A stretch of 64,000 nt of DNA from Anaeromassilibacillus sp. An172 (GTDB taxonomy: Bacteria > Bacillota > Clostridia > Oscillospirales > Acutalibacteraceae): the NCBI RefSeq assembly GCF_002160515.1, contig NZ_NFKS01000007.1, positions 1 to 64,000 on the forward strand, given 5' to 3'. The position numbers were made by a program, and so were the translations under genes. Positions 1-64,000 of the stretch are shown piece after piece. The notes below the pieces were generated by a model. It made no database searches. It had not been told where the DNA came from and saw nothing but the letters and a program-made list of their open reading frames with translations. Position 1 is the stretch's first letter. The number at the start of each line of letters is the position of its first letter.

Positions 1-58
1 AGGCTAAACCCCAATTCCTCCTTCTTTTTTATCAAAGTGTTGGTTGCTTGATAAACGC

Positions 59-95
59 AAAAACCCTGAATTTCAGATAGAAATTCAGGGTTTTT
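59..95. terminator. Intrinsic terminator hairpin
   Basis: An AAAACCCTGAATTT arm pairs with AAATTCAGGGTTTTT around a 7-base loop, with T-runs readable on both strands. It probably closes a gene left of the window. Bases 1-58 hold a Shine-Dalgarno-like aaggagg on the minus strand (complement of about 17-24), possibly the leader of a minus-strand gene starting outside the window; no start codon is visible. Confidence 0.7.
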
Positions 96-105
96 GGACA
101 AGCTG

Positions 106-131
106 ACCGATACAAATGTATCGGTTTTTTT
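106..131 (+). terminator. Intrinsic terminator hairpin
   Basis: ACCGATAC pairs with GTATCGGT over a 4-base loop and is followed by seven T. It is the second of several terminators stacked in the gene-free first 386 bases. Confidence 0.6.
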
Positions 132-229
132 GTTTTATTCTGTAACAAACAAAAATACAGGTTTCTAAACCTTATTTTCACCAGATATCATATCAACCGT
201 TATAACACATTGACACAGACTTATCCATT

Positions 230-261
230 AAAAGCCGACACATAAAGTATCGGCTTTTTGT
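230..261 (+). terminator. Intrinsic terminator-like hairpin
   Basis: AAGCCGA and TCGGCTT arms with a T-run follow the previous two hairpins. No reading frame lies between the terminators, so which transcript it ends is unclear. Confidence 0.5.
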
Positions 262-296
262 TTTTTTGTATTTTCTTTTATTTCGTTTCAAAGGTA

Positions 297-327
297 AAGG
301 GCTGCAGCATACGCCGCAGCCCTTTTC
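297..327 (-). terminator. Terminator of the first dockerin protein gene
   Basis: GGGCTGC at 299-305 pairs with GCAGCCC at 316-322, flanked by A and T tracts. It lies about 60 bases beyond the stop codon of the minus-strand dockerin gene, the natural place for its terminator. Confidence 0.65.
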
Positions 328-386
328 AATAAATTAAATTATTTGTTCATCTTTCGTGCGCAATCAATGAAACAAATTAATAGGAA

Positions 387-3300
387 TTATTCTACTGGAA
401 TAGCTACGATTTCAGTTTCATAGAGACCAGCTGCAATCATCTGAATCAATGTAACATCATAAATTGTTATCTCTCCGTCCTTGTTTACATCGGCGAGTGT
501 TTCATAGAATACAGATACTGTAAAATTAGTAAGAACAGTCTGTGTAATTGTTGCATCAACTACGGTTACTTCACCGCTAAGGTCTACGTCACCAAGATAT
601 GCGCCCTTCTTAAGATTGTTTATAGCCTCTTCGAGAGCTGCAATCTGATCCTTAACATCCTGAACTGTAGCATTCTCATCGTCTACAACTGCCTGAGCAG
701 CTTCTATAGCATCCTTGAGAGCCTCTATTGTTTCTGGTACATACAGAGTTTTATCGTCGTCAACATAACCCTGAGCCTCTGCAATCTTATCAACGAGAGG
801 CTGCTTATCTACTACAAGTGCTTCGCCTGCAGCATTGAGGTCTGCTGTCATCTTATCGATGATTTCCTGAGTATACGCGTCTGCGTTGCCTGCTGCTACG
901 TCATCAAGAATCTTCTTAGCTTCTTCAAGAGCCTTATTGAGGTTTGCAACTGACTCTGCTGTGTAGCCTTCTGTGTCAAACTGTGACCACTTGTCATAAG
1001 CTTTCTGAAGCTCTGTAACATCAATCTTTATCTCACGGATAATTTCTGTCTCAAGTCTGAACTCGTCTGTTGTTGGCAAGCCGTCTTCACCGATCAATCT
1101 GTCGAGTTCCTGTTTCTCTGTGATAGAGTGTGATGCACCTGAACCTGCAAACTTAAATGCATACATATCGTTTACAACGTTGCCGTTAAGCTCGATTACA
1201 GAAGCGCCCTGTGCAGGGATGTCAGGATTTGTGGACTCATGAACCTTAAATCTGAAGATTGCCATGTATGCGCCCTCAGTAAAGTCAACACCGGAGTGGA
1301 TGTTTGAGAAGTTGAAGAGCAGCTCGCCTGCTGGCTTGCCCTGAGATTCTGTAAGACCGGAATCAGGAATCTGATTGTCTACAACGTATCCTGCAATGCT
1401 TGCAAGACCCGGATATGTAACATCGAGGAACTCAAGATATGCATTAGTATAGAGAATATCAAACTCGCCGTTTACAAGCCAGTTCTCGTCGTTCTTAACC
1501 CATACACGGTACTCAACGATATCGCCTTCCTGAACTTCCTGTCCATTTACTGTAAAGTCTTCAACAACTGTTGGGTCACCATAGTAATATACAACCTTAC
1601 CGTCTTCAGGATCTACGCCGCCCTTACCGTCTGTGATATCTGTGATTTCAATTGGTTTGCCTTCGTTTGCAGGATCTGCCGGAGAACCATCAAAGTTAAA
1701 TGTGCTCAATACATCAAACTTACCTGCATTCTTAAGGCTTGTTTCACCTGTTCCTACAACTTCAAATTCCAAAGTTGCAAGTACATTTCTTATTGTAAAG
1801 TCAACACCGTTAGTTACATCTGTAAAGTTAAATGTAAAGAATCCGGATTCGTTGCTTATATTGTCAATAACACCAATTCCAGCCTCTGTAACTGTTGGAT
1901 ACTCAACTGACTTAATCTGGAGCTTGGAAGCATCGAAATTCATTGTATACTGAGCATTCAAAATCCATCTCAATGTTTCGAGGTCAATGTTAAATCTGAA
2001 TGTATCACCAACATTGTATTCTGTTCCGTCAACTACAAGAGTTGTAACAGGAATCTCTTCTGGATCGATAACGTGCTCAACCTTACCTTCGTCAGGATTT
2101 ACACCGCCGTTGCCGTCAGTGATATCTACGATTTCGATTGGCTCGCCGGGATTGTCAGCAGGTGAACCTTCAAACTGGAATGTTGAAAGAGCTACAAACT
2201 TAGCCTTGTCAGCAAGAGTTGTTTCGCCGCCTGCGATAACCTCAAAGGTTACCTCGTAAAGGTTAGCTGTCTTTGTAAAGTTAACACCATTTTCAATATC
2301 TGTAAAGTTAAATGTGTACCAGCCTTCGTCGTTGTCATAATTGTCATAAACAGCAATACCTGCGTCTGTTACTGCAGGATAAGCTGTATCAACTATCTTA
2401 AGCTTGGAAGCATCGAATTCCAAATCAAACTGGGAATTGAGAACCCATCTGTTAGACTGGAGCTGTCCTACAAGCTTAAATGTATCGCCTACATCGTAAG
2501 TTTTTCCGTCAACTGTAAGAGTCTTTTCTACTGGAATTTCCTCTGGGTCAACGAGATGTTCGATCTTGCCTTCTTCAGCCTTGATACCGCCGTTGCCGTC
2601 TGCGATGTCAACGATTTCTATTTCTTCATCAGGATGATCAGCAGGTGAACCCTCGAACTGGAATGTTGAAAGAACCTCAACATTTGCCTTATCAGCAAGA
2701 GTTGTTTCGCCGCCTGCGATAACCTCAAAGGTTACCTCATAAAGGTTTGCTGTAGATGTAAAGTCAACACCATTTTCAACATCTGTAAAGTTGAACTTGT
2801 ACCAGCCTTCATCGTTGTTGTAGTTCTCTACAGTTGCGATGCCAGCAGCTTCTATTGCAGGATAAGCTGTGTCAACTATCTTAATCTTAGAAGCATCAAA
2901 GTTGAGAACGAACTGAGCATTCATAACCCATCTGTTAGCCTGGAGCTGTCCAACGAGCTTGAATGTTTCGCCTACATTATAGGTCTTACCGTCAACTGTA
3001 AGAGTCTTTTCTACTGGAGTTTCGTCCTTAATTTCGTTGCTTATTGTACCGTTATCAGGATTCAAAGCACCGTTTCCGTCTGTAATATCAACAGGTCTGA
3101 GATCCTCATCCTTATGATCAGCAGGATCTCCGTCAAATGGGAAGGAGGACATCTCAACGATGTTTGTCTTGTCATTCAAAGTTGTTTCGCCGCCGCCTAC
3201 AACCTTAAATGTAACAACATAGAGTTCGCCCTTCTCTGTGAAGTTTGCACCCTTTGATGGATCTGAGAAGTTAAATGTATACCAGCCTTCTTCGTTGCTG

Positions 3301-4076
3301 AAATTTTCAAATACTGTAATGCCTGCTGCATCGAGAACAGGATAATTTGCTTCAACAACATTAAGTTTTGTCTGGTCAAAGTTAAGTTCAAACTGGGTAT
3401 TCATCAGCCATCTGTTTGTCTGGAGATCGCCTACAAATGTAAATGTGTCACCTACATTATAAATTTTACCGTCAACTGTGAGAGTTTTTTCAACCGGCTC
3501 TTCTGCATCAGGAGCTGCCTCGTTCTTTATAGCACCCTTATCAGCAATAATTCCGCCGTTTTCATCGTTAACAGCAACCATTGTAAAGTCATCTTTACCT
3601 TCAGGACTTCCTTCAAAATTGTAAGATCTCATATCTACAATTTTAACGCCGTCTGCCAAAGCTGTTTCACCTGTGCCGATTACTTCAAACTTAAGATCAT
3701 ACAAAGTCTTGCTTGTTGTAAAGTCAGCTCCGGTCAATGGCTGTGAGAAGTTAAAGAGGAATTTTCCTTCGTCAAGGTTGTTGTAGAATACTGTGATTCC
3801 CTGAGCTGTAAGTTCTGGGAACATAGCTTCCTCTGTCTGATTATCGACAAGTTTAAGCTTTGAATTGTCGTAAGGAACTTCAACTTGTCCGTTCATGAGC
3901 CAATTGTTTACCTGAAGCTCGCCCTTAAGCTCAACAATATCGCCCATTTGATAGCTTTTTCCGTCAACTACCAAAACTTCTTCCGCTGAGGCTGTAAAGG
4001 AAACAGCAAACAGAGAAGCAATCATTGAAATGGAAAGTAGCACGGAAATGCACTTTTTCAAGTAGTTTGTTTTCAC
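387..4076 (-). CDS. Secreted protein with six cohesin-like modules, FIVAR repeats and dockerin
   Basis: 1229 residues. A Sec signal peptide (about 1-32, ending near SFTASAEE) is followed by six modules of about 160 residues starting near 34, 198, 357, 520, 683 and 845. Each begins like LTVDGKxYxVGD, has a conserved NRWxxN or NWLxNG tryptophan and an FNF(S/T)D strand; modules 2-5 are closest. Two FIVAR-type helical repeats (about 1000-1155) precede a type I dockerin with calcium loops DVDLSGEVTVVD and DVNKDGEITIYD. The beta-sandwich pattern resembles cohesin or related carbohydrate-binding folds, but I cannot assign the family. Dockerins attach to scaffoldin cohesins, so the protein is probably an extracellular scaffold or starch-adhesion component. 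The GTG start has GGAGG 8 bases upstream. The next gene upstream on this strand is its paralogue. Confidence 0.85.
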   Translation of the reverse strand: MKTNYLKKCISVLLSISMIASLFAVSFTASAEEVLVVDGKSYQMGDIVELKGELQVNNWLMNGQVEVPYDNSKLKLVDNQTEEAMFPELTAQGITVFYNNLDEGKFLFNFSQPLTGADFTTSKTLYDLKFEVIGTGETALADGVKIVDMRSYNFEGSPEGKDDFTMVAVNDENGGIIADKGAIKNEAAPDAEEPVEKTLTVDGKIYNVGDTFTFVGDLQTNRWLMNTQFELNFDQTKLNVVEANYPVLDAAGITVFENFSNEEGWYTFNFSDPSKGANFTEKGELYVVTFKVVGGGETTLNDKTNIVEMSSFPFDGDPADHKDEDLRPVDITDGNGALNPDNGTISNEIKDETPVEKTLTVDGKTYNVGETFKLVGQLQANRWVMNAQFVLNFDASKIKIVDTAYPAIEAAGIATVENYNNDEGWYKFNFTDVENGVDFTSTANLYEVTFEVIAGGETTLADKANVEVLSTFQFEGSPADHPDEEIEIVDIADGNGGIKAEEGKIEHLVDPEEIPVEKTLTVDGKTYDVGDTFKLVGQLQSNRWVLNSQFDLEFDASKLKIVDTAYPAVTDAGIAVYDNYDNDEGWYTFNFTDIENGVNFTKTANLYEVTFEVIAGGETTLADKAKFVALSTFQFEGSPADNPGEPIEIVDITDGNGGVNPDEGKVEHVIDPEEIPVTTLVVDGTEYNVGDTFRFNIDLETLRWILNAQYTMNFDASKLQIKSVEYPTVTEAGIGVIDNISNESGFFTFNFTDVTNGVDFTIRNVLATLEFEVVGTGETSLKNAGKFDVLSTFNFDGSPADPANEGKPIEITDITDGKGGVDPEDGKVVYYYGDPTVVEDFTVNGQEVQEGDIVEYRVWVKNDENWLVNGEFDILYTNAYLEFLDVTYPGLASIAGYVVDNQIPDSGLTESQGKPAGELLFNFSNIHSGVDFTEGAYMAIFRFKVHESTNPDIPAQGASVIELNGNVVNDMYAFKFAGSGASHSITEKQELDRLIGEDGLPTTDEFRLETEIIREIKIDVTELQKAYDKWSQFDTEGYTAESVANLNKALEEAKKILDDVAAGNADAYTQEIIDKMTADLNAAGEALVVDKQPLVDKIAEAQGYVDDDKTLYVPETIEALKDAIEAAQAVVDDENATVQDVKDQIAALEEAINNLKKGAYLGDVDLSGEVTVVDATITQTVLTNFTVSVFYETLADVNKDGEITIYDVTLIQMIAAGLYETEIVAIPVE

Positions 4077-4136
4077 TGTTTAAACCTCCAATCTTTTTTA
4101 CGCACAACTATAATTTAATTTATTTTGTACATATTC

Positions 4137-4164
4137 ATTATACCATTTTCAACCCTTTTGTCAA
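4137..4164 (-). promoter_or_regulatory. Sigma-A promoter of first dockerin gene
   Basis: On the minus strand TTGACA (4164-4159) and TATAAT (4142-4137) are separated by 16 bases, about 60 bases before the GTG start. Both boxes match consensus exactly, suggesting strong constitutive expression. Confidence 0.75.
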
Positions 4165-4253
4165 TAATATATATCAATAAAAACTTTTTTTAGTATTATT
4201 CACAATACATTTTACATACTTTTATGTATCATATCAAAAATATCACCTTAATA

Positions 4254-4296
4254 AAAAAGCGGAGTTTGTAAAAACAGTTTACAAACTCCGCATAAC
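4254..4296 (-). terminator. Terminator of second dockerin gene
   Basis: GCGGAGTTTGTAAA pairs with TTTACAAACTCCGC around a short loop, followed on the minus strand by a T-run. It sits just downstream of the dockerin gene stop at 4374. The rest of 4077-4373 holds only the first gene's promoter and leader. Confidence 0.8.
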
Positions 4297-4373
4297 TTAT
4301 TTACTTGTTATAATCCCAAATACTGAATAAAAAACAAACTTTCAATACCTTAATTTTAAATACCTGTTAATAA

Positions 4374-6962
4374 TCAGATTTCGTCTGGGAATACATACTC
4401 ATTCTCAGCATTAGTTGCAAGACGAACCTGAATCATTGTTGTATCCATTATTGTAATCTTGCCATCCTTGTTAACATCAGCTGCAAGCTCGTTAATTGTT
4501 ACGTTAAGCTTTACAAGGAAGTTCTGGATATAAGATGCATCGTCGATATTAACTCTACCGTCGTCATTTGCATCTCCGAGAAGAACGCCTTCTACGAGGT
4601 TGTCAATAGCTGTGTTGATAGCCTCTGTTGCTGCTACAACATCTTCATAAGCTACGAATTCTGTTTCAACCTTTGCAAGGAGCTCTTTTCCTGCATCTAC
4701 TGCTGCCTGGAGAGCTGCTTTGCTTGTTGGTGAGTACTTGTCATCAGCAAGCTTCTCTTCTGCTGCTGCGATTGCTGCTTCGAGAGCTGTTGTGTCAGGC
4801 TTAACTGCTGCCATAGCTGCTGTGAGAGCCTCGATCTGAGCCTTAACGTCGTCAACTGTTGCAGCCCCTATAACTGATTCTGCTGCTGCGATTGCTGCTT
4901 CAAGATCTGCTATAGACTCTTCTGTGTAGCCTTCTTTTGCTGCGAGCTCTTTTGCCTCTGCGATGAGAGCCTCAAGTTCTGCTGTATCAACTACAAGACC
5001 GTCGATAGCTGCCTGGAGAGCTACGATTTCATCAGCAACTGCCTGTACGCTTTCAGGAGCTTCTGCTACTGTCTTAGCGTGTACAATAGCATCTGCCAAT
5101 GCCTGAACAGATTCTGATGTGTAGCCTGTTGTATCCATTGCTTCTGCTGTCTCGATAAGTGCTTCGAGAGCTGATACGTCGATTTTTACTGCGTCCATAG
5201 CTGCCTGGAGAGCCTTAACTGCTGCGTTAACCTGATCCTGTGACTGTGGATCTGCTGCAACTGCCTCAGCTGCTGCGATAGCCTCATTGAGAGCTGCGAT
5301 AGATTCTTCTGTGTAGCCTTCTTCTGCTGCAAGAGCCTTTGCCTCTGCGATGAGAGCCTCAAGAGCGGATGTGTCGATATCTTTAATTTCTGTTACAAGA
5401 TTTGATTCCTCAACATTAAGTGTACCTGTCTCTTCATCGTATACATTTGTCATGTCATAGCTTGAACCGTCAGGCTGACCTGGTGTAGAGAATACATATG
5501 TTTCAACAATCTTTGTATCAACTGTGTAGTTGCCAGGAGCTGCATCTTCTTTTACTGTGAAGTAGAAATCAAATACTTTGCCAAGCTCCTCAAAGCTTAC
5601 ACCGTTTGTTGTGGAGAAGTTGAAGTAAATTGTAGATGTACCGTCGCCGTTGTCTACTACGTTGTCAACTACAGAAACGCCTGCTGCTGTAATAACAGGA
5701 TATGTAATAGAATCGTCATTTACAACAAGATCAAGAACTGTGTTGTTGAATGTGATCTCATACTGACCGTTTGCAAACCAATTATCATCCTTTATATTGA
5801 GGTAATGATTGATTTCGTCGCCGGCAACAACTTCAATACCGTTAACGATAATCTTATCAGTTACTGCAGGTGTATCTGCTACAACCGGTTCTGCATCGGA
5901 TGTACCCTTTGCAGCATCGATTTCGCCTGTGTTATCGTCAATAACACTTACCTGAGTATAGTCAGGATTTTCCTCCTGTGCAGGATCGCCAGCAAAAGGA
6001 AAACTGCTCATTGCTTCGATTTCGTCAGTAACGTCCTTAGCTGTATCTGAACCCTTTATAACTGTGAATGGAAGATCGTAGAGAACTGCTGAGTTTGTAA
6101 AGTTATAACCTGCTGTAACATCAGTAAAGGTAATTCTAATTTCGCCAACGCTTGCGCCGCTCTCTTTATCTTTTACATCGTTATACATGAAAGAACCGAT
6201 TCCGAATACATTCGGGAACATTTTTTCATCTTCTACAGGAGCAAACTGGAGATACTCTGGGTCATACTTAACAGAAATCTGACCGTTCATAAGCCAGTTG
6301 TTATTTACCTGGATTTTCTTTGAGATATAAACTGTCTCGCCAACTGTTGCTTCGTAACCGTTGATTGTCAAAGTTTCAGCCTCAGGACCTTTAATCTCTA
6401 TTTCTCCTTCTGTACCCTTATCAGCTGGAATTGTGCCATTTTCAAGTGCGCTGTCAAAAGGATATTCTACCGGCTTACCCTGATTTTCTTCTGACTGAGG
6501 GTCACCAGCAAATGGGAATGTGCTTATAACCTGAAGATCGTCATCGATTGTAACTTCTTCAGCTGAACCTGCGATAACCTCAAAAGTAAGGTCATAGAGA
6601 ATTCCGCCCTGTGTAAAGTCGATACCTTTCTTTACATCCGTGAAGTTGAAATTGATTTTACTTCCTGTATTAAAGTATACCAAACTATGTCCGTTAGCTA
6701 CAGGGAACATTTTTGATGGTTCTTCTTCAACAAATTTCAGGACATCACTGTTATAAGGGATGGATACCTGGCCGTTAAGCAGCCACTTATCATTAACAGT
6801 GATTTCCTTCTTCACCTCAATAGTATCTCCAACAGTATATGTCTTACCGTTAATTGTTACAGTATCTTCTGCTGCATTAGCAATAAGGGATACAGACATA
6901 ACAGATACCAACATTGCAATAGTAAGAACTATTGAAAGACATTTTTTTAATCCTTTTTTCAA
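4374..6962 (-). CDS. Secreted protein with three cohesin-like modules, four FIVAR repeats and dockerin
   Basis: 862 residues from a TTG start at 6962, chosen because GGAGG (6975-6971) lies 8 bases upstream; the open frame continues 18 codons further without a ribosome site. A signal peptide ends near ANAAED. Three modules (about 33-195, 196-368, 369-528) share the NGxxxxVGD opening and NNWLMNGQ-type motif of the neighbouring 1229-residue protein. About 530-787 holds four FIVAR-type repeats, each with LEALIxxAxxL and GYTxESxxxL signatures, acting as a helical stalk. The last 70 residues form a dockerin with DANDDGRVNIDD and DVNKDGKITIMD loops. The architecture implies a cell-surface or scaffold-bound protein. 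Whether the modules bind protein (cohesin) or starch is not decidable from sequence alone. It has its own promoter and terminator. Confidence 0.85.
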   Translation of the reverse strand: MKKGLKKCLSIVLTIAMLVSVMSVSLIANAAEDTVTINGKTYTVGDTIEVKKEITVNDKWLLNGQVSIPYNSDVLKFVEEEPSKMFPVANGHSLVYFNTGSKINFNFTDVKKGIDFTQGGILYDLTFEVIAGSAEEVTIDDDLQVISTFPFAGDPQSEENQGKPVEYPFDSALENGTIPADKGTEGEIEIKGPEAETLTINGYEATVGETVYISKKIQVNNNWLMNGQISVKYDPEYLQFAPVEDEKMFPNVFGIGSFMYNDVKDKESGASVGEIRITFTDVTAGYNFTNSAVLYDLPFTVIKGSDTAKDVTDEIEAMSSFPFAGDPAQEENPDYTQVSVIDDNTGEIDAAKGTSDAEPVVADTPAVTDKIIVNGIEVVAGDEINHYLNIKDDNWFANGQYEITFNNTVLDLVVNDDSITYPVITAAGVSVVDNVVDNGDGTSTIYFNFSTTNGVSFEELGKVFDFYFTVKEDAAPGNYTVDTKIVETYVFSTPGQPDGSSYDMTNVYDEETGTLNVEESNLVTEIKDIDTSALEALIAEAKALAAEEGYTEESIAALNEAIAAAEAVAADPQSQDQVNAAVKALQAAMDAVKIDVSALEALIETAEAMDTTGYTSESVQALADAIVHAKTVAEAPESVQAVADEIVALQAAIDGLVVDTAELEALIAEAKELAAKEGYTEESIADLEAAIAAAESVIGAATVDDVKAQIEALTAAMAAVKPDTTALEAAIAAAEEKLADDKYSPTSKAALQAAVDAGKELLAKVETEFVAYEDVVAATEAINTAIDNLVEGVLLGDANDDGRVNIDDASYIQNFLVKLNVTINELAADVNKDGKITIMDTTMIQVRLATNAENEYVFPDEI

Positions 6963-7030
6963 AACAATAACCTCCGTTCTTTTTTTAGTAATCAGTATTC
7001 GGAATAAAAAGTACACTTTTTACCTTCTCC

Positions 7031-7060
7031 ATTATATATCAGAAACAGCGGCCTTGTCAA
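7031..7060 (-). promoter_or_regulatory. Sigma-A promoter of second dockerin gene
   Basis: TTGACA (complement of 7055-7060) and TATAAT (complement of 7031-7036) with an 18-base spacer, about 70 bases before the TTG start. It matches the promoter style of the paralogous downstream gene. Confidence 0.7.
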
Positions 7061-7189
7061 TAAAAATATCCGGTTTAATTTGATAAGTTTTATTTATTTT
7101 ATCACATTTTCATAAATCATTTTTGTTTCGCTTTTACAGAATTTTCTTTTTAAAAAAATACAATGTTCTTACTCCTTTTCAATTTTAAA

Positions 7190-7246
7190 AAAAGGAAAAA
7201 AAGGTATAAAAAACAAACAGAGAACGGCAATCGCTCTCTGTTTATA
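7190..7246 (-). terminator. ldh terminator
   Basis: AAACAGAGA and TCTCTGTTT arms (about 7215-7245) around an 11-base loop, with a T-rich tail on the minus strand, about 55 bases past the lactate dehydrogenase stop. Confidence 0.7.
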
Positions 7247-7300
7247 ACAAGATATATAATTTTTATTAAAATCTTATTTTTAAGGTTTAAATAATTCTCA

Positions 7301-8251
7301 TTACAGCTCAATGCTGTTAAAGCATTCATCAAGAAGTGTGCAGGAATTTTCCATTCTTTCAAGCTCGTCCGGAGTAAGTTCAAGCTCGATTGTTCTGTCT
7401 ACACCGTTTTTATTGATAATTGCAGGGTTTCCGATAAATACGCCTTTTTTGCCGTATTCACCTCTGAGTCTTACGGAAACTGTCAAAACGCTGTTCTGGT
7501 TCTGTAAAATAGCCTTTGCAATTCTAACCATAGCCATACCTATTCCGTAATAGGTAGCACCCTTTGCCTCGATAATGTGCTGAGCTGCACCTCTTACAAG
7601 GCCGCTTATTTTATCCAAATCCTCAAGGCTGTACTGGTCGCCGCTCTTTTCAACTATATCTGTAATTCTCTTTGTGGAGATGAGAGCCTGTGACCACGGA
7701 ACGAATTCGCTGTCGCCGTGCTCACCGATAACATAGGCGTGAACGTTTCTTGGGTCAACGCTGAAATAATCGCCAACAAGGTAACGAAGTCTTGCAGAGT
7801 CCAGGGTTGTACCTGTTCCCACTACTCTTGATGGGTTAAAGTTTGAAAGCTCGCAGGTAATTCTTGTCATAATGTCAACAGGGTTTGTAGCAACAAGGAA
7901 AACTCCGCCGAAGCCGCTTCTTACAACAGGGCCAACTATGGATTTGAAAACAGCTGTGTTTCTCTGCAAAAGCTCAAGTCTGGATTCGCCGGGCTTCTGG
8001 TTTGCACCTGCGCAGATTGCAACGATATCTGCATCTGAGCAATCGCTGTAGTTACCTGCATAAATTCTCATGCTGCTTGAAGAGAAAGCCACGCCGTGGT
8101 TAAGGTCTGCTGCTTCTCCTTCTGCACGCTTCTTGTTAATATCTATAAGCACAAGCTCGTCGCAAACATTCTGGTTAAGGAGAGCATAAGCAAAGCTCAT
8201 TCCTACCATTCCTGTACCTACAATAACAACTTTTCTTTTGTTAAGCATCAT
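7301..8251 (-). CDS. ldh: L-lactate dehydrogenase
   Basis: 316 residues, the usual length of NAD-dependent L-LDH. It reduces pyruvate to L-lactate and regenerates NAD+ in fermentation. The Rossmann GTGMVGMS motif opens the protein. The substrate loop shows NQKPGESR, with the glutamine that distinguishes lactate from malate dehydrogenases and the loop arginine. TNPVD and the catalytic-histidine motif GEHGDSE follow. It is monocistronic with its own terminator, divergent from the ClC gene. ATG codons at positions 1 and 2 are both possible; a gaaagg site lies 11 bases before the first. Confidence 0.96.
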   Translation of the reverse strand: MMLNKRKVVIVGTGMVGMSFAYALLNQNVCDELVLIDINKKRAEGEAADLNHGVAFSSSSMRIYAGNYSDCSDADIVAICAGANQKPGESRLELLQRNTAVFKSIVGPVVRSGFGGVFLVATNPVDIMTRITCELSNFNPSRVVGTGTTLDSARLRYLVGDYFSVDPRNVHAYVIGEHGDSEFVPWSQALISTKRITDIVEKSGDQYSLEDLDKISGLVRGAAQHIIEAKGATYYGIGMAMVRIAKAILQNQNSVLTVSVRLRGEYGKKGVFIGNPAIINKNGVDRTIELELTPDELERMENSCTLLDECFNSIEL

Positions 8252-8432
8252 TTTTACATCAACCTTTCGTATGAACGGTTTTCCCCCTCATTAAAGAAAG
8301 AAACCGAAATTTTTAATATAAACAAAACTTACTCATTAAAATTGACTGCGCTGATTTTTGGTGGTAAAATTATCAGTGTTTTACTCTAAACCAAATTCAT
8401 TCAAATTAAAAGACAGTTAGGAGGCGTCTTAT

Positions 8433-9764
8433 TTGAAACAGGAAAATGAGGGCAATCAATCAATATTCCCGAAGAAATCTCCGGAAGAAATAAAAGACCA
8501 GTTAAAATCTTTTCTTCGCAGGAAAATTCTCTCCATACGAAATTATATATTTACATTTCTCAAATGGGCTGTTGTGGCAGGTGTCACCGGCTGCACAGGA
8601 GGCTTTATCGGAGGACTTTTTCACGAAAGCGTAAAATACGTAACCGAGCTTCACAACGCAAACCCTTTTCTGCTTTATTTTCTGCCCTTTGCGGGTCTTC
8701 TTTTAGTTTTAATGTACAGAGGGCTTAAATTCGACAGCGACCCCGGCACAAACATTGTAATAAACTCCGTTCGTTCTCACAACGAAGTTCCCATACTTAT
8801 AGCGCCGCTGATTTTCGCCGCAACTGTTATTACTCAGCTTTTCGGCGGTTCAGCCGGACGAGAAGGAGCCGCTTTACAGCTTGGCGGAAGTATAGGACGC
8901 CAAATGGGCGGAATTTTCAAGCTTGATGAAAAGGACATGCATATTGCCATAATGTGCGGAATGAGCAGTGTTTTCTCAGCCCTTTTCGGAACTCCTCTCA
9001 CCGCTGTTATATTTGCAATCGAGGTTATAAGCGTCGGCGTTTTCTATTACAGCGCACTTGTTCCCTGTCTTATAGCTTCTCTGTCAGGATTTGCAGTATC
9101 TTCACTTATGGGAGCCGCTCCCCTTTACTTTGCCGTTGAGCATTTTCCCGATATTGAAATACTTACATTGCTTAGGGTTTTGCTTTTAGGAGTTCTCTGC
9201 GCCGTTGTGAGTATTATTTTCTGTATCACATTAAAAAATACGGCAAAGCTTTTCAAAAAGCTTTTTAAAAATTCATACATAAGAATATTTGTAGGCGGAC
9301 TTATTGTGGTTATTCTCACTTTGATTATAAACACACACCGCTTTAACGGAACCGGTATGGAATACATAGAACGTGTATTCAACGGCGGTCAGGTTGTCTG
9401 GTTTGACTTTATAATGAAAATCATCTTCACAGCAGTAACCATATCTGCCGGATTTAAAGGCGGCGAAATCGTTCCAACCATGTTTATAGGAACAGCCTTC
9501 GGTTACTTTGCCGGAAGTCTTTTGGGTCTTGACCCACAGTTCGGCGCAGCTATAGGACTTGTTGCCACCTTCTGCGGCGTTGTAAATTGCCCTGTTGCAT
9601 CGATTATTCTCAGTGTTGAAATTTTCGGAGCACATGGACTTATATTCTTTGCCGTTGCCGTATCCGTAAGCTACATGCTCTCAGGATATTACGGTCTGTA
9701 CTCCAGCCAAAAAATTCTTTATTCAAAACTAAAGGCTGAATACATAAACATAAATGCAAAGTAA
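8433..9764 (+). CDS. ClC-family anion channel/antiporter
   Basis: 443 residues with about ten to twelve membrane segments after a charged N-terminal tail of some 40 residues. The ClC signature GSAGREGAALQLGG carries the gating glutamate, and KGGEIVPTMF corresponds to the GxFxP region. The usual GSGIP chloride motif is replaced by DPGTNIV, so chloride selectivity is not assured; fluoride-exporting CLC-F proteins also vary there. No cytoplasmic CBS pair is present. The TTG start is fixed by AGGAGG (8419-8424), 8 bases upstream. It is probably a proton-coupled anion exchanger for acid or anion homeostasis. Confidence 0.88.
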   Translation: MKQENEGNQSIFPKKSPEEIKDQLKSFLRRKILSIRNYIFTFLKWAVVAGVTGCTGGFIGGLFHESVKYVTELHNANPFLLYFLPFAGLLLVLMYRGLKFDSDPGTNIVINSVRSHNEVPILIAPLIFAATVITQLFGGSAGREGAALQLGGSIGRQMGGIFKLDEKDMHIAIMCGMSSVFSALFGTPLTAVIFAIEVISVGVFYYSALVPCLIASLSGFAVSSLMGAAPLYFAVEHFPDIEILTLLRVLLLGVLCAVVSIIFCITLKNTAKLFKKLFKNSYIRIFVGGLIVVILTLIINTHRFNGTGMEYIERVFNGGQVVWFDFIMKIIFTAVTISAGFKGGEIVPTMFIGTAFGYFAGSLLGLDPQFGAAIGLVATFCGVVNCPVASIILSVEIFGAHGLIFFAVAVSVSYMLSGYYGLYSSQKILYSKLKAEYININAK

Positions 9765-9787
9765 ATCCTAAATAAACCTTAGTTTTT

Positions 9788-9826
9788 TACAAGACATCGA
9801 AACCGGTGTCTTGTTTTTTTATTTTA
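9788..9826 (+). terminator. Terminator after ClC gene
   Basis: CAAGACATCG pairs with CGGTGTCTTG over AAAC and is followed by a long T-run. It lies between the convergent ClC and pyrophosphatase genes. Confidence 0.8.
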
Positions 9827-9829
9827 ATT

Positions 9830-10360
9830 TCAACAGTTGAATTTTTCCTTGTAATTCTTGATGCAGGAATGAACTATCTCAATAGCCTTTGCCGCATCCT
9901 GAACTTCGTCTACCGCTGTTTCCTTGTTTTCAAGGGATTTGTAAACTTTAAAGAAGTGAGCCATTTCCTCGAAAATATGCATAGGAAGCTGTGAAATGTC
10001 GGAATATGTGTTATATGACGGGTCATTGAAAGGAATTGCAATAATCTTTTCGTCATTCTTTCCGTTGTCTATCATATTTATAACGCCGATAGGATAACAT
10101 CTTACTGTTGTAAGGGGATACATCACCTGACTGCACAAAACAAGTACGTCAAGCGGGTCACCGTCGTCGGCATATGTTCTCGGAATAAATCCGTAGTTAG
10201 CAGGATAATGAGTAGAGGTATGCAAAATTCTGTCCAGCACCAAATAGCCGGTCTGTTTGTCAAGCTCGTACTTAGACTGACTGCCCTTCGGTATTTCTAT
10301 TACTACCATAAAATCCAATGCGTTGATTCTGGAAGAATCCATATCGTGCCAAATATTCAT
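9830..10360 (-). CDS. ppa: Inorganic pyrophosphatase (family I)
   Basis: 176 residues, typical of soluble family I pyrophosphatase. It hydrolyses cytoplasmic diphosphate to phosphate and drives biosynthetic reactions forward. The signature DDGDPLDVLVL provides the metal-binding aspartates. An early IEIPKGSQSKYE segment and YPANYGFIP are also characteristic. GGAGGG stands 6-7 bases before the ATG. It is a single gene, divergent from the GH13 gene. Confidence 0.95.
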   Translation of the reverse strand: MNIWHDMDSSRINALDFMVVIEIPKGSQSKYELDKQTGYLVLDRILHTSTHYPANYGFIPRTYADDGDPLDVLVLCSQVMYPLTTVRCYPIGVINMIDNGKNDEKIIAIPFNDPSYNTYSDISQLPMHIFEEMAHFFKVYKSLENKETAVDEVQDAAKAIEIVHSCIKNYKEKFNC

Positions 10361-10516
10361 TTTTTTCCCTCCAAGTAAAAATTTTTTAATACTGCCCCTA
10401 TATTATAACATATAGAAAACTGTTGCACAATAGCCAATTTTATGTTAAACTAAATAAAGTTATTGATTAAGTTTAACAAAAGTCAGTAAAATACACTAAT
10501 CCGGAGGTCATGTATC

Positions 10517-12199
10517 ATGAGTTTCATTAACGAAAGTATTATCTACAATATCTACCCGTTGGGTTTCTGCGGTGCTCCTATTATGAACGATAATAAACAA
10601 GAGTACCGACTTGATAAAATCTACGAGTGGATAGACCATTATAAGGAGCTTAGAGTTAACGCCATAGTGTTCAACCCTGTATTTGAAAGCACTAAACACG
10701 GTTACGATACACGTGATTATTATAAAATAGATAAGCGACTTGGCGACAACCAGTCTTTCAAAAGAATTTGTGACACTCTTCACAGCAACGGCATAAAGGT
10801 TATACTTGACGGCGTATTCAACCATGTAGGCAGAGAGTTCTGGGCATTTAAGGATGTTCAGGAAAAGGGAAGCAATTCACCATACTGCGGATGGTTCCAA
10901 AATCTCAATTTCGGCGGTTCAAGCCCTTACGGCGACCCCTTCTGGTACGAGGGCTGGGCAGGACACTACGACCTTGTAAAGCTCAACCACCACAACCGTG
11001 ACGTAGTAAATCATCTTTTGGGCGCAGTTTCCTTCTGGATTGACGAATTTGACATTGACGGACTCCGCCTTGATGTTGCAGACTGCATCGACGTAAACTT
11101 CTTTAAAGAGCTTAGAGCACTGTGCAAGTCAAAGAAAAGCGACTTCTGGCTTTACGGAGAGATAATCCACGGCGATTATACACGCTATGCAAACCCTGAG
11201 GCTTTGGACTCTGTTACAAACTACGAGTGCTACAAGGGAATTTACTCCTCCCATAATGACCACAACTATTTTGAAATCGCCCACTCACTTCAGCGTCAGT
11301 TCGGCGGCGCTTACGGCGGCGGTATTTACAGAAATATCTACACCTACAATTTTGTTGACAACCACGATGTAAACAGAATTGCAAGCACACTTAGAGATAA
11401 AAATCACCTTGCCAACGTATACACACTCATGTACACAATGCCGGGTGTTCCGTCAATCTATTACGGAAGTGAATACGCAATAGAGGGCGTGAGAAGCAAC
11501 ACAAGCGACGAAGCTCTCCGTCCATGCCTTGATTTCCACAATCTTGTAAATCCAAACCTTGAGCTTTGCAGCTTCTTAGGACGTCTGGGAAAGGCAAGAC
11601 TCGGTCTTAAAGCCGTTAAATACGGAACATTTGAAAATGTAAATATCAAAAACGAACAGCTTGTTTACAAGCGTCAGTATGAGGATCAGACAGTATATAT
11701 CGCATTAAACCTTGCCGCAGAGGACAAAAACATGGACTTCAAGGTTGACGGCGACACATATCTTGTTGATGTTTTAAATAACTACGAAACATTCCAGGCA
11801 AACGGCTGGGCAAATATAAGCATTCCGGCATATTCCGCTAGAATCCTTGTTCAGGGCTCTGCTGATTTCAGACTTCCGGAAGATCAGTGCCAAAACTCTG
11901 AACCACAGCAGGAGGCTCCGGCAGCTGAAGAAATAACAGAAACACCGGTTGCTGAGGAACCAGCTGTTGAGGTTGAAGAGGTTCCGGTTCCGCAGCCTGT
12001 ACATCTCGGCAGATACCGTCATTTCAAAGGCGGCGAATACGAGGTTGTAGGTATTGCAAAACACAGCGAAACAGGAGCAGAAATGGTTGTTTACAAAAAC
12101 GCCATGGACGGAAGCCTTTGGGTAAGACCATACGCTATGTTCAATGAGGTTATAGAACGTGACGGAAAGAAAATGCTTCGTTTCGCTCCCATGGACTGA
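10517..12199 (+). CDS. Intracellular GH13 alpha-amylase-family enzyme with C-terminal DUF1653
   Basis: 560 residues without a signal peptide. All GH13 catalytic regions are present: DGVFNHVG (I), DGLRLDVAD with the nucleophile aspartate (II), YGEII with the acid/base glutamate (III) and FVDNHDVNR (IV). The barrel spans about 1-370, followed by a C-terminal beta domain to about 440. A Glu/Pro-rich linker (about 450-490) leads to a DUF1653 domain (about 493-560, HLGRYRHFKGGEYEV through LWVRPYAMF), normally a stand-alone small protein. It should act on imported malto-oligosaccharides or cyclodextrin-like glucans; exact specificity is open. GGAGG lies 9 bases before the ATG. It is monocistronic. 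Confidence 0.88.
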   Translation: MSFINESIIYNIYPLGFCGAPIMNDNKQEYRLDKIYEWIDHYKELRVNAIVFNPVFESTKHGYDTRDYYKIDKRLGDNQSFKRICDTLHSNGIKVILDGVFNHVGREFWAFKDVQEKGSNSPYCGWFQNLNFGGSSPYGDPFWYEGWAGHYDLVKLNHHNRDVVNHLLGAVSFWIDEFDIDGLRLDVADCIDVNFFKELRALCKSKKSDFWLYGEIIHGDYTRYANPEALDSVTNYECYKGIYSSHNDHNYFEIAHSLQRQFGGAYGGGIYRNIYTYNFVDNHDVNRIASTLRDKNHLANVYTLMYTMPGVPSIYYGSEYAIEGVRSNTSDEALRPCLDFHNLVNPNLELCSFLGRLGKARLGLKAVKYGTFENVNIKNEQLVYKRQYEDQTVYIALNLAAEDKNMDFKVDGDTYLVDVLNNYETFQANGWANISIPAYSARILVQGSADFRLPEDQCQNSEPQQEAPAAEEITETPVAEEPAVEVEEVPVPQPVHLGRYRHFKGGEYEVVGIAKHSETGAEMVVYKNAMDGSLWVRPYAMFNEVIERDGKKMLRFAPMD

Positions 12200-12228
12200 T
12201 AATTGATTTGATGTAAATTAAATTCAAA

Positions 12229-12273
12229 ATCCCGGATTTACAAAGCTTAGTTCAGTAAATCCGGGATTTCTTT
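12229..12273. terminator. Terminator after GH13-DUF1653 gene
   Basis: AATCCCGGATTTAC pairs with GTAAATCCGGGATT around a 13-base loop and is followed by TTTC. It belongs to the GH13 transcript. Confidence 0.8.
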
Positions 12274-12275
12274 CA

Positions 12276-12312
12276 TAAAAAATCACCGTACCTTTCGGCA
12301 CGGTGATTAAGA
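12276..12312 (-). terminator. Terminator of LCP gene
   Basis: AATCACCGTGCC and GGTACGGTGATT arms with a short AAA loop on the minus strand, then a T-run. It lies just past the LCP stop codon. Confidence 0.75.
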
Positions 12313-12317
12313 TTATT

Positions 12318-13481
12318 TTAATAGTATACGTTTTCTTCTTCCGATTCTATTTCAGTACCGCCGCTTACAAGCTCCTCGTAAAGGAACACTGCAAGCTCTT
12401 TTCTTGCGGCGTCAAAATCATAAATTCTTATTATTGACTGACCGTCTGAGGTTTCGCCGTATTCCCAATAATTATTAGGAACCGTTGTTTCTACCATATC
12501 ATAGCTGAGATATGTCAAGGAGTTCATAACAAGTGTTGTTATCTCGCTCTTTGTCAGGTTAGTGGTTATCATAGGTCCTATTTCACTGACAATCTGGATA
12601 ATCTGAGGAAGTGAAGCTGTTTTCATATCCTCCATAACCGTGTTGAGGAAATCTCTCTGTCTGTCGGTTCTGTCCCAGTCGTCACCCTCAAAAACAAACG
12701 GGTCGCCGCTGTCTCTTTCATCAAAGCCTCTGTTTCTGCAATGCCAAAGAGCCTGAGAACCATTGAGATGTACAATGCCCGGCTCTGCGGTAATCTCATT
12801 TTCCGTATCAGTCTGACCGTTTCTGTATCTCTGATGGTTAATATAGTCAATCTCACCCTGAGTAAGCTCTATGTCAATTCCGCCCAAAGTATTAACTATA
12901 TTTTCAAAAGCATCAAAACCTACAACTGCGTATCTGTCTATTTTTATTCCAAAATTATACTCAACAGTTTCTATGGCAAGTTCAGGGCCGCCTAAAGAAT
13001 ATGCGTTGGTAATCTTTTGCATACCGTAACCCGGAATTTCCACATAGGTATCTCTCAAAAATGATGTGAGCTTAATTTTATCGTGGCGGTTATCTATGGA
13101 AAGGAGAATCAAGCTGTCGCTTCTGCCGTAATCCTCTCCGCTCCAGTCTCTCATATCGCTGCCGAAAAGCATAACATTGAGCACCATAGGGTCATTAAGC
13201 AAGCCGGAATCCATATCGGTATTCAGATCGCCGATGCCCAAATCAGGAGCCTCTCCCTCTGTGGTTTCATCAGTAGGATTGCTCTCCTTGCTGAAATTAT
13301 CAAAATTAAAAGAATCAAGGGTTTTATAATAATAAATAATACCGGAGCCAAGCACAATAAATATCAGAGAAAGGAAAACTGCCACAACTCTTCTAGCTGT
13401 TCCCTTGGGCTTAAACTTAGGCATTTTATTCTTTTTTGAATTGGAACTGATATCTCTGCTTCTATTATCATTACCCGCCAT
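12318..13481 (-). CDS. LytR-CpsA-Psr family wall polymer transferase
   Basis: 387 residues. A basic cytoplasmic tail (1-30) precedes one membrane helix (about 31-52), an acidic linker and the extracellular LCP domain (about 95-350). LCP hallmarks include LFGSDMRD, YGRSDSLILLSI, the arginine-rich KLTSFLRDTYVEIPG and DRTDRQRDFL. Such enzymes transfer undecaprenyl-linked polymers such as teichoic acid or capsule to peptidoglycan. The usual ALxYxRxR segment reads LWHCRNRG, with an unusual cysteine. The gene is single and flanked by its own terminator. Confidence 0.93.
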   Translation of the reverse strand: MAGNDNRSRDISSNSKKNKMPKFKPKGTARRVVAVFLSLIFIVLGSGIIYYYKTLDSFNFDNFSKESNPTDETTEGEAPDLGIGDLNTDMDSGLLNDPMVLNVMLFGSDMRDWSGEDYGRSDSLILLSIDNRHDKIKLTSFLRDTYVEIPGYGMQKITNAYSLGGPELAIETVEYNFGIKIDRYAVVGFDAFENIVNTLGGIDIELTQGEIDYINHQRYRNGQTDTENEITAEPGIVHLNGSQALWHCRNRGFDERDSGDPFVFEGDDWDRTDRQRDFLNTVMEDMKTASLPQIIQIVSEIGPMITTNLTKSEITTLVMNSLTYLSYDMVETTVPNNYWEYGETSDGQSIIRIYDFDAARKELAVFLYEELVSGGTEIESEEENVYY

Positions 13482-13596
13482 GGAATCGCCTCTCTTAAAA
13501 AAATAAAAATATAGTATAAAATTTTATCACGAAAAACCGCAATAATTTATAATGCTTTTAAGGTTAAATTATACTTGTCTTAAAACACTTCATGTT

Positions 13597-13628
13597 AAAA
13601 AATCCCAGCTAAAATGGGGTTTTATGTA
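13597..13628 (-). terminator. Terminator of HD nucleotidase gene
   Basis: AAAATCCCA and TGGGGTTTT arms around a 7-base loop, with a T-run on the minus strand. It lies about 145 bases past the nucleotidase stop. Nothing else is apparent in 13482-13770. Confidence 0.6.
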
Positions 13629-13770
13629 ATTTTAGTGTAAATCAGGTAGAATTTTTGACTTTAATATTATACAACTAATAGGCGAAAAAAATAATTCTCA
13701 ATTAGAATTATAAATAAATTCAGCAAAATATCACAGTATACATTTATACACATCAAATTTATGTAAAGTT

Positions 13771-14355
13771 TTACCCTTGTTCATCTAAAGTAAGGCTGAA
13801 AGCCGGCAAAAACTCCTTTAAAAACACCTCTATTTCCGGCATTTTCATGTTTTTAAGGTCATTTTCCAGCGTCTTTTTGGCTTGGTCAAATTCTCGGCTT
13901 CCGGTCATCTGCTCTTCCGTGCATTTTATAAGGGCAGAGATTTTATCGGCGGCTTTTACAAATCTGTAAAGCTCCTTATTCTCCCTTTCAAAATTTAAAA
14001 CAGGAGAATACTCCTCACGCAAATCATCAGGAAGCATGGAAAGAAGCTTATCCACAGCGATTTCCTCTACCTTTTTATATGCCTCAACAATTGCCGGGTT
14101 ATAGTATTTAACCGGTGTAGGCATATCGCCTGTTATTATTTCCGAAACATCATGAAACATGGCGGCAACTGCTATTTTGTCCGCATCAATATTGCCGTTA
14201 AATCTTTTGTTGTGTATAACACAGAGAGCGTGGGCGATGATTGCTGTCTGTATGCTGTGTTCTGAGATATTCTCGGTTCTTGTGTTGTTCATAAGACCCC
14301 AGCGGTTTATATATTTCATTCTTGAAAGCATTGCGAAAAAATTACTCTGTTCCAT
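13771..14355 (-). CDS. yfbR: YfbR-type HD-domain 5'-deoxynucleotidase
   Basis: 194 residues, close throughout to Escherichia coli YfbR: SRMKYINRWGLM at the start, TENISEHS, an MFHDVSEIITGD HD metal site and PTPVKYYNP. YfbR-type enzymes remove phosphate from deoxynucleoside 5'-monophosphates in the cytoplasm. The metal-binding His and HD residues are intact, and the C-terminal SLTLDEQG resembles the family end. AAGGAAG lies before the ATG. The gene is single, divergent from the dipeptidase gene. Confidence 0.92.
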   Translation of the reverse strand: MEQSNFFAMLSRMKYINRWGLMNNTRTENISEHSIQTAIIAHALCVIHNKRFNGNIDADKIAVAAMFHDVSEIITGDMPTPVKYYNPAIVEAYKKVEEIAVDKLLSMLPDDLREEYSPVLNFERENKELYRFVKAADKISALIKCTEEQMTGSREFDQAKKTLENDLKNMKMPEIEVFLKEFLPAFSLTLDEQG

Positions 14356-14519
14356 AAAATCACTTCCTTAAAAAAATAGTGCATTTTTTACTGCTATCTG
14401 CTATAATATAATTTAACACAAATAACACAAAAAAATTCAGACTGTTTCTGAATATTATATTACAATATTACTGTAAGGTAAATAGTTTATTTGCCTTATT
14501 TTAGAAAGGAAAGTTATAT

Positions 14520-15881
14520 ATGAGTTTTGGCGAAAAAATTCTTAACTACAAGGACGATATATTAAAGGATTTGAACACCCTTGTCTCCTTTAAATCCATA
14601 TCACGTTACTACAACGACGAATGTGAAAAAGCTTTGGACTTTATAATGTCAAGGGCTGAGGAATTCGGACTGACATCCAAGAAAGTTGCGAGCAACTGCG
14701 GTCATGTTCAGCTGGGCGACTCCGGAAAGCTCTGCGGCGTTTTGACACATCTGGACGTTGTTCCCGAGGGAAACGGCTGGAATACAGAGCCATTTGCACT
14801 GACAGTAAAGGACGGCAGATATTACGGAAGAGGAGTTGCAGACGACAAGGGCTTTGCACTTATCACTTTGTATTGTCTGAAGGCATTGAAGGACAACAAT
14901 GTGGATATTAAAAACACACTCCGTGCTATTTTCGGAACCGACGAAGAGGTTGGCATGAACGACATGAAGACCTACTTTGAAAACGAGCCTCTTCCGGAAA
15001 TGGCATTTACTCCCGACAGCAATTACGGAATATGCGTTGGCGAAAAAGGAATTTTGCAGGTTGAAATATCCCTCGACAGACATGACGGCACTATTCTTAC
15101 AGAGCTTAACGGCGGAGAGGCTATAAACGCTGTTCCCGATTATGCCTATGCTCTTTTGGACGCCAGTGAAAACGACGACCATCAGCTTCTGCGTCTTGCC
15201 GATGCAAGGGACGGAGATTTTGAGTTTAAATACACAATAGACGGAATGATGATAATAAGCCGTGGCAAATCCGCCCACGCCTGTGAGCCTGACCTGGGCA
15301 AAAACGCAATAACCGAGCTTGTTTCTCTGCTCTGCTCCCACTACGGCTTAAAGGCAATGGGCAGTATCTGTTCATTTATAAACTACAGAATAGGAACAGA
15401 AACAAACGGAATTTCAATGGGACTTAAAATGCGTGATGCAGCTTCCGGAGATTTAACTATCAACGTGGGAACAGTCCGCATTGGCGAGAATGGTGCTTCT
15501 GCCACACTTGATATAAGATACCCTGTCACCGTAAACGGCAAGGATATAATCGACAGAGTTTTCTCAGCCGCAAAGTACGAGGGTCTTAATTTCAGAATTA
15601 TCAAACACGAAAAGCCTGTTTACTTTGAAAAGGGCAGCAAGCTTGTAAACCTTTTAAGCGAAGCATACAAGGACATTATGGGAGAATATCCAAACCTTTA
15701 CACAACCGGCGGTGGCACTTACGCTAAGACACTGGGAGGAAAAGGCCTTGCATTCGGCGGAGTTTTCCCTGATGATGAATGTGGACTTCACCAGGCAAAC
15801 GAAAGCATTGACGCAGAAAAGTTTTTCCTGCACGCTCAAATCTGCCTTGAAGCCATGTACAAAATGGCTGTAGAGGACTGA
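14520..15881 (+). CDS. pepV: M20 family (PepV/Sapep-type) dipeptidase
   Basis: 453 residues. Metal ligands of the M20 peptidases appear in order: THLDVVPEG, GRGVADDKG, GTDEEVGM and TPDSNYG. The length and the inserted lid domain (about 190-340) match PepV/Sapep dipeptidases, which cleave unspecific dipeptides in the cytoplasm with two zinc or manganese ions. The C-terminal TTGGGTYAKTLG and GLHQANE complete the site. It ends 26 bases before a membrane protein gene and may be cotranscribed with it. Confidence 0.9.
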   Translation: MSFGEKILNYKDDILKDLNTLVSFKSISRYYNDECEKALDFIMSRAEEFGLTSKKVASNCGHVQLGDSGKLCGVLTHLDVVPEGNGWNTEPFALTVKDGRYYGRGVADDKGFALITLYCLKALKDNNVDIKNTLRAIFGTDEEVGMNDMKTYFENEPLPEMAFTPDSNYGICVGEKGILQVEISLDRHDGTILTELNGGEAINAVPDYAYALLDASENDDHQLLRLADARDGDFEFKYTIDGMMIISRGKSAHACEPDLGKNAITELVSLLCSHYGLKAMGSICSFINYRIGTETNGISMGLKMRDAASGDLTINVGTVRIGENGASATLDIRYPVTVNGKDIIDRVFSAAKYEGLNFRIIKHEKPVYFEKGSKLVNLLSEAYKDIMGEYPNLYTTGGGTYAKTLGGKGLAFGGVFPDDECGLHQANESIDAEKFFLHAQICLEAMYKMAVED

Positions 15882-15907
15882 TAATATCTTCATAGGAGCT
15901 GAAAAAG

Positions 15908-16732
15908 TTGTTTAAAGCTTTAAAACTTACCGCAAAAGCCAAGCTCTCCCATGGGGGAATTTCCATTTCCGTGGGAGCCGTGATGGTTTGCCTTTTAACA
16001 GCTGCGGCGGGAAATTATTTATCATATCTTATAGGACTTTTGGGAAGCCTTATTCCCGGTATAGAACAAACGGGATTTTTACTGCCTGTTATTCAGGGAA
16101 TATTCTGCGCAGCGGCTATGTTTTTCTTCTCCCCCTTGTTTTTGGGATGCTATAGACTGTTTCTGCTTATTGCAAGGGATGAACAGCCGAAATTATCGGA
16201 AATATTTTATTACGGCGGCAACGGACTTTATAAGTGCGCCTTGAAATTCAGCTTTTCTCTCTTAATCAGAGTTCTGGCAAGGCTTTTAATATCCTTTCTC
16301 CCTCTTTTGGGAGTTGTTATGCTGTTTGTTTTCACTCCCCTGAAAAACACAACCAATCCCCTTGTGGGAGCGGCGGTATTTTCAATTTTCATTGTTTTGG
16401 GACTTATCCTGTTTGTATATCTCTGTACATCTCTTTTTTATGCTGCCACAGCATTCACAATGATGCCTCAGATAAACAGCAATGCCCATTTCCGCCGTTC
16501 AAGGGAAATCTGTCAAAACCAAAAAGGCAATATTATCCTGTTTTACCTGAGTTTTATTCCTTGGTATTTGCTGGGTTTTTTTATAATTCCCATTTTGTGG
16601 GTTACTCCCTATTTCTTTGTAACAATGATAATTTTCAGCTTTTACCTTGAAAACAAGTACAAAAACAAGTTTAAAACCGCTGTAAATCAAAATATTTCTG
16701 TGGCAAACACTTCCGCCTTTCAGCAGTTTTAA
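15908..16732 (+). CDS. Multi-pass membrane protein, DUF975-like
   Basis: 274 residues with about six hydrophobic segments. The C-terminal region, SREICQNQKGNIILFYLSF followed by IPWYLLGF and a final helix pair, resembles the RSxxLMKGxxxxxFxLxLSFIGW block of DUF975 membrane proteins, whose function is unknown. The TTG start at 15908 is supported by AGGAG about 10 bases upstream. It follows the dipeptidase gene closely. No terminator is evident before the ribU promoter. Confidence 0.6.
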   Translation: MFKALKLTAKAKLSHGGISISVGAVMVCLLTAAAGNYLSYLIGLLGSLIPGIEQTGFLLPVIQGIFCAAAMFFFSPLFLGCYRLFLLIARDEQPKLSEIFYYGGNGLYKCALKFSFSLLIRVLARLLISFLPLLGVVMLFVFTPLKNTTNPLVGAAVFSIFIVLGLILFVYLCTSLFYAATAFTMMPQINSNAHFRRSREICQNQKGNIILFYLSFIPWYLLGFFIIPILWVTPYFFVTMIIFSFYLENKYKNKFKTAVNQNISVANTSAFQQF

Positions 16733-16743
16733 AAACAAGACTA

Positions 16744-16772
16744 TTGACAATCTAAAACATACGTCATATAAT
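16744..16772 (+). promoter_or_regulatory. ribU promoter
   Basis: Consensus TTGACA (16744-16749) and TATAAT (16767-16772) with a 17-base spacer, directly before the FMN riboswitch. Confidence 0.85.
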
Positions 16773-16790
16773 TTAATAAAAGAAAATAAG

Positions 16791-16900
16791 TTGTCTTCGG
16801 GGCGGGGTGTAATTCCCCACCGGTGGTTAAAGTCCACGAGCGTAACGCTGATTCGGTGAAATTCCGAAACCGACGGTATAGTCCGGATGAAAGAAGATAA
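16791..16900 (+). promoter_or_regulatory. FMN riboswitch (RFN element)
   Basis: The sequence carries the conserved core GGGGCGGGGTGTAATTCCCC, ACCGGTGG, AGTCCACGAGCG and CCGACGGTATAGTCCGGATG. Closing-stem arms TTGTCTTC (16791-16798) and GAAGATAA (16893-16900) pair. It lies between a consensus promoter and an intrinsic terminator ahead of ribU, so FMN binding should cause early termination of the riboflavin transporter transcript. Confidence 0.97.
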
Positions 16901-16950
16901 ACACTTAATGCTTTTGGCACATTTTTGTGCAGCACATTAAGCTGTGGAAT

Positions 16951-16980
16951 ACCCCCGAATATTCGGGGGTTCTTTTTTTG
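16951..16980 (+). terminator. FMN riboswitch expression-platform terminator
   Basis: A perfect palindrome ACCCCCGAAT/ATTCGGGGGT (16951-16970) followed by a T-run. It ends the leader 50 bases before the ribU ribosome site. Confidence 0.9.
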
Positions 16981-17032
16981 CAACAGACAACAAATCTTCT
17001 TTAAATCATTTCTATTATTGGAGGTTTTTGTT

Positions 17033-17671
17033 ATGCAGACAAAATCAAAGGTCAACAACAGTGCAAAACAGCACACAAACACACATCTCAACAGGCTTAT
17101 CATAGCCGCAATGCTTTCCGCTTTGGCGGCTGCCCTTATGTTTTTTGAGGTTCCGCTTCCATTTATCGCACCGGACTTCTACAAGCTGGACTTTTCCGAA
17201 ATTCCTGTGCTTATCGGCGGATTTTCTCTCGGTCCTGTTTGGGCAATCGTAATGGAGCTTGTAAAAATCCTCTTAAAGTTTGTGTTAAAAGGCACTATGA
17301 CCGCAGGCGTGGGCGAGCTTGCCAACTTCCTTATGGGATGCGCCTTTGTTGTTCCTGCTTCCCTTTTGTACAAATGGAAAAAGAAAAGAAGCTTCGCTCT
17401 TCTGGGAATGGGCATAGGAACCGTTGCAATGGCTGTTGCCGCTGTATTTTTAAACGCATATCTGCTTCTTCCTGCATATGCCGCAGCATTTAAAATGCCA
17501 ATGGAAGCATTTGTTCAGATGGGTTCAGCCATAAACCCAAACATCGACGGACTTTTGTCATTTGTAATTTTGGCTGTTGCGCCTTTCAATCTTGTTAAGG
17601 GAATACTTGTTTCAATTTTGGTTTTCTTCCTTTACAAGCCGCTGTCAAGACTTATACACAGCAAAATTTAA
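17033..17671 (+). CDS. ribU: ECF transporter riboflavin S component RibU
   Basis: 212 residues. The ATG at 17033 follows GGAGG (17020-17024) by 8 bases; the open frame extends upstream into the riboswitch leader and that part is not used. Six membrane segments start with a basic tail and the AAMLSALAAALMF helix typical of S components. FIAPDFYKLDFSEIPVLIGG is the RibU riboflavin-binding region, also seen in Bacillus RibU/YpaA. It imports riboflavin with the shared ECF ATPase/EcfT module, which is not in this window. The FMN riboswitch supports the assignment strongly. Confidence 0.95.
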   Translation: MQTKSKVNNSAKQHTNTHLNRLIIAAMLSALAAALMFFEVPLPFIAPDFYKLDFSEIPVLIGGFSLGPVWAIVMELVKILLKFVLKGTMTAGVGELANFLMGCAFVVPASLLYKWKKKRSFALLGMGIGTVAMAVAAVFLNAYLLLPAYAAAFKMPMEAFVQMGSAINPNIDGLLSFVILAVAPFNLVKGILVSILVFFLYKPLSRLIHSKI

Positions 17672-17679
17672 AAAACCGA

Positions 17680-17707
17680 TTGACAAAGACATTATTTGTG
17701 CTATAAT
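17680..17707 (+). promoter_or_regulatory. folT promoter
   Basis: TTGACA (17680-17685) and TATAAT (17702-17707) with a 16-base spacer just after the ribU stop, giving folT its own transcript. Confidence 0.8.
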
Positions 17708-17717
17708 CAGATATGTT

Positions 17718-17816
17718 CACAGAGTAGAGATTTGTGCGTGAAGTGCCCAATGAACGGGGAGTTGTCGTTGGGACGAAAGGTTAACCTGCGGTACAAATTT
17801 CGCATCCCGCTGTTAC
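17718..17816 (+). promoter_or_regulatory. THF (tetrahydrofolate) riboswitch
   Basis: The conserved blocks AGAGTAGA, GCGTGAAGTG, GGGGAGTTGTC, ACGAAAGG, CCTGCGGT and CATCCCGCT appear in the order expected for the folT-associated THF riboswitch, closed by ACAG/CTGT. It stands between a promoter and a terminator ahead of folT, so folate should repress uptake by termination. Confidence 0.92.
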
Positions 17817-17829
17817 ATCAGGACTTTAT

Positions 17830-17862
17830 GCGGGCGGAATTGTGAAATTCCGCCCTTTTTAT
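17830..17862 (+). terminator. THF riboswitch terminator
   Basis: GGGCGGAATT pairs with AATTCCGCCC and is followed by TTTTT, directly downstream of the riboswitch. Confidence 0.85.
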
Positions 17863-17901
17863 AACCTCCTTTTGTAGCAACAATTAAAAAGGAGGTATTT
17901 T

Positions 17902-18489
17902 ATGTCAATTTTTGCAAAAAGCGGAAACAATATGACTCCGCTTGAAAAACTCAGACGTTCTTCCCACGAATTATCCTCTCCCGCATCCGTGGCTATCTGC
18001 GGTATGCTTTTGGCATTGAGAGTTGTATTGGGATATTACGCAAACTTCACCCTCGCCGCATTTCCCGGCGTAAAGTTCAGCCTTGTTTTTATACCAACTG
18101 CAATCTGCGGTATGATTTTAGGCCCTGTCCCCACAGCCATTATGGGCGGCTGCGGTGATATGCTGTCATTTTTCTTAAATTCAACAGGCGGCGCATATTT
18201 TCCCGGCTGGACAATCAACGCCGCTTTAAGCGGTCTGATTTACGGTATGCTTCTTTACAAAAACAACGCCACACTTCCAAGGGTAATCATAAGCAAGCTC
18301 ATTATCACAATTTTTGTTGAGCTGCTTTTGGGAACCTTCTGGCTCACCGTTCAGTACGGCTTCCCGTATTTCGAGTACCTTGCCGCAAGAGCATTAAAAC
18401 AGCTTGTAACAACACCTTTCGAGATTATTGTAATTTTCTCTTTGGTATCCGTTGTAAAAAAGGCAAAGCTTGTAAGAGCAAAAACTTAA
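17902..18489 (+). CDS. folT: ECF transporter folate S component FolT
   Basis: 195 residues with six predicted membrane segments. The motif AICGMLLALRVVLGYYANF near the N-terminus and GVKFSLVFIP, ICGMILGPV, GGCGDML are typical of the FolT/ECF-S family (folate or its precursors). Upstream THF riboswitch control supports folate as substrate. The energising ECF module is not in the window. GGAGG lies about 7 bases before the ATG. Confidence 0.94.
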   Translation: MSIFAKSGNNMTPLEKLRRSSHELSSPASVAICGMLLALRVVLGYYANFTLAAFPGVKFSLVFIPTAICGMILGPVPTAIMGGCGDMLSFFLNSTGGAYFPGWTINAALSGLIYGMLLYKNNATLPRVIISKLIITIFVELLLGTFWLTVQYGFPYFEYLAARALKQLVTTPFEIIVIFSLVSVVKKAKLVRAKT

Positions 18490-18502
18490 CTTTATATACT
18501 AA

Positions 18503-18532
18503 AACCAGCTTCCCCGGCTGGTTTTTTATTTT
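18503..18532 (+). terminator. folT terminator
   Basis: AACCAGC and GCTGGTT arms around TTCCCCG are followed by a T-run. Confidence 0.8.
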
Positions 18533-18614
18533 GTTTAAAAACTTTTCTATTGACTGAAAGTCTGTTTTGATGTAAATTTGTCTTTGGTATTTTTAACAAA
18601 GGGGTCTTTAAAGT

Positions 18615-19541
18615 ATGATAAGAAAAATCGAGACGGACAGTCCGGCTTTCGGACATCTTACCGCTGTCATCACTATACTTATATGGGGTACAACTTTTAT
18701 ATCCACAAAGGTTTTGCTTACTTCATTTACTCCCATTGAAATTCTTTTCTGCCGTTTTATAATAGGCTTTATCGCTCTAAATATCTTTTACCCGAAAAGA
18801 ATGAAAATAAAGGACAGAAAACACGAATTGCTTTTTGCTTTTGCAGGACTTTGCGGAATTACGCTTTATTTTCTTTTTGAGAATATTGCATTAACCTATA
18901 CCTTGGCTTCAAACGTAGGCGTAATAGTTGCAATATCTCCATTTTTCAGCGGAATAATTTCCGCCCTGTTCAACAAAGGGGACAAACCTAAATTAAACTT
19001 TTATCTTGGTTTCTTTGCGGCAATCTGCGGAATTGCCATAATCAGCTTTAACGACGGTCAGGGCTACAGCTTTAATCCAATGGGTGATATTCTGGCAATA
19101 CTCGCCGCTTTTATCTGGGCTGTATATTCATTTATCACAAAGAAAATCGGAAGCTACGGCTACAACACAATTCAAACCACAAGAAGATGCTTTGGCTATG
19201 GTCTGATTTTTATGATACCGGCTTTGTTCTTCATGGATTTCAATATAACCCTTGATAAATTTTCATCACCTCAGATAATCGCAAACTTTTTGTATCTTGG
19301 ACTTTTGGCTTCCGCCGCCTGCTTTGCAATCTGGGGAAAGACAATAAATATATTAGGCGATGTAAAAACCAGCGTTTACATCTACCTTGTGCCTGTTGTT
19401 ACCGTTATCACCTCAGTGATTGTTCTGGGAGAAAAGATAACATTTCAGGCGGCGCTGGGAATAATACTTACAATTTCCGGACTTGTGCTTTCGGAGCTTA
19501 AATTCTCACGTCCTTGTCCTGTAAAAGTTCGTAACAAATAA
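18615..19541 (+). CDS. EamA/DMT-family transporter
   Basis: 308 residues with ten membrane segments forming two EamA repeats (about 15-145 and 155-295). ILIWGTTFISTKVLL opens repeat 1 and AFIWAVYSFITKKIG opens repeat 2, both family signatures. These proteins export or import amino acids, nucleotides or other small metabolites; the substrate cannot be inferred. It is a single gene, convergent with pulA. Confidence 0.9.
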   Translation: MIRKIETDSPAFGHLTAVITILIWGTTFISTKVLLTSFTPIEILFCRFIIGFIALNIFYPKRMKIKDRKHELLFAFAGLCGITLYFLFENIALTYTLASNVGVIVAISPFFSGIISALFNKGDKPKLNFYLGFFAAICGIAIISFNDGQGYSFNPMGDILAILAAFIWAVYSFITKKIGSYGYNTIQTTRRCFGYGLIFMIPALFFMDFNITLDKFSSPQIIANFLYLGLLASAACFAIWGKTINILGDVKTSVYIYLVPVVTVITSVIVLGEKITFQAALGIILTISGLVLSELKFSRPCPVKVRNK

Positions 19542-19542
19542 A

Positions 19543-19590
19543 ATAAGCGCAGAAACAGAGAAAAAATGTTTCTGCGCTTTTATTTTTTAT
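19543..19590. terminator. Bidirectional terminator between DMT gene and pulA
   Basis: AAGCGCAGAAAC pairs with GTTTCTGCGCTT around an 11-base loop, followed by T-rich sequence on the plus strand and A/T on the other. It serves the convergent pair. Confidence 0.8.
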
Positions 19591-19631
19591 AAATTCTTTT
19601 TTAAATCCTGCCAAGCGGATTTCAGGAAAGT

Positions 19632-21686
19632 TCAATGCTTCTTCCCCTTCTGCTGTTTTTCCATAATCTCGTCGTACCATGACTTATATATAAGTATGGC
19701 GGCTGAGTTTCTGTTCAGCATAAATCTATTGTTGGAAACAACTCCCAAACTTCTGACTCCGGAATTTGTTCCGTCTGCCAAAACAACCCAGTTGGAACCG
19801 TCGCTGTATTCAATTTCGGCGTCAAGATAATTGTCTGCGCTTCCGTTTAAAATAACTGCCATTTTATGATGTTTATTTTCGCCAAACTCTCCGTCCTCTT
19901 CGGAAATCATAAATCCTGCGGCATAGTTCGGGAGATTTTGGAAAAACTTCAATCTGTTGGCTGTGGCTCTTGTTGGGTCTCTGAGCATATCAAACTGCTT
20001 TCTTATCTTTATAAGTCCGGCATAGTAGTCGCTTACATCGCCATAGTTGCTGAGGTTTTCCCATTCAACCATATTAACAGACGGTGCAGAACGATAACTG
20101 TTTTTATCGCCGTACTTTGTTCTGCAAAATTCCTCTCCGCCCAAAGAAAAAGGTATTCCCTGAGCAGTCATAATCAAGGTCTGACAAAGCTTTACCATTG
20201 GGATAAGATTTTCGTATCTCATTTTGTAATCCCTGTTTCCTATACATGAGGAAACAAGCTTATCATAAAGTGTGTAATTGTCGTGGCAGGAAACAAAATT
20301 TATTGTCTGGGTAGGTGCCTGCGCCCATCCGCAGTATTTTCCGCACTGACCCTCTGCCGATATAATTATTCCGCCCTTGTTTACTCCGCACTGAGCAAAG
20401 CCCTTGTTTCTGTCGTCAAAGGCGTTTCCTTTTAGAGCATCTCTTATTCCGTCGTTAAAAGAACCTATACGGCTGTCAAGATATCCCATATTTGTGTGGT
20501 TAGCAAGAAAAATTCCGCTGTCCACATTGGTAAACATCTTCCAGCCCTCGCCGTACATCAGGTACTTGCTTCCGTTTGGAAGACTGTCCAGAGCTTTTCT
20601 TATTTCGTTCATGGTATCCACATCGTGAAGTCCCATAAGGTCAAATCTAAATCCGTCTATATGGTATTCCTTTGCCCAGTAAAGAACAGAATCAACCATA
20701 TATTTCCTGTACATCTTTCTTTCGCTGGCTGTATCGTTTCCGCAGCCTGAGCCGTTAGACCATTTTCCGTCTTTTCCTATTCTGTAATAGTAGCCGGGAA
20801 CAGTCAGATTGAACCAGGAATCCCTGCTTTTGTATGTGTGATTGAAAACTACATCCATGATAACGCCGATACCTGCGTCATGGAGAGCTTTTATCATCTC
20901 TTTACATTCCTTTATTCTAACTTCGCCGTGGAACGGGTCGCTGGAATAGCTTCCCTCGGGAACATTGTAATTCAGCGGGTCATATCCCCAGTTGTACTCA
21001 TCGCCTCCAGCCTCGTTGACGGTTGCAAAGTCGTATATAGGCATAAGCTGAACATGGGTAATTCCTATCTTTTTTAAGTAATCAACACAGGTTTCACGTC
21101 TGTCCCTTACTCCGTACATGGTTGTATGCTCGGTAAAAGCCAGAAACTTTCCCCTGTTTTTATGGCTGACGCCGCTGGACTGAGCATAGGAAAAATCCTT
21201 AACGTGTGTTTCCCAGATAATTGCGTCGGTGGGATTCTCCACAAATATATGTGAGTCCTTGTTCCAGCCGTGAGGGTTTGTGTCGCTTAAATCCACAACC
21301 ATGGATCTAAGTCCGTTTACACCTGCGGCTTTTGCATAGATATCCGCTGTTTCATTTTCCCTGCCGTCTACGGTTACAAGGTATGTGTAATATATATTTT
21401 TAAGATTTCCTTTTACAGTAATGCTCCACAAACCATTTTCAGGTGTGTGCTCCATCTCTGTGGTAGATATAACATCGCTGACATTGGGCTGTTCCTCACG
21501 GCTTCCAACTGAATAAAGGCGCAGCTTTACCATCTGCGCTGTGGGCGCCCACACCTTAAAGGTGGTTTCAGCCTTTGAACAGACCGCTCCCAAATCATCG
21601 CCGTCGTATGAAAACTTATCAAGAACCTTCCAAGTCGCTTCGTTTTTCTCTTTTGACTTTAACAATGCATCTTTCACATATTGCAT
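19632..21686 (-). CDS. pulA: Type I pullulanase, cytoplasmic
   Basis: 684 residues from an ATG at 21686 preceded by a taggggct ribosome site; an upstream ATG at 21728 adds 14 residues but lacks one. An N-terminal CBM48-like domain (about 30-125, with FKVWAPTAQ) precedes the GH13_14 barrel. YNWGYDPLNYNVPEGSY is the type I pullulanase hallmark. Catalytic regions are VIMDVVFNHT, DGFRFDLMG (nucleophile), YGEGW (acid/base) and FVSCHDNYTL. There is no signal peptide, dockerin or starch-binding module, so it debranches imported alpha-1,6-branched maltodextrins inside the cell. Confidence 0.95.
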   Translation of the reverse strand: MQYVKDALLKSKEKNEATWKVLDKFSYDGDDLGAVCSKAETTFKVWAPTAQMVKLRLYSVGSREEQPNVSDVISTTEMEHTPENGLWSITVKGNLKNIYYTYLVTVDGRENETADIYAKAAGVNGLRSMVVDLSDTNPHGWNKDSHIFVENPTDAIIWETHVKDFSYAQSSGVSHKNRGKFLAFTEHTTMYGVRDRRETCVDYLKKIGITHVQLMPIYDFATVNEAGGDEYNWGYDPLNYNVPEGSYSSDPFHGEVRIKECKEMIKALHDAGIGVIMDVVFNHTYKSRDSWFNLTVPGYYYRIGKDGKWSNGSGCGNDTASERKMYRKYMVDSVLYWAKEYHIDGFRFDLMGLHDVDTMNEIRKALDSLPNGSKYLMYGEGWKMFTNVDSGIFLANHTNMGYLDSRIGSFNDGIRDALKGNAFDDRNKGFAQCGVNKGGIIISAEGQCGKYCGWAQAPTQTINFVSCHDNYTLYDKLVSSCIGNRDYKMRYENLIPMVKLCQTLIMTAQGIPFSLGGEEFCRTKYGDKNSYRSAPSVNMVEWENLSNYGDVSDYYAGLIKIRKQFDMLRDPTRATANRLKFFQNLPNYAAGFMISEEDGEFGENKHHKMAVILNGSADNYLDAEIEYSDGSNWVVLADGTNSGVRSLGVVSNNRFMLNRNSAAILIYKSWYDEIMEKQQKGKKH

Positions 21687-21777
21687 ATTTTTAGCCCCTA
21701 CCCATTCGTATTTTCGTATAATAGTCATAATTTAACATTATTTTATCACATAACCGTCATTTTGATTTTCTCTAAAA

Positions 21778-21814
21778 GAATAAAACCACCCATCAGGCGG
21801 TTTTATTCTTTTAA
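21778..21814 (-). terminator. Enolase terminator
   Basis: AATAAAACC and GGTTTTATT arms around about 11 bases with a T-rich tail on the minus strand, between the enolase stop and pulA. Confidence 0.65.
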
Positions 21815-21853
21815 TATTTAGTTTACAATATTCACATTATGATTGGATTTTTC

Positions 21854-23128
<1,275 letters not shown>

Positions 23129-23183
23129 TCAAGGAATAGTTTTTCCAATTTAAGCTGATATATTATGTTTGAAAGAAAAATTA

Positions 23184-24788
23184 TCAATCACCGCACACGG
23201 ACACATCTGCTATATAAGAAGCTAATTTTATACCATCTACAGCGGCGGAAACTATTCCTCCGGCGTAGCCTGCGCCCTCGCCGCAGGGGTAAAGTCCTGA
23301 AAGGGTTACAGACTGATACTCTGCGTTTCTTGAAATTCTCACCGGTGAAGAGCTTCTTGTTTCAACTCCCGTTAAAACTGCGTCGCCGTTTGCAAAGCCG
23401 TGAAGCTTTCTGTCCATTTTAATTATCGCCTGAGCCATTGACTCTGACACATAGCCGGGAAGAATTTCCCTGAGGTTTGAGGGTTCAACTCCCGGAAGAT
23501 ACGAGGGTATAACCTCTCCGAAAGCCGCTGTTTTTCTGTTTTGGAGAAAGTCCTCCACACGCTGGGCAGGGGCGTTATAGTTTTCACCGCCCAAAAGAAA
23601 TGCGGCTTTTTCCAGCTTTCTCTGATATTCAACACCTGCAAGAGGATTGTCAGAACCGAAATCAGAGGGGTTTACTCCAACCAGCAGTGCGGCATTGGAA
23701 TTTGTTCTGTCACGGGCAAATTCGCTCATTCCGTTGGTTACAACCGTGTTTTCTTCGCTGGAAGCTCCAACAACCATTCCTCCGGGACACATGCAGAAGG
23801 TATAAACTCCCCTGCCGTTTTCTAAATGCTCGCTTAGCTTGTAGTCGGCAGCTCCCAGATGTCCTTTTCCGGCAAATTCTCCGTACTGAGCTTTGTCCGT
23901 GTTCTTTTGCAGGTGTTCAATTCTTGCACCAACGGAAAAAGGCTTTTGCTCCATAAAAATGCCTTTATTGTAAAGCATTTCAAAGGTGTCCCTTGCGCTG
24001 TGACCTATGGCAAGAATAAGATTTTCCGTATCAAATATAAGCTTCTTTCCGTTCTGCTCTGCAACCGCTCCGGTAACTGCTCCGTTTTTTATGTTTATAT
24101 CCGTAAGCTTTGTTGAAAAATACACTTGTCCTCCCAAAGAAACTATCTCTTCACGTATATTTTTTACCGTGGTTTTCAGCTTATCCGTGCCGATATGGGG
24201 CTTTGCATTGTAAAGTATTTCATCGGGCGCGCCGTGAGCCACAAATTCCTCCAACACAATGCGGCTTCTTATGTCCTTTGTGCCTGTGTTAAGCTTTCCG
24301 TCGGAAAATGTTCCTGCGCCGCCCTCTCCGAACTGCACATTTGAAAGAGGTGAAAACTCCCTGTTATTCCAGAAATTTTCAACCGCCTTTGTTCGGCTGT
24401 CCACGTCCTCTCCTCTTTCAAGGATTATGGGATTAGCTCCGGCACGTGCAAGGAAAAGTCCTGCAAAAAGTCCCGCAGGCCCAAAGCCAACTATAACAGG
24501 AGGATTTTTCATTTCCCTGCATTTTTCTATTTTATAGGTAAAGGGTTTTGCTGTGGTTACGTTTTTGCTTTTTGCACGGGAGATTACTTTTTTCTCGTCG
24601 CCCTCAATCTCCGCATTTACAGAAATTATAAATTTAACATCGTTTTTCTTCCTTGCGTCCACGGAACGTCTGGCAATGGAAAAACGTTTTATTTTCTCTT
24701 TTTCTATTCTAAGTTCTTTTGCAATCCTCTGCTGTATATCCTTTTCCGTATAGTCAACAGGGAATTTCATATCAGATATTTTTATCAT
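23184..24788 (-). CDS. FAD-dependent NAD(P)/FAD oxidoreductase (COG2509 type)
   Basis: 534 residues. A small N-terminal domain (about 1-90, FPVDYTEKDIQQRIAKEL) precedes the dinucleotide-binding fold VIVGFGPAGLFAGLFLARAG with ERGEDVDSR. The middle FGEGGAGTFSDGKLNTGTKD and late PCGEGAGYAGGIVSAAVDG motifs are characteristic of this uncharacterised flavoprotein group. Physiological substrate is unknown. The stop of the upstream flavoprotein gene is only 3 bases before its start, so the two are an operon. Confidence 0.85.
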   Translation of the reverse strand: MIKISDMKFPVDYTEKDIQQRIAKELRIEKEKIKRFSIARRSVDARKKNDVKFIISVNAEIEGDEKKVISRAKSKNVTTAKPFTYKIEKCREMKNPPVIVGFGPAGLFAGLFLARAGANPIILERGEDVDSRTKAVENFWNNREFSPLSNVQFGEGGAGTFSDGKLNTGTKDIRSRIVLEEFVAHGAPDEILYNAKPHIGTDKLKTTVKNIREEIVSLGGQVYFSTKLTDINIKNGAVTGAVAEQNGKKLIFDTENLILAIGHSARDTFEMLYNKGIFMEQKPFSVGARIEHLQKNTDKAQYGEFAGKGHLGAADYKLSEHLENGRGVYTFCMCPGGMVVGASSEENTVVTNGMSEFARDRTNSNAALLVGVNPSDFGSDNPLAGVEYQRKLEKAAFLLGGENYNAPAQRVEDFLQNRKTAAFGEVIPSYLPGVEPSNLREILPGYVSESMAQAIIKMDRKLHGFANGDAVLTGVETRSSSPVRISRNAEYQSVTLSGLYPCGEGAGYAGGIVSAAVDGIKLASYIADVSVCGD

Positions 24789-24791
24789 AAA

Positions 24792-26018
24792 TCAAACCAT
24801 CCTTCCCGCCATAATTCCGGAGGAAAATGCAAACTGCAGATTATAGCCGCCGCAGTCTCCGTCCACGTCTGCCGCCTCTCCGCAGATATAAAGGCCTTTG
24901 ACCTTTTTGCTTTCCATTGTATAAGGGTCTATTTCCTTTCCGCTTACTCCGCCTTTTGTCACCTGAGCGGAGGAAAAATTCATATTAACTGTGCAGTCAA
25001 ATTCCCATTTTGTGAGTGTCTGCGCAATCTGCTTTATATCGGTTTTTGTAAGGTTTCCCACTTTCTGTGAAAGGTTTTTTGAAAGAACATCTTTAAGAAC
25101 AACAAAGCCTATTCGTTTGTGAAGCATTCCCGTAAAAAAGTCCTCAAGGGTATTTTCAGAAAGCATTTTCCTACGCTTAAACAAAAGGTCAACAAGTGTG
25201 TTAAAATCATATTCCGGAAAAAGATTAAGATATATGCGTGGCTTTTTGATTTCACCAACATATGATGAAAGGTTAAAAACACAAATTCCGGAAAGAGCCT
25301 TTTCGCCGAACTGGATTTCTCCCTGTTCTCTTTTTACTATCTTTCCCTTTTCATCAGCAAGGGAAACCTCTCCCATGCATCTTATTCCCTTTAAGGATTT
25401 CATATATGGATTTTTTACTGAAACAGGCACAAGAGACGGATAGAGAGGTGTTATTGTATGTCCCATTTCCTTTAAAAATTTCAGTCCGCTTCCGTCGGAG
25501 CCTAACTTTTCCGAGGCTTTTCCACCTGTACATACCACAACCTTTTCCGCTGTCACGGTACAGCCGTCGCAGACAACTGAAAACTTATTTCCTCTTTTTG
25601 AAATGGATTTAACAGCGCATCCGCATTTTTCTTCAACGCCCAGACGGTCAAGGGCAAGTCTTAAAACATCAAGCACAGATGACGCCTGATTGCTGTAGGG
25701 ATAAACTCTCCCCTCGTCCTCTTCTTTCCAAAAAAGACCTATATTTTCAAAAAATCTCAAAACCTCTGAGGGGGGTATTTCTTTCAACAGATTTTCAACG
25801 CCCTTTTGAAAGCTTCCGTGATAATTTTCAGGGGAAGCCTTCATATTTGTGAGATTGCATCTTCCGTTGCCGGTAGCAAGAATTTTCTTTCCCACACGCT
25901 GTTCCTTTTCTATTATAATTACTTTTCTGTTTTTATCCTTTTGAGCGCAGGTTACAGCACAGACAAGACCGGCCGCTCCTCCGCCTATTACAGCCACATT
26001 GGCAAAATAATTTTCCAT
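24792..26018 (-). CDS. HI0933/BaiN-like flavoprotein
   Basis: 408 residues. The N-terminal FAD site VAVIGGGAAGLVCAVTCA and the family motif GKKILATGNGRCNLTN identify the HI0933-like (YhiN) flavoproteins; CTGGKASEKLGSDG and a C-terminal GEAADVDGDCGGYNLQFAF segment complete the FAD site. Related proteins include the bile-acid reductase BaiN, but most members are uncharacterised. It is first in a two-gene operon with the COG2509 flavoprotein. Confidence 0.88.
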   Translation of the reverse strand: MENYFANVAVIGGGAAGLVCAVTCAQKDKNRKVIIIEKEQRVGKKILATGNGRCNLTNMKASPENYHGSFQKGVENLLKEIPPSEVLRFFENIGLFWKEEDEGRVYPYSNQASSVLDVLRLALDRLGVEEKCGCAVKSISKRGNKFSVVCDGCTVTAEKVVVCTGGKASEKLGSDGSGLKFLKEMGHTITPLYPSLVPVSVKNPYMKSLKGIRCMGEVSLADEKGKIVKREQGEIQFGEKALSGICVFNLSSYVGEIKKPRIYLNLFPEYDFNTLVDLLFKRRKMLSENTLEDFFTGMLHKRIGFVVLKDVLSKNLSQKVGNLTKTDIKQIAQTLTKWEFDCTVNMNFSSAQVTKGGVSGKEIDPYTMESKKVKGLYICGEAADVDGDCGGYNLQFAFSSGIMAGRMV

Positions 26019-26269
26019 AGCTACTCCGTATCTTATTTTTTAGTTGTTTTTATTATAGCATATAATCGTAATTTTTCGATGTGTTTTCTGATTTTAATTC
26101 GGAAAAAAGTTACAGAATTGGTTTTTTCATCGTATATAATTGTTACAGAAGAAATTCCATAAAATATCTGCCGGAAAAAAATTGCATTATCCGATTTTTC
26201 CCTATGATATAATTAAAATTTTAATTAGACACCAAATAAAACACAATATATCACACTAAATCATTTTAA

Positions 26270-26318
26270 CATGGCAAAAACCGTCTGACTTTTAAAAGCC
26301 AGACGGTTTTTGTTCTCG
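26270..26318 (-). terminator. Terminator/hairpin between flavoprotein operon promoter and Sm_multidrug_ex gene
   Basis: AAAACCGTCTG pairs with CAGACGGTTTT around a short A/T loop. It ends the minus-strand gene whose stop is at 26338. The rest of 26019-26337 is AT-rich with no recognised feature. Confidence 0.75.
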
Positions 26319-26337
26319 TTATATTTTATGTTTTAAA

Positions 26338-26841
26338 TTACACAAACAAATTTACAATTGCAGGAATAAGTCCGAAGAACAGACTTGCAATTATAATTGA
26401 AGCCATAAGCACGCCGGGGATAATGCTCTTCATAGCATCTTTAAATTTAAACTTAAACAAAGCTGCAACCAAAGCACCTGTCCAAGCTCCTGTACCCGGA
26501 AGAGGAATACCTACAAAAAGGAACAATCCGAAAACCTTGTGCTTCATAATCACTTCGGCTTTTTCATTTGCTTTAGCTTCAAGTTTATCAACAAGCTTTA
26601 CAAACCTTGTATTTTTCAGCTTTGCAAAAATTCTTTCAATAAAAAGTAAGATAAATGGTATAGGCAGCAAGTTACCGATAATACAGATACCCAAAGCAGG
26701 CAAAAGATCTACTCCGAGAAAGCTTGCCGCAATCAGTCCGCCACGGCACTCCAGTATAGGACACATGGAAACGATAAATATAATCAATTCCTTGGGAATA
26801 CCGGCCATTGCTTCGATCATTGACTGAATAAGACCCTCCAA
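26338..26841 (-). CDS. Small multidrug export family membrane protein (Sm_multidrug_ex)
   Basis: 167 residues from a TTG at 26841, chosen because GGAGG lies 9 bases upstream; an ATG two codons earlier is only 3 bases from that site. Four or five hydrophobic segments include the family core CPILECRGGLIAA, a variant of the usual ELRGGIP, and the pore-like VGIPLPGTGAWTGALVAAL. Despite the family name, export activity is not established. It is a single gene with its own terminator. Confidence 0.8.
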   Translation of the reverse strand: MEGLIQSMIEAMAGIPKELIIFIVSMCPILECRGGLIAASFLGVDLLPALGICIIGNLLPIPFILLFIERIFAKLKNTRFVKLVDKLEAKANEKAEVIMKHKVFGLFLFVGIPLPGTGAWTGALVAALFKFKFKDAMKSIIPGVLMASIIIASLFFGLIPAIVNLFV

Positions 26842-27031
26842 AAACATCAACCTCCGTAATAAACTAAACAAAAAATTAACATATATTTTTTACAGTGTTT
26901 ATATAGACAAAAATATAAACAAAAGTAAGCCTGTCAGTACTTCATTATACCTCAAAAACGGAGAATTTACAACTAAAGTTTGACATAAAAATCTTTTTGG
27001 TTTAAAATAGATAAGACAATGGGGTGATATA

Positions 27032-27517
27032 ATGAATAAGTCAGCCAAAGATAACAAAATATTAAAAGTTTTCATGATTATACTCACCGCAGGCTACATT
27101 GTTTTTATTTTATCCAATTCTTTAAAGCCGGCGACTGTGTCCGGCGCAAACAGTCAAAGCATAGTTGACGTTATCAACGGCTTTTTTAAAAGCCTGAATC
27201 TAAACATAGTTTTGACAAACCATATCATTAGAAAAACGGCGCATTTTGCCGAATTTTTTCTTCTCGGTATAATAACAACCTCTGCTTTCAGAGTATTCAC
27301 AAAAACTCCCTGTAAGAACATATTTACAATTCTTTTTATAGGGCTTGCAACTGCCGTAAGCGACGAAACAGTACAGCTTTTTGTTGACGGCAGAGGAAGT
27401 CAGGTTTCAGATGTATTGCTTGACTTCAGCGGCGTTCTAGCCGGAACCTTAATTGCCCTGCTTTTTTATATTGTAATGGCAAGGCATAAAAAGAAAAAAG
27501 AAGAAAAAAACTGCTGA
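27032..27517 (+). CDS. VanZ-like membrane protein
   Basis: 161 residues with four membrane segments. The VanZ-family features are visible: FILSNSLKP after helix 1, RKTAHFAEFFLLG in helix 2 and DETVQLFVDGRGSQVSDVLLD before the last helix. VanZ proteins give low-level teicoplanin resistance in some enterococci, but most homologues have unknown envelope roles. A ggggtgat site precedes the ATG. The basic tail KKKKEE is at the C-terminus. Confidence 0.85.
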   Translation: MNKSAKDNKILKVFMIILTAGYIVFILSNSLKPATVSGANSQSIVDVINGFFKSLNLNIVLTNHIIRKTAHFAEFFLLGIITTSAFRVFTKTPCKNIFTILFIGLATAVSDETVQLFVDGRGSQVSDVLLDFSGVLAGTLIALLFYIVMARHKKKKEEKNC

Positions 27518-27583
27518 AAATCCGCCTTTGCCATAAAAGCAAGGCGATACATATATTATTCTATAAGTAAAGGGAAGATTAAG

Positions 27584-28432
27584 ATGTTTGAAATTGTAGA
27601 AAAGACTTATCTCAATCCATCCATGACAAAAATGGTAATAAAAGCTCCCCTTGTAGCTGCCAAGGCACAAGCCGGACAGTTTATCATTCTTCGTGTTGAT
27701 GAATACGGAGAGAGAATTCCTCTCACTATTGCCGACTACGACAGAGAAAAGGGAACTGTTACTATTATATATCAGAAAGTCGGCAAAACAACAATGCTTT
27801 TGGACACATACGGAGCAGGCGAAAGCATCTCCGACTTTGTAGGCCCTCTGGGAAAAGCTTCCGAGCTTGAGGGATACAAAAGAGTATGTGTAATCGGCGG
27901 CGGTGCAGGCTGTGCTATCGCTTATCCACAGGCAAAAGCTCTTCACAATATGGGCGCATATGTTGACATTATCGCAGGCTTCAGAACTGAAGACCTTATT
28001 ATACTCAAAAAAGACATGCAGAAGGTTTGCTCAAGACTCACCGTTATGACCGACGACGGTTCAAACGGCAACAAGGGTTTTGTTACAGACACACTTAGAA
28101 GAAGCCTTGAAATCGGCGACACATACGATTTGGTTATCGCTATCGGTCCTATTCCTATGATGAAGGCTGTTTCCGAGCTTACAAAGGAATACGGCATCAA
28201 AACAATCGTAAGCATGAACCCGATTATGATTGACGGCACAGGAATGTGCGGAGGATGCAGACTTACAGTAGGCGGAAAGACAAAGTTTGCATGTGTTGAC
28301 GGCCCTGACTTTGACGGTCACGAGGTTGACTTCGACGAGGCTATGAAGCGTCTCGGCACATATAAGGATTTAGAGCAGAGAGCAGTAAGAGAGCCTGACT
28401 GCCGTTTGATGAGAGGTGCAGAAAATGTTTAA
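27584..28432 (+). CDS. nfnA: NADH-dependent reduced ferredoxin:NADP+ oxidoreductase subunit A
   Basis: 282 residues. A ferredoxin-reductase-like FAD domain (about 1-95) with RIPLTIADYD is followed by an NAD-binding domain (VCVIGGGAGCAIAYPQ) and a C-terminal [2Fe-2S] site with GMCGGCRLT and a later FACVDGPDFDG cysteine. With NfnB it forms the flavin-based electron-bifurcating complex that couples NADH and reduced ferredoxin to NADPH formation in anaerobes. PyrK is a related alternative, but the nfnB neighbour decides. Its stop overlaps the nfnB start by 8 bases. Confidence 0.93.
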   Translation: MFEIVEKTYLNPSMTKMVIKAPLVAAKAQAGQFIILRVDEYGERIPLTIADYDREKGTVTIIYQKVGKTTMLLDTYGAGESISDFVGPLGKASELEGYKRVCVIGGGAGCAIAYPQAKALHNMGAYVDIIAGFRTEDLIILKKDMQKVCSRLTVMTDDGSNGNKGFVTDTLRRSLEIGDTYDLVIAIGPIPMMKAVSELTKEYGIKTIVSMNPIMIDGTGMCGGCRLTVGGKTKFACVDGPDFDGHEVDFDEAMKRLGTYKDLEQRAVREPDCRLMRGAENV

Positions 28433-29816
28433 TATGGATAAAAATAAAACAAGAATGCCTGAGCGTGTGCCACAGCTCAGGAACAAGAACTTCAAAGAGG
28501 TTTCCGCAGGCTACAATGTGGAAATGGCTATAAACGAGGCTAACCGCTGCTTGGGCTGTAAAACTCCTGCCTGCGTAAGCGCATGTCCTGTTAACGTGCC
28601 GATTCCACAGTTTATTCAGAAAATCAAGGACAACGAATTTGAAGAGGCTTATCAGATTATTAAGACTGTAAACTCACTTCCTGCTGTTTGCGGCAGAGTT
28701 TGCCCTCAGGAAACACAGTGCGAGAGCAAGTGCGTAAGAGGTCTCAAGGGCGAGAGCGTTGCTATCGGACGTCTTGAAAGATTTGTTGCCGACTACCACA
28801 TGAAAAACTGTGAGGAAAAACCTGTAAAGCCTGCAACAAACGGCCACAAGGTAGCTGTTATTGGTTCAGGCCCATCCGGTCTTACCTGCGCTGGCGACCT
28901 TGCAAAGCTTGGTTATGAGGTTACAATTTTTGAAGCTCTCCACAAAGCCGGCGGCGTTTTGATGTACGGTATTCCTGAATTCAGACTTCCTAAGAAGATT
29001 GTTGAAAAGGAAATCGAGGATTTGGTATCTATCGGCGTTAAGATTGAAACAAACATGGTTATCGGAAAAATCCTCACACTTGACGAGCTTTTCGATATGG
29101 GATTTGAGGCAATCTATCTTGGAACAGGCGCAGGACTTCCTGCATTTATGGGAATTGACGGCGAAGGACTTATCGGTGTTTATTCCGCAAACGAGTTCCT
29201 CACAAGAATCAATCTTTTGAAGGCTTACGATGACAAGTACGACACATTCATTGTTAAGCCAAAGAACGTAGCTGTTGTAGGCGGCGGTAACGTTGCTATG
29301 GACGCTGCAAGAAGTGCTAAGCGTCTTGGCGCAGAGAATGTTTACATAGTTTACAGACGTTCTGAAAATGAGATGCCTGCAAGAAAAGAAGAAGTTCATC
29401 ACGCTAAGGAAGAAGAGATTATCTTCAAGACACTTACAAACCCTGTAAGAATTATCGGCGATGAAAACGGCAAGGTATCAAAGCTCGAGTGTGTATCCAT
29501 GGAGCTTGGCGAGCCTGATGCATCAGGAAGACGTGCTCCTGTAGTAGTTGAAGGTTCCAACTTTACAATGGATATTGACTGCGTTATCATGGCTTTGGGA
29601 AATACTCCAAACCCACTTATCCTTTCAGTTACTCCGGGTCTTGAGGCAAACAGAAGAGGCTGTCTCACAGTAAATCCAAAGACAATGCAGACATCACTTA
29701 AAAATATTTATGCAGGCGGCGACGCTGTTACAGGTGCTGCAACAGTTATCCTGGCTATGGGCGCAGGTAAGCAGGCTGCTAAATCCATTGACGAGCTTTT
29801 GAAGAAGCGCAAGTGA
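28425..29816 (+). CDS. nfnB: NADH-dependent reduced ferredoxin:NADP+ oxidoreductase subunit B
   Basis: 463 residues from ATG 28425, with AGAGG 8 bases upstream; a GTG three codons earlier is in frame but lacks spacing. The N-terminal domain holds cysteines for two [4Fe-4S] clusters (CLGCKTPACVSACP and CGRVCPQETQCESKC). An FAD site (AVIGSGPSGLTCAGDLAKLG), an NADPH-type site (VAVVGGGNVAMDAARSAKRL) and the C-terminal YAGGDAVTGAATVILAMGAG follow. Small-subunit glutamate synthase is homologous, but no large subunit is adjacent and nfnA overlaps, favouring NfnB. Confidence 0.93.
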   Translation: MFNMDKNKTRMPERVPQLRNKNFKEVSAGYNVEMAINEANRCLGCKTPACVSACPVNVPIPQFIQKIKDNEFEEAYQIIKTVNSLPAVCGRVCPQETQCESKCVRGLKGESVAIGRLERFVADYHMKNCEEKPVKPATNGHKVAVIGSGPSGLTCAGDLAKLGYEVTIFEALHKAGGVLMYGIPEFRLPKKIVEKEIEDLVSIGVKIETNMVIGKILTLDELFDMGFEAIYLGTGAGLPAFMGIDGEGLIGVYSANEFLTRINLLKAYDDKYDTFIVKPKNVAVVGGGNVAMDAARSAKRLGAENVYIVYRRSENEMPARKEEVHHAKEEEIIFKTLTNPVRIIGDENGKVSKLECVSMELGEPDASGRRAPVVVEGSNFTMDIDCVIMALGNTPNPLILSVTPGLEANRRGCLTVNPKTMQTSLKNIYAGGDAVTGAATVILAMGAGKQAAKSIDELLKKRK

Positions 29817-29837
29817 TTATTTTATAATAAGACAAAT

Positions 29838-29882
29838 TCATATGATGCATACCAGTTTTGATATGCATCATATATTTTGCTC
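29838..29882 (+). terminator. nfnAB terminator
   Basis: TATGATGCATA and TATGCATCATA arms pair around about 10 bases; a T-rich tail follows. Confidence 0.75.
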
Positions 29883-29980
29883 TTTTTTAGAAAGTAAAAA
29901 CCACTTACCTTAAATTTTATTTCAAGAAAACATAATATATCATCTTTTTTGTTCTTCATTATTACTGCAAGGGGGATAAT

Positions 29981-31375
29981 ATGAGTCAGAACATCAAAAA
30001 GAAAACTATTTCTGCCGATAAAATGGGAAGTACCCCAATGCTTAGGCTTATACTTTCAATGTCACTGCCCACAATGTTTTCCATGATTATACAGGCAATG
30101 TACAATATTGTTGACAGTGTGTTTGTTTCAAGCTTGGGTCAGGACGCACTTACCGCCCTTTCCCTTGCCTATCCTTTACAGCTTATGACTATTTCCGTGG
30201 CTGTAGGTACAGGCGTGGGTATAAACTCATTTATTTCAAGACGACTGGGAGAAAAAAATCAGGAGCTTGCCAACAACGGTGCGGCAAACGGAATTTTTAT
30301 TTCAATAATAAGCTGGCTGGTATTTTTGCTGGTTGGAATTTTCCTCACTGTTCCCTTTTTCAAGCTTTTTAACCCAACACCTGGAGTAATGAAATACGGT
30401 GTAGACTACACCTCAATTATTCTTATATTCTCCGTGGGCGTTATGGTGGAAATAGCCATTGAAAAGGTTCTTCAGGCAACGGGCAACATGATTTTTCCAA
30501 TGATTTTCCAGCTTATAGGAGCTGTTACCAACATTGTACTTGACCCTCTGTTTATTTTCGGAATCGGACCTTTCCCGAGAATGGAGGTTGCCGGAGCAGC
30601 AATCGCAACTGTTATAGGTCAGATTTTGGCAATGCTTTTTGCAATATATATTTTCTTTTTCAAGAAACATGCGGTTCAGGTTCATGTCAGAAATTTCAAG
30701 CCAAGCCTTAAAATTATAAAAAATATTTATGCCGTAGGATTTCCCTCTATTATAATGCAGTCCATAAGCTCTGTGCTTGTTGTTGGACTTAACGCAATCC
30801 TCATGGGATTTTCCGAGGCGGCTGTTTCAGTACACGGAATTTACTACAAAATGCAGAGCTTTGTATTTATGCCTGTTTTCGGTTTAAATCAGGGACTTAT
30901 GCCTATTATGGGCTACAACTTCGGCGCAAAAAACAAGGACAGACTTCATTCCGCTATAAGATACGGCTGTATCATAGCCGCTTTTATAATGCTTTGCGGA
31001 ACTGTGATTTTCTGGGTTTTCCCTGCTCAGATACTCTCTTTGTTCAATGCTAACGACGATATACTTAACATGGGTATAATGGCCATGAGATTTATAAGCC
31101 TTTCTTTCCTGCCTGCGGCTATCGACATAATCTTCTCCACCACCTTCCAGGCTGTGGGAAAAGGATTTTCCAGCATGATACTTTCATTGCTTAGACAGCT
31201 TGTTTTCATTTTACCTGCCGCTTTGGTTCTTTCAAATTTTGGTGTAAACGCTGTGTGGTTTGCATATCCTATAGCTGAGGTAGGCGCACTTATTGTGGCA
31301 ATCTTCCTCTATACAAGAATCAATAAAAAAGTATTTTCAAAGCTTCAGCCCGGAGTTCCTATAGCTGACATATAA
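29981..31375 (+). CDS. MATE family efflux transporter
   Basis: 464 residues with twelve membrane segments. The N-terminal MGSTPMLRLILSMSLPTMFS, QAMYNIVDSVFVSSLG and the matched repeat in the second half (SIIMQSISSVLVVGLNAIL, GLNQGLMPIMGYNFGA) are typical of clostridial MATE proteins of the DinF/NorM superfamily. They export cationic compounds with sodium or proton antiport. Substrate is unknown. A gggggat site precedes the ATG. It is convergent with rpoC. Confidence 0.92.
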   Translation: MSQNIKKKTISADKMGSTPMLRLILSMSLPTMFSMIIQAMYNIVDSVFVSSLGQDALTALSLAYPLQLMTISVAVGTGVGINSFISRRLGEKNQELANNGAANGIFISIISWLVFLLVGIFLTVPFFKLFNPTPGVMKYGVDYTSIILIFSVGVMVEIAIEKVLQATGNMIFPMIFQLIGAVTNIVLDPLFIFGIGPFPRMEVAGAAIATVIGQILAMLFAIYIFFFKKHAVQVHVRNFKPSLKIIKNIYAVGFPSIIMQSISSVLVVGLNAILMGFSEAAVSVHGIYYKMQSFVFMPVFGLNQGLMPIMGYNFGAKNKDRLHSAIRYGCIIAAFIMLCGTVIFWVFPAQILSLFNANDDILNMGIMAMRFISLSFLPAAIDIIFSTTFQAVGKGFSSMILSLLRQLVFILPAALVLSNFGVNAVWFAYPIAEVGALIVAIFLYTRINKKVFSKLQPGVPIADI

Positions 31376-31387
31376 ATAACTTATAAC

Positions 31388-31426
31388 ACAAAAATCCGCA
31401 GTTCAATGGTGACTGCGGATTTTTCT
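31388..31426 (+). terminator. Terminator after MATE gene
   Basis: AAATCCGCAGT pairs with ACTGCGGATTT around a short AATGGTG-type loop, followed by TTCTTG. Confidence 0.75.
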
Positions 31427-31471
31427 TGTTTTCTATAAAAGAAAATAAATATTATCTTTTACAAATAAACC

Positions 31472-31629
31472 CAGCCACGGTTAAACAGTAACCGTGGCTG
31501 TAAATTTTAATATTTAAAATTGAAACTCAACCGTGAGCGAGCCACTCCAAAGACTGAACAAAACGTCTCGCCCGCCTTTTAATCATCCTTATTTTCATAA
31601 GAAAACCATGCAGGGCAGAATTAAAAACA
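31472..31629 (-). repeat. Structured intergenic repeat, copy 1
   Basis: In minus-strand sense the unit reads TTCTGCCCTGC, then GGCGGGCGAGACG, CTTTGGAGTGGCTCGCTCAC, GGTTGAGTTT, an AT-rich stretch and a CAGCCACGG/CCGTGGCTG hairpin (31472-31500). It is a direct repeat of the adjacent copy 31645-31800 and shares its conserved block with three copies at 55.2-55.6 kb. The first stem is weaker here. It lies downstream of rpoC in the same sense. Confidence 0.8.
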
Positions 31630-31644
31630 CTGATATAAAAAACA

Positions 31645-31800
31645 CAGCCACGGCTATTTAAAACCGTGGCTGTAAATTTTAATATTTAAAAACGAAACTC
31701 AACCGTGAGCAAACCACTCCAAAGACTAAACAAAAGGTCTCGCCCGATGTGTGCAGGCGTTTATTTCTTAAAATAACCTTTGCACATCGGAATTAAAAAT
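31645..31800 (-). repeat. Structured intergenic repeat, copy 2, with rpoC terminator hairpin
   Basis: Starting at the rpoC stop, the minus strand shows a perfect stem CCGATGTG (31790-31783) with CACATCGG (31751-31744), followed by GGCGAGACC, TTTGGAGTGGTTTGCTCACG and GGTTGAGTTTC. The final hairpin CAGCCACGG/CCGTGGCTG (31645-31672) is followed by TGTTTTTTAT on the minus strand, so it can also terminate rpoBC transcription. Confidence 0.85.
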
Positions 31801-34800
31801 TATTCTTCGGAGGAGTCTTCTATGTCGGAGGTTTCGAGAGGAGTTACGTTGGCGGCGGACTGAACAGCCGGCGTGTTCTCCTCTATCTGGATGTTGTTAT
31901 ATCTTGCCATACCTGTACCGGCAGGAACAAGCTTACCGATAATAACGTTTTCCTTAAGTCCGATAAGCGGGTCAACCTTACCCTTAATAGCGGCATCTGT
32001 AAGAACTCTTGTTGTTTCCTGGAAGGAAGCGGCAGACAGGAAGCTGTCTGTTGCAAGAGATGCCTTTGTGATACCCAAGAGAAGCTGAGTATATGTTGCC
32101 TCTTTAAGTCCGGTTTCGCCGTTTGCGATTCTCTTCTGAATTTCTTCGTTTGCAAAGAGTACGTCGTTCTTGTCGTACATCTGGCCTGCCATAAACTCTG
32201 TGCTTCCGGCATCCTCAACTCTTACCTTCTTCATCATCTGGCGAACGATAACTTCGATATGCTTATCGTTGATATCAACACCCTGCAAGCGGTAAGTACT
32301 CTGAACTTCAGAGATGAGGTAGTCCTGTACGGCATTTGCGCCGAGAATTGCAAGTATATCATGTGGGTTAACAGAACCGTCGGTGATTTTATCGCCGGCT
32401 TTAATCTGCTGTCCCTCTTCAACTTTAACTCTGAATCCGAATGGGATGAGATACTGTTTCTCTTCCTGTGTTTCCGGATTGAATACAACAGCGTGTCTGT
32501 TGTTCTTGATTTCCTCAAAGCGAACCACACCGTCGATTTCACTGATGATAGCAAGGCTCTTTGGCTTTCTGCCTTCGAAAAGCTCTTCAACACGTGGAAG
32601 ACCCTGTGTGATATCTTCTGCGGAAGCAACACCGCCGGTATGGAAGGTTCTCATTGTAAGCTGTGTACCAGGCTCACCGATTGACTGAGCTGCGATAATA
32701 CCAACAGCCTCACCCACATTAACAGGCATACCGTTTGCAAGGTTGGAACCGTAGCACTTCTTGCAGACACCGTGTTTTGCACGGCAGCCCAAAATGCTGC
32801 GGATTGTAATCTTTTCTGTACCTGCATTTACGATAATATCTGCATCGTGTTCGTCCATCATCTTATCCTTGGATACAAGAACCTCGCCTGTTTCCTTATC
32901 ACAGAAATCATCAACAAGATATCTGCCCACAAGACGCTCGTGGAGACCTTCGATAACCTGATTTCCTGACTTGATGTCAAAGATTTCAAGACCTTCGTGG
33001 GTTCCGCAGTCGTCCTCACGGATGATAACATCCTGTGAAACGTCAACAAGACGACGGGTAAGGTAACCGGAGTCAGCAGTTCTAAGAGCTGTATCGGCAA
33101 GACCCTTACGAGCACCACGGGATGAAATAAAGTATTCCAAAATGTTAAGACCTTCACGGTAGTTAGCTCTGATTGGAATTTCGATCGTTTTACCTGATGT
33201 GTTGGCGATAAGACCACGCATACCGGCAAGCTGACGAATCTGGCTCATACTACCACGGGCACCGGAATCCGCCATCATGTAGATTGGGTTGTATCTGCCC
33301 AAGTTCTTCTGAAGTGCGGCGGTAACGTCGTTTGTGGCTTTCTCCCAAATCTTAAGAACTCTTGCATAACGCTCTTCGTTGGAGAACATACCGTTCATGT
33401 AGTACTCTCTTACCTCGTCAACCTCTTTTTCAGCGGCTGCGATAATCTCTTTCTTTGCCGGTGGAATTTCAGCGTCGCAAACCGCAACGGTGATAGCACC
33501 TCTTGTTGAGTACTTGTAACCCTGTGCCTTGATATCGTCAAGCACCTGAGCGGCTACGTTTGCGCCGTGGATACGGATACAAGCGTCAACAATTTTACCG
33601 AGCTGCTTCTTGCCAACAAGGAAGTCAATTTCAAGTTTAAATTTATTTTCAGGCTTAGATCTGTCAACAAATCCCAAATCCTGAGGAATTGGATCGTTGA
33701 ATATAATCTTACCAACTGTAGTATCGATGATACCTGATTCCTCCACACCGTCGATAACCATGGTGCGGCGAACCTTGATTTTTGAATGAAGCTTTACAAC
33801 TCCTGCGCTGTATGCCATCATAGCTTCGTTTACATCGCAGAATACCTTGCCCTCGCCCGGTTCTCCGTCCTTATCAAGGGTCAGGTAGTAAGAACCAAGA
33901 ATCATATCCTGTGTAGGAACTGCAACAGGACGTCCGTCGGAAGGCTTCAAAAGGTTTCCGGCAGCCAGCATCAAGAATCTTGCCTCAGCCTGTGCCTCTG
34001 CGGAAAGAGGAACGTGAACAGCCATCTGGTCGCCGTCGAAGTCGGCGTTAAATGCTGTACAAACAAGTGGGTGAAGCTTCAATGCACGGCCTTCAACAAG
34101 AACCGGCTCGAATGCCTGAATACCAAGTCTGTGAAGTGTAGGAGCACGGTTCAAAAGTACCGGATGTCCCTTGATTACAACTTCAAGAGCGTCCCAAACC
34201 TCAGGCTTTGCTCTTTCAACAGCCTTTCTTGCTGCCTTAATGTTTACAACATTCTTTGTTTCAACAAGGCGCTTCATAACGAATGGCTTAAAGAGCTCCA
34301 ATGCCATCTCCTTAGGAAGACCGCACTGATACATTTTAAGCTCAGGGCCAACAACGATAACAGAACGTCCGGAGTAGTCAACACGCTTACCGAGAAGGTT
34401 CTGACGGAAACGCCCCTGCTTACCCTTAAGCATATCTGAAAGTGACTTCAAAGGACGGTTGTTAGGACCTGTAACAGGTCTGCCTCTTCTGCCGTTGTCG
34501 ATAAGTGCGTCAACAGCTTCCTGAAGCATTCTCTTTTCATTTCTGATAATTATATCCGGAGCTTCAAGCTCTAAAAGTCTTTTAAGACGGTTGTTTCTGT
34601 TAATTACACGTCTGTAAAGGTCGTTAAGGTCGGAGGTTGCGAAACGTCCGCCGTCCAGCTGAACCATCGGTCTGATATCCGGTGGAATTACCGGAACAAC
34701 GTCAAGAATCATCCACTCAGGACGGTTGCCTGACATTCTGAAGCTCTCTACAACCTCAAGTCTTTTCAAAAGACGAACTCTCTTCTGACCTGAAGCGTTT

Positions 34801-35387
34801 TCAAGCTGTGCTCTAAGCTGCTCTGAAAGCTCGTCAAGGTTTACTTCCTGCAAAAGCGCTTTGATAGCTTCCGCACCCATAGACGCCTTAAAATCGTCGT
34901 CATATTTTTCTCTCATGTCGTTGTATTCACGCTCTGAGAGACACTGCATCTTCACAAGGTCACGGCAGTCGCCGGGATCTGTTACGATGTATGAGGCAAA
35001 ATACAGAACCTTTTCAAGCATTCTTGGGGAAATATCAAGCATAAGTGAAATTCTTGATGGAATACCCTTGAAATACCAGATATGTGATACAGGAGCGGCA
35101 AGCTCGATGTGACCCATACGCTCACGTCTTACCTTAGCTCTTGTTACCTCAACGCCGCAGCGGTCGCAGACTTTGCCCTTAAAGCGAATTCTCTTGTACT
35201 TACCGCAGTGACATTCCCAGTCCTTTGTAGGTCCGAAAATACGCTCGCAGAACAAGCCGTCAACCTCAGGCTTCAATGTTCTGTAGTTGATTGTCTCCGG
35301 CTTTTTTACCTCGCCATAAGACCATGCTCTTATCTGGTCAGGGGAAGCAAGTCCTATTTTAATAGACTCAAAAACATTATGATCCAT
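31800..35387 (-). CDS. rpoC: DNA-directed RNA polymerase beta' subunit
   Basis: 1195 residues. The N-terminal zinc site ([22 protein letters not shown]), the catalytic loop [12 protein letters not shown] with three magnesium-binding aspartates, the second zinc cluster ([13 protein letters not shown]) and the trigger-loop region [28 protein letters not shown] are intact. The length fits Firmicutes beta'. It starts 14 bases after the rpoB stop, so rpoBC is one transcript. The two structured repeats begin directly at its stop codon. Confidence 0.98.
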
Positions 35388-35401
35388 TGTGCTTCTCCTC
35401 C

Positions 35402-38400
35402 TTAAAACTCATCTGCGCCGTGATCGTCATAATCAAAGGCGGAATCATCGGTGTCATCAAATATTGAACGCTCGTCAAAGAAGTTGCCCTCGTTGGAATC
35501 CTCGTCAAGGGAGAAACCGTCGTCCATATTTGTCATTACTTCGTTTTCGTCGAATACTGTATCCGGCTCTTCTCCGTCATCTGCATGTGTCGGAATATCG
35601 TCGTCATCGTCGAACTTCTGCTTCAAGTCGATTTCTTCGTTGTTCTTATCGAGAACCTTAACATCAAGAGCCAAGGACTGGAGTTCCTTAATGAGAACCT
35701 TAAAGGACTCAGGAATACCAGGTGTAGGAATGTTTTCACCCTTAACGATTGCCTCGTAGGTCTTAACACGTCCCACAACATCGTCGGACTTAACTGTAAG
35801 GATTTCCTGAAGTGTATAAGCTGCGCCGTAAGCTTCAAGTGCCCAAACTTCCATTTCTCCGAAACGCTGGCCGCCGAACTGAGCTTTACCGCCCAGAGGC
35901 TGCTGAGTAACAAGGGAGTAAGGACCTGTGCTTCTTGCGTGAATCTTATCGTCAACAAGGTGATGGAGCTTGAGGTAATACATGTAACCTACTGTAACAG
36001 GGTTGTCGAAACGCTCGCCTGTACGTCCGTCGGTAAGCCATGTTTTACCGTCACGGCTGTAGCCAGCCTGTTCCAAAGCCTCGAATACATCCTGCTCGTG
36101 TGCGCCGTCGAATACAGGAGTCATTATCTTCCAGCCAAGAGCCTTTGCTGCATAACCAAGATGCACCTCAAGTACCTGACCGATGTTCATACGTGAAGGA
36201 ACGCCCAACGGGTTCAAAACGATATCAAGCGGAGTACCGTCCGGAAGGAATGGCATATCCTCAACAGGGAGAATTCTGGAAACAACACCCTTGTTTCCGT
36301 GACGTCCGGCCATCTTGTCGCCTACGCTTATCTTTCTCTTCTGAGCAAGGTAGCAGCGTACAACCTTGTTAACGCCGGGCTGAAGCTCGTCACGGCTGTC
36401 CTCTCTTGTGAACACCTTAACGTCAACAACGATACCGCATTCACCGTGAGGAACTCTCAAAGATGTATCTCTTACTTCTCTTGCCTTCTCGCCGAAAATA
36501 GCTCTCAAAAGTCTTTCCTCGGCTGTAAGCTCTGTTTCACCCTTTGGTGTTACCTTACCAACAAGAATATCGCCTGCATGAACCTCTGCGCCGATATGGA
36601 TAATACCGTCCTCGTCAAGGTCTTTGAGCATATCCTCGCCCACGTTTGGAATATCTCTTGTGATTTCCTCCGGTCCAAGCTTTGTATCTCTTGCTTCTGT
36701 TTCGTATTCTTCTATATGAATTGATGTGTAAACATCATCTCTAACTATCTTTTCATTGATGAGAACTGCGTCCTCGTAGTTGTAACCTTCCCATGTCATA
36801 AAGCCGATGAGGGCATTTTTACCAAGGGAAATTTCGCCGTTCTTTGTTGAAGGGCCGTCTGCAAGAACCTCGCCCTTTACAACTCTCTGTCCTCTTGAAA
36901 CAACCGGAATCTGGTTTATACATGTTCCCTGGTTGGAACGGAGGAACTTGATAACGTCGAAGTCCTGAACTCTGCCTGAGTCATACTGAACTCTGATGTG
37001 GTTTGCGTCAACGCTCATAACCACGCCGTCCTCTTCTGAGAGGATACAAACGCCTGAGTCAACGCCTGCCTTGTACTCCATACCGGTACCAACAATTGGT
37101 GACTCGGTAACGAGAAGCGGAACTGCCTGTCTCTGCATGTTTGAACCCATCAAAGCACGGTTTGCGTCGTCGTTTTCAAGGAACGGAATCATAGCGGTAG
37201 CAACGGAAACAACCATTCTTGGAGAAACGTCCATAAAGTCGAAACGCTCTGCCGGGAATTCAACGAATTCATCTCTGAAACGTCCGTTTACTTTCTTATG
37301 AACAAATCTGCCGTTTTCGTCCAAAGGCTCGTTAGCCTGAGCAACTGCAAATTCGTCTTCCATGTCCGCTGTCATGTAGATAACCTCGTCTGTTACGACG
37401 CCGGTATCTTTGTTTATCTTTCTGAATGGTGCTTCAATGAAGCCGTATTCGTTAATTCTTGCAAATGTTGCAAGGTAGGAAATAAGACCGATGTTAGGAC
37501 CTTCAGGAGTTTCGATAGGACACATACGTCCGTAGTGGGTGTAGTGAACGTCACGAACCTCAAATCCGGCTCTATCTCTGGAAAGACCGCCAGGACCCAA
37601 TGCTGAAAGTCTTCTCTTGTGAGTAAGCTCTGCAAGAGGGTTGTTCTGGTCCATGAACTGTGAAAGCGGTGAAGAACCAAAGAACTCTTTGATTGCCGCT
37701 GTAACAGGTCTGATATTTATAAGAGAACCGGGGGAAAGTGACTCAAGGTCGGAAGCCTGCAATGTCATTCTCTCTCTGATAACTCTTTCAAGACGGCTGA
37801 AACCGATTCTGAACTGGTTCTGCAAAAGCTCGCCTACGCATCTGATACGTCTGTTGCCCAAATGGTCGATATCATCTGTAACGCCGATGCCCTCTGCAAG
37901 GCAGTTCATGTAGTTGATTGAAGAGAAAATATCGTCGATTGTTATGTGGTTAGGAATAAGGTCAGCAGCTCTTCTCTTGATTGTGTGCTTGAGTTCCTCT
38001 TCATTCTCACAGCTGTCAAGGATTTCGCAGAGAACTGCAAAGCTTACCTTTTCGTTTATGCCGCATTCTTTCTTTGCGTCAAAGCTTACGTACTCGTTTA
38101 TATCAACCATTCCGTTTGATATAATCTTGATTACCTTTCCGTCCTCGCCTGCAACAAATGCAACGCTTACGCCGGCATTTTCAATTTCCTTTGCCTTTTC
38201 TCTGGAAATTGTGTCGCCACGAAGAGCCATAACCTCGCCTGTTCTCGGATTTGCAATAGGCTCTGCCAAAACACAGCCTGCAAGTCTGTTGGATATACCG
38301 AGCTTTTTGTTGTACTTATAGCGGCCAACCCTTGACATATCGTATCTTCTTGAATCGAAGAACAGATTGTGAATGTGGGTTTTTGCGCTGTCAACTGTAG

Positions 38401-39142
38401 GAGGCTCACTTGGACGGAGCTTCTTGTATACTTCAATAAGACCCTCGTCTACTGAGTTTGTTGTATCCTTTTCAATAGTTGCCTTAATTCTTGCGTCGTC
38501 GCCGAAGCACTCAAGGATTTCTGCGTTTGTGCCAAGTCCCAAGGCTCTGATGAAAACAGTAACCGGAATCTTTCTGTTTTTATCTATACGAACATAGAAA
38601 ACGTCGTTTACATCGTTTTCGTATTCAAGCCAGGCACCTCTGTTAGGAATAACAGTGGAGCTGAAAAGCTCTTTACCTGTCTTGTCGTGGTCCATCTTAT
38701 AATAAACGCCCGGGCTTCTTACAAGCTGAGAAACTATAACTCTTTCTGCACCGTTAATAACAAAGGTGCCGCTTGCGGTCATAAGCGGGAAATCGCCCAT
38801 GAACACGTTGGAGTCCTTAATTTCGCCTGTTTCCTTGTTGATAAGACGAGCAGTTACACGCAATGCTGCGGAATATGTTGCATCTCTCTCTTTACATTCG
38901 ATAACACTGTAGTTGGGCTTATCAACGTCCAGACTGTAGTCAATGAAATCGAGAACAAGATTACCTGTGTAATCGGTTATTCCTGAAACATCCTTGAATA
39001 CCTCTGCAAGTCCCTCTTTGATAAACCAGTCATATGACTTTTTCTGAACCTCAATAAGGTTTGGCATTTCGATAACTTCGTCAATTTTTGCGAAGCTCTG
39101 TCTGATGTTGTTTCCAAGCTTTACCGGTTTGACATTTACCAT
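35402..39142 (-). CDS. rpoB: DNA-directed RNA polymerase beta subunit
   Basis: 1246 residues from ATG 39142; a GTG four codons earlier overlaps the AAGGAG ribosome site and is less likely. The rifampicin region reads [26 protein letters not shown], shown here as consecutive short motifs [10 protein letters not shown] and [40 protein letters not shown] and [20 protein letters not shown] are also present. The C-terminal tail of about 70 residues is very acidic and Asp-rich. Unusually, rplJL is not directly upstream; a divergent hip operon lies there. Confidence 0.98.
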
Positions 39143-39314
39143 CGGGCGTATCACTCCTTTAAGAAATCATTTAGGATAAAAAATCTAACGCTGTTCCCTC
39201 AAAGCTTTTAAAGCTTAGGGTTTTGCTTCATGCGACAAAAGCGATATAATAATGCAGTCACAAAATAAGCAATTTTTCTGTTTTAATCAGGGAGGAAATG
39301 TTTCTGAAAAACTC

Positions 39315-39344
39315 TTGACAATCCGGCATATTATGTGCTAATAT
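39315..39344 (+). promoter_or_regulatory. Plus-strand promoter inside the rpoBC leader
   Basis: TTGACA (39315-39320) and TAATAT (39339-39344) with an 18-base spacer, pointing away from rpoB and towards the rpoBC promoter. No coding frame follows before plus-strand terminators at about 39490 and 39557. Confidence 0.45.
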
Positions 39345-39420
39345 ACCAACGGTCAACAAATTTTTTTTGCCTGTTTTTAAAGACAAGCAGACACATATCC
39401 CCATGATGTTACATCTTAAT

Positions 39421-39449
39421 AATTTACTACATCTCATTTTGTTTGTCAA
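39421..39449 (-). promoter_or_regulatory. rpoBC promoter
   Basis: On the minus strand TTGACA (complement of 39444-39449) and TAAATT (complement of 39421-39426) are 17 bases apart. The transcript would carry a leader of roughly 270 bases before rpoB; 39155-39420 contains no reading frame. Confidence 0.6.
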
Positions 39450-39467
39450 GGGCATTTTTGCCTTTTT

Positions 39468-39490
39468 CCCGTATTTTACGGGATTTTTTT
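39468..39490 (+). terminator. Plus-strand terminator upstream of rpoBC promoter
   Basis: CCCGTA and TACGGG arms with a 3-base loop, followed by ATTTTTTT. On the opposite strand no T-run follows, so it acts rightwards. Confidence 0.6.
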
Positions 39491-39519
39491 CATTTTAATA
39501 AAGATTTTTCAAAAAATAA

Positions 39520-39557
39520 TTCCCCAAAAGCATTAAAACGTCTTTGGGGAAATTTTT
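39520..39557. terminator. Bidirectional terminator between hip operon and rpoBC
   Basis: TTCCCCAAA and TTTGGGGAA arms around 14 bases, with T-runs on both strands. On the minus strand it would terminate a gene upstream of rpoB, the usual place for rplL; that gene is missing here. A smaller hairpin AACACC/GGTGTT follows at 39572-39587. Confidence 0.6.
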
Positions 39558-39665
39558 AAGCTCTACCAAGAAACACCCGGTGGTGTTGGTTGTTTTTAAA
39601 GGAACTTTTGACAGCAATTTATCTATGAGATTTTATTTCCTTTTTTGAAAATCTAAGTTTATTTT

Positions 39666-39763
39666 TATACCCGATAAGGTATAAAATTATCATTAACACA
39701 TAAAATATACCCGAAAAGGTATAATTTATAAAAAATCATTGACTTTATACCCGATAAGGTATA
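39666..39763 (+). promoter_or_regulatory. Three HipB-type operators, 40 bp apart
   Basis: TATACC-N6-GGTATA palindromes at 39666-39683, 39706-39723 and 39746-39763 (spacers CGATAA, CGAAAA, CGATAA) repeat at exactly 40 bases, nearly four helical turns, so they face the same side of the DNA. The third lies between the -35 and -10 boxes of the hip promoter. This fits cooperative autorepression by the HTH antitoxin. Confidence 0.85.
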
Positions 39764-39767
39764 AAAT
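39739..39767 (+). promoter_or_regulatory. hipBST promoter
   Basis: TTGACT (39739-39744) and TAAAAT (39762-39767) with a 17-base spacer that is almost filled by the third operator, about 36 bases before the HTH gene. Confidence 0.7.
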
Positions 39768-39803
39768 AATTATTAACAATAAAATTATTGAAAGTGTGAT
39801 ACC

Positions 39804-40007
39804 ATGAACAGGATTGCTAGATTTATTAAAGAAAACAGAAAAGCGGCAGGTCTTACCCAAGAGGAATTTGCCATGCGTTCGGGGCTTGGCCTTAGATTTG
39901 TAAGGGATTTGGAACAAGGTAAAGAAACAGTAAGAATGGACAAAGTAAACGCCGCACTTGCCATGTTCGGCATGGAAGCGGTTCCCGGCAGAAAGGAAGA
40001 TAAATAA
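39804..40007 (+). CDS. hipB: HipB-like HTH antitoxin/repressor
   Basis: 67 residues forming one XRE/HipB-type helix-turn-helix (GLTQEEFAMRSGLGLRFVRD) plus a short tail KETVRMDKVNAALAMFG, the usual HipB pattern. It probably binds the three upstream TATACC-N6-GGTATA palindromes as a dimer and represses its own operon together with the kinase complex. Its stop overlaps the next start (TAATG, 1 base). The ribosome site (aaagtg) is weak. Operon position and operators support the call. Confidence 0.88.
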   Translation: MNRIARFIKENRKAAGLTQEEFAMRSGLGLRFVRDLEQGKETVRMDKVNAALAMFGMEAVPGRKEDK

Positions 40008-40336
40008 TGCAGACTCTCAGAACTGCCTATGTGTATGTGAGAAATATTTACGCAGGAGAATTAAAAGAAACAGACAGCGGTTATTCTTTTCTCTACGATG
40101 AAAACTATCTTTTATCCCAAAACCCTGCTCCCGTGTCCCTTACCCTTCCATTACAAAAAGAAATGTACACATCAAAAGTTCTTTTTCCTTTTTTTGACGG
40201 TTTAATACCCGAAGGCTGGTTGTTAAATATCGTCAGCAGAAACTGGAAAATCGACACAAAAGACAGGTTTCAGCTTCTCATGGTTGCCTGTAAAGACTGC
40301 ATAGGAAATGTAAGTATAAGGGAGGAACGCATATGA
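40007..40336 (+). CDS. hipS: HipS-like protein (HipA N-terminal subdomain)
   Basis: 109 residues matching only the first N-terminal subdomain of HipA: YVYVRNIYAGELKE at the start and FPFFDGLIPEGWLLNIV, the family FxxLLPEG motif. In ordinary HipA this region is fused to the kinase; here it is a separate gene between the HTH and kinase genes, as in the tripartite HipBST system, where the small protein rather than HipB neutralises the toxin. It is intact, not a frameshift, since it overlaps the kinase gene by an ATGA junction. Confidence 0.85.
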   Translation: MQTLRTAYVYVRNIYAGELKETDSGYSFLYDENYLLSQNPAPVSLTLPLQKEMYTSKVLFPFFDGLIPEGWLLNIVSRNWKIDTKDRFQLLMVACKDCIGNVSIREERI

Positions 40337-41280
40337 ACTGTCTTTGCTGCGGTAAGCCTTTAAAAACACAGGAATACGAAACAGGATGGCATAAAAGCTG
40401 TATCAAAAAATTTTTCGGAACTGCACAGCTTCCGGAAATTGAAATATCAAACCAAGCTTTGATACATTTGGTATCAGAAAATATAAACAGAGGTTACACC
40501 GTTCCCGGCGTACAGAAAAAATTATCTCTCCATCTGTCAACCGATAAAAAAACAAAGCTTACAATCGTAAATTATCCCACAGGATACATTTTAAAACCTC
40601 AGGTAGAAGAATTTGAATGTCTTCCTCAGGCGGAACAGCTTATAATGACAATGGCTGATGTTGTTGGAATTCCTACGGTTCCTCATGCACTTGTAAAAGA
40701 CGGAGAAAATCTCGCCTATATAACAAAACGTGTGGACAGAATTTTTTCTGATAAAGGAAAAATACAGATGCTGGCTATGGAGGATTTTTGTCAGCTTGAC
40801 CTGAGACTTACACAGGATAAATACAGAGGCTCCTATGAGCGCTGTGCAAAAATAATAAGCAAATATTCCTCACGAACCGGACTTGATATGACAGAGCTTT
40901 TCATGCGTCTTGTATTTTCATATATTGTTGGAAATTCCGACATGCATCTTAAAAACTTTTCCCTTATAGAAACCTTTGAAGGCTCAGGGGAATATGTTCT
41001 CTCACCGGCCTACGATCTGCTTCCTGTCAATACAATAATGCCGGAGGACAAGGAACAGTTTGCCTTGACAATGAACGGTAAAAAAACAAACATACGCAGA
41101 AAAGATTTTCTTGTGTTTGCCGAAAACTCCGGTCTTTCAAAAACCGCCGCCGAGAAAATGATAGACAAGCTGAAAAAATCGGAAGATAAACTCATTTCAA
41201 TGTGCAAAGAGTCTTTAATCGCCGACAAACAAAAGGAAAATCTGATAAATCTTATTTCAGCAAGAATACAAACTCTATAA
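40333..41280 (+). CDS. hipT: HipT-like serine/threonine kinase toxin
   Basis: 315 residues. A short N-terminal CLCCGKPL...WHKSC segment (about 3-23) looks like a small zinc-binding knuckle. The kinase body shows the Gly-rich loop GVQKKLSLHLS (about 59-69), lysine-containing YITKRVDRI, catalytic loop GNSDMHLKNFSLI and the metal motif AYDLLPV. HipA-family kinases phosphorylate aminoacyl-tRNA synthetases and stop growth; the target here is unknown (EPEC HipT modifies TrpS). The start overlaps the hipS-like gene by 4 bases. Confidence 0.88.
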   Translation: MNCLCCGKPLKTQEYETGWHKSCIKKFFGTAQLPEIEISNQALIHLVSENINRGYTVPGVQKKLSLHLSTDKKTKLTIVNYPTGYILKPQVEEFECLPQAEQLIMTMADVVGIPTVPHALVKDGENLAYITKRVDRIFSDKGKIQMLAMEDFCQLDLRLTQDKYRGSYERCAKIISKYSSRTGLDMTELFMRLVFSYIVGNSDMHLKNFSLIETFEGSGEYVLSPAYDLLPVNTIMPEDKEQFALTMNGKKTNIRRKDFLVFAENSGLSKTAAEKMIDKLKKSEDKLISMCKESLIADKQKENLINLISARIQTL

Positions 41281-41320
41281 CAAAGGCATAGGAATTTTAC
41301 CTCCTATGCCTTTGTTATAA
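41279..41320. terminator. Bidirectional terminator between hipT and spoVAC
   Basis: AACAAAGGCATAGGA pairs with TCCTATGCCTTTGTT over 8 bases. It overlaps both gene ends and serves the convergent pair. Confidence 0.8.
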
Positions 41321-41759
41321 TCTTCATAAGAAAAACAACAACCCCGTAAACCACGCCTGCGGCTATCGAGTAGACTATTACGGGGCCGGCTATTACGAAC
41401 ATCTTAACTCCCACTCCGGTTATGAAACCCTCTGTGCGAAATTCGATTGCTGAGGACGCCACGGAGTTTGCAAAGCCTGTTATGGGAACCAGGGTTCCGG
41501 CTCCCGCCTTGCTTCCTATCTTTTCATAAATTCCGAAAGCTGTCAATGTTACACCTATAAAAATCATTGTAATTGTATTGAGCATTCCTGCCTCTTCCTT
41601 TGAAAAGCCAAAGCTCAAATAGGTATCAAGAAAAATCTGACCCACGGTGCAAATCAAGCCGCCTATAAGAAATGCAAACACACAGTTTTTCAAAGTGGGC
41701 GACGGCGGAGAGATTTTCTCTGTCAGTTTTGAATATTCCTCTTTTGTGATTTTTTTCAT
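41304..41759 (-). CDS. spoVAC: Stage V sporulation protein AC
   Basis: 151 residues from ATG 41759, which has an AAGGTG site; an upstream start would add six residues. Four membrane segments with the SpoVAC pattern PTLKNCVFAFLIGGLICTVGQ, FGIYEKIGSKAGAGTLVPITGFANSV and a C-terminal IYGVV-type helix. SpoVA proteins carry calcium dipicolinate into the forespore and release it in germination. It stands alone, without spoVAD or spoVAE beside it. It implies a spore-forming lineage. Confidence 0.9.
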   Translation of the reverse strand: MKKITKEEYSKLTEKISPPSPTLKNCVFAFLIGGLICTVGQIFLDTYLSFGFSKEEAGMLNTITMIFIGVTLTAFGIYEKIGSKAGAGTLVPITGFANSVASSAIEFRTEGFITGVGVKMFVIAGPVIVYSIAAGVVYGVVVFLMKIITKA

Positions 41760-41922
41760 GTTTATCACCTTTATCATTTTGTTTTAAAGTAGTATTTTCC
41801 CCGCTGTTTCCCTTTATTCAAATAAACAACGGAAAAATTAACTTGAATTGCTGTGAAAACAGATGTATAATTATACTGTATTCTTTTAATAAATTATAGC
41901 TTTAAATCAAGGAAGTGTTTAT

Positions 41923-42726
41923 ATGGTTATAGATATTCACACACATATTTTTCCGCCAAAGCTTGCACCCCACGCTATAAAGGCTTTGGAAAATTCCGCA
42001 GGCGCTCACGCCTTTTTAAATGGTACCAAAGAGGATTTAATAAAATCCATGAGGGAAAACGGCATTGACATAAGCGTAAACATGCCGGTAGCCTCAAGAG
42101 CAGACCAGGTTCATTCAATAAACAATTATTCAATAGAGGTAAACAACCAGGGCGATACAACAGGACTTTATTCCTTCGGCGCTTGTCATCCTTTAAATCC
42201 CGACATGAAAGAGGAGCTTAAAAGACTTAAATCAGCAGGAATAAAGGGAATAAAAATACATCCTGATTTTCAGGGACTATATCTCGACGACGAAGCGGTT
42301 GTCCGCATTATGGAATACGCCGCAGAGCTGGGACTTATAATCCTAATCCACTGCGGAATGGATCCATCATTCCCGGATGTTCACAGAAGCACACCGAAAC
42401 GACTTGCCGGTATTCTCCCAAGACTTAACGGTGCAAAAATAATCGCCGCACACATGGGCGGTTATGGATATATGGATGATGTTGAAGATTGCCTTGTGAG
42501 CAAGGATGTATACATCGACACAAGCTTCACCATAGGAAAGTTTGATGAAAAGCAGATTTTAAGAATTTTACAAAACCACAATCCCGACAAAATTCTTTTC
42601 GGAACCGATTCCCCTTGGGATGACCAGAAAAATGCTTTGAAGCTTTTTAAAGAGCTTCCTCTTTCCGAGGAACTGAAAGAAAAAATTCTCTGGAAAAACA
42701 GCAAAAATCTTTTAGAAATACTTTAA
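41923..42726 (+). CDS. Amidohydrolase family protein
   Basis: 267 residues. The metal-dependent hydrolase (PF04909-type) pattern is clear: DIHTHIFPP at the N-terminus, GIKGIKIHPDFQG with the metal-bridging lysine region, ILIHCGMDP, AAHMGG and the late FGTDSPWDD aspartate. Relatives are decarboxylases or hydrolases of small ring or lactone substrates; the substrate cannot be deduced. AAGGAAG precedes the ATG. It has its own terminator. Confidence 0.88.
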   Translation: MVIDIHTHIFPPKLAPHAIKALENSAGAHAFLNGTKEDLIKSMRENGIDISVNMPVASRADQVHSINNYSIEVNNQGDTTGLYSFGACHPLNPDMKEELKRLKSAGIKGIKIHPDFQGLYLDDEAVVRIMEYAAELGLIILIHCGMDPSFPDVHRSTPKRLAGILPRLNGAKIIAAHMGGYGYMDDVEDCLVSKDVYIDTSFTIGKFDEKQILRILQNHNPDKILFGTDSPWDDQKNALKLFKELPLSEELKEKILWKNSKNLLEIL

Positions 42727-42738
42727 TATAACTACATA

Positions 42739-42775
42739 CTAATCAGCGTCCTTTTGGGCGCTGATTTTTTTATTT
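42739..42775 (+). terminator. Terminator after amidohydrolase gene
   Basis: ATCAGCGtCC pairs with GGgCGCTGAT over TTTT and is followed by a T-run. Confidence 0.8.
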
Positions 42776-42822
42776 ACAACACCTTCCAATTATTAAAAAA
42801 TTCTTAATTTTTACATAAATTG

Positions 42823-42850
42823 TTGAAAAGTTTTTTGGATGTTATATAAT
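42823..42850 (+). promoter_or_regulatory. Promoter of lipoprotein cassette 1
   Basis: TTGAAA (42823-42828) and TATAAT (42845-42850) with a 16-base spacer, about 50 bases before the first lipoprotein gene. Confidence 0.65.
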
Positions 42851-42899
42851 TAAATTAACGAAATATTAAAAATAATTGCAAAAGTAAGGAGTTGATATT

Positions 42900-44417
42900 A
42901 TGAGGAAAAATTTTAAGAAAATTCTATGCTGTCTGCTTGCAGTCACTGTACTTGCAGGTGTTCTTACCCTTTCAGGATGTAAGGAAGAACAAAACACAGC
43001 CACAATTAAATGGGGTATTTACAGATGTTCAGAGGAAGACGCCGTAATTTTGGAAAGCTCTCTCAATGCGGAGCTTGAAAACCTGTCAAAGCCCTACCGT
43101 GTGGATATTTCCGGCTTTAATTATTCCGACTACAACGATGATTATGAAAAGCTTTCCTCAGATTTCGATATTTTCTATCTGGAAAACAGTAACAATCCCG
43201 ATGATTTCACGTCGTATCTTCAAGACATTATAAACTGTGTGGAAAACGGATGTTTCATGGCTCTTGACGACATCTTTTTTGAGGGTCAGGAGGAAATTAT
43301 AGTGAACACAATTACAGAGCAATATGTCATTGAAGAAAATCTTGATTACGGAAAATTTGACGGCGTTCAGTACATATTCCCCACCAACATAAGCTCAGTA
43401 AAAAATGCAATATCAGTAGGCACAAGCTTTGGAGTTAAGACAAAGTTATTCGAGGAAGCTCAACTGCCTATGGAAGAATACATGGTGGATATAACAGAAG
43501 CCGACCAGCTTCTTGAAAAGCTTTCACAATATTCAAGCACCCTTATATATCTTCCCACAGACAGCCTTGTGGATATAGTGAATCATGACACAAGCATTGA
43601 TAAAAAATACGTTCTTCCATACGGTGTTTACGGTTTTCACTACGTTGTACCCAAAAATCTGATGTTTTATCTTGAAATATATACCTATCTTTTCCCGGTT
43701 TCGGGAGTGGGAATGACAAGGGAAACAGAGCCGAAAGTTTTTAACCTTTTCTCCGATGAATACTTTATAGACTATGTAAAAGCTATGGTGAGATATCGTG
43801 AAAAGGGATATACAACGCAATTAGACACCTTTGATATAAACAATTCAATGGGGCACGGAGTAAAGGATTTACCTATAGTGGCAGGCGATTTTACTCTTCT
43901 GCCCACCGGTTCAGGAAAATATATTTACTATTCTCCGGAATCCATACAAAAAACAAGTCTCTGCGGTCTTGCTGTATCCTCAAAAACCGAGAAAAAGGAT
44001 GAAGCTTTAGCATTTCTTTACGACCTCATAACAGACAAGGATGTTAAAAAGTCCCTTTACTCAGAAAGTGACCAATACTATGTGAGCCTTTTTGATGAGG
44101 AACTTTGCAGAGTAGCTTTCTCTCCAAAAGATGAAAACGGCGACCGTATCGCCCCTTATCTTGAAGCATTGGAAAACGCTCAGGAGATTGACAAACCAAA
44201 CGGTTTTGACCTTACTGGACTTGAGGATGTAAAAGAACAAATCGACCTTTATGTCTGTGAAATAACCAGAAACTTTTTCTATGATAACGGAGTTTTAGCC
44301 GATGAAAACGGAAATATAACTGAAGAAAGCATTGAAAAAGGTATGGCAGAAGTTGCCCAGCACCTTGAGGAATTGGGTATTCAGCAAATTATCGACCGAA
44401 TTGAAGAACAGCTTTAA
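42900..44417 (+). CDS. Lipoprotein, solute-binding-protein-like, cassette copy 1
   Basis: 505 residues with a lipoprotein signal (lipobox LTLSGC, cysteine near 27). The body resembles extracellular solute-binding proteins of ABC importers: FDIFYLEN, a YIFPT hinge-like segment, GLAVSSKTEKKDEALAFLYDLITD near the C-terminal third. No sugar or peptide importer genes are adjacent. The last 40 residues (NGVLADENGN...LEELGIQQIIDRI) are a conserved helix also in its paralogue at 46178. It is cotranscribed with the next lipoprotein gene 26 bases downstream. Function is unknown. Confidence 0.8.
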   Translation: MRKNFKKILCCLLAVTVLAGVLTLSGCKEEQNTATIKWGIYRCSEEDAVILESSLNAELENLSKPYRVDISGFNYSDYNDDYEKLSSDFDIFYLENSNNPDDFTSYLQDIINCVENGCFMALDDIFFEGQEEIIVNTITEQYVIEENLDYGKFDGVQYIFPTNISSVKNAISVGTSFGVKTKLFEEAQLPMEEYMVDITEADQLLEKLSQYSSTLIYLPTDSLVDIVNHDTSIDKKYVLPYGVYGFHYVVPKNLMFYLEIYTYLFPVSGVGMTRETEPKVFNLFSDEYFIDYVKAMVRYREKGYTTQLDTFDINNSMGHGVKDLPIVAGDFTLLPTGSGKYIYYSPESIQKTSLCGLAVSSKTEKKDEALAFLYDLITDKDVKKSLYSESDQYYVSLFDEELCRVAFSPKDENGDRIAPYLEALENAQEIDKPNGFDLTGLEDVKEQIDLYVCEITRNFFYDNGVLADENGNITEESIEKGMAEVAQHLEELGIQQIIDRIEEQL

Positions 44418-44443
44418 AGGCTTAGATAAAAGGAAGTGATTTT

Positions 44444-45601
44444 ATGAAAGTTAAAAAACTATCATTGATTATATGTCTTGCTTTATTGCTTTACGCATTT
44501 ACAGCCTGCTCCAAAAATGAGAAAACACAGACGACAGAATGGGAAAGCTACAGCACAACAGGCTTTAAAGTCTACAAAGACGGTGTATTTTTCACCGACA
44601 ATAACACTATTCTCCACTACTTCGACGCCTCTTCAAAGGAAAACGTCATATTGTGCGATAAAAAGGACTGTCAGCACTCCGGCTCAAGCTGTCACGGATA
44701 TATAGGTTCATCCAGAGGTTACGTGGTTTCCGGTGAGCATATCTACACCTTAAATAGCAATGATTCCTTTGACACTCTTATTGAGTCAAATATAGATTAC
44801 ACAAATCACAGAGAAACCGTATCCTTAGGCAAAGCCTTGACAGAACAGGGATATTATATATCAGCAGACAGCTTTTTGGTTTCCGGCGATTATCTTTACT
44901 ATTTAGCGCAGGTTACAAACTTTGATACAGGCGACTCCTATTACGGAATTTACGGTATAAACATAAAAACCGGAAAAGAAACCACAATAGCTGACCGCCA
45001 AAAAAGCTCAAGCGACCTGAATATTGTCAGCGTCTGCGGCCCTGAGATAATCTATTTTACCTCTTATCTTGACGAAGAGCTTAGCAATCAGATTTACGGA
45101 ATTGAGCAGGAGACTATAGACTGGGAACAGTGGAATAAAAAATTTAAAGAAATCGAAGAACAAAGAACCTACAGCGTATACAGGTACAATATAGAGACAA
45201 GGGAAACAACAGTATTTTACGAAAACAAAACAACAACGCTCCCCCTTTTCGCAAATGAAAACTCCTTGTATTGTATGAACTATACCATTGAAGAAACAAG
45301 CTTTGCTGCCGACAAATATTTCACTGTTGACCAGAAAACACAGGAAGAAAAAACCGTTACTGAGGATGAGTATTACAAAGCCTTTAGAGGATATACCGAC
45401 AGAGAAAAGGAAACCATAACCGGCGGCAATGAGAATATAAGCATTTACTGCCTTGTAGACAGCGGCTATATAGGCACAAGAACCGACAAAAAAGTTCCGA
45501 CAGGTGAAAATTCTTACCTTATAACAAAGCAAAGCTATGTTTTAATAGATAAAAACAATCCTCAAAATGAGCCTTTTGTTTTCTATACTTTTGAAAAATA
45601 A
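44444..45601 (+). CDS. Lipoprotein with CDKKDCQHSGSSC motif, cassette copy 1
   Basis: 385 residues with a lipoprotein signal (AFTACS). After FKVYKDGVFFTDN come repeated GDYLYYLA-like and YGINIKTGKET-like strands suggesting a beta-propeller or TolB-like surface protein. The motif LCDKKDCQHSGSSCHGYIG (about 72-90) places three cysteines and a histidine close together, perhaps a metal or disulfide site. A GYIGTRTDKKVPTGENSY block lies near the end. The family is unknown to me; a paralogue follows at 47734. It belongs to a two-gene unit with the preceding SBP-like lipoprotein. Confidence 0.75.
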   Translation: MKVKKLSLIICLALLLYAFTACSKNEKTQTTEWESYSTTGFKVYKDGVFFTDNNTILHYFDASSKENVILCDKKDCQHSGSSCHGYIGSSRGYVVSGEHIYTLNSNDSFDTLIESNIDYTNHRETVSLGKALTEQGYYISADSFLVSGDYLYYLAQVTNFDTGDSYYGIYGINIKTGKETTIADRQKSSSDLNIVSVCGPEIIYFTSYLDEELSNQIYGIEQETIDWEQWNKKFKEIEEQRTYSVYRYNIETRETTVFYENKTTTLPLFANENSLYCMNYTIEETSFAADKYFTVDQKTQEEKTVTEDEYYKAFRGYTDREKETITGGNENISIYCLVDSGYIGTRTDKKVPTGENSYLITKQSYVLIDKNNPQNEPFVFYTFEK

Positions 45602-45634
45602 CTTTAAAAATTTTTTAAAAATCACGCAAAAAGC

Positions 45635-45663
45635 TTGCAATTATATTTTTAATATGTTATACT
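45635..45663 (+). promoter_or_regulatory. Promoter between the two lipoprotein cassettes
   Basis: TTGCAA (45635-45640) and TATACT (45658-45663) with a 17-base spacer. It would drive the small decayed gene and cassette copy 2. Confidence 0.65.
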
Positions 45664-45740
45664 CTTACCATAATAAATTTTAAATAAGTTGATTATTTTT
45701 ATATGCAATTTACAGTAAACTATTTTAGGAGGGGAGTCCG

Positions 45741-46154
45741 ATGTGCTGTTGTTAAATTTAGATTTATAAAAAATGTCCATTCATACCAAACAACAGGTGT
45801 TTATAATATGATGGAATACACTACTACGGTGAGCTTCAGTTGGGACTTAGCACTTCAAATATTTATGCAAAAGGAACAACAAGCCGTACTTCGGGTGGAA
45901 ACGGATTTACAGGTGTCACCGTATATGCTACCGGCAATAAGGCAGAAGGAAGTATTGGTAAATATACAGATTATAAAGGCTATTCTACCGGAGGTAGTTA
46001 TGCTGAAGTGTACCTCCGCAGTGGTAATGTAAATGGCGGAATGGGTAGTATTGACGGAGCTGTGGGACAGCACTATGTCACAAGCAAAAGTGTAGATTCT
46101 GCTTTTACTACATATGGTAACTACAGCTATCTCTTTGATTATTATGATTTATAA
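45741..46154 (+). pseudogene. Decayed small Gly/Ser/Tyr-rich protein gene between cassettes
   Basis: A strong AGGAGGGG site (45728-45735) sits 7 bases before ATG 45741, but that frame stops after MCCC. The same frame, after two more stops, reopens at about 45804 and runs to 46154 as YDGIHYYGELQLGLSTSNIY and a Gly/Ser/Tyr-rich end of about 100 residues finishing YLFDYYDL. A second frame carries KFRFIKNVHSYQTTGVYN in the gap, as expected from frameshifts. It is probably a frameshifted gene for a small secreted or surface peptide. A real short protein from TTG 45840 cannot be excluded. Confidence 0.45.
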
Positions 46155-46177
46155 GCCTTAAACAAGAAGGTGATTTT

Positions 46178-47650
46178 ATGAGGTTTAAAAAACTAATTTC
46201 CGCTTTGCTTTGTATGGTTATTGTTGTTTCTTTGTTTTCAGGCTGTAACAATGAAGACAAACCGGTCACTCTCAGCGTAAGACTCACTTTTTCAATAGGC
46301 ACAGAGCTTGAAGAATACGAGGACGATATAAATGCAAAGCTCGAGGAGCTTCAAAAGCCCTATCGTCTTGATTTTTCAACAGTTCGTTACCAAGAATATT
46401 TTGACGAAGATGGGAACTTTACAAATTACAGCAAGCTGATTGACGATTTTGATGTTTTTTATGTTGACAACGGTATTGTAAGCAACAGCACTTCTGTTCA
46501 GGGAATCCCCCAGCTTCTTGAAAACCAATGTCTTTATTCCCCTGAGGATTTATGGACGGAGGAGCAGTACGAGGACGTAAAGAAAGAATACCTCATAGAT
46601 GAAAACCTGGATTCCGGAAGATATAAAGGCAAGCTCTATATAATACCCACCTCTTTCGGAGTTATTATACCTTTCAGCACAGACGGCGGCTTTGCCATAG
46701 ACAAAGAGCTTTTTGAAAAAGCCAATCTCACGGAGGAAGACTACATGGTGGATATAACCCAGGCGGACGCCCTCTTCCAAAAGCTCTATGAAGCCAACGA
46801 ATATGAAGCTTTGTTTGCATATGACACTATTCCTGCTCATTTTAAGACTTATTCGGTTGAAAATTATATTGTAAAGGTTATCTCTACTCATTGCAATAAA
46901 TACAAATATCTGGTTTCGGGAGTAGGAGTCACAAAGGAAAACTCTCCAAGGGTATTCAACCTGTTTTCCGACCCGTATATGGTTGAATTTATAAAGGCTA
47001 TGGCGAGATATAAAAACGCCGGGTATATGACTGAAACAGTTACGTCTGCAAAAGTAAATGTCTCTATATCTTCCACCAGCAAAAATACTATCGCAGCCTT
47101 TGGCTCTATGTATGTAACACCATCACCAACCGGAACATACGGCTATTACCCACCGGACAATATGCAGGAAACCGTTCTTACAGGTATGGCTATATCCTCA
47201 AAAACACAGCACAAAGATGAAGCGGCGCAGCTTCTCTATGACCTTGTATGTGACGATGAGGTAAAGAAGCTTTTTGGAAAGCATGATGTAAACGCCCTGT
47301 ATACAATAAATGTTTGCCAGGATATGGATGTAAATGAGTGGTCTGACGCCTATTATCCTGCGGACGAAAGCGGAGACAGAGTTACGCCTTATCTTGAAAC
47401 TGTAGAAATCGCAAAGCCCTATGACAATATTTCCTATATAGACCTTACAGGGCTTGAGGAGAAAAAGGAAGCCATTGACAGCTATATAATTGAGATAAGT
47501 GAAAGCTTTTTCGACGAAAACGGAGTTTTAGCCGATGAAAACGGAAAGCTTACAGATGAAAGCGTAGAAAAAGGAATGGCGGAAATTGCACAGCGCCTTG
47601 AGGAGCTGGGTATTCAGGAGATTATAGACCGTATTTCAGAGCAGGTTTAG
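46178..47650 (+). CDS. Lipoprotein, solute-binding-protein-like, cassette copy 2
   Basis: 490 residues, clear paralogue of the product encoded at 42900. The lipobox is LFSGC near residue 23. Shared segments include ELQKPYRLDFST, EDYMVDITQAD, YLVSGVGVTKENSPRVFNLFSDPY, MAISSKTQHKDEAAQLLYDL and the C-terminal ADENGKLTDESVEKGMAEI. Copy 1 and copy 2 have diverged substantially in the middle, so the duplication is not recent. An AAGAAGGTGATTTT leader nearly identical to the other three genes precedes the ATG. Ligand unknown. Confidence 0.8.
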   Translation: MRFKKLISALLCMVIVVSLFSGCNNEDKPVTLSVRLTFSIGTELEEYEDDINAKLEELQKPYRLDFSTVRYQEYFDEDGNFTNYSKLIDDFDVFYVDNGIVSNSTSVQGIPQLLENQCLYSPEDLWTEEQYEDVKKEYLIDENLDSGRYKGKLYIIPTSFGVIIPFSTDGGFAIDKELFEKANLTEEDYMVDITQADALFQKLYEANEYEALFAYDTIPAHFKTYSVENYIVKVISTHCNKYKYLVSGVGVTKENSPRVFNLFSDPYMVEFIKAMARYKNAGYMTETVTSAKVNVSISSTSKNTIAAFGSMYVTPSPTGTYGYYPPDNMQETVLTGMAISSKTQHKDEAAQLLYDLVCDDEVKKLFGKHDVNALYTINVCQDMDVNEWSDAYYPADESGDRVTPYLETVEIAKPYDNISYIDLTGLEEKKEAIDSYIIEISESFFDENGVLADENGKLTDESVEKGMAEIAQRLEELGIQEIIDRISEQV

Positions 47651-47678
47651 CTCTTTCTGAAAATAAAATTTTATTAAA

Positions 47679-47717
47679 ATATTGGCTCTGCGAATAAAAA
47701 ACGCAGAGCCAATATTG
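47679..47717 (+). terminator. Perfect hairpin between cassette 2 genes
   Basis: ATATTGGCTCTGCG pairs perfectly with CGCAGAGCCAATAT around an A-rich loop. No T-run follows on the plus strand, so it may be an RNA-processing, stability or partial-attenuation element rather than a full terminator. Cassette 1 has no equivalent in its 26-base gap. Confidence 0.5.
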
Positions 47718-47733
47718 CTAACGGGGTGATTTT

Positions 47734-48897
47734 ATGAAGCTTAGAAAACTTTCACTGATTATGTGTCTTGTTTTATTGATGTCCTTATTTACAGCCTGCT
47801 CCGGCAATGAAGAAACACAGCAGCCGCTGCAGTGGGTTAGCCACACTGCAACCGGCTTTAAAGTCTATAAGGAAGGTGTATTTTTCGTAGACAAAAACGG
47901 TATACTCCAATATTTTGATGCCGCTTCAAAAAAAACTGTAGTATTGTGCGACAAAAAAGACTGTCAACATTCCGGCAAAAGCTGTCACGGATATATAGGC
48001 TCAGCCTATAGTTACAATGTATCCGGCGGCAAAATCTACACCTTAAACGATGAAGACTCCCTTTACACCCTAATTGAGTCGGATATAGACTTTACAAACC
48101 ACAAAGAAACCGTAACTCTGGGAAAAGAACTTTCCGAAGAGGGATTTTATATAGATCCAATGAGACCTTTGGTTTCCGGAGATTATATATACTATGTAAC
48201 AGAGGTCTCAAACTTCAACACAGGTGAATCCTATTATGGAATATACGGCGCAAATTTAAAAACCGGCAAGGAAGCCACTATTATTGACCATATGGAACAA
48301 GGAACATTAGACATTGTAAGTGTCTGCGACTCTGAAATAATATATTTTACCTCATATCTTGACAAGGAGCTAAGCAATGAGATTTACGGTAGTATTCCAA
48401 ACGAATTAGACTTTGAAGAATACAGTAAAAAATTCAAAGAGTACGAAGAACAGAGAACCTACAGAACATATAAATATAATATAGAAACAGGAGAAACCAA
48501 AGTGCTTTACGAAAATAAAGCGGCTGCACTTCCTGTTTTTGCCGATGAAAACTACTTATATGCTTACACCTACACTGTTTATGAAGCTACGCAGTCCTTT
48601 GTTCCCGATAGATATTTTACTGTTGACCTTAAAACTCAGGAAGAAAAAACCATCGGCAAGGACGAATTTGAGAAAAAACAGCGTGGCTTCTCCGAAAGCG
48701 AGGCAGACGCCATAACCGGCGGCAGTGAGGATTTGGTTATTTACTGCCTGACGGACAGCGGCTATATAGGCACAAGAACCGACAAAAAAGTTCCGACAGG
48801 TGAAAATTCTTACACTATAACAGGACAAAGCTACGTTTTAATAGATAAAAACAATCCTCAAAGCGAACCCTTTGCTTTTTACAGCTGGGAGGATTAA
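47734..48897 (+). CDS. Lipoprotein with CDKKDCQHSGKSC motif, cassette copy 2
   Basis: 387 residues, close paralogue of the product at 44444. Lipobox LFTACS. The cysteine/histidine motif LCDKKDCQHSGKSCHGYIG is essentially unchanged between copies, as is GYIGTRTDKKVPTGENSY, marking likely functional sites; the intervening beta-rich regions vary more. It ends 35 bases before an ABC ATPase gene, which suggests cotranscription with the exporter. Role unknown. Confidence 0.75.
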   Translation: MKLRKLSLIMCLVLLMSLFTACSGNEETQQPLQWVSHTATGFKVYKEGVFFVDKNGILQYFDAASKKTVVLCDKKDCQHSGKSCHGYIGSAYSYNVSGGKIYTLNDEDSLYTLIESDIDFTNHKETVTLGKELSEEGFYIDPMRPLVSGDYIYYVTEVSNFNTGESYYGIYGANLKTGKEATIIDHMEQGTLDIVSVCDSEIIYFTSYLDKELSNEIYGSIPNELDFEEYSKKFKEYEEQRTYRTYKYNIETGETKVLYENKAAALPVFADENYLYAYTYTVYEATQSFVPDRYFTVDLKTQEEKTIGKDEFEKKQRGFSESEADAITGGSEDLVIYCLTDSGYIGTRTDKKVPTGENSYTITGQSYVLIDKNNPQSEPFAFYSWED

Positions 48898-48932
48898 CAA
48901 TAGCAAAAACTATATAAAAGGAGGGCGGTTAT

Positions 48933-49814
48933 ATGGAGCTTAAACTAAAAAACATAACAAAGCAGTACGGTGAGAAAAAAGCCCTTGACAATTTTTCCCT
49001 CACCTTCAAGCCGGGCATATACGGACTTTTAGGGCCCAACGGCTCGGGAAAATCCACAATGATGAAAATTATCACCGACAACATAAGCCCCACAAAGGGC
49101 GAGGTTTTTTGGGATTCCACACCCATTTTAAAAATGGGCGACCAATACCGCTCACTTTTAGGCTATATGCCCCAGCAGCAGGGAATATACGACAACTTTA
49201 CCGCAAGGCGTTTTTTGTGGTACATGTGCGCTTTAAAGGGTATCCCGAAAAGGGAAATCCCCAAAACGGTGGAACAGGCGGCAAAAAAAGTTAATCTCTA
49301 TGACGTTTTGGACAAAAAGCTTGGGGGCTTTTCCGGCGGAATGAAGCAGAGAGTTTTAATAACTCAGGCGATTTTGGGCGACCCGAAAATACTTATCTTC
49401 GACGAACCCACCGCAGGACTTGACCCCAAGGAGCGCATAAGAATAAGAAATTTAATTTCGGAAATCGCCTTTGACCGAATTGTAATAATCGCCACACATG
49501 TTGTGCCTGATATTGAATTTATCGCCAAAAAGGTGGTTATGCTGAAAAGCGGCGTGTGTTACGGCTGTCTGCCACCGTCAAAATGGCTTAAAACAGCAGA
49601 GGGCAAGGTTTTTGAATTTCCCGCAAGGGAGAAGGACATTCCCTTTATTGAAAAGCTTTTCGTGGTGGGAAATTTAAGGCGTGACGAAAAGGACACGGTA
49701 TGGGTAAGAGTGGTTTCCGACAAGAAACCCAAAGCCCCCAGACTTTCCGTTCTCCCTCCCACACTTGAGGATGTTTACCTGTATATGTTCAACGACAGAG
49801 GTGAGAAAAAATGA
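48933..49814 (+). CDS. ABC transporter ATP-binding protein
   Basis: 293 residues. Walker A GPNGSGKST, Q-loop YMPQQQG, signature FSGGMKQR (F in place of the usual L), Walker B ILIFDEPTAGLD and switch histidine ATHVV are intact. The C-terminal 80 residues follow the pattern of ABC-2 type drug or peptide exporters. GGAGGG lies before the ATG. Its end overlaps the permease start by ATGA, so they form one exporter. The adjoining lipoprotein cassettes hint at a joint surface function. Confidence 0.93.
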   Translation: MELKLKNITKQYGEKKALDNFSLTFKPGIYGLLGPNGSGKSTMMKIITDNISPTKGEVFWDSTPILKMGDQYRSLLGYMPQQQGIYDNFTARRFLWYMCALKGIPKREIPKTVEQAAKKVNLYDVLDKKLGGFSGGMKQRVLITQAILGDPKILIFDEPTAGLDPKERIRIRNLISEIAFDRIVIIATHVVPDIEFIAKKVVMLKSGVCYGCLPPSKWLKTAEGKVFEFPAREKDIPFIEKLFVVGNLRRDEKDTVWVRVVSDKKPKAPRLSVLPPTLEDVYLYMFNDRGEKK

Positions 49815-52009
49815 TTTTATGGGAACTTAAAAAAATTCTCACCGGAAAAATCGCTTTACTGCTTATTATGGCTTTGGGTATAAATCTTTTTATTTTCTAC
49901 TACACCGAAAGCCTTGAAACTCAGGAAAATCCCTATTTCACACCCCAGAATTACCGCAGTGTTTTTGCGGAAATGGAAAATCTGAACACATCCGAAAGGG
50001 TTTCATTTCTTAAAAATAAAATAGACGTCATACAGGAAAAAATAAACGACCCGGAAACCGGCTACGACGAAAATCTTTACGACGAGAGAGATTTTCTAAA
50101 TGAGCTTTACGAGGAAGCTTTGTTTATACAAAACTACGAAAATTTCCTCACGGACTCAGAGGAAAACGCCTTGAAAAAGACCTCTGTTTCAATCTTCGGA
50201 GAAAAAGGCTCCTTTGCCTACAACAACGCCATAAAAATGGCAGAGGACTTTCAAAGCCTCCACGGAACGCCTGTGTCCTTTGACAAAACCCACGGCATAA
50301 CCGCCGCCACGGGACTTTTTACCGGGGACATTATAACAGTGTTTATTCTCCTTTTGATTGTGGGCGAGCTTCTTATAAAGGAACACCAGCAGGGCATAAT
50401 GCCTGTTATCAGAACCACAAGAAAAGGCAGGAAGCAGGTTATACTTGCTAAAATATTCGCAGTGCTTATAATGTGCTTTTTTCTTTCCCTTATCTTTCTT
50501 TCCGTCAATCTGCTGTACTCCGCTGTTGTATACGGCTTGGGCGACCTTTCAAGGCCTGTCCAATCCCTGCCCGGCTTTGCCGCAAGCACAGTAAAAATAA
50601 ACATCTGGCAGTATTTCATTCTTTTATGGATTGTAAAAGCCTTTGCATTTTTTATTGTGGCGTCAATAGCAATAATATTTTCTGTAATTTTCGCCAACAG
50701 CATCGCCGCCTACGGCTTTACGGGAATAATTCTTGCAATAAACTATGTTCTCTACTTTGTAATTCCCGTAACCTCACCGATGGCACAGCTTCATTTTTTG
50801 AACTTGGGAAACTTCCTTTCCGGAACCTCACTGTTCTGCGGTGAGGTAAACCTCAACATCTTTTCAGTCCCCATGGACGTGCTTACCATTTCACTTATAA
50901 TTATGGCGGTACTTGCACTGGTTCTGCCCATAATAAGCGTTTTGATATTTGTAAAATCCAAAAAGGAAAAGGGCAAGCTGAAAATCTTCTCCCGACTGCC
51001 CTCTCCCCACAGGAAAAAATATTCCTCAGGGATTTTCAGTTACGAATGTTTCAAGCTTTTTGTAAGCAACGGGGCAATTATTATTTTCGCTGTTTTTATA
51101 GCGGTGCAGTTTCTAAGCTACCCGCAAAAAGACACTCTAACCGCCTACGAGCAGTGCGAAATAAGCTACATAGAAACATTAAAGGGCGAATACACAGAGG
51201 AAAAACTAAATTATCTGCAATCCGAGTACGAGGAAAACGCCGCCTTGAGCCATGACAATTTCACAGCAAGGACAAAGGCATACAGCATTGAAAGCAAGCT
51301 TCTCCCCCTTGCCTATCATTTGCAGGAGCTTGAAGCCCAGGGAGAAAATGCGGAGTTTGTCCCCTATTCCGGTTATGCATACCTATTTAATCCGGACTCA
51401 AAAACAGCGTCAGCTTCCGCCTGTTTTTTGATTTTGTTTATAGCAATATCGGTTACAAGCCTTTTCCCCATGGAAAAAGCCACAGGAATGAACCAGATTT
51501 TAACAACCACCCTTAAAGGCAAGGGAAAAACTGTAAGCACAAAGGTTAAAGCCTGTCTTATGCTCTCCGTAATCATGTGTGTTTTGGCTTTTGCGCCGGA
51601 CTTTATCTACTGCCTGAGAATGTACGGCTTTGATAGTCTTATGAGCCAAAGTCAAAACCTTATGGTGCTTTCCGAAAGCTTTATGTCACTTCCCATAATG
51701 GTATATATGATAATTCTGTATCTTATAAGACTTTTGGGCGTTATAGGCCTTACGGTTATTATCTTAGGTATTTCCTCTCTTTTAAAATCTCAGATAATTT
51801 CCGTGCTTTTAAATCTTGCAATTTTCGGAGCGCCTGCTATTCTTTCAATGATTGATTTTAAAATCCTTGACAATTTCAGCATGGTGTCGATACTCTCCGC
51901 AAACAAGCTGTTTTTCAACAATTTACAGCTTATTCTATCCCTTTTGGGAATTATAATTCTCACCGCCCTTGGAGCGGTTTTACTTAAAAAATCTCAGAAA
52001 ACATGTTAA
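49811..52009 (+). CDS. ABC-2 type transporter permease, large
   Basis: 732 residues, longer than common ABC-2 permeases. Two halves each carry a helix, a large extracytoplasmic charged region (about 40-170 and 445-515) and a bundle of five or six helices; EHQQGIMPVIRTTRKGRKQVILAKI and EKATGMNQILTTTLKGKGKTV are matching ABC-2 type motifs in each half. It seems to be a fused pair of permease domains. It works with the ATPase just upstream; cargo unknown, with peptide, lipid or antibiotic possible. Confidence 0.88.
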   Translation: MILWELKKILTGKIALLLIMALGINLFIFYYTESLETQENPYFTPQNYRSVFAEMENLNTSERVSFLKNKIDVIQEKINDPETGYDENLYDERDFLNELYEEALFIQNYENFLTDSEENALKKTSVSIFGEKGSFAYNNAIKMAEDFQSLHGTPVSFDKTHGITAATGLFTGDIITVFILLLIVGELLIKEHQQGIMPVIRTTRKGRKQVILAKIFAVLIMCFFLSLIFLSVNLLYSAVVYGLGDLSRPVQSLPGFAASTVKINIWQYFILLWIVKAFAFFIVASIAIIFSVIFANSIAAYGFTGIILAINYVLYFVIPVTSPMAQLHFLNLGNFLSGTSLFCGEVNLNIFSVPMDVLTISLIIMAVLALVLPIISVLIFVKSKKEKGKLKIFSRLPSPHRKKYSSGIFSYECFKLFVSNGAIIIFAVFIAVQFLSYPQKDTLTAYEQCEISYIETLKGEYTEEKLNYLQSEYEENAALSHDNFTARTKAYSIESKLLPLAYHLQELEAQGENAEFVPYSGYAYLFNPDSKTASASACFLILFIAISVTSLFPMEKATGMNQILTTTLKGKGKTVSTKVKACLMLSVIMCVLAFAPDFIYCLRMYGFDSLMSQSQNLMVLSESFMSLPIMVYMIILYLIRLLGVIGLTVIILGISSLLKSQIISVLLNLAIFGAPAILSMIDFKILDNFSMVSILSANKLFFNNLQLILSLLGIIILTALGAVLLKKSQKTC

Positions 52010-52021
52010 CTCATCCTTAAA

Positions 52022-52076
52022 AGCGAAAGCTCTGTGAAACCTATGTCGGTTCACAGAGCTTTTGCTTTTTATTTAT
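52022..52076. terminator. Bidirectional terminator between ABC exporter and BceAB unit
   Basis: AAAGCTCTGTGAA pairs with TTCACAGAGCTTT, extended by outer AAAGC/GCTTT, with T-runs on both sides. It serves the convergent units. Confidence 0.85.
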
Positions 52077-52099
52077 AGAGTAATGTAGGTGAAAGCTGT

Positions 52100-52327
52100 T
52101 TAAAAATCATCGCCGCTGTTTATCGCCGAAACTATTTTATCTGTAGTCCACCAGACAGCGGCTATCATCATTGCACAAACCGCTATAGGCACAGCCAAAA
52201 GGAGAATTATACCCACCCCTGTACAGGTTATTACCCTGCTTATTGCTTTTTTCACGATGCCTTTTTCTTTCTTTTTTTCATGTACCTTATATATTTCTCC
52301 AGCTTGGCAAGTTATTTCTCCCTCCAC
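52100..52327 (-). CDS. Small membrane protein downstream of BceB-like gene
   Basis: 75 residues from GTG 52327, preceded by GGAGG at 8 bases (52340-52336). A short polar part with two cysteines or one (EITCQAG), a lysine-rich KVHEKKKEKGIVKK segment and one or two hydrophobic stretches (about 32-60) make it a likely small membrane protein. It begins about 20 bases after the permease stop, so it is the third gene of that operon. No family is recognised. Confidence 0.6.
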   Translation of the reverse strand: MEGEITCQAGEIYKVHEKKKEKGIVKKAISRVITCTGVGIILLLAVPIAVCAMMIAAVWWTTDKIVSAINSGDDF

Positions 52328-52346
52328 TGTTGTCACCTCCGGTTTA

Positions 52347-54383
52347 TTATTTTTCCTTTCCTCCGCTGACTATTGAATAATAGGCTCTCGAGGTGATTTT
52401 ATACACCAGCATATAAAGCAGTGCAAACAAAAGGAAACATCCCACCGTCACCATTATCAAAAAGACTTTATTTACAAGTCCGAAAAGTATAAGCATTTTG
52501 TAAATCATCGGGAACGCAAAGGCGAGATGTACCCCTGAGGCGATAAGGGGCATAAAGAATACTGTGAGCATCTGTGAGTTTATGCTCTTTTTGATTTCTC
52601 TTTTAGTCATGCCCACCTTTTGCATTATCTCAAATCTGGACTGGTCCTCATAGCCCTCGGAAATCTGCTTGTAATACATAATAAGCACCGCCGCAAATAT
52701 GAACACTATACCAAGTATTATTCCAAGGAAGAACAATCCGCCGAACAGTCCATAGAAAGACTGCTTTTCATTTGAGGCGCTTTCCACCGATACAACAAGG
52801 CTGCTGTCGGGATTTTCGATTTCCGAATTTCTCAAATTATCGCTTATTGCGTCGTAGACCTGAACCTGCTCTGTGTCTGAGGCGTTTAAATCAAAGCCTA
52901 TGAATCTGCTTACCGTTTCCAGCGCCTCAGCGTTTGTCTGTGAAATTCTTTCAATCTGAACGCCAAGGTCAGGCACAAAGATATACAGAGCCGGAATAAT
53001 CTGCATTGTATCCACGCCGTTGTTTTCAAAATTGGTACCTTTTGTCTTTATATTCAAAGGCTCCTGTCCCTTTATGCTTACAGTATCATAGCCGTAATTC
53101 ATATCCTTGCTTGTGCTTATAAGCACCTCGTTATTCTCAAGTGTTTCCTTTGAGCCTGTTATTCTGTTGTAGTCCTCAAGGGGAACCATGAATATCTGCC
53201 ACAAATCCCCTGTTGCGTAATCAAAGCCGCTTTCTCCGTCGTCGAAGACAATCTCTCCGTTTCTGATATAGCTTACAAAGGCAAGGGTTGAATAATCCAG
53301 AAAGTTTTCGGGACTATATCCCATATTTTCCGCTGTTTCAATGCTCATTTTTGCAATGCTGTTAGCGTCCTGTGAAATCAAATCTGAATATATCTGAGAT
53401 GTCATAGTTATATTTATATTTCTGGGATATCTCTCCCTTAATGAATCCTCTTTTCCCAAATAAAGGCACACTGTAGAGGATATCATAACCAAAACCATGG
53501 TACAGAGTATGCATATTGAAGCGAGACCGGCTCCGTTTCTCTTCATTCTATAGCTCATGGATGAAACGGATACAAAATGGTTTGTCTTATAGTAGTAATT
53601 TTTCTTTTTCTGCAAAATCTTACAAAATGCCACAGAACCGGAAATAAATATAAGGTAAGTGGCGATGATTACCATAATAACCGCAAAGAAGAACGCCGCA
53701 AGTGTTGTTACAGGGTCTTTAATTGTAACTGCAAGATAGTAGGCGCATCCCAAAATCAAAACTCCCAAAACCGCAAAGAACCAGTTTGCTTTAGGCGGTT
53801 TTTCTCCCGCATTTTCACTGTGAAGCAAGGCTATAGGGTTTGAAAGATGAACCTGTCTGAGGGAATTTAAAAGTATTAAAAAGAATATAACCGCAAACAA
53901 AACCACAGTGTAATAAATAGCTTTATAATCAATGGTCACGCCAAAGGTTACATCCATGCTCATTATGTTTACCATAACAAGCTCTGCAAGCTTTGAAAAC
54001 AAAACTCCCAAAGCCATTCCCACAGCTATTGAAAAAGCACCTATAAACAATGTTTCCCAAAGCATTACACGGGCGATATTTCTTTTGCCCATTCCCAAAA
54101 TATTATACAGACCAAATTCCTTTTTTCTTCTTCGTACAAGAAAAGAGTTGGTATAAAAAAGGAAAATCACTGCAAAAAATCCAATTACATACACTCCAAA
54201 GCCGAGAATACCTCTCATAGTTTCTCCGCCGGGGTAGTTCATCATCATATCACTGCTTGAAAGAAAGGTTATAATATAGAACATCATAACCATACCTATG
54301 CAGGTTAAAATATATGGTATATAAAGCTTTTTATTTTTCTTTATGCCTGTAAGGGCAAGGCGTGAATAAATTCCTTTTTTCAT
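52347..54383 (-). CDS. BceB-type ABC transporter permease
   Basis: 678 residues with about ten membrane helices and one large extracytoplasmic domain (about 320-530) between helices VII and VIII, the BceB/VraG architecture. KEFGLYNILGMGKRNI and QSRFEIMQKVGMTKREI are the paired FtsX-like coupling motifs. BceAB transporters confer resistance to bacitracin or other lipid-II-targeting peptides and sense flux through a partner kinase. Its start overlaps the ATPase stop by 4 bases. No kinase/regulator pair is adjacent here. Confidence 0.9.
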   Translation of the reverse strand: MKKGIYSRLALTGIKKNKKLYIPYILTCIGMVMMFYIITFLSSSDMMMNYPGGETMRGILGFGVYVIGFFAVIFLFYTNSFLVRRRKKEFGLYNILGMGKRNIARVMLWETLFIGAFSIAVGMALGVLFSKLAELVMVNIMSMDVTFGVTIDYKAIYYTVVLFAVIFFLILLNSLRQVHLSNPIALLHSENAGEKPPKANWFFAVLGVLILGCAYYLAVTIKDPVTTLAAFFFAVIMVIIATYLIFISGSVAFCKILQKKKNYYYKTNHFVSVSSMSYRMKRNGAGLASICILCTMVLVMISSTVCLYLGKEDSLRERYPRNINITMTSQIYSDLISQDANSIAKMSIETAENMGYSPENFLDYSTLAFVSYIRNGEIVFDDGESGFDYATGDLWQIFMVPLEDYNRITGSKETLENNEVLISTSKDMNYGYDTVSIKGQEPLNIKTKGTNFENNGVDTMQIIPALYIFVPDLGVQIERISQTNAEALETVSRFIGFDLNASDTEQVQVYDAISDNLRNSEIENPDSSLVVSVESASNEKQSFYGLFGGLFFLGIILGIVFIFAAVLIMYYKQISEGYEDQSRFEIMQKVGMTKREIKKSINSQMLTVFFMPLIASGVHLAFAFPMIYKMLILFGLVNKVFLIMVTVGCFLLFALLYMLVYKITSRAYYSIVSGGKEK

Positions 54384-55144
54384 CTTCTGTCACCGCCTGT
54401 TGCAAGCATAGTAAGTGTATCTGAAATCTTCTGATAGAACTGCTGTATTGTGTTATTCGCTCTATAAATCTGGTGGAACACCTCTCCGTCCTTTATGAAC
54501 ATAACACGTCCGGCATGGCTTGCCGCCTTTACTGAATGTGTAACCATTAAAATTGTCTGTCCGTACTTATTTATCTCTCCGAACAGCTCCAAAAGCTCAT
54601 CTGTTGACTTTGAGTCCAAGGCTCCTGTAGGTTCGTCTGCCAAAATCAGCTTTGGGTTTGTAATCAATGCTCTTGCCACCGCCGCACGCTGTTTCTGACC
54701 GCCTGACACCTCGTAAGGATATTTTTTCAAAAGCTCGGTAATTCCCAGTCTTTGAGCTATAGGGTCAAGTCTTTCTTTCATTTCCCTATAGGGTCTGCCC
54801 GCAAGCACCAGCGGAAGATAAATATTATCCTCCAAAGAAAATGTATCAAGCAGGTTAAAATCCTGAAACACAAAGCCCAGATTATCACGTCTGAACGTTG
54901 CCACCTGTGATTCCTTTATCTTTGCCAAATTCTGACCGTCCAGCACAACAACTCCTGATGTAGGCTTATCCAAAGCCGCAAGGATATTGAGCAATGTAGT
55001 TTTACCTGAACCGGACTCACCCATAATTGCCACATATTCTCCGTTTTCTACGGAAAAGTTTACGTTTCTAAGGGCTTCAACTCTATTTCCGCCCAGTCGT
55101 GTTGTATATACCTTTCTAAGTCCGCTGACCTCCAAAATACTCAT
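54380..55144 (-). CDS. BceA-type ABC transporter ATP-binding protein
   Basis: 254 residues. Walker A GESGSGKT, Q-loop VFQDFNLLD, signature VSGGQKQRAAVARAL, Walker B LILADEPTGALD and H-loop VTHSVKAASHAG are intact, and the LolD/MacB-type layout fits BceA. AGGAGG lies 8 bases before the ATG. It heads a three-gene operon (ATPase, permease, small protein). Three structured repeats lie just upstream on the opposite strand sense. Confidence 0.93.
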   Translation of the reverse strand: MSILEVSGLRKVYTTRLGGNRVEALRNVNFSVENGEYVAIMGESGSGKTTLLNILAALDKPTSGVVVLDGQNLAKIKESQVATFRRDNLGFVFQDFNLLDTFSLEDNIYLPLVLAGRPYREMKERLDPIAQRLGITELLKKYPYEVSGGQKQRAAVARALITNPKLILADEPTGALDSKSTDELLELFGEINKYGQTILMVTHSVKAASHAGRVMFIKDGEVFHQIYRANNTIQQFYQKISDTLTMLATGGDRR

Positions 55145-55168
55145 TCATATATCCTCCTTTATATTTTA

Positions 55169-55276
55169 TTTCCGACGGAGAAAGGATAAGCTGGAAATTA
55201 GCTTCTGTTTTCCGTCGGGCGAAACCTTTTCCTTAACTTTTGGAATGGCTCGCTCATAGTTGACTTTTCTATTTTC
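55169..55276 (+). repeat. Structured intergenic repeat, copy A
   Basis: A perfect stem CCGACGGA (55172-55179) with TCCGTCGG (55211-55218), then GGCGAAACCTTTTCC, TTTTGGAATGGCTCGCTCAT and AGTTGACTTTTC. The latter block matches the rpoC-linked copies. Plus-strand sense, antisense to the neighbouring genes. Confidence 0.85.
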
Positions 55277-55281
55277 GTTTT

Positions 55282-55390
55282 TTATCTCCGGCATAGAAAG
55301 GTCAAGTTTGAAATTAGCTTTTGTTTTCCGTCGGGCGAAACCTTTCCTAAATCTTTGGAACGGCTCGCTTACAGTTGGTTTTCTTTTTTT
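55282..55390 (+). repeat. Structured intergenic repeat, copy B
   Basis: A direct repeat of copy A about 113 bases further on, with AGAAAGGTCAAG, GAAATTAGCTT, TTTTCCGTCGGGCGAAACC and TCTTTGGAACGGCTCGCTTA. The left arm (CCGGCATA) no longer pairs fully with TCCGTCGG, so this copy may be degenerate. Confidence 0.8.
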
Positions 55391-55483
55391 TCTGTGTCTA
55401 TATTGTAACAGAAAACAAAACCCAAACGCCATAGAACTCCCTTACATTTCCCCCTCAATTTCTTACATTCATGTCACATCTTT

Positions 55484-55592
55484 TATTTCCGACCTGCAAA
55501 GGGAGGAAATAAAAGATTAACACCTGCACAGGTCGGGCGAGGTCTTTTCCTTAATTTTGAAATAGGCTGCTTACATTTAACTTTTCTTTTTA
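55484..55592 (+). repeat. Structured intergenic repeat, copy C
   Basis: A stem CCGACCTG (55489-55496) with CAGGTCGG (55529-55536), preceded within the loop by AACACCTGCA, as in the rpoC copy AACGCCTGCA. GGCGAGGTCTTTTCC and GGCTGCTTAC follow. It is closer to the rpoC-linked copy than A and B are in the loop. Bases 55391-55483 between B and C show no other feature. Confidence 0.8.
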
Positions 55593-55633
55593 ATTTATTT
55601 GAACCTGAAATATCCTTTGATTATATAATACAA

Positions 55634-55674
55634 CAAAAACGGGATACCTCCATTGTGTATCCCGTTTTTTATTA
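55634..55674 (-). terminator. Terminator of sortase operon
   Basis: AAAACGGGATAC pairs with GTATCCCGTTTT around CTCCATTGT-type loop bases, with T-runs on both strands, at the stop of the MoCF-like gene. Confidence 0.8.
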
Positions 55675-56112
55675 AGCTTTTTTATTTTCTGCGTTTTTTA
55701 CTTTTTCCTCGAAATATTTCGACAGCGGCTGGTCAAAAAGTTCGGAAATTCCCTCCGGGCTATCGGGAAGAGCCACAATACACTGGCTTCCCCTTTCGAT
55801 TATATATCCGAATTTCTCGTGATTTTTTCCGTAAGGCAGCTTCTGAACATCGTCCATTGTGCCGCCGGCTTTTTCAACTGCCGACGAAAGGGTTTTCTCA
55901 AGTGAAATATCACCGGATGAGTTAAGTCCTCCCACCGTTATTACGATATTGCAGTGATTAAGTCCGTCGGTCATCATATTTCCCAGATACTCAGGATCTG
56001 CCGCACCGAGGATTTTCATTATGCTGACGCCGCATCCGGAAAGCTCTGTTTTCAAAGCCTTTTCGCAGAGAGCGGTTTTCTTTGCAAAATAATATATCAA
56101 ATAACATTTCAT
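55672..56112 (-). CDS. MoCF/CinA-like domain protein
   Basis: 146 residues from ATG 56112 (AGGTG site upstream). IVITVGGLNSSGDISLEKTL resembles the GGxGPTxDD core of molybdopterin-binding MoaB/CinA domains, though key acidic residues differ, and the C-terminal GSQCIVALPDSPEG resembles the end of that fold. No molybdenum cofactor genes are near. It directly follows the sortase gene, whose N-terminal region looks distantly similar, so a joint role is likely. Catalytic function is not inferred. Confidence 0.6.
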   Translation of the reverse strand: MKCYLIYYFAKKTALCEKALKTELSGCGVSIMKILGAADPEYLGNMMTDGLNHCNIVITVGGLNSSGDISLEKTLSSAVEKAGGTMDDVQKLPYGKNHEKFGYIIERGSQCIVALPDSPEGISELFDQPLSKYFEEKVKNAENKKA

Positions 56113-56124
56113 ATCCGTCACCTA

Positions 56125-57939
56125 TTAGGATTCTGAGCTGTACAGGTCGCCGTCATACCAGCTTATCTCGCCGTCTGCATATGCCTCTGAAAAGCTCTTA
56201 TCCTCCGGCTTTGTGCCGCCGTAGGTCCAGTAATAGACATCCGGCCATACCATATCCGTATTCACTGACGCATTGTCAACATTTACTGTTGGGTCCTCAT
56301 CGGGACGAACACGTCGTGCAATAACTGCGGTTCTGAAATTTTCAAACTCATATGTGCAGGTTGAAAGTGTTATAAGCTGGTCATCCTCGTTTACAGTTAC
56401 ATCTGTGTCGATAATTGACCTTTCTCTTACATCGTATACAAAGTCAAGAAACTCATCATCGGAACTGAAATTACCTGCAAGGTAATTGAAAAATTCTCCG
56501 TGACTTTCCAGAGCGTTTGTATGGATTACAGCAATGATTTTCCAGTCCGCATTCCATTCAGGTGTATTGAAGTGAACTATCGGAGCTGACTTATAAAAAT
56601 CAAGATTTACATTAGGCGTTCCGTTGCCGTCAGCAAAACCTGTACCGTAATATGTGAGATTTCCGAACATGCTTCCGTCGTTCATGTGATGACCGTGGAG
56701 AACGATATTTTTAGTATCAAGTCCGCCGTATGATGTTGGGTCGGTAAAGATTGAACCGTAGCTGTCCCACTGGTCGGCATAGTTGTGTGTAAGATAGTAG
56801 GGGTTTGTTGTTCCCGGCTCATCTCCTTCATGGGAAAGCACAGGATAGTCGATTACCGTATTGTCTATGGAAATCCAGCCTATTATCTCGTCGTTTATTT
56901 CCTTGAGAGCGTCCCAGTTGTATGAAATCTCTTCAGGCTCAGTTTCAGAGGTCTCCTCTGTTTCCTCGGTTTCATCTTGAATTTCTGTATTAGCTGTAGG
57001 CTTATTATAGAAAATATTCTGTATTTCGTTTTGGCGTTTTTCGTTTTGCGCAGGAAGAATTACAACCTCGTTTACAATCATAGCAGCGCATATAACTATT
57101 GTCACAAAAGCCACAAGGATAACAGACTTTCTCACAATCTCAAGAGGCCTATCCCCTTTGCACGGGAAATTTCTTCTGAAAAATCCCTTTTTGTTTTTCT
57201 TCTTCTCGGCTTTTTTAAGCTTTTTTTCCTCTTTTTTGGAAAGTGGCTCCGGAATAAACTCTATATCCTTTGGAATAGTGTTTTCCTCTTCCGTGGAAGA
57301 AATGATATCAACGCTCTCCTGTTCCTCATCGGTTGGTTCAGGCTCTGAGGTGCTGTAAATTTCGTTATTCTCAGTACTGTGTGTTTCCTCGGCGGGTTTC
57401 TGATTATCATTAGAAAAATCAAAACCATTCGGAAAAAGCAGGTTGCTTCCCCTGAACTTGTTCAAAGCGCAGGTTGTGGCTTCAAATATTAAATTTACAA
57501 TATTTTTTTTCGCCAAGGTTTCACTGGGAAGTACAATTATCCTTGTGTTGTAAATTGTAAAGCAGTATCCGTTTTGACCGCATCCCAGATTGTCAATCGT
57601 AAACACTTTAACGTGAAATTGTTTGTTTCTATCCTGAATTGGGAGAGAGTTTTTATATCTGGTTTCCCAGTTATAAATAATTTTTGAAAACACTGACTGA
57701 AAATCCGCTCCGCAGGTTTCGTCAATGGCGTTAGCTATTATTATAATCTCCGGTGACGACTGGTCGTTTACACTGTTGATTATGGCTTCTTCTATTTTTG
57801 AGGTGCTTCTGTCAATCTCCGTCTTAAATAAAATCTGTATATCCAGTTTTGCAAGACCTGCTACAATAGCTCCCAAATTTTGATTAAGACGGTTTATTTC
57901 TTCCTGATTTCCTCGAATTGAAAATAATTCACAGTTCAT
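56125..57939 (-). CDS. Class B sortase with long N-terminal cytoplasmic domain
   Basis: 604 residues, more than twice a usual class B sortase. Residues about 1-180 form a soluble domain with a CinA/MoaB-like alternation (LAKLDIQILFKTEI, SPEIIIIANAIDE). An acidic linker and a very basic KKEEKKLKKAEKKKNKK segment precede one membrane helix (about 270-295). The sortase domain (about 345-575) has the catalytic histidine in VLHGHHMNDGSMFG, cysteine in ITLSTCTYEF and arginine in FRTAVIARR. It anchors surface proteins to the wall or builds pili; a dedicated substrate is not visible nearby. GGAGG lies 13 bases before the ATG. Confidence 0.88.
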   Translation of the reverse strand: MNCELFSIRGNQEEINRLNQNLGAIVAGLAKLDIQILFKTEIDRSTSKIEEAIINSVNDQSSPEIIIIANAIDETCGADFQSVFSKIIYNWETRYKNSLPIQDRNKQFHVKVFTIDNLGCGQNGYCFTIYNTRIIVLPSETLAKKNIVNLIFEATTCALNKFRGSNLLFPNGFDFSNDNQKPAEETHSTENNEIYSTSEPEPTDEEQESVDIISSTEEENTIPKDIEFIPEPLSKKEEKKLKKAEKKKNKKGFFRRNFPCKGDRPLEIVRKSVILVAFVTIVICAAMIVNEVVILPAQNEKRQNEIQNIFYNKPTANTEIQDETEETEETSETEPEEISYNWDALKEINDEIIGWISIDNTVIDYPVLSHEGDEPGTTNPYYLTHNYADQWDSYGSIFTDPTSYGGLDTKNIVLHGHHMNDGSMFGNLTYYGTGFADGNGTPNVNLDFYKSAPIVHFNTPEWNADWKIIAVIHTNALESHGEFFNYLAGNFSSDDEFLDFVYDVRERSIIDTDVTVNEDDQLITLSTCTYEFENFRTAVIARRVRPDEDPTVNVDNASVNTDMVWPDVYYWTYGGTKPEDKSFSEAYADGEISWYDGDLYSSES

Positions 57940-57979
57940 TTAAGAAACATTCCTCCTTTACCGGATTTCGGCTTTGATT

Positions 57980-59152
57980 TCAAGGCTCAATCACAGTTAC
58001 TTTAAGGTCTGAAAGAGCTTTTTCAATCATAGCGTCGAAATCTGCTTTTTCTTCTGCCTGTTTTATATATTTAAGAACCGGACGTGTGCGTGGATGTTTT
58101 GGTGTAAACACTGTGCAGCAGTCCTCGTAAGGCTCTATTGATGTTTCAAAAGTATCTATTTTTCTGGAAATAGTTATTATTTCCTCCTTGTCCATTCCGA
58201 TAAGGGGACGGAAAACCAGCATGTCGGCGGCTTCGTCGGTGCAGGCAAGTGCGTGAATTGTCTGGCTTGCAACCTGACCCAAGCTTTCGCCTGTGATAAG
58301 GGCGGTACAGTCATTATCTGCGGCAATTCTTGAGGAAATTTTCATCATCATTCTTCTCATTATAATTGTGAAAAGCTCCTCAGGGCATTTGCTCTGGATT
58401 ACCTCCTGAATTTCAGTAAAAGGAACTGTATACATGGTCATTCTTCCGCTGTAAAGGCTTACTTTTTTCAAAAGCTTTACAACCTTTTGCTCGGCTCTTT
58501 CACTGGTGTATGGAGGGCTTGCAAAGTGAATTGCTGTGAGCTTTATTCCTCTTTTTGCCATCATCCATGCGGCAACCGGAGAATCTATTCCTCCGCTTAT
58601 AAGGATTGCGGCGTTTCCGCCTGTTCCAACAGGAATACCGCCTGCTCCTCTGATAACAGAACCACGCACATAAGCCGCAAAGTCACGGACTTCAACGGTT
58701 ACAATTATGTCCGGGTTATGCACGTCAACGGTAAGGTGAGGGAATTTCTCAAGGATTTTCTCTCCTGTATATGCGCAGATTTCCGGTGATTTAAGAGGGA
58801 ATTTTTTATCGGAACGCTTTGCCTCAACCTTAAATGTGGAAGCCTCCTCCAATTCCTCGCAGAGATACTCAAGTCCCTTGGAAACAATGTCGTCCATGTC
58901 CTTGTCGCAAACGCAGGCACGGGAAAATGCAACTATTCCAAAGATTTTTTCAATTCTTGAGCTTACCTCGTCCAAATCCACATCCTCGGAAAGAGGCTCA
59001 ACATACAATGTGGACTGAGCGGAAGAAATTTTAAATGCGCCCAAATCACGCAGATTGTTTTTTATGTTCTTTTTGAGAATATCCTCAAAGGTTCTTCTGT
59101 TAAGGCCTTTAAGTGTAATCTCACCCAGTTTTATCAAAATTATTTCTCTCAT
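57980..59152 (-). CDS. thiI: tRNA 4-thiouridine synthase ThiI
   Basis: 390 residues from ATG 59152 (AAGGA 9 bases upstream), two codons inside the longest frame. A ferredoxin-like plus THUMP N-terminus (about 1-165) precedes the PP-loop adenylation motif ISGGIDSPVAAW. The enzyme puts sulfur into uridine 8 of tRNA and can feed thiazole synthesis. The C-terminal rhodanese domain of the E. coli enzyme is absent, as in Bacillus, where a dedicated cysteine desulfurase supplies sulfur. That partner gene lies 21 bases upstream. Confidence 0.95.
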   Translation of the reverse strand: MREIILIKLGEITLKGLNRRTFEDILKKNIKNNLRDLGAFKISSAQSTLYVEPLSEDVDLDEVSSRIEKIFGIVAFSRACVCDKDMDDIVSKGLEYLCEELEEASTFKVEAKRSDKKFPLKSPEICAYTGEKILEKFPHLTVDVHNPDIIVTVEVRDFAAYVRGSVIRGAGGIPVGTGGNAAILISGGIDSPVAAWMMAKRGIKLTAIHFASPPYTSERAEQKVVKLLKKVSLYSGRMTMYTVPFTEIQEVIQSKCPEELFTIIMRRMMMKISSRIAADNDCTALITGESLGQVASQTIHALACTDEAADMLVFRPLIGMDKEEIITISRKIDTFETSIEPYEDCCTVFTPKHPRTRPVLKYIKQAEEKADFDAMIEKALSDLKVTVIEP

Positions 59153-59173
59153 TTTCATAAATCCTTTTCTTTA

Positions 59174-60313
59174 TCAGTTGTATTTTTTTCTTACCAGTGA
59201 ACCGCATCCGGAAATTATCCCCTCCACAAGTGCGTCCACATCCTCTTTTGTATTGAACTTTGAAAAGCTTATTCTAAGTGCGCTGTCAATTCTCTGGTCG
59301 GAAAGCTTCATAGCCTTTAAAACATAGCTTCTCTGACCCTTTGCGCAGGCGCTGGAACTGGAAATATATACACCCTTGGAAGCCAAATGGTGAAGCATAG
59401 TTTCGCTCTTTATTCCCAAAACCGAAATGTTGATAATATATGGCAGGCAATCCTTTGGAGAATTTACCTGTACTCCGTCGATTTGAAAAAGCTTTTCCAA
59501 GGCATAGTCACGCAGAGCGGTTATATTTTTCATATTTTCCTCAATGTCAAAAAGTGAAACCGCTGTTCCAAAAGCGCAGATAAGGGGAACTCCCTCAGTG
59601 CCTGGACGGATTTTTTTCTGCTGTTCGCCGCCGTGGATAAGTGGAATTATTCTCACACCTTTTCTTATGTAAAGTGCGCCAACACCTTTAGGGCCGTGAA
59701 CCTTGTGTGCGCTTATGGTTATAAGATCAGCTCCCAACTTTGAAGCTTTAAGGGAAATTTTTCCGTAAGCCTGAACACAGTCCGTGTGGAACAAAGCAGG
59801 GGATTTTTTCCTTTTGATAATCTTTGCAATCTTGTCCGTCGGGAAAACAGCTCCCGTTTCGTTGTTCACTGTCATAACGGAAACAACCACAGTTTTTTCG
59901 TCTATTGCCTCTTCAATATCCTTTATATTGATATGTCCGTCCTCGTCGGGGAAAATTTTGACCACTTCAAAACCTTCCTTTTCAAGGCTTTCTGCTGTTT
60001 CCAAAACAGAACTGTGCTCAACAGCGGAGATAACTATTTTGTTTCCCTTGCGCTTTGCGGCGTGGGCGGCTCCGATTATAGCTGTGTTGTTGGCTTCTGT
60101 GCCGCCGCTTGTGAAGAATATTTCCTCAGGTGTTACGCCTAAGGATTTAGCGATTATTTCTCTTGATTTCTCCACCTCGTCTTCCGCTTCCATTCCCTTG
60201 TTGTGTAGGGATGAAGGGTTTCCGTATTTTGTTGTCATCATTTCAAAAGCTTTCTGTGCCGCTTCACGGCAAACCGCCGTTGTGGCGCTGTTGTCAAGAT
60301 AATGCTCCGTCAT
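59174..60313 (-). CDS. Cysteine desulfurase (NifS/IscS family)
   Basis: 379 residues. YLDNSATTAV opens the protein; the PLP lysine is in SAHKVHGPKG and the persulfide cysteine in SSACAKGQ. TDCVQAYGK and RPGTEGVPL are further family motifs. It releases sulfur from cysteine as an enzyme-bound persulfide. Being first in an operon with the rhodanese-less ThiI, it most likely donates sulfur for 4-thiouridine, like Bacillus NifZ; a role in Fe-S assembly is also possible. Confidence 0.94.
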   Translation of the reverse strand: MTEHYLDNSATTAVCREAAQKAFEMMTTKYGNPSSLHNKGMEAEDEVEKSREIIAKSLGVTPEEIFFTSGGTEANNTAIIGAAHAAKRKGNKIVISAVEHSSVLETAESLEKEGFEVVKIFPDEDGHINIKDIEEAIDEKTVVVSVMTVNNETGAVFPTDKIAKIIKRKKSPALFHTDCVQAYGKISLKASKLGADLITISAHKVHGPKGVGALYIRKGVRIIPLIHGGEQQKKIRPGTEGVPLICAFGTAVSLFDIEENMKNITALRDYALEKLFQIDGVQVNSPKDCLPYIINISVLGIKSETMLHHLASKGVYISSSSACAKGQRSYVLKAMKLSDQRIDSALRISFSKFNTKEDVDALVEGIISGCGSLVRKKYN

Positions 60314-60560
60314 AAAATCCCTGTCCTTGAGTAAGAATAAATTTCGTAACTTTTATTATACATCAAATTTTTATTCTTGGAAAGACTTTAACGCTAAATT
60401 GCGAAATCATCTAATATATATTGTTGAAAATGGAGCTTTTTAATCAATAAAACCTATTTATCCTTATTATAGACAGAGAAATTTTATCCGCTTTCTGTGA
60501 CAAAGAAAAAACAATTTCGTGAGTGGATGTTGAATTTGATTTTTAAATAAATTACCGATA

Positions 60561-61442
60561 TTAAGTTTTTATGGCTTTTACAAGCTCTTTATATTGTTTC
60601 GGAGTTACTCCCTTGTATTCCTTAAACTTCCTGATAAAGTAGCTGAAATTGTCAAAACCAACCTTTACAGCCGCTTCGGAAATTGATATATCAGACTGGG
60701 AAAGAAGCTTCGACGCCTTTTGTATTCTATACTCGTTTATGAAAACAATGGGTGTTTTTCCTGTTTCCTTATGGAAATAATTGCAGAAATAGTTGGGACT
60801 CATATAGCAGATTTTTGCCAGCTCCTCAAGGGTTATTTTATTTTCGTAATTTTCCTTTATATACCCTATCACTTTTTTCAATTTGCTTATTGAGTCCTCC
60901 TGTGTGGAGGTGGAAATATTCTGGGAAAAGCACTTATTTCTGCTTAAAATATCTATCACATGGAGAAGCTGGAGCTTTAAGGACAAAGCTCCGCCACTGG
61001 GGTTACTGTGATAAATTTTTACCGTTTCCTTTAAGTATGGCAGTATCTCCCTTTGCAGCCCTGACTGAGCATCACTGAAAACCGTAGGAAAAAGCATTTT
61101 ATTTCCCGTCACAGGCTGCACAATGCTGTGCTGGCACAAATCGTAAAATTCAAAATCGAGGATTTTAGGCTGAAACACGATTGCGTGGTGCAGAGAGCTT
61201 CCGGTTGATTTAATTTCATGGAGTTCGCCGCTGTTTATAAAACAAATTTCATTTTCCGTGAGGGAATATTGTTTTCCGTGAACTGTGATATTTACAGAGC
61301 CGTGTTCAACATACACCCACTCAAATTCCTCATGCCAATGCTGGGGTACAAAATAGAAACCCTCGTTGTCGTGCTGGAAATACACCTGCAAAGGAAAAAC
61401 CGGTGTGCCGTGGACTGTGTTTTCATGGAAAGGATTTGACAT
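60561..61442 (-). CDS. AraC family transcriptional regulator
   Basis: 293 residues from ATG 61442 with an AAGGTG site; the GTG three codons earlier overlaps that site. An N-terminal cupin sensor (about 15-110: HWHEEFEWVYVEHGS, CFINSGELHEI) and a C-terminal double HTH (about 195-290: LEELAKICYMSPNYFCNYF and FDNFSYFIRKFKEYKGVTP). It is divergent from the oligo-1,6-glucosidase gene with about 110 bases between starts, so it probably controls that gene in response to a sugar. No terminator was seen in 60314-60560. Confidence 0.92.
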   Translation of the reverse strand: MSNPFHENTVHGTPVFPLQVYFQHDNEGFYFVPQHWHEEFEWVYVEHGSVNITVHGKQYSLTENEICFINSGELHEIKSTGSSLHHAIVFQPKILDFEFYDLCQHSIVQPVTGNKMLFPTVFSDAQSGLQREILPYLKETVKIYHSNPSGGALSLKLQLLHVIDILSRNKCFSQNISTSTQEDSISKLKKVIGYIKENYENKITLEELAKICYMSPNYFCNYFHKETGKTPIVFINEYRIQKASKLLSQSDISISEAAVKVGFDNFSYFIRKFKEYKGVTPKQYKELVKAIKT

Positions 61443-61488
61443 TGCGCTCACCTTAATCGTAATATTGTGTTATTTGATGTTAATATTA

Positions 61489-61517
61489 TTGAAGATGAAA
61501 GAACTTTTTTATATTAT
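61489..61517 (+). promoter_or_regulatory. Promoter of oligo-1,6-glucosidase gene
   Basis: TTGAAG (61489-61494) and TATTAT (61512-61517) with a 17-base spacer, in the intergenic region shared with the divergent AraC gene. Confidence 0.5.
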
Positions 61518-61555
61518 ACTCAAAGTAAGAAAAAAACACAAGGAGTGTGGATAAA

Positions 61556-63178
61556 ATGCTGAAAGATTGGTGGAAAAACAGCGTTGTTTATCAGATTTAC
61601 CCACGCAGTTTCTGCGACGGAAACGGCGACGGTGTTGGAGATATAAAGGGAATCATCTCAAAATTGTGGTATTTATCAAAGCTTGGAATTGACGTTATCT
61701 GGTTAAGCCCAACATACCCTTCCCCAAACGCCGACAACGGCTATGATATATCCGACTATTACGGTGTTTCCGAGGAATACGGCACCATGGACGAAATGAA
61801 AGAGCTTATCAAAAAGTGCGACGAGCTGGGCATAAAAATCGTTATGGACTTGGTTGTAAACCATTCCTCCGATGAACACCCATGGTTTATTGAAGCCAAA
61901 AAATCAAAGGACAACAAGTACCGTGATTTCTACATCTGGAGAAAAGGTGACGGAGAAAATCCTCCCAATGATTTAAAGGCATCATTCGGCGGAAGCGCAT
62001 GGGAGTATTCTCCGGAAACAGGCGAGTATTACCTGCACTTTTTCAGCAAAAAACAGCCTGACTTGAACTGGGAAAATCCAAACATGAGAAAAGAAATCTG
62101 GAAAATGATGAACTACTGGATTGACTTGGGCATAGGCGGTTTCAGAATGGATGTTATAGATACTATAGGCAAGGTTCCCGACAAAAAGATAAGAGAGAAC
62201 GGCCCTATGCTCCACGAGTACATTAAGGAAATGCACCGTGAAACTCTGGATGGCAAAAATCTTTTGACTGTGGGAGAATGTTGGAGTGCCAACACAGATG
62301 ACGGAATTAAATACTCAAACCCCGAAAGACATGAACTGAGCATGATTTTCCAGTTTGAACAGTGTATGCTGGACAGAATCCCCGGCGGAGAACGCTGGGA
62401 CTCAAGACCTTTACAGCTTACCGAGCTTAAACAGGTGTTCTCAAAATGGCAGAATGAGTTATACGGCAAAGGCTGGAACAGTCTGTTCTGGGACAATCAC
62501 GACCTGCCGAGAATAGTTTCACGCTGGGGCAATGACGGAGAATACCGTGTGCTTTCTGCAAAAATGCTTGCAACTCTCCTCCATGGTATGCAGGGAACTC
62601 CCTACATCTACCAGGGCGAGGAAATAGGTATGACAAATGTTCCGTTTAACCGTCTTGAGGATTTTTCCGATATTGAAAGCGTAAACATGCGCAAGGAGTG
62701 GAAAGAAAAGGGAAAGACCGACGAAGAAATTTTAGTGTCACTCAAAAGAAACTCAAGGGACAATGCAAGAACCCCCATGCAGTGGAACAGCGGATATCAG
62801 GCAGGATTTACCACAGGAACACCATGGTACAAGTTAAACCCCAACTATGTTGAAATCAACGCCGAGGACGCATTGAATGACGAAAATTCAATTTTCTATT
62901 ACTATCAAAAGCTTATAAAGCTGAGAAAAAGCACCCCTGCTATTATCCACGGAAAATACGAGCTTTTATTGCCCGAGGACGAGGATATTTACGCATATCT
63001 CAGAACCTACGAGGGCGAAACAATCCTTGTAGTATGCAACTTCCACAACTGCAACAGAACATTTTCCTTTGAGGGCAAGGGCGAAACACTTATTTCAAAC
63101 TACCCCACAGAAAAAATCCTTGATTTAAAAAATATAGAGCTTAAACCTTACGAAAGCGCAATTTATAAAATTATCTGA
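61556..63178 (+). CDS. Oligo-1,6-glucosidase / alpha-glucosidase (GH13_31)
   Basis: 540 residues from ATG 61556, with AGGAG 10 bases upstream; a GTG three codons earlier is too close to it. WWKNSVVYQIYPRSFCD is the family opening. Catalytic regions are DLVVNHSSDEHPWF, GFRMDVIDTIGK (nucleophile Asp; Val after it favours alpha-1,6 over maltase activity), VGECW and FWDNHDLPR. It lacks a signal peptide and should split isomaltose-type and limit-dextrin ends in the cytoplasm, completing the work of the pullulanase and GH13-DUF1653 enzyme. The AraC gene is divergent. Confidence 0.93.
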   Translation: MLKDWWKNSVVYQIYPRSFCDGNGDGVGDIKGIISKLWYLSKLGIDVIWLSPTYPSPNADNGYDISDYYGVSEEYGTMDEMKELIKKCDELGIKIVMDLVVNHSSDEHPWFIEAKKSKDNKYRDFYIWRKGDGENPPNDLKASFGGSAWEYSPETGEYYLHFFSKKQPDLNWENPNMRKEIWKMMNYWIDLGIGGFRMDVIDTIGKVPDKKIRENGPMLHEYIKEMHRETLDGKNLLTVGECWSANTDDGIKYSNPERHELSMIFQFEQCMLDRIPGGERWDSRPLQLTELKQVFSKWQNELYGKGWNSLFWDNHDLPRIVSRWGNDGEYRVLSAKMLATLLHGMQGTPYIYQGEEIGMTNVPFNRLEDFSDIESVNMRKEWKEKGKTDEEILVSLKRNSRDNARTPMQWNSGYQAGFTTGTPWYKLNPNYVEINAEDALNDENSIFYYYQKLIKLRKSTPAIIHGKYELLLPEDEDIYAYLRTYEGETILVVCNFHNCNRTFSFEGKGETLISNYPTEKILDLKNIELKPYESAIYKII

Positions 63179-63185
63179 TTTTAAA

Positions 63186-63226
63186 ACGAATCCCCACAAA
63201 TTTGTTTATTTCCGTGGGGATTTTTG
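63186..63226 (+). terminator. Terminator after oligo-1,6-glucosidase gene
   Basis: AATCCCCAC and GTGGGGATT arms around about 16 bases, followed by TTT. Confidence 0.75.
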
Positions 63227-63293
63227 CTGTTGAGATATCTTTTCTTTGGTGATATACTTATTAAAAGAATTATTTAAAAATACGGAGAAAGCT

Positions 63294-63965
63294 ATGTACA
63301 AGATATATATTGTAGAAGACGACAGCTCTATCGCTTCAGCTATAAAACAACAGGCGGAAATGTGGGATTTCACAGTCAAGGTGGCTCAGGATTTCAGAAA
63401 CATTTTGGCTGAGTTTGCTTCATTCAGCCCTCATATTGTACTTTTGGATATTTCCCTGCCATTTTTCAACGGTTATCACTGGTGCAGTGAAATCCGTCGT
63501 GCTTCAAGCGTTCCGATAATTTTTATATCCTCAGCCTCTGACAACATGAATATAGTTATGGCTATGAACATGGGCGGCGACGATTTTGTGGCGAAGCCCT
63601 TTGACCAAAGCGTGCTTATGGCTAAAATTCAGGCGCTTTTGAGAAGAACCTACGATTTCGGAAAATCCGTCACCGTCTTTGAACACAGAGGAGCAATGCT
63701 CAACACAGGTGACAACACCTTGACCTACGGCGAAACAAAAATCATCCTCACAAAAAACGAATACAGAATTTTGCTTGCCCTTATGGAAAGCAAAGGGAAA
63801 ATTGTTAGCCGTGAGAGACTTATGGAAAGACTTTGGGAAACCGACAGCTTTGTTGACGAAAACACACTTACTGTAAATGTAAACCGCCTGAGAAAAAAGC
63901 TGGACGCCGCAGGACTTAAAAATTTTATAACCACAAAATTCGGCGTGGGTTATGTGATACTGTGA
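63294..63965 (+). CDS. OmpR-family response regulator (BceR/VirR-like)
   Basis: 223 residues from ATG 63294 with GGAG 6-7 bases upstream; the longer open frame lacks a site. The receiver domain has acidic pair D9/D10, phospho-acceptor D52 in VLLDISLPFFNG, and the KPF lysine. A winged-helix output domain (about 125-223) follows, with TKNEYRILLALME and NTLTVNVNRLRKKL. Its form is close to BceR-type regulators of antimicrobial-peptide transporters. The kinase gene starts 13 bases downstream and is cut by the window edge. Confidence 0.93.
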   Translation: MYKIYIVEDDSSIASAIKQQAEMWDFTVKVAQDFRNILAEFASFSPHIVLLDISLPFFNGYHWCSEIRRASSVPIIFISSASDNMNIVMAMNMGGDDFVAKPFDQSVLMAKIQALLRRTYDFGKSVTVFEHRGAMLNTGDNTLTYGETKIILTKNEYRILLALMESKGKIVSRERLMERLWETDSFVDENTLTVNVNRLRKKLDAAGLKNFITTKFGVGYVIL

Positions 63966-63978
63966 AAGGCGGTTTATT

Positions 63979-64000
63979 ATGAAGTTTCTCATTTCTTATT
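63979..64000 (+). CDS. Start of sensor histidine kinase gene (partial)
   Basis: An ATG at 63979, preceded by aaaggcgg at 7 bases, opens MKFLISY before the window ends. Position directly after an OmpR-type regulator and the hydrophobic opening suggest a BceS-like intramembrane-sensing kinase. Only seven residues are visible. Confidence 0.5.

Follow-up and report, generated by a model that had tools for sequence, protein, structure and literature searches.

Several described systems are close to the locus studied here. In the available text of the sources, LanI with LanFEG (for example, NisI with NisFEG) and the Cpr system are presented as a membrane-anchored lipoprotein and an ABC exporter that act cooperatively, have a two-component system and adjoin genes for a secreted antibacterial (PMC4828448, PMC5786555). 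The Cpr layout (CprABC-CprRK) comprises a regulator, a kinase, an ABC exporter and an adjacent lipoprotein, and BceAB-type transporters are antimicrobial-peptide resistance exporters with a two-component system (both as given in the accessible part of PMC5786555). The lactococcin 972 family, represented in gut Clostridia by mediterrocin of Mediterraneibacter gnavus, consists of small Sec-secreted proteins; the mediterrocin cluster contains a large membrane protein and an ABC ATPase, and the family has a seven-TM DUF1430 immunity protein (same limitation, PMC12345188).

We analyzed a stretch of 64,000 nucleotides from Anaeromassilibacillus sp. An172 (the window), in which positions 42900-52009 carry an operon with all genes on the plus strand. 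The preliminary description had reported a lipoprotein unit duplicated in tandem and followed by an ABC ATPase and a large permease, and all six genes lie where it had placed them. A1, a solute-binding-protein (SBP)-like lipoprotein (42900..44417, 505 aa), and B1, a beta-propeller-like lipoprotein with a C-x4-C-x-H-x4-C motif (44444..45601, 385 aa), are followed by A2 (46178..47650, 490 aa), also SBP-like, and B2 (47734..48897, 387 aa), also beta-propeller-like and with the motif; next come the ABC ATPase (48933..49814, 293 aa) and the two-domain ABC-2 permease (49811..52009, 732 aa). A probable pseudogene of a small secreted protein (SSP; 45741..46154) lies between the two A-B pairs. All four lipoproteins have an N-terminal hydrophobic signal and, by eye, a lipobox-like cysteine (LSGC in A1, FTAC in B1). 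On the same strand, a terminator-like stem-loop closes the upstream gene (42741..42766; an 11-pair stem with 6 G-C pairs and a T tail), individual sites of this kind being weak evidence (19 in the scan versus 9.6 expected in shuffles). Promoter-like sites precede A1 by about 50 bp (TTGAAA-16-TATAAT, 42823..42850, 11/12 matches) and stand before the decayed SSP gene (TTGCAA-17-TATACT, 45635..45663, 9/12 matches, with TG ahead of the second hexamer); both are consensus matches only, from a scan that gave 38 sites versus 23.3 expected. A BceAB-like pair adjoins the operon at 52347-55144.

The ATPase matches ABC_tran (9.9e-30) and has the Walker A, signature and Walker B motifs. Its matches to the GldA, DrrA and lantibiotic-protection models are all below cut-off (142.3 bits versus 309.75 for the lantibiotic-protection model TIGR03740), and its best solved relatives are ABCA1, ABCA3, ABCA4 and ABCA7. 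The permease matches ABC2_membrane_3 (2.2e-07; 30.8 bits, just under the cut-off of 31.6) and no other Pfam model, DUF1430 and FtsX included, and it has no match in PDB. Hydropathy indicates about 14 hydrophobic segments and suggests that in each half a single TM helix is followed by an ectodomain (about 145 aa in one half, about 100 aa in the other) and then by further TM helices, a plan that appears to be ABCA-like. LanFEG has two separate permease genes, LanE and LanG, whereas the window's permease is a single two-domain chain of 732 aa and its ATPase stays under the family cut-offs. With BceAB the likeness, as far as the source text goes, is an antimicrobial-peptide resistance exporter with a two-component system, and the difference is that the window permease matches ABC2_membrane_3, not FtsX. 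Anti-phage defence was ruled out: PADLOC gave no match for B1, A2 or the permease, and the ATPase matched generic ATPase parts only.

The two B copies are 66% identical over their length, far beyond chance. Their motifs lie at 44654..44692 (C71, C76, H78 and C83 of B1) and 47947..47985 (C72, C77, H79 and C84 of B2), both on the plus strand. The motif stretch LCDKKDCQHSG(S/K)SCHGYIG, which the preliminary description called nearly invariant, is indeed identical at 19/20 residues, but this is not exceptional, as at least equal identity is found in 10 of 368 20-residue windows of B1/B2, the motif window counted among them. The most identical stretch of all lies outside the motif; it is a 60-bp segment (45458/48754) with no DNA difference between the copies, probably a product of gene conversion. 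For these two reasons, identity between the window copies alone was rejected as proof of function. Support for the motif comes instead from different codons encoding five of the 19 identical residues and from retention across the family: Cys/Cys/His/Cys is kept in 105 of 107 aligned rows, the remaining two belonging to A proteins included by accident, and C-x4-C-x-H-xn-C in 123 of 137 B proteins. This bears out a conserved four-residue site, for which the preliminary description had suggested a metal, redox or disulfide role. Among the members tested, no Pfam or NCBIfam model names a B protein above its cut-off. The B profile (21 rows) matches oligogalacturonate lyase (1.2e-6) and a Kelch protein (2.7e-5) among solved structures, each over two stretches, and designed repeat propellers down to 2.9e-9, but in the latter no single stretch passes alone. 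To judge from these profile matches, B is probably a beta-propeller with a Cys3-His site.

To assess the linkage of B with the exporter, we counted an ATPase (E<=1e-40) or permease of the same family on the same strand in 72 B clusters. A permease was present in 49, an ATPase in 47, either in 52 and both in 44; where the 3' flank is uncut (47 clusters), the numbers were 33 for both and 36 for either. Neither was in reach in 20 of the 72, some of which are on cut contigs. With looser labels, under which any large membrane protein or any ATPase match with a Walker A counted, either was present in 54/72 and an SSP anywhere in the region in 24. Reciprocally, of 31 further loci recruited with the permease profile, 24 carry B on the same strand. 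Chance or artefact is ruled out by these counts (52/72 and 24/31). The proposal that the lipoproteins are coupled with an ABC-2 exporter in a single surface system thus holds across homologs, and the pattern named as its refutation, homologs mostly without an exporter, was not seen. B, ATPase and permease form the constant core, with a small secreted protein, absent from the preliminary description, as a recurrent extra partner.

Of 118 A/B genes, 21 have an SSP-like ORF within the 500 bp upstream, compared with 3 among 300 other genes (Fisher 7e-10). In the permease-recruited set the proportions are 5/31 versus 3/164 in controls (p 0.003); the detector is crude, one of these five matches being a B fragment and one of the three control matches (L161) sitting within a cluster of the same kind. 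The SSPs are Gly/Ser/Tyr-rich and, by rule and by eye, carry their own N-terminal Sec-type signal peptide. None matched a family model above cut-off or contained a known toxin domain (10 tested in Pfam, 8 in NCBIfam), and the only PDB match of the SSP profile had E 0.88. Homology among the SSPs themselves could not be demonstrated either, as 19 leave-one-out profiles recovered only two of them at E <0.01 (L110 and L080). Locus L125 has six SSP-B pairs upstream of one ATPase-permease; its SSPs are 82% identical in the signal peptides and 32-40% in the mature middle. SSP and B distances are correlated in this array (r=0.86, a value that 3 of 720 permutations attain), a covariation that follows from co-duplication alone and is no proof of SSP-B interaction.

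In the window itself, a disrupted coding sequence at 45741-46154, which had escaped notice earlier, has a ribosome-binding-site-like sequence, an in-frame ATG and three in-frame stops within a stretch of signal-peptide length. The stops are followed by 115 open codons (45807-46151; chance about 7e-5), and the codon-use score of this open part is 0.143, compared with 0.160 at the 5th percentile of window genes and -0.271 at the 95th percentile of off-frame sequence. Compared with SSPs, the ORF showed no significant pairwise similarity (best Z 1.9); with SSP profiles the best E was 0.023 in two leave-one-out runs, and the full profile gave no match. We call it an SSP remnant because of its position (as in the SSP-A-B order of L102, L110 and L135), size, codon use and promoter and ribosome-binding-site context; it is probably a decayed SSP gene.

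The small, fast-changing secreted protein that sometimes accompanies the pump and its one or two kinds of lipoprotein is most likely a bacterial weapon, and these genes its self-protection. We put at about even the chance that the window genes form the self-protecting half of a bacteriocin-like module combining a Sec-secreted bacteriocin with lipoprotein/exporter immunity. In complete modules the small SSP would be exported by Sec and released, the lipid-anchored B would bind its cognate SSP at the producer's surface, joined in some lineages by the SBP-like A, and the ABCA-like exporter would pump from the membrane either the SSP itself or its complex with a target, in the manner of LanI and LanFEG with lantibiotics. 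The SSPs would thus be antibacterial, A and B would bind them and the exporter would remove them. SSP-B pairs would duplicate and diverge together, and one exporter could serve all. The best reading of the window is an immunity-only relic: its SSP gene would have been lost to decay, while the two A-B units would persist with the exporter as orphan immunity. Of the roles first suggested for the locus (peptide sensing, immunity or export quality control), immunity fits best.

The module would, on the best reading, work like LanI/LanFEG without being a member. It differs in its lipoprotein B, which has 380-440 aa, a beta-propeller-like sequence, a Cys3-His site and sometimes an SBP partner, and in its SSP, which, where present, carries a signal peptide of the Sec type and is not matched by any lantibiotic model. 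No lantibiotic precursor or modification genes appeared in a general Pfam scan of the 18 window genes and of ORFs around the operon. Lactococcin 972 clusters, to the extent that the source describes them, share the small Sec-secreted protein, the large membrane protein, the ABC ATPase and the occurrence in gut Clostridia. None of the SSPs, however, matched lactococcin 972 models at E<=1 (0/10 in Pfam, PF09683; 0/8 in NCBIfam), the window permease has no DUF1430 match and about 14 hydrophobic segments, and the term lipoprotein is absent from the mediterrocin paper (PMC12345188).

The A/B lipoproteins and the exporter could also confer antimicrobial-peptide resistance without a toxin of their own, guarding against peptides of other bacteria or of the host, with SSPs as accessory decoys or surface proteins. 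We regard this as rather unlikely, although several observations agree with it. An SSP-like ORF is directly upstream in only 19 of 72 B clusters, two of these ORFs (L023 and L137) being lipoprotein-like by eye, and no SSP was found in the other 53. A response regulator resembling that of L138 occurs in nine of 101 sources, where it is usually followed by a kinase-sized TM protein, B, ATPase and permease in that sequence (the kinase identity was confirmed by Pfam for L138 alone). This order shares the Cpr layout and speaks for the bacteriocin-like module as well; six such loci with no SSP directly upstream (L083, L093, L094, L095, L098 and L107) resemble CprABC-CprRK with its lipoprotein, as far as PMC5786555 could be consulted. 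The BceAB-like pair directly adjoining the window operon agrees as well. Resistance of this kind, however, leaves unexplained the alternating SSP-B array with joint divergence in L125 and the SSP enrichment upstream of A/B genes.

Less probable still is a secreted-signal or adhesin system, with the SSP as a surface or signalling protein whose maturation, display or turnover would be the task of A, B and the exporter. The composition of the SSPs and their lack of a known toxin domain are compatible with this, as is AgrB near five of 101 sources (L016, L020, L102, L128 and L129). Agr systems, however, also control bacteriocins, so that their presence fits the bacteriocin-like module too, and two-component and Agr genes are common beside unrelated systems. 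The one-exporter array of L125 with its hypervariable SSP middles looks like a weapon, and tandem B runs without SSPs, such as the seven B genes of L095, look like orphan immunity. It is very unlikely that the exporter exports the SSP with B as a secretion or folding factor: the tight B-exporter linkage agrees with this, but the SSPs have their own Sec-type signal peptides, which makes the exporter dispensable for their release, and many exporters occur without an SSP.

Lipoprotein A is a clear relative of ABC importer SBPs. A1 and A2 are 40% identical over their length, far beyond chance; A1 alone has no Pfam match, A2 alone matches SBP_bac_1 at 7.7e-05, its 23.3 bits falling short of the curated cut-off (26), the family profile (11 rows) matches solved SBPs at 4.8e-35, and relatives match SBP_bac_1/DUF3502, while the DUF3502 model has no match in the window's genome. 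Unlike importer SBPs, A is linked or fused to B (two B-A fusion genes in L103, one in L105) and to the exporter. The preliminary description noted that importer permeases are lacking nearby, and PF00528 indeed has no match on the window contig (C61), its eight matches in the genome being on contigs C2, C19, C34 and C62. An obligatory pairing of A and B is not supported, since no more than 12 of the 72 B clusters contain A or a B-A fusion; of the findings that the preliminary description had named as counter-evidence, homologs mostly without each other is true of B, and a confident match to importer components was found for A. That the lipoproteins are remnants of a nutrient importer, with A feeding substrate to a permease encoded in another part of the genome and lying next to the exporter only incidentally, is scarcely credible: A does match importer-type SBPs and the other contigs do encode such permeases, but the window contig does not, three genes at two loci are fusions of A with B, A lies between SSP and B at three loci, and the B-exporter linkage holds across families.

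A literature search covering few subscription journals, and PMC13289728 in part, yielded no description of the module; a lipoprotein-exporter module of this kind in gut Clostridia is apparently undescribed. Somewhat short of even is our confidence in the broader proposal of widespread undescribed Sec-secreted small-protein bacteriocins in gut Clostridia, in which modular surface immunity joins a Cys3-His beta-propeller lipoprotein with a repurposed SBP to feed an ABCA-like exporter, toxin-immunity pairs diversify around one shared exporter, and orphan immunity arrays like the window occur. If true, it would add a large family of antagonism genes to Clostridia and have an SBP and a beta-propeller do the work of LanI. 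The B motif and the ABCA-like permease would then be handles for finding the small secreted proteins that go with them, whose sequences are too dissimilar for similarity searches to detect.

Among sampled genomes, B was present in 34 of 394 from the order and in 15 of 391 from the class; the two samples overlap, and both include the window's own genome. Four B-family queries of a viral collection gave no confirmed relative, and a query of genome contigs with the window B2 gave no match. The same query with the B of L083 found four named metagenome-assembled genome (MAG) loci, one of them on L083's own contig. The named relatives are MAGs labelled Clostridiales, Lachnospiraceae and Oscillospiraceae, and the kinds of organisms carrying relatives suggest a gut setting.

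The operon comprises six genes, all on the forward strand: A1 (42900-44417), encoding a solute-binding-protein-like lipoprotein; B1 (44444-45601), encoding a lipoprotein with a C-x4-C-x-H-xn-C motif; A2 (46178-47650); B2 (47734-48897); an ABC ATPase gene (48933-49814); and a gene for a 732-aa permease (49811-52009), which overlaps the ATPase gene by 4 bp. This order bears out the preliminary description of a tandem A-B duplication followed by an ABC ATPase and a large permease. Pairwise identity is 40% for A1 and A2 and 66% for B1 and B2, and all four proteins open, by eye, with a signal peptide and a lipobox-like cysteine. The 2.8-Mb host genome contains two B copies, a third match reaching only E 0.69. 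Near their 3' ends B1 and B2 share 60 bp of identical DNA (45458-45517 and 48754-48813), conserved above the rest of the genes, which is probably a trace of gene conversion. A1 is preceded by a promoter-like site (11 of 12 matches) and a hairpin of terminator type; both kinds of site also turn up by chance in shuffled sequence.

A profile of nine B proteins had matches in at least 34 of 394 genomes of the order and at least 15 of 391 of the class (lower bounds at E<=1e-5, as scoring was limited to four candidates in each genome; the samples overlap and both count the own genome), and a two-row profile in 5 of 200 genomes of the family. We fetched 68 homologous regions, with genes called mechanically as longest ORFs, which together with the window gave 72 B clusters. 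A neighbor was counted if it shared the strand of the cluster and lay no more than 4 kb upstream or 5.5 kb downstream of it, an ATPase being a match to the window ATPase at E<=1e-40. The permease family was found in 49 clusters, the ATPase in 47, either in 52 and both in 44; where the 3' flank was uncut (47 clusters), both were present in 33 and either in 36. The order was B-ATPase-permease or B-permease-ATPase. Twenty clusters had neither gene in reach, several of them ending at contig edges; at L102, one of the fetched regions, both genes lie just beyond the scoring limit. The B proteins of six regions lacking a same-strand ATPase or permease in reach (L086, L101, L111, L115, L121 and L130) are possibly solitary.

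Reciprocally, a permease profile found 48 of 295 genomes (E<=1e-20) and 32 regions new to the survey, one of them (L152) on a contig already listed by the B search. A permease was called in 31 of these regions, and 24 of the 31 had a same-strand B. Among the seven others, L157 and L171 are truncated at the 5' side, L150 has a neighbor with the motif and no profile match, L172 has B on the opposite strand only, and L144, L147 and L156 have no B at all. The coupling of lipoprotein B to an ABC-2 exporter was recovered from both sides. The proposed pairing of A with B is not obligatory: A or a B-A fusion occurs in just 12 of the 72 B clusters. Repeated reshuffling of the module is evident at L119 (G348:C32), L114, L105 and L161, whose clusters contain multiple copies of B or A, additional permeases or fusions. 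By eye, the flanking genes look like those for ParM, ParB, a relaxase and an integrase at L019 (G146:C10) and like two serine recombinase genes at L105, which hints at mobile elements.

The A-family profile (11 rows) matched solved solute-binding proteins at 4.8e-35; DUF3502 was found in the six relatives tested, and SBP_bac_1 also in two, below or near cut-off. B and A are joined in single chains of 886-899 aa at L103 (two genes) and L105 (one). The B profile (21 rows) matched beta-propellers, namely oligogalacturonate lyase (1.2e-6 and 6.1e-4), a Kelch protein (2.7e-5) and the designed Cake/SAKe propellers (down to 2.9e-9, although none of the matched stretches passed by itself). No Pfam or NCBIfam model reached cut-off with the B members tested, the nearest being DUF4652 on the B of L095 (21.6 bits, cut-off 23.3). 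By hydropathy, the two halves of the permease share one layout: a single TM helix, then an ectodomain (~145 aa in the first half, ~100 aa in the second), then more TM helices. The solved chains closest to the window ATPase are ABCA1/3/4/7.

The B motif had been described as nearly invariant between the copies. The motif stretch is indeed identical at 19 of 20 residues, with five synonymous codon differences, but 10 of 368 stretches of 20 residues, itself included, are conserved as well or better, so that pairwise identity alone is unremarkable. Across homologs, unlike in this pair, conservation of the motif is special. Its columns are C, C, H and C in 105 of 107 rows, a partly circular count since proteins with the motif served as seeds of the B profile; the other two rows are stray A proteins. 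Among 137 B proteins with lengths of 300-620 aa, 123 contain the pattern; four residues separate the histidine from the last cysteine in 78 of the 123, five in 13 and 6-21 otherwise. Thirteen of the 14 exceptions belong to the permease-recruited set; in some of the exceptions C-x4-C is kept with different spacing or the histidine is missing.

At some loci, the ORF directly upstream of A or B encodes a small secreted protein (SSP), ~116-178 aa long, whose signal peptide is followed by a mature part rich in Gly, Ser and Tyr. A fixed rule for SSPs (length 80-215 aa, a basic start and a hydrophobic stretch, neither a lipobox nor a second TM helix, gap <=500 bp) selected ORFs upstream of 21 of 118 A/B genes versus 3 of 300 other genes of >=250 aa (Fisher 7e-10); two of the 21, at L023 and L137, are lipoprotein-like by eye and are included in the 19 of 72 B clusters that bear an SSP. 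The exporter and SSP counts for the 72 clusters follow a strict recount, which lowered SSP-bearing clusters from 24 to 19 and clusters with either exporter gene from 54 to 52; the SSP enrichment, the covariation at L125 and the permease-side linkage are independent of it. In the permease-recruited set the rule gave 5 of 31 versus 3 of 164 controls (p 0.003); a B fragment accounts for one hit of the five, and of the three control hits one sits inside a cluster of the same kind. None of the SSPs tested (10 with Pfam, 8 with NCBIfam) scored above the cut-off of a family model, and common ancestry of all the SSPs is not established, because leave-one-out profiles recovered the left-out member below E 0.01 in only 2 of 19 cases.

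Region L125 contains six consecutive SSP-B pairs and one B at the cut edge, followed by a single ATPase and permease. Its SSPs are 82% identical in the signal peptide, 74% in the mature N-terminus, 40% and 32% in the middle and 49% at the end. Their distance matrix correlates with that of the B proteins (r=0.86, matched by 3 of 720 permutations), which shows that SSP and B travel and diverge together as one unit, the correlation being no proof of contact. L095, with seven B genes and zero SSPs, looks as an orphan immunity array would.

The gap between B1 and A2 holds a disrupted coding sequence overlooked in the preliminary description. A 9-of-12 promoter-like site (45635-45663) precedes a ribosome-binding-site-like sequence and an ATG at 45741; 21 codons including three stops are followed by 115 open codons, the final stop lying 23 bp before A2. 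The chance of such an open frame is ~7e-5 at local composition. Its codon-use score (0.143) places it at the low end of coding sequence, given window genes with a mean of 0.418 and a 5th percentile of 0.160 and off-frame scores with a 95th percentile of -0.271. From the stops, the coding-like frame and the promoter-like site we infer that a small protein gene probably decayed here within its signal-peptide-length part. Pairwise and profile comparisons with SSPs gave no significant similarity (best pairwise Z 1.9); we regard the ORF as a probable SSP pseudogene because of where it lies, its size, its codon use and its context rather than because of sequence similarity. The order decayed gene-A2-B2 equals the SSP-A-B order of L102, L110 and L135.

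Most likely, the module works as follows: SSPs would exit via Sec, and at the membrane surface each cognate SSP would be bound by B (plus A where present) and cleared by the exporter. The window retains two A-B units and the exporter beside a probably dead SSP gene, which would amount to protection without production. The logic resembles that of LanI/LanFEG, and NisI and NisFEG are reported to act cooperatively (PMC4828448), but the module fails the membership tests, with a window ATPase score far below the lantibiotic-protection model cut-off and a permease that is a single two-domain chain. Membership in the lactococcin 972 family failed in family-model tests of the SSPs and the permease. 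Mediterrocin shows that gut Clostridia do have Sec-secreted bacteriocins whose cluster includes an ABC protein (PMC12345188). Published Cpr systems combine a two-component system, an ABC exporter and an adjacent lipoprotein, this lipoprotein being the part with no demonstrated role in resistance (PMC5786555).

AgrB homologs were found in 5 of 101 sources (the window, 68 and 32 regions), namely L016, L020, L102, L128 and L129, four of which seeded the local AgrB profile. Pfam confirms AgrB at L016, L102 and L129; it also finds GHKL kinases at the first two of these and a LytTR regulator at L016. Regulators like the OmpR-type one of L138 occur in 9 of 101 sources, usually at the head of a run that continues with a kinase-sized membrane protein, B, the ATPase and the permease; the kinase is Pfam-confirmed for L138 only, itself a copy of L083. 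Neither AgrB nor an L138-type regulator was found among the window genes scanned. Adjoining the operon, on the reverse strand (52347-55144), is a BceAB-like pair of an FtsX-type permease, which has ~240 extracellular residues late in its chain, and its ATPase; a similar ATPase, with a response regulator and a kinase, also follows the L105 cluster. At 40007-41280 two adjacent ORFs with HipA N-terminal and C-terminal domains form a split HipA-like pair.
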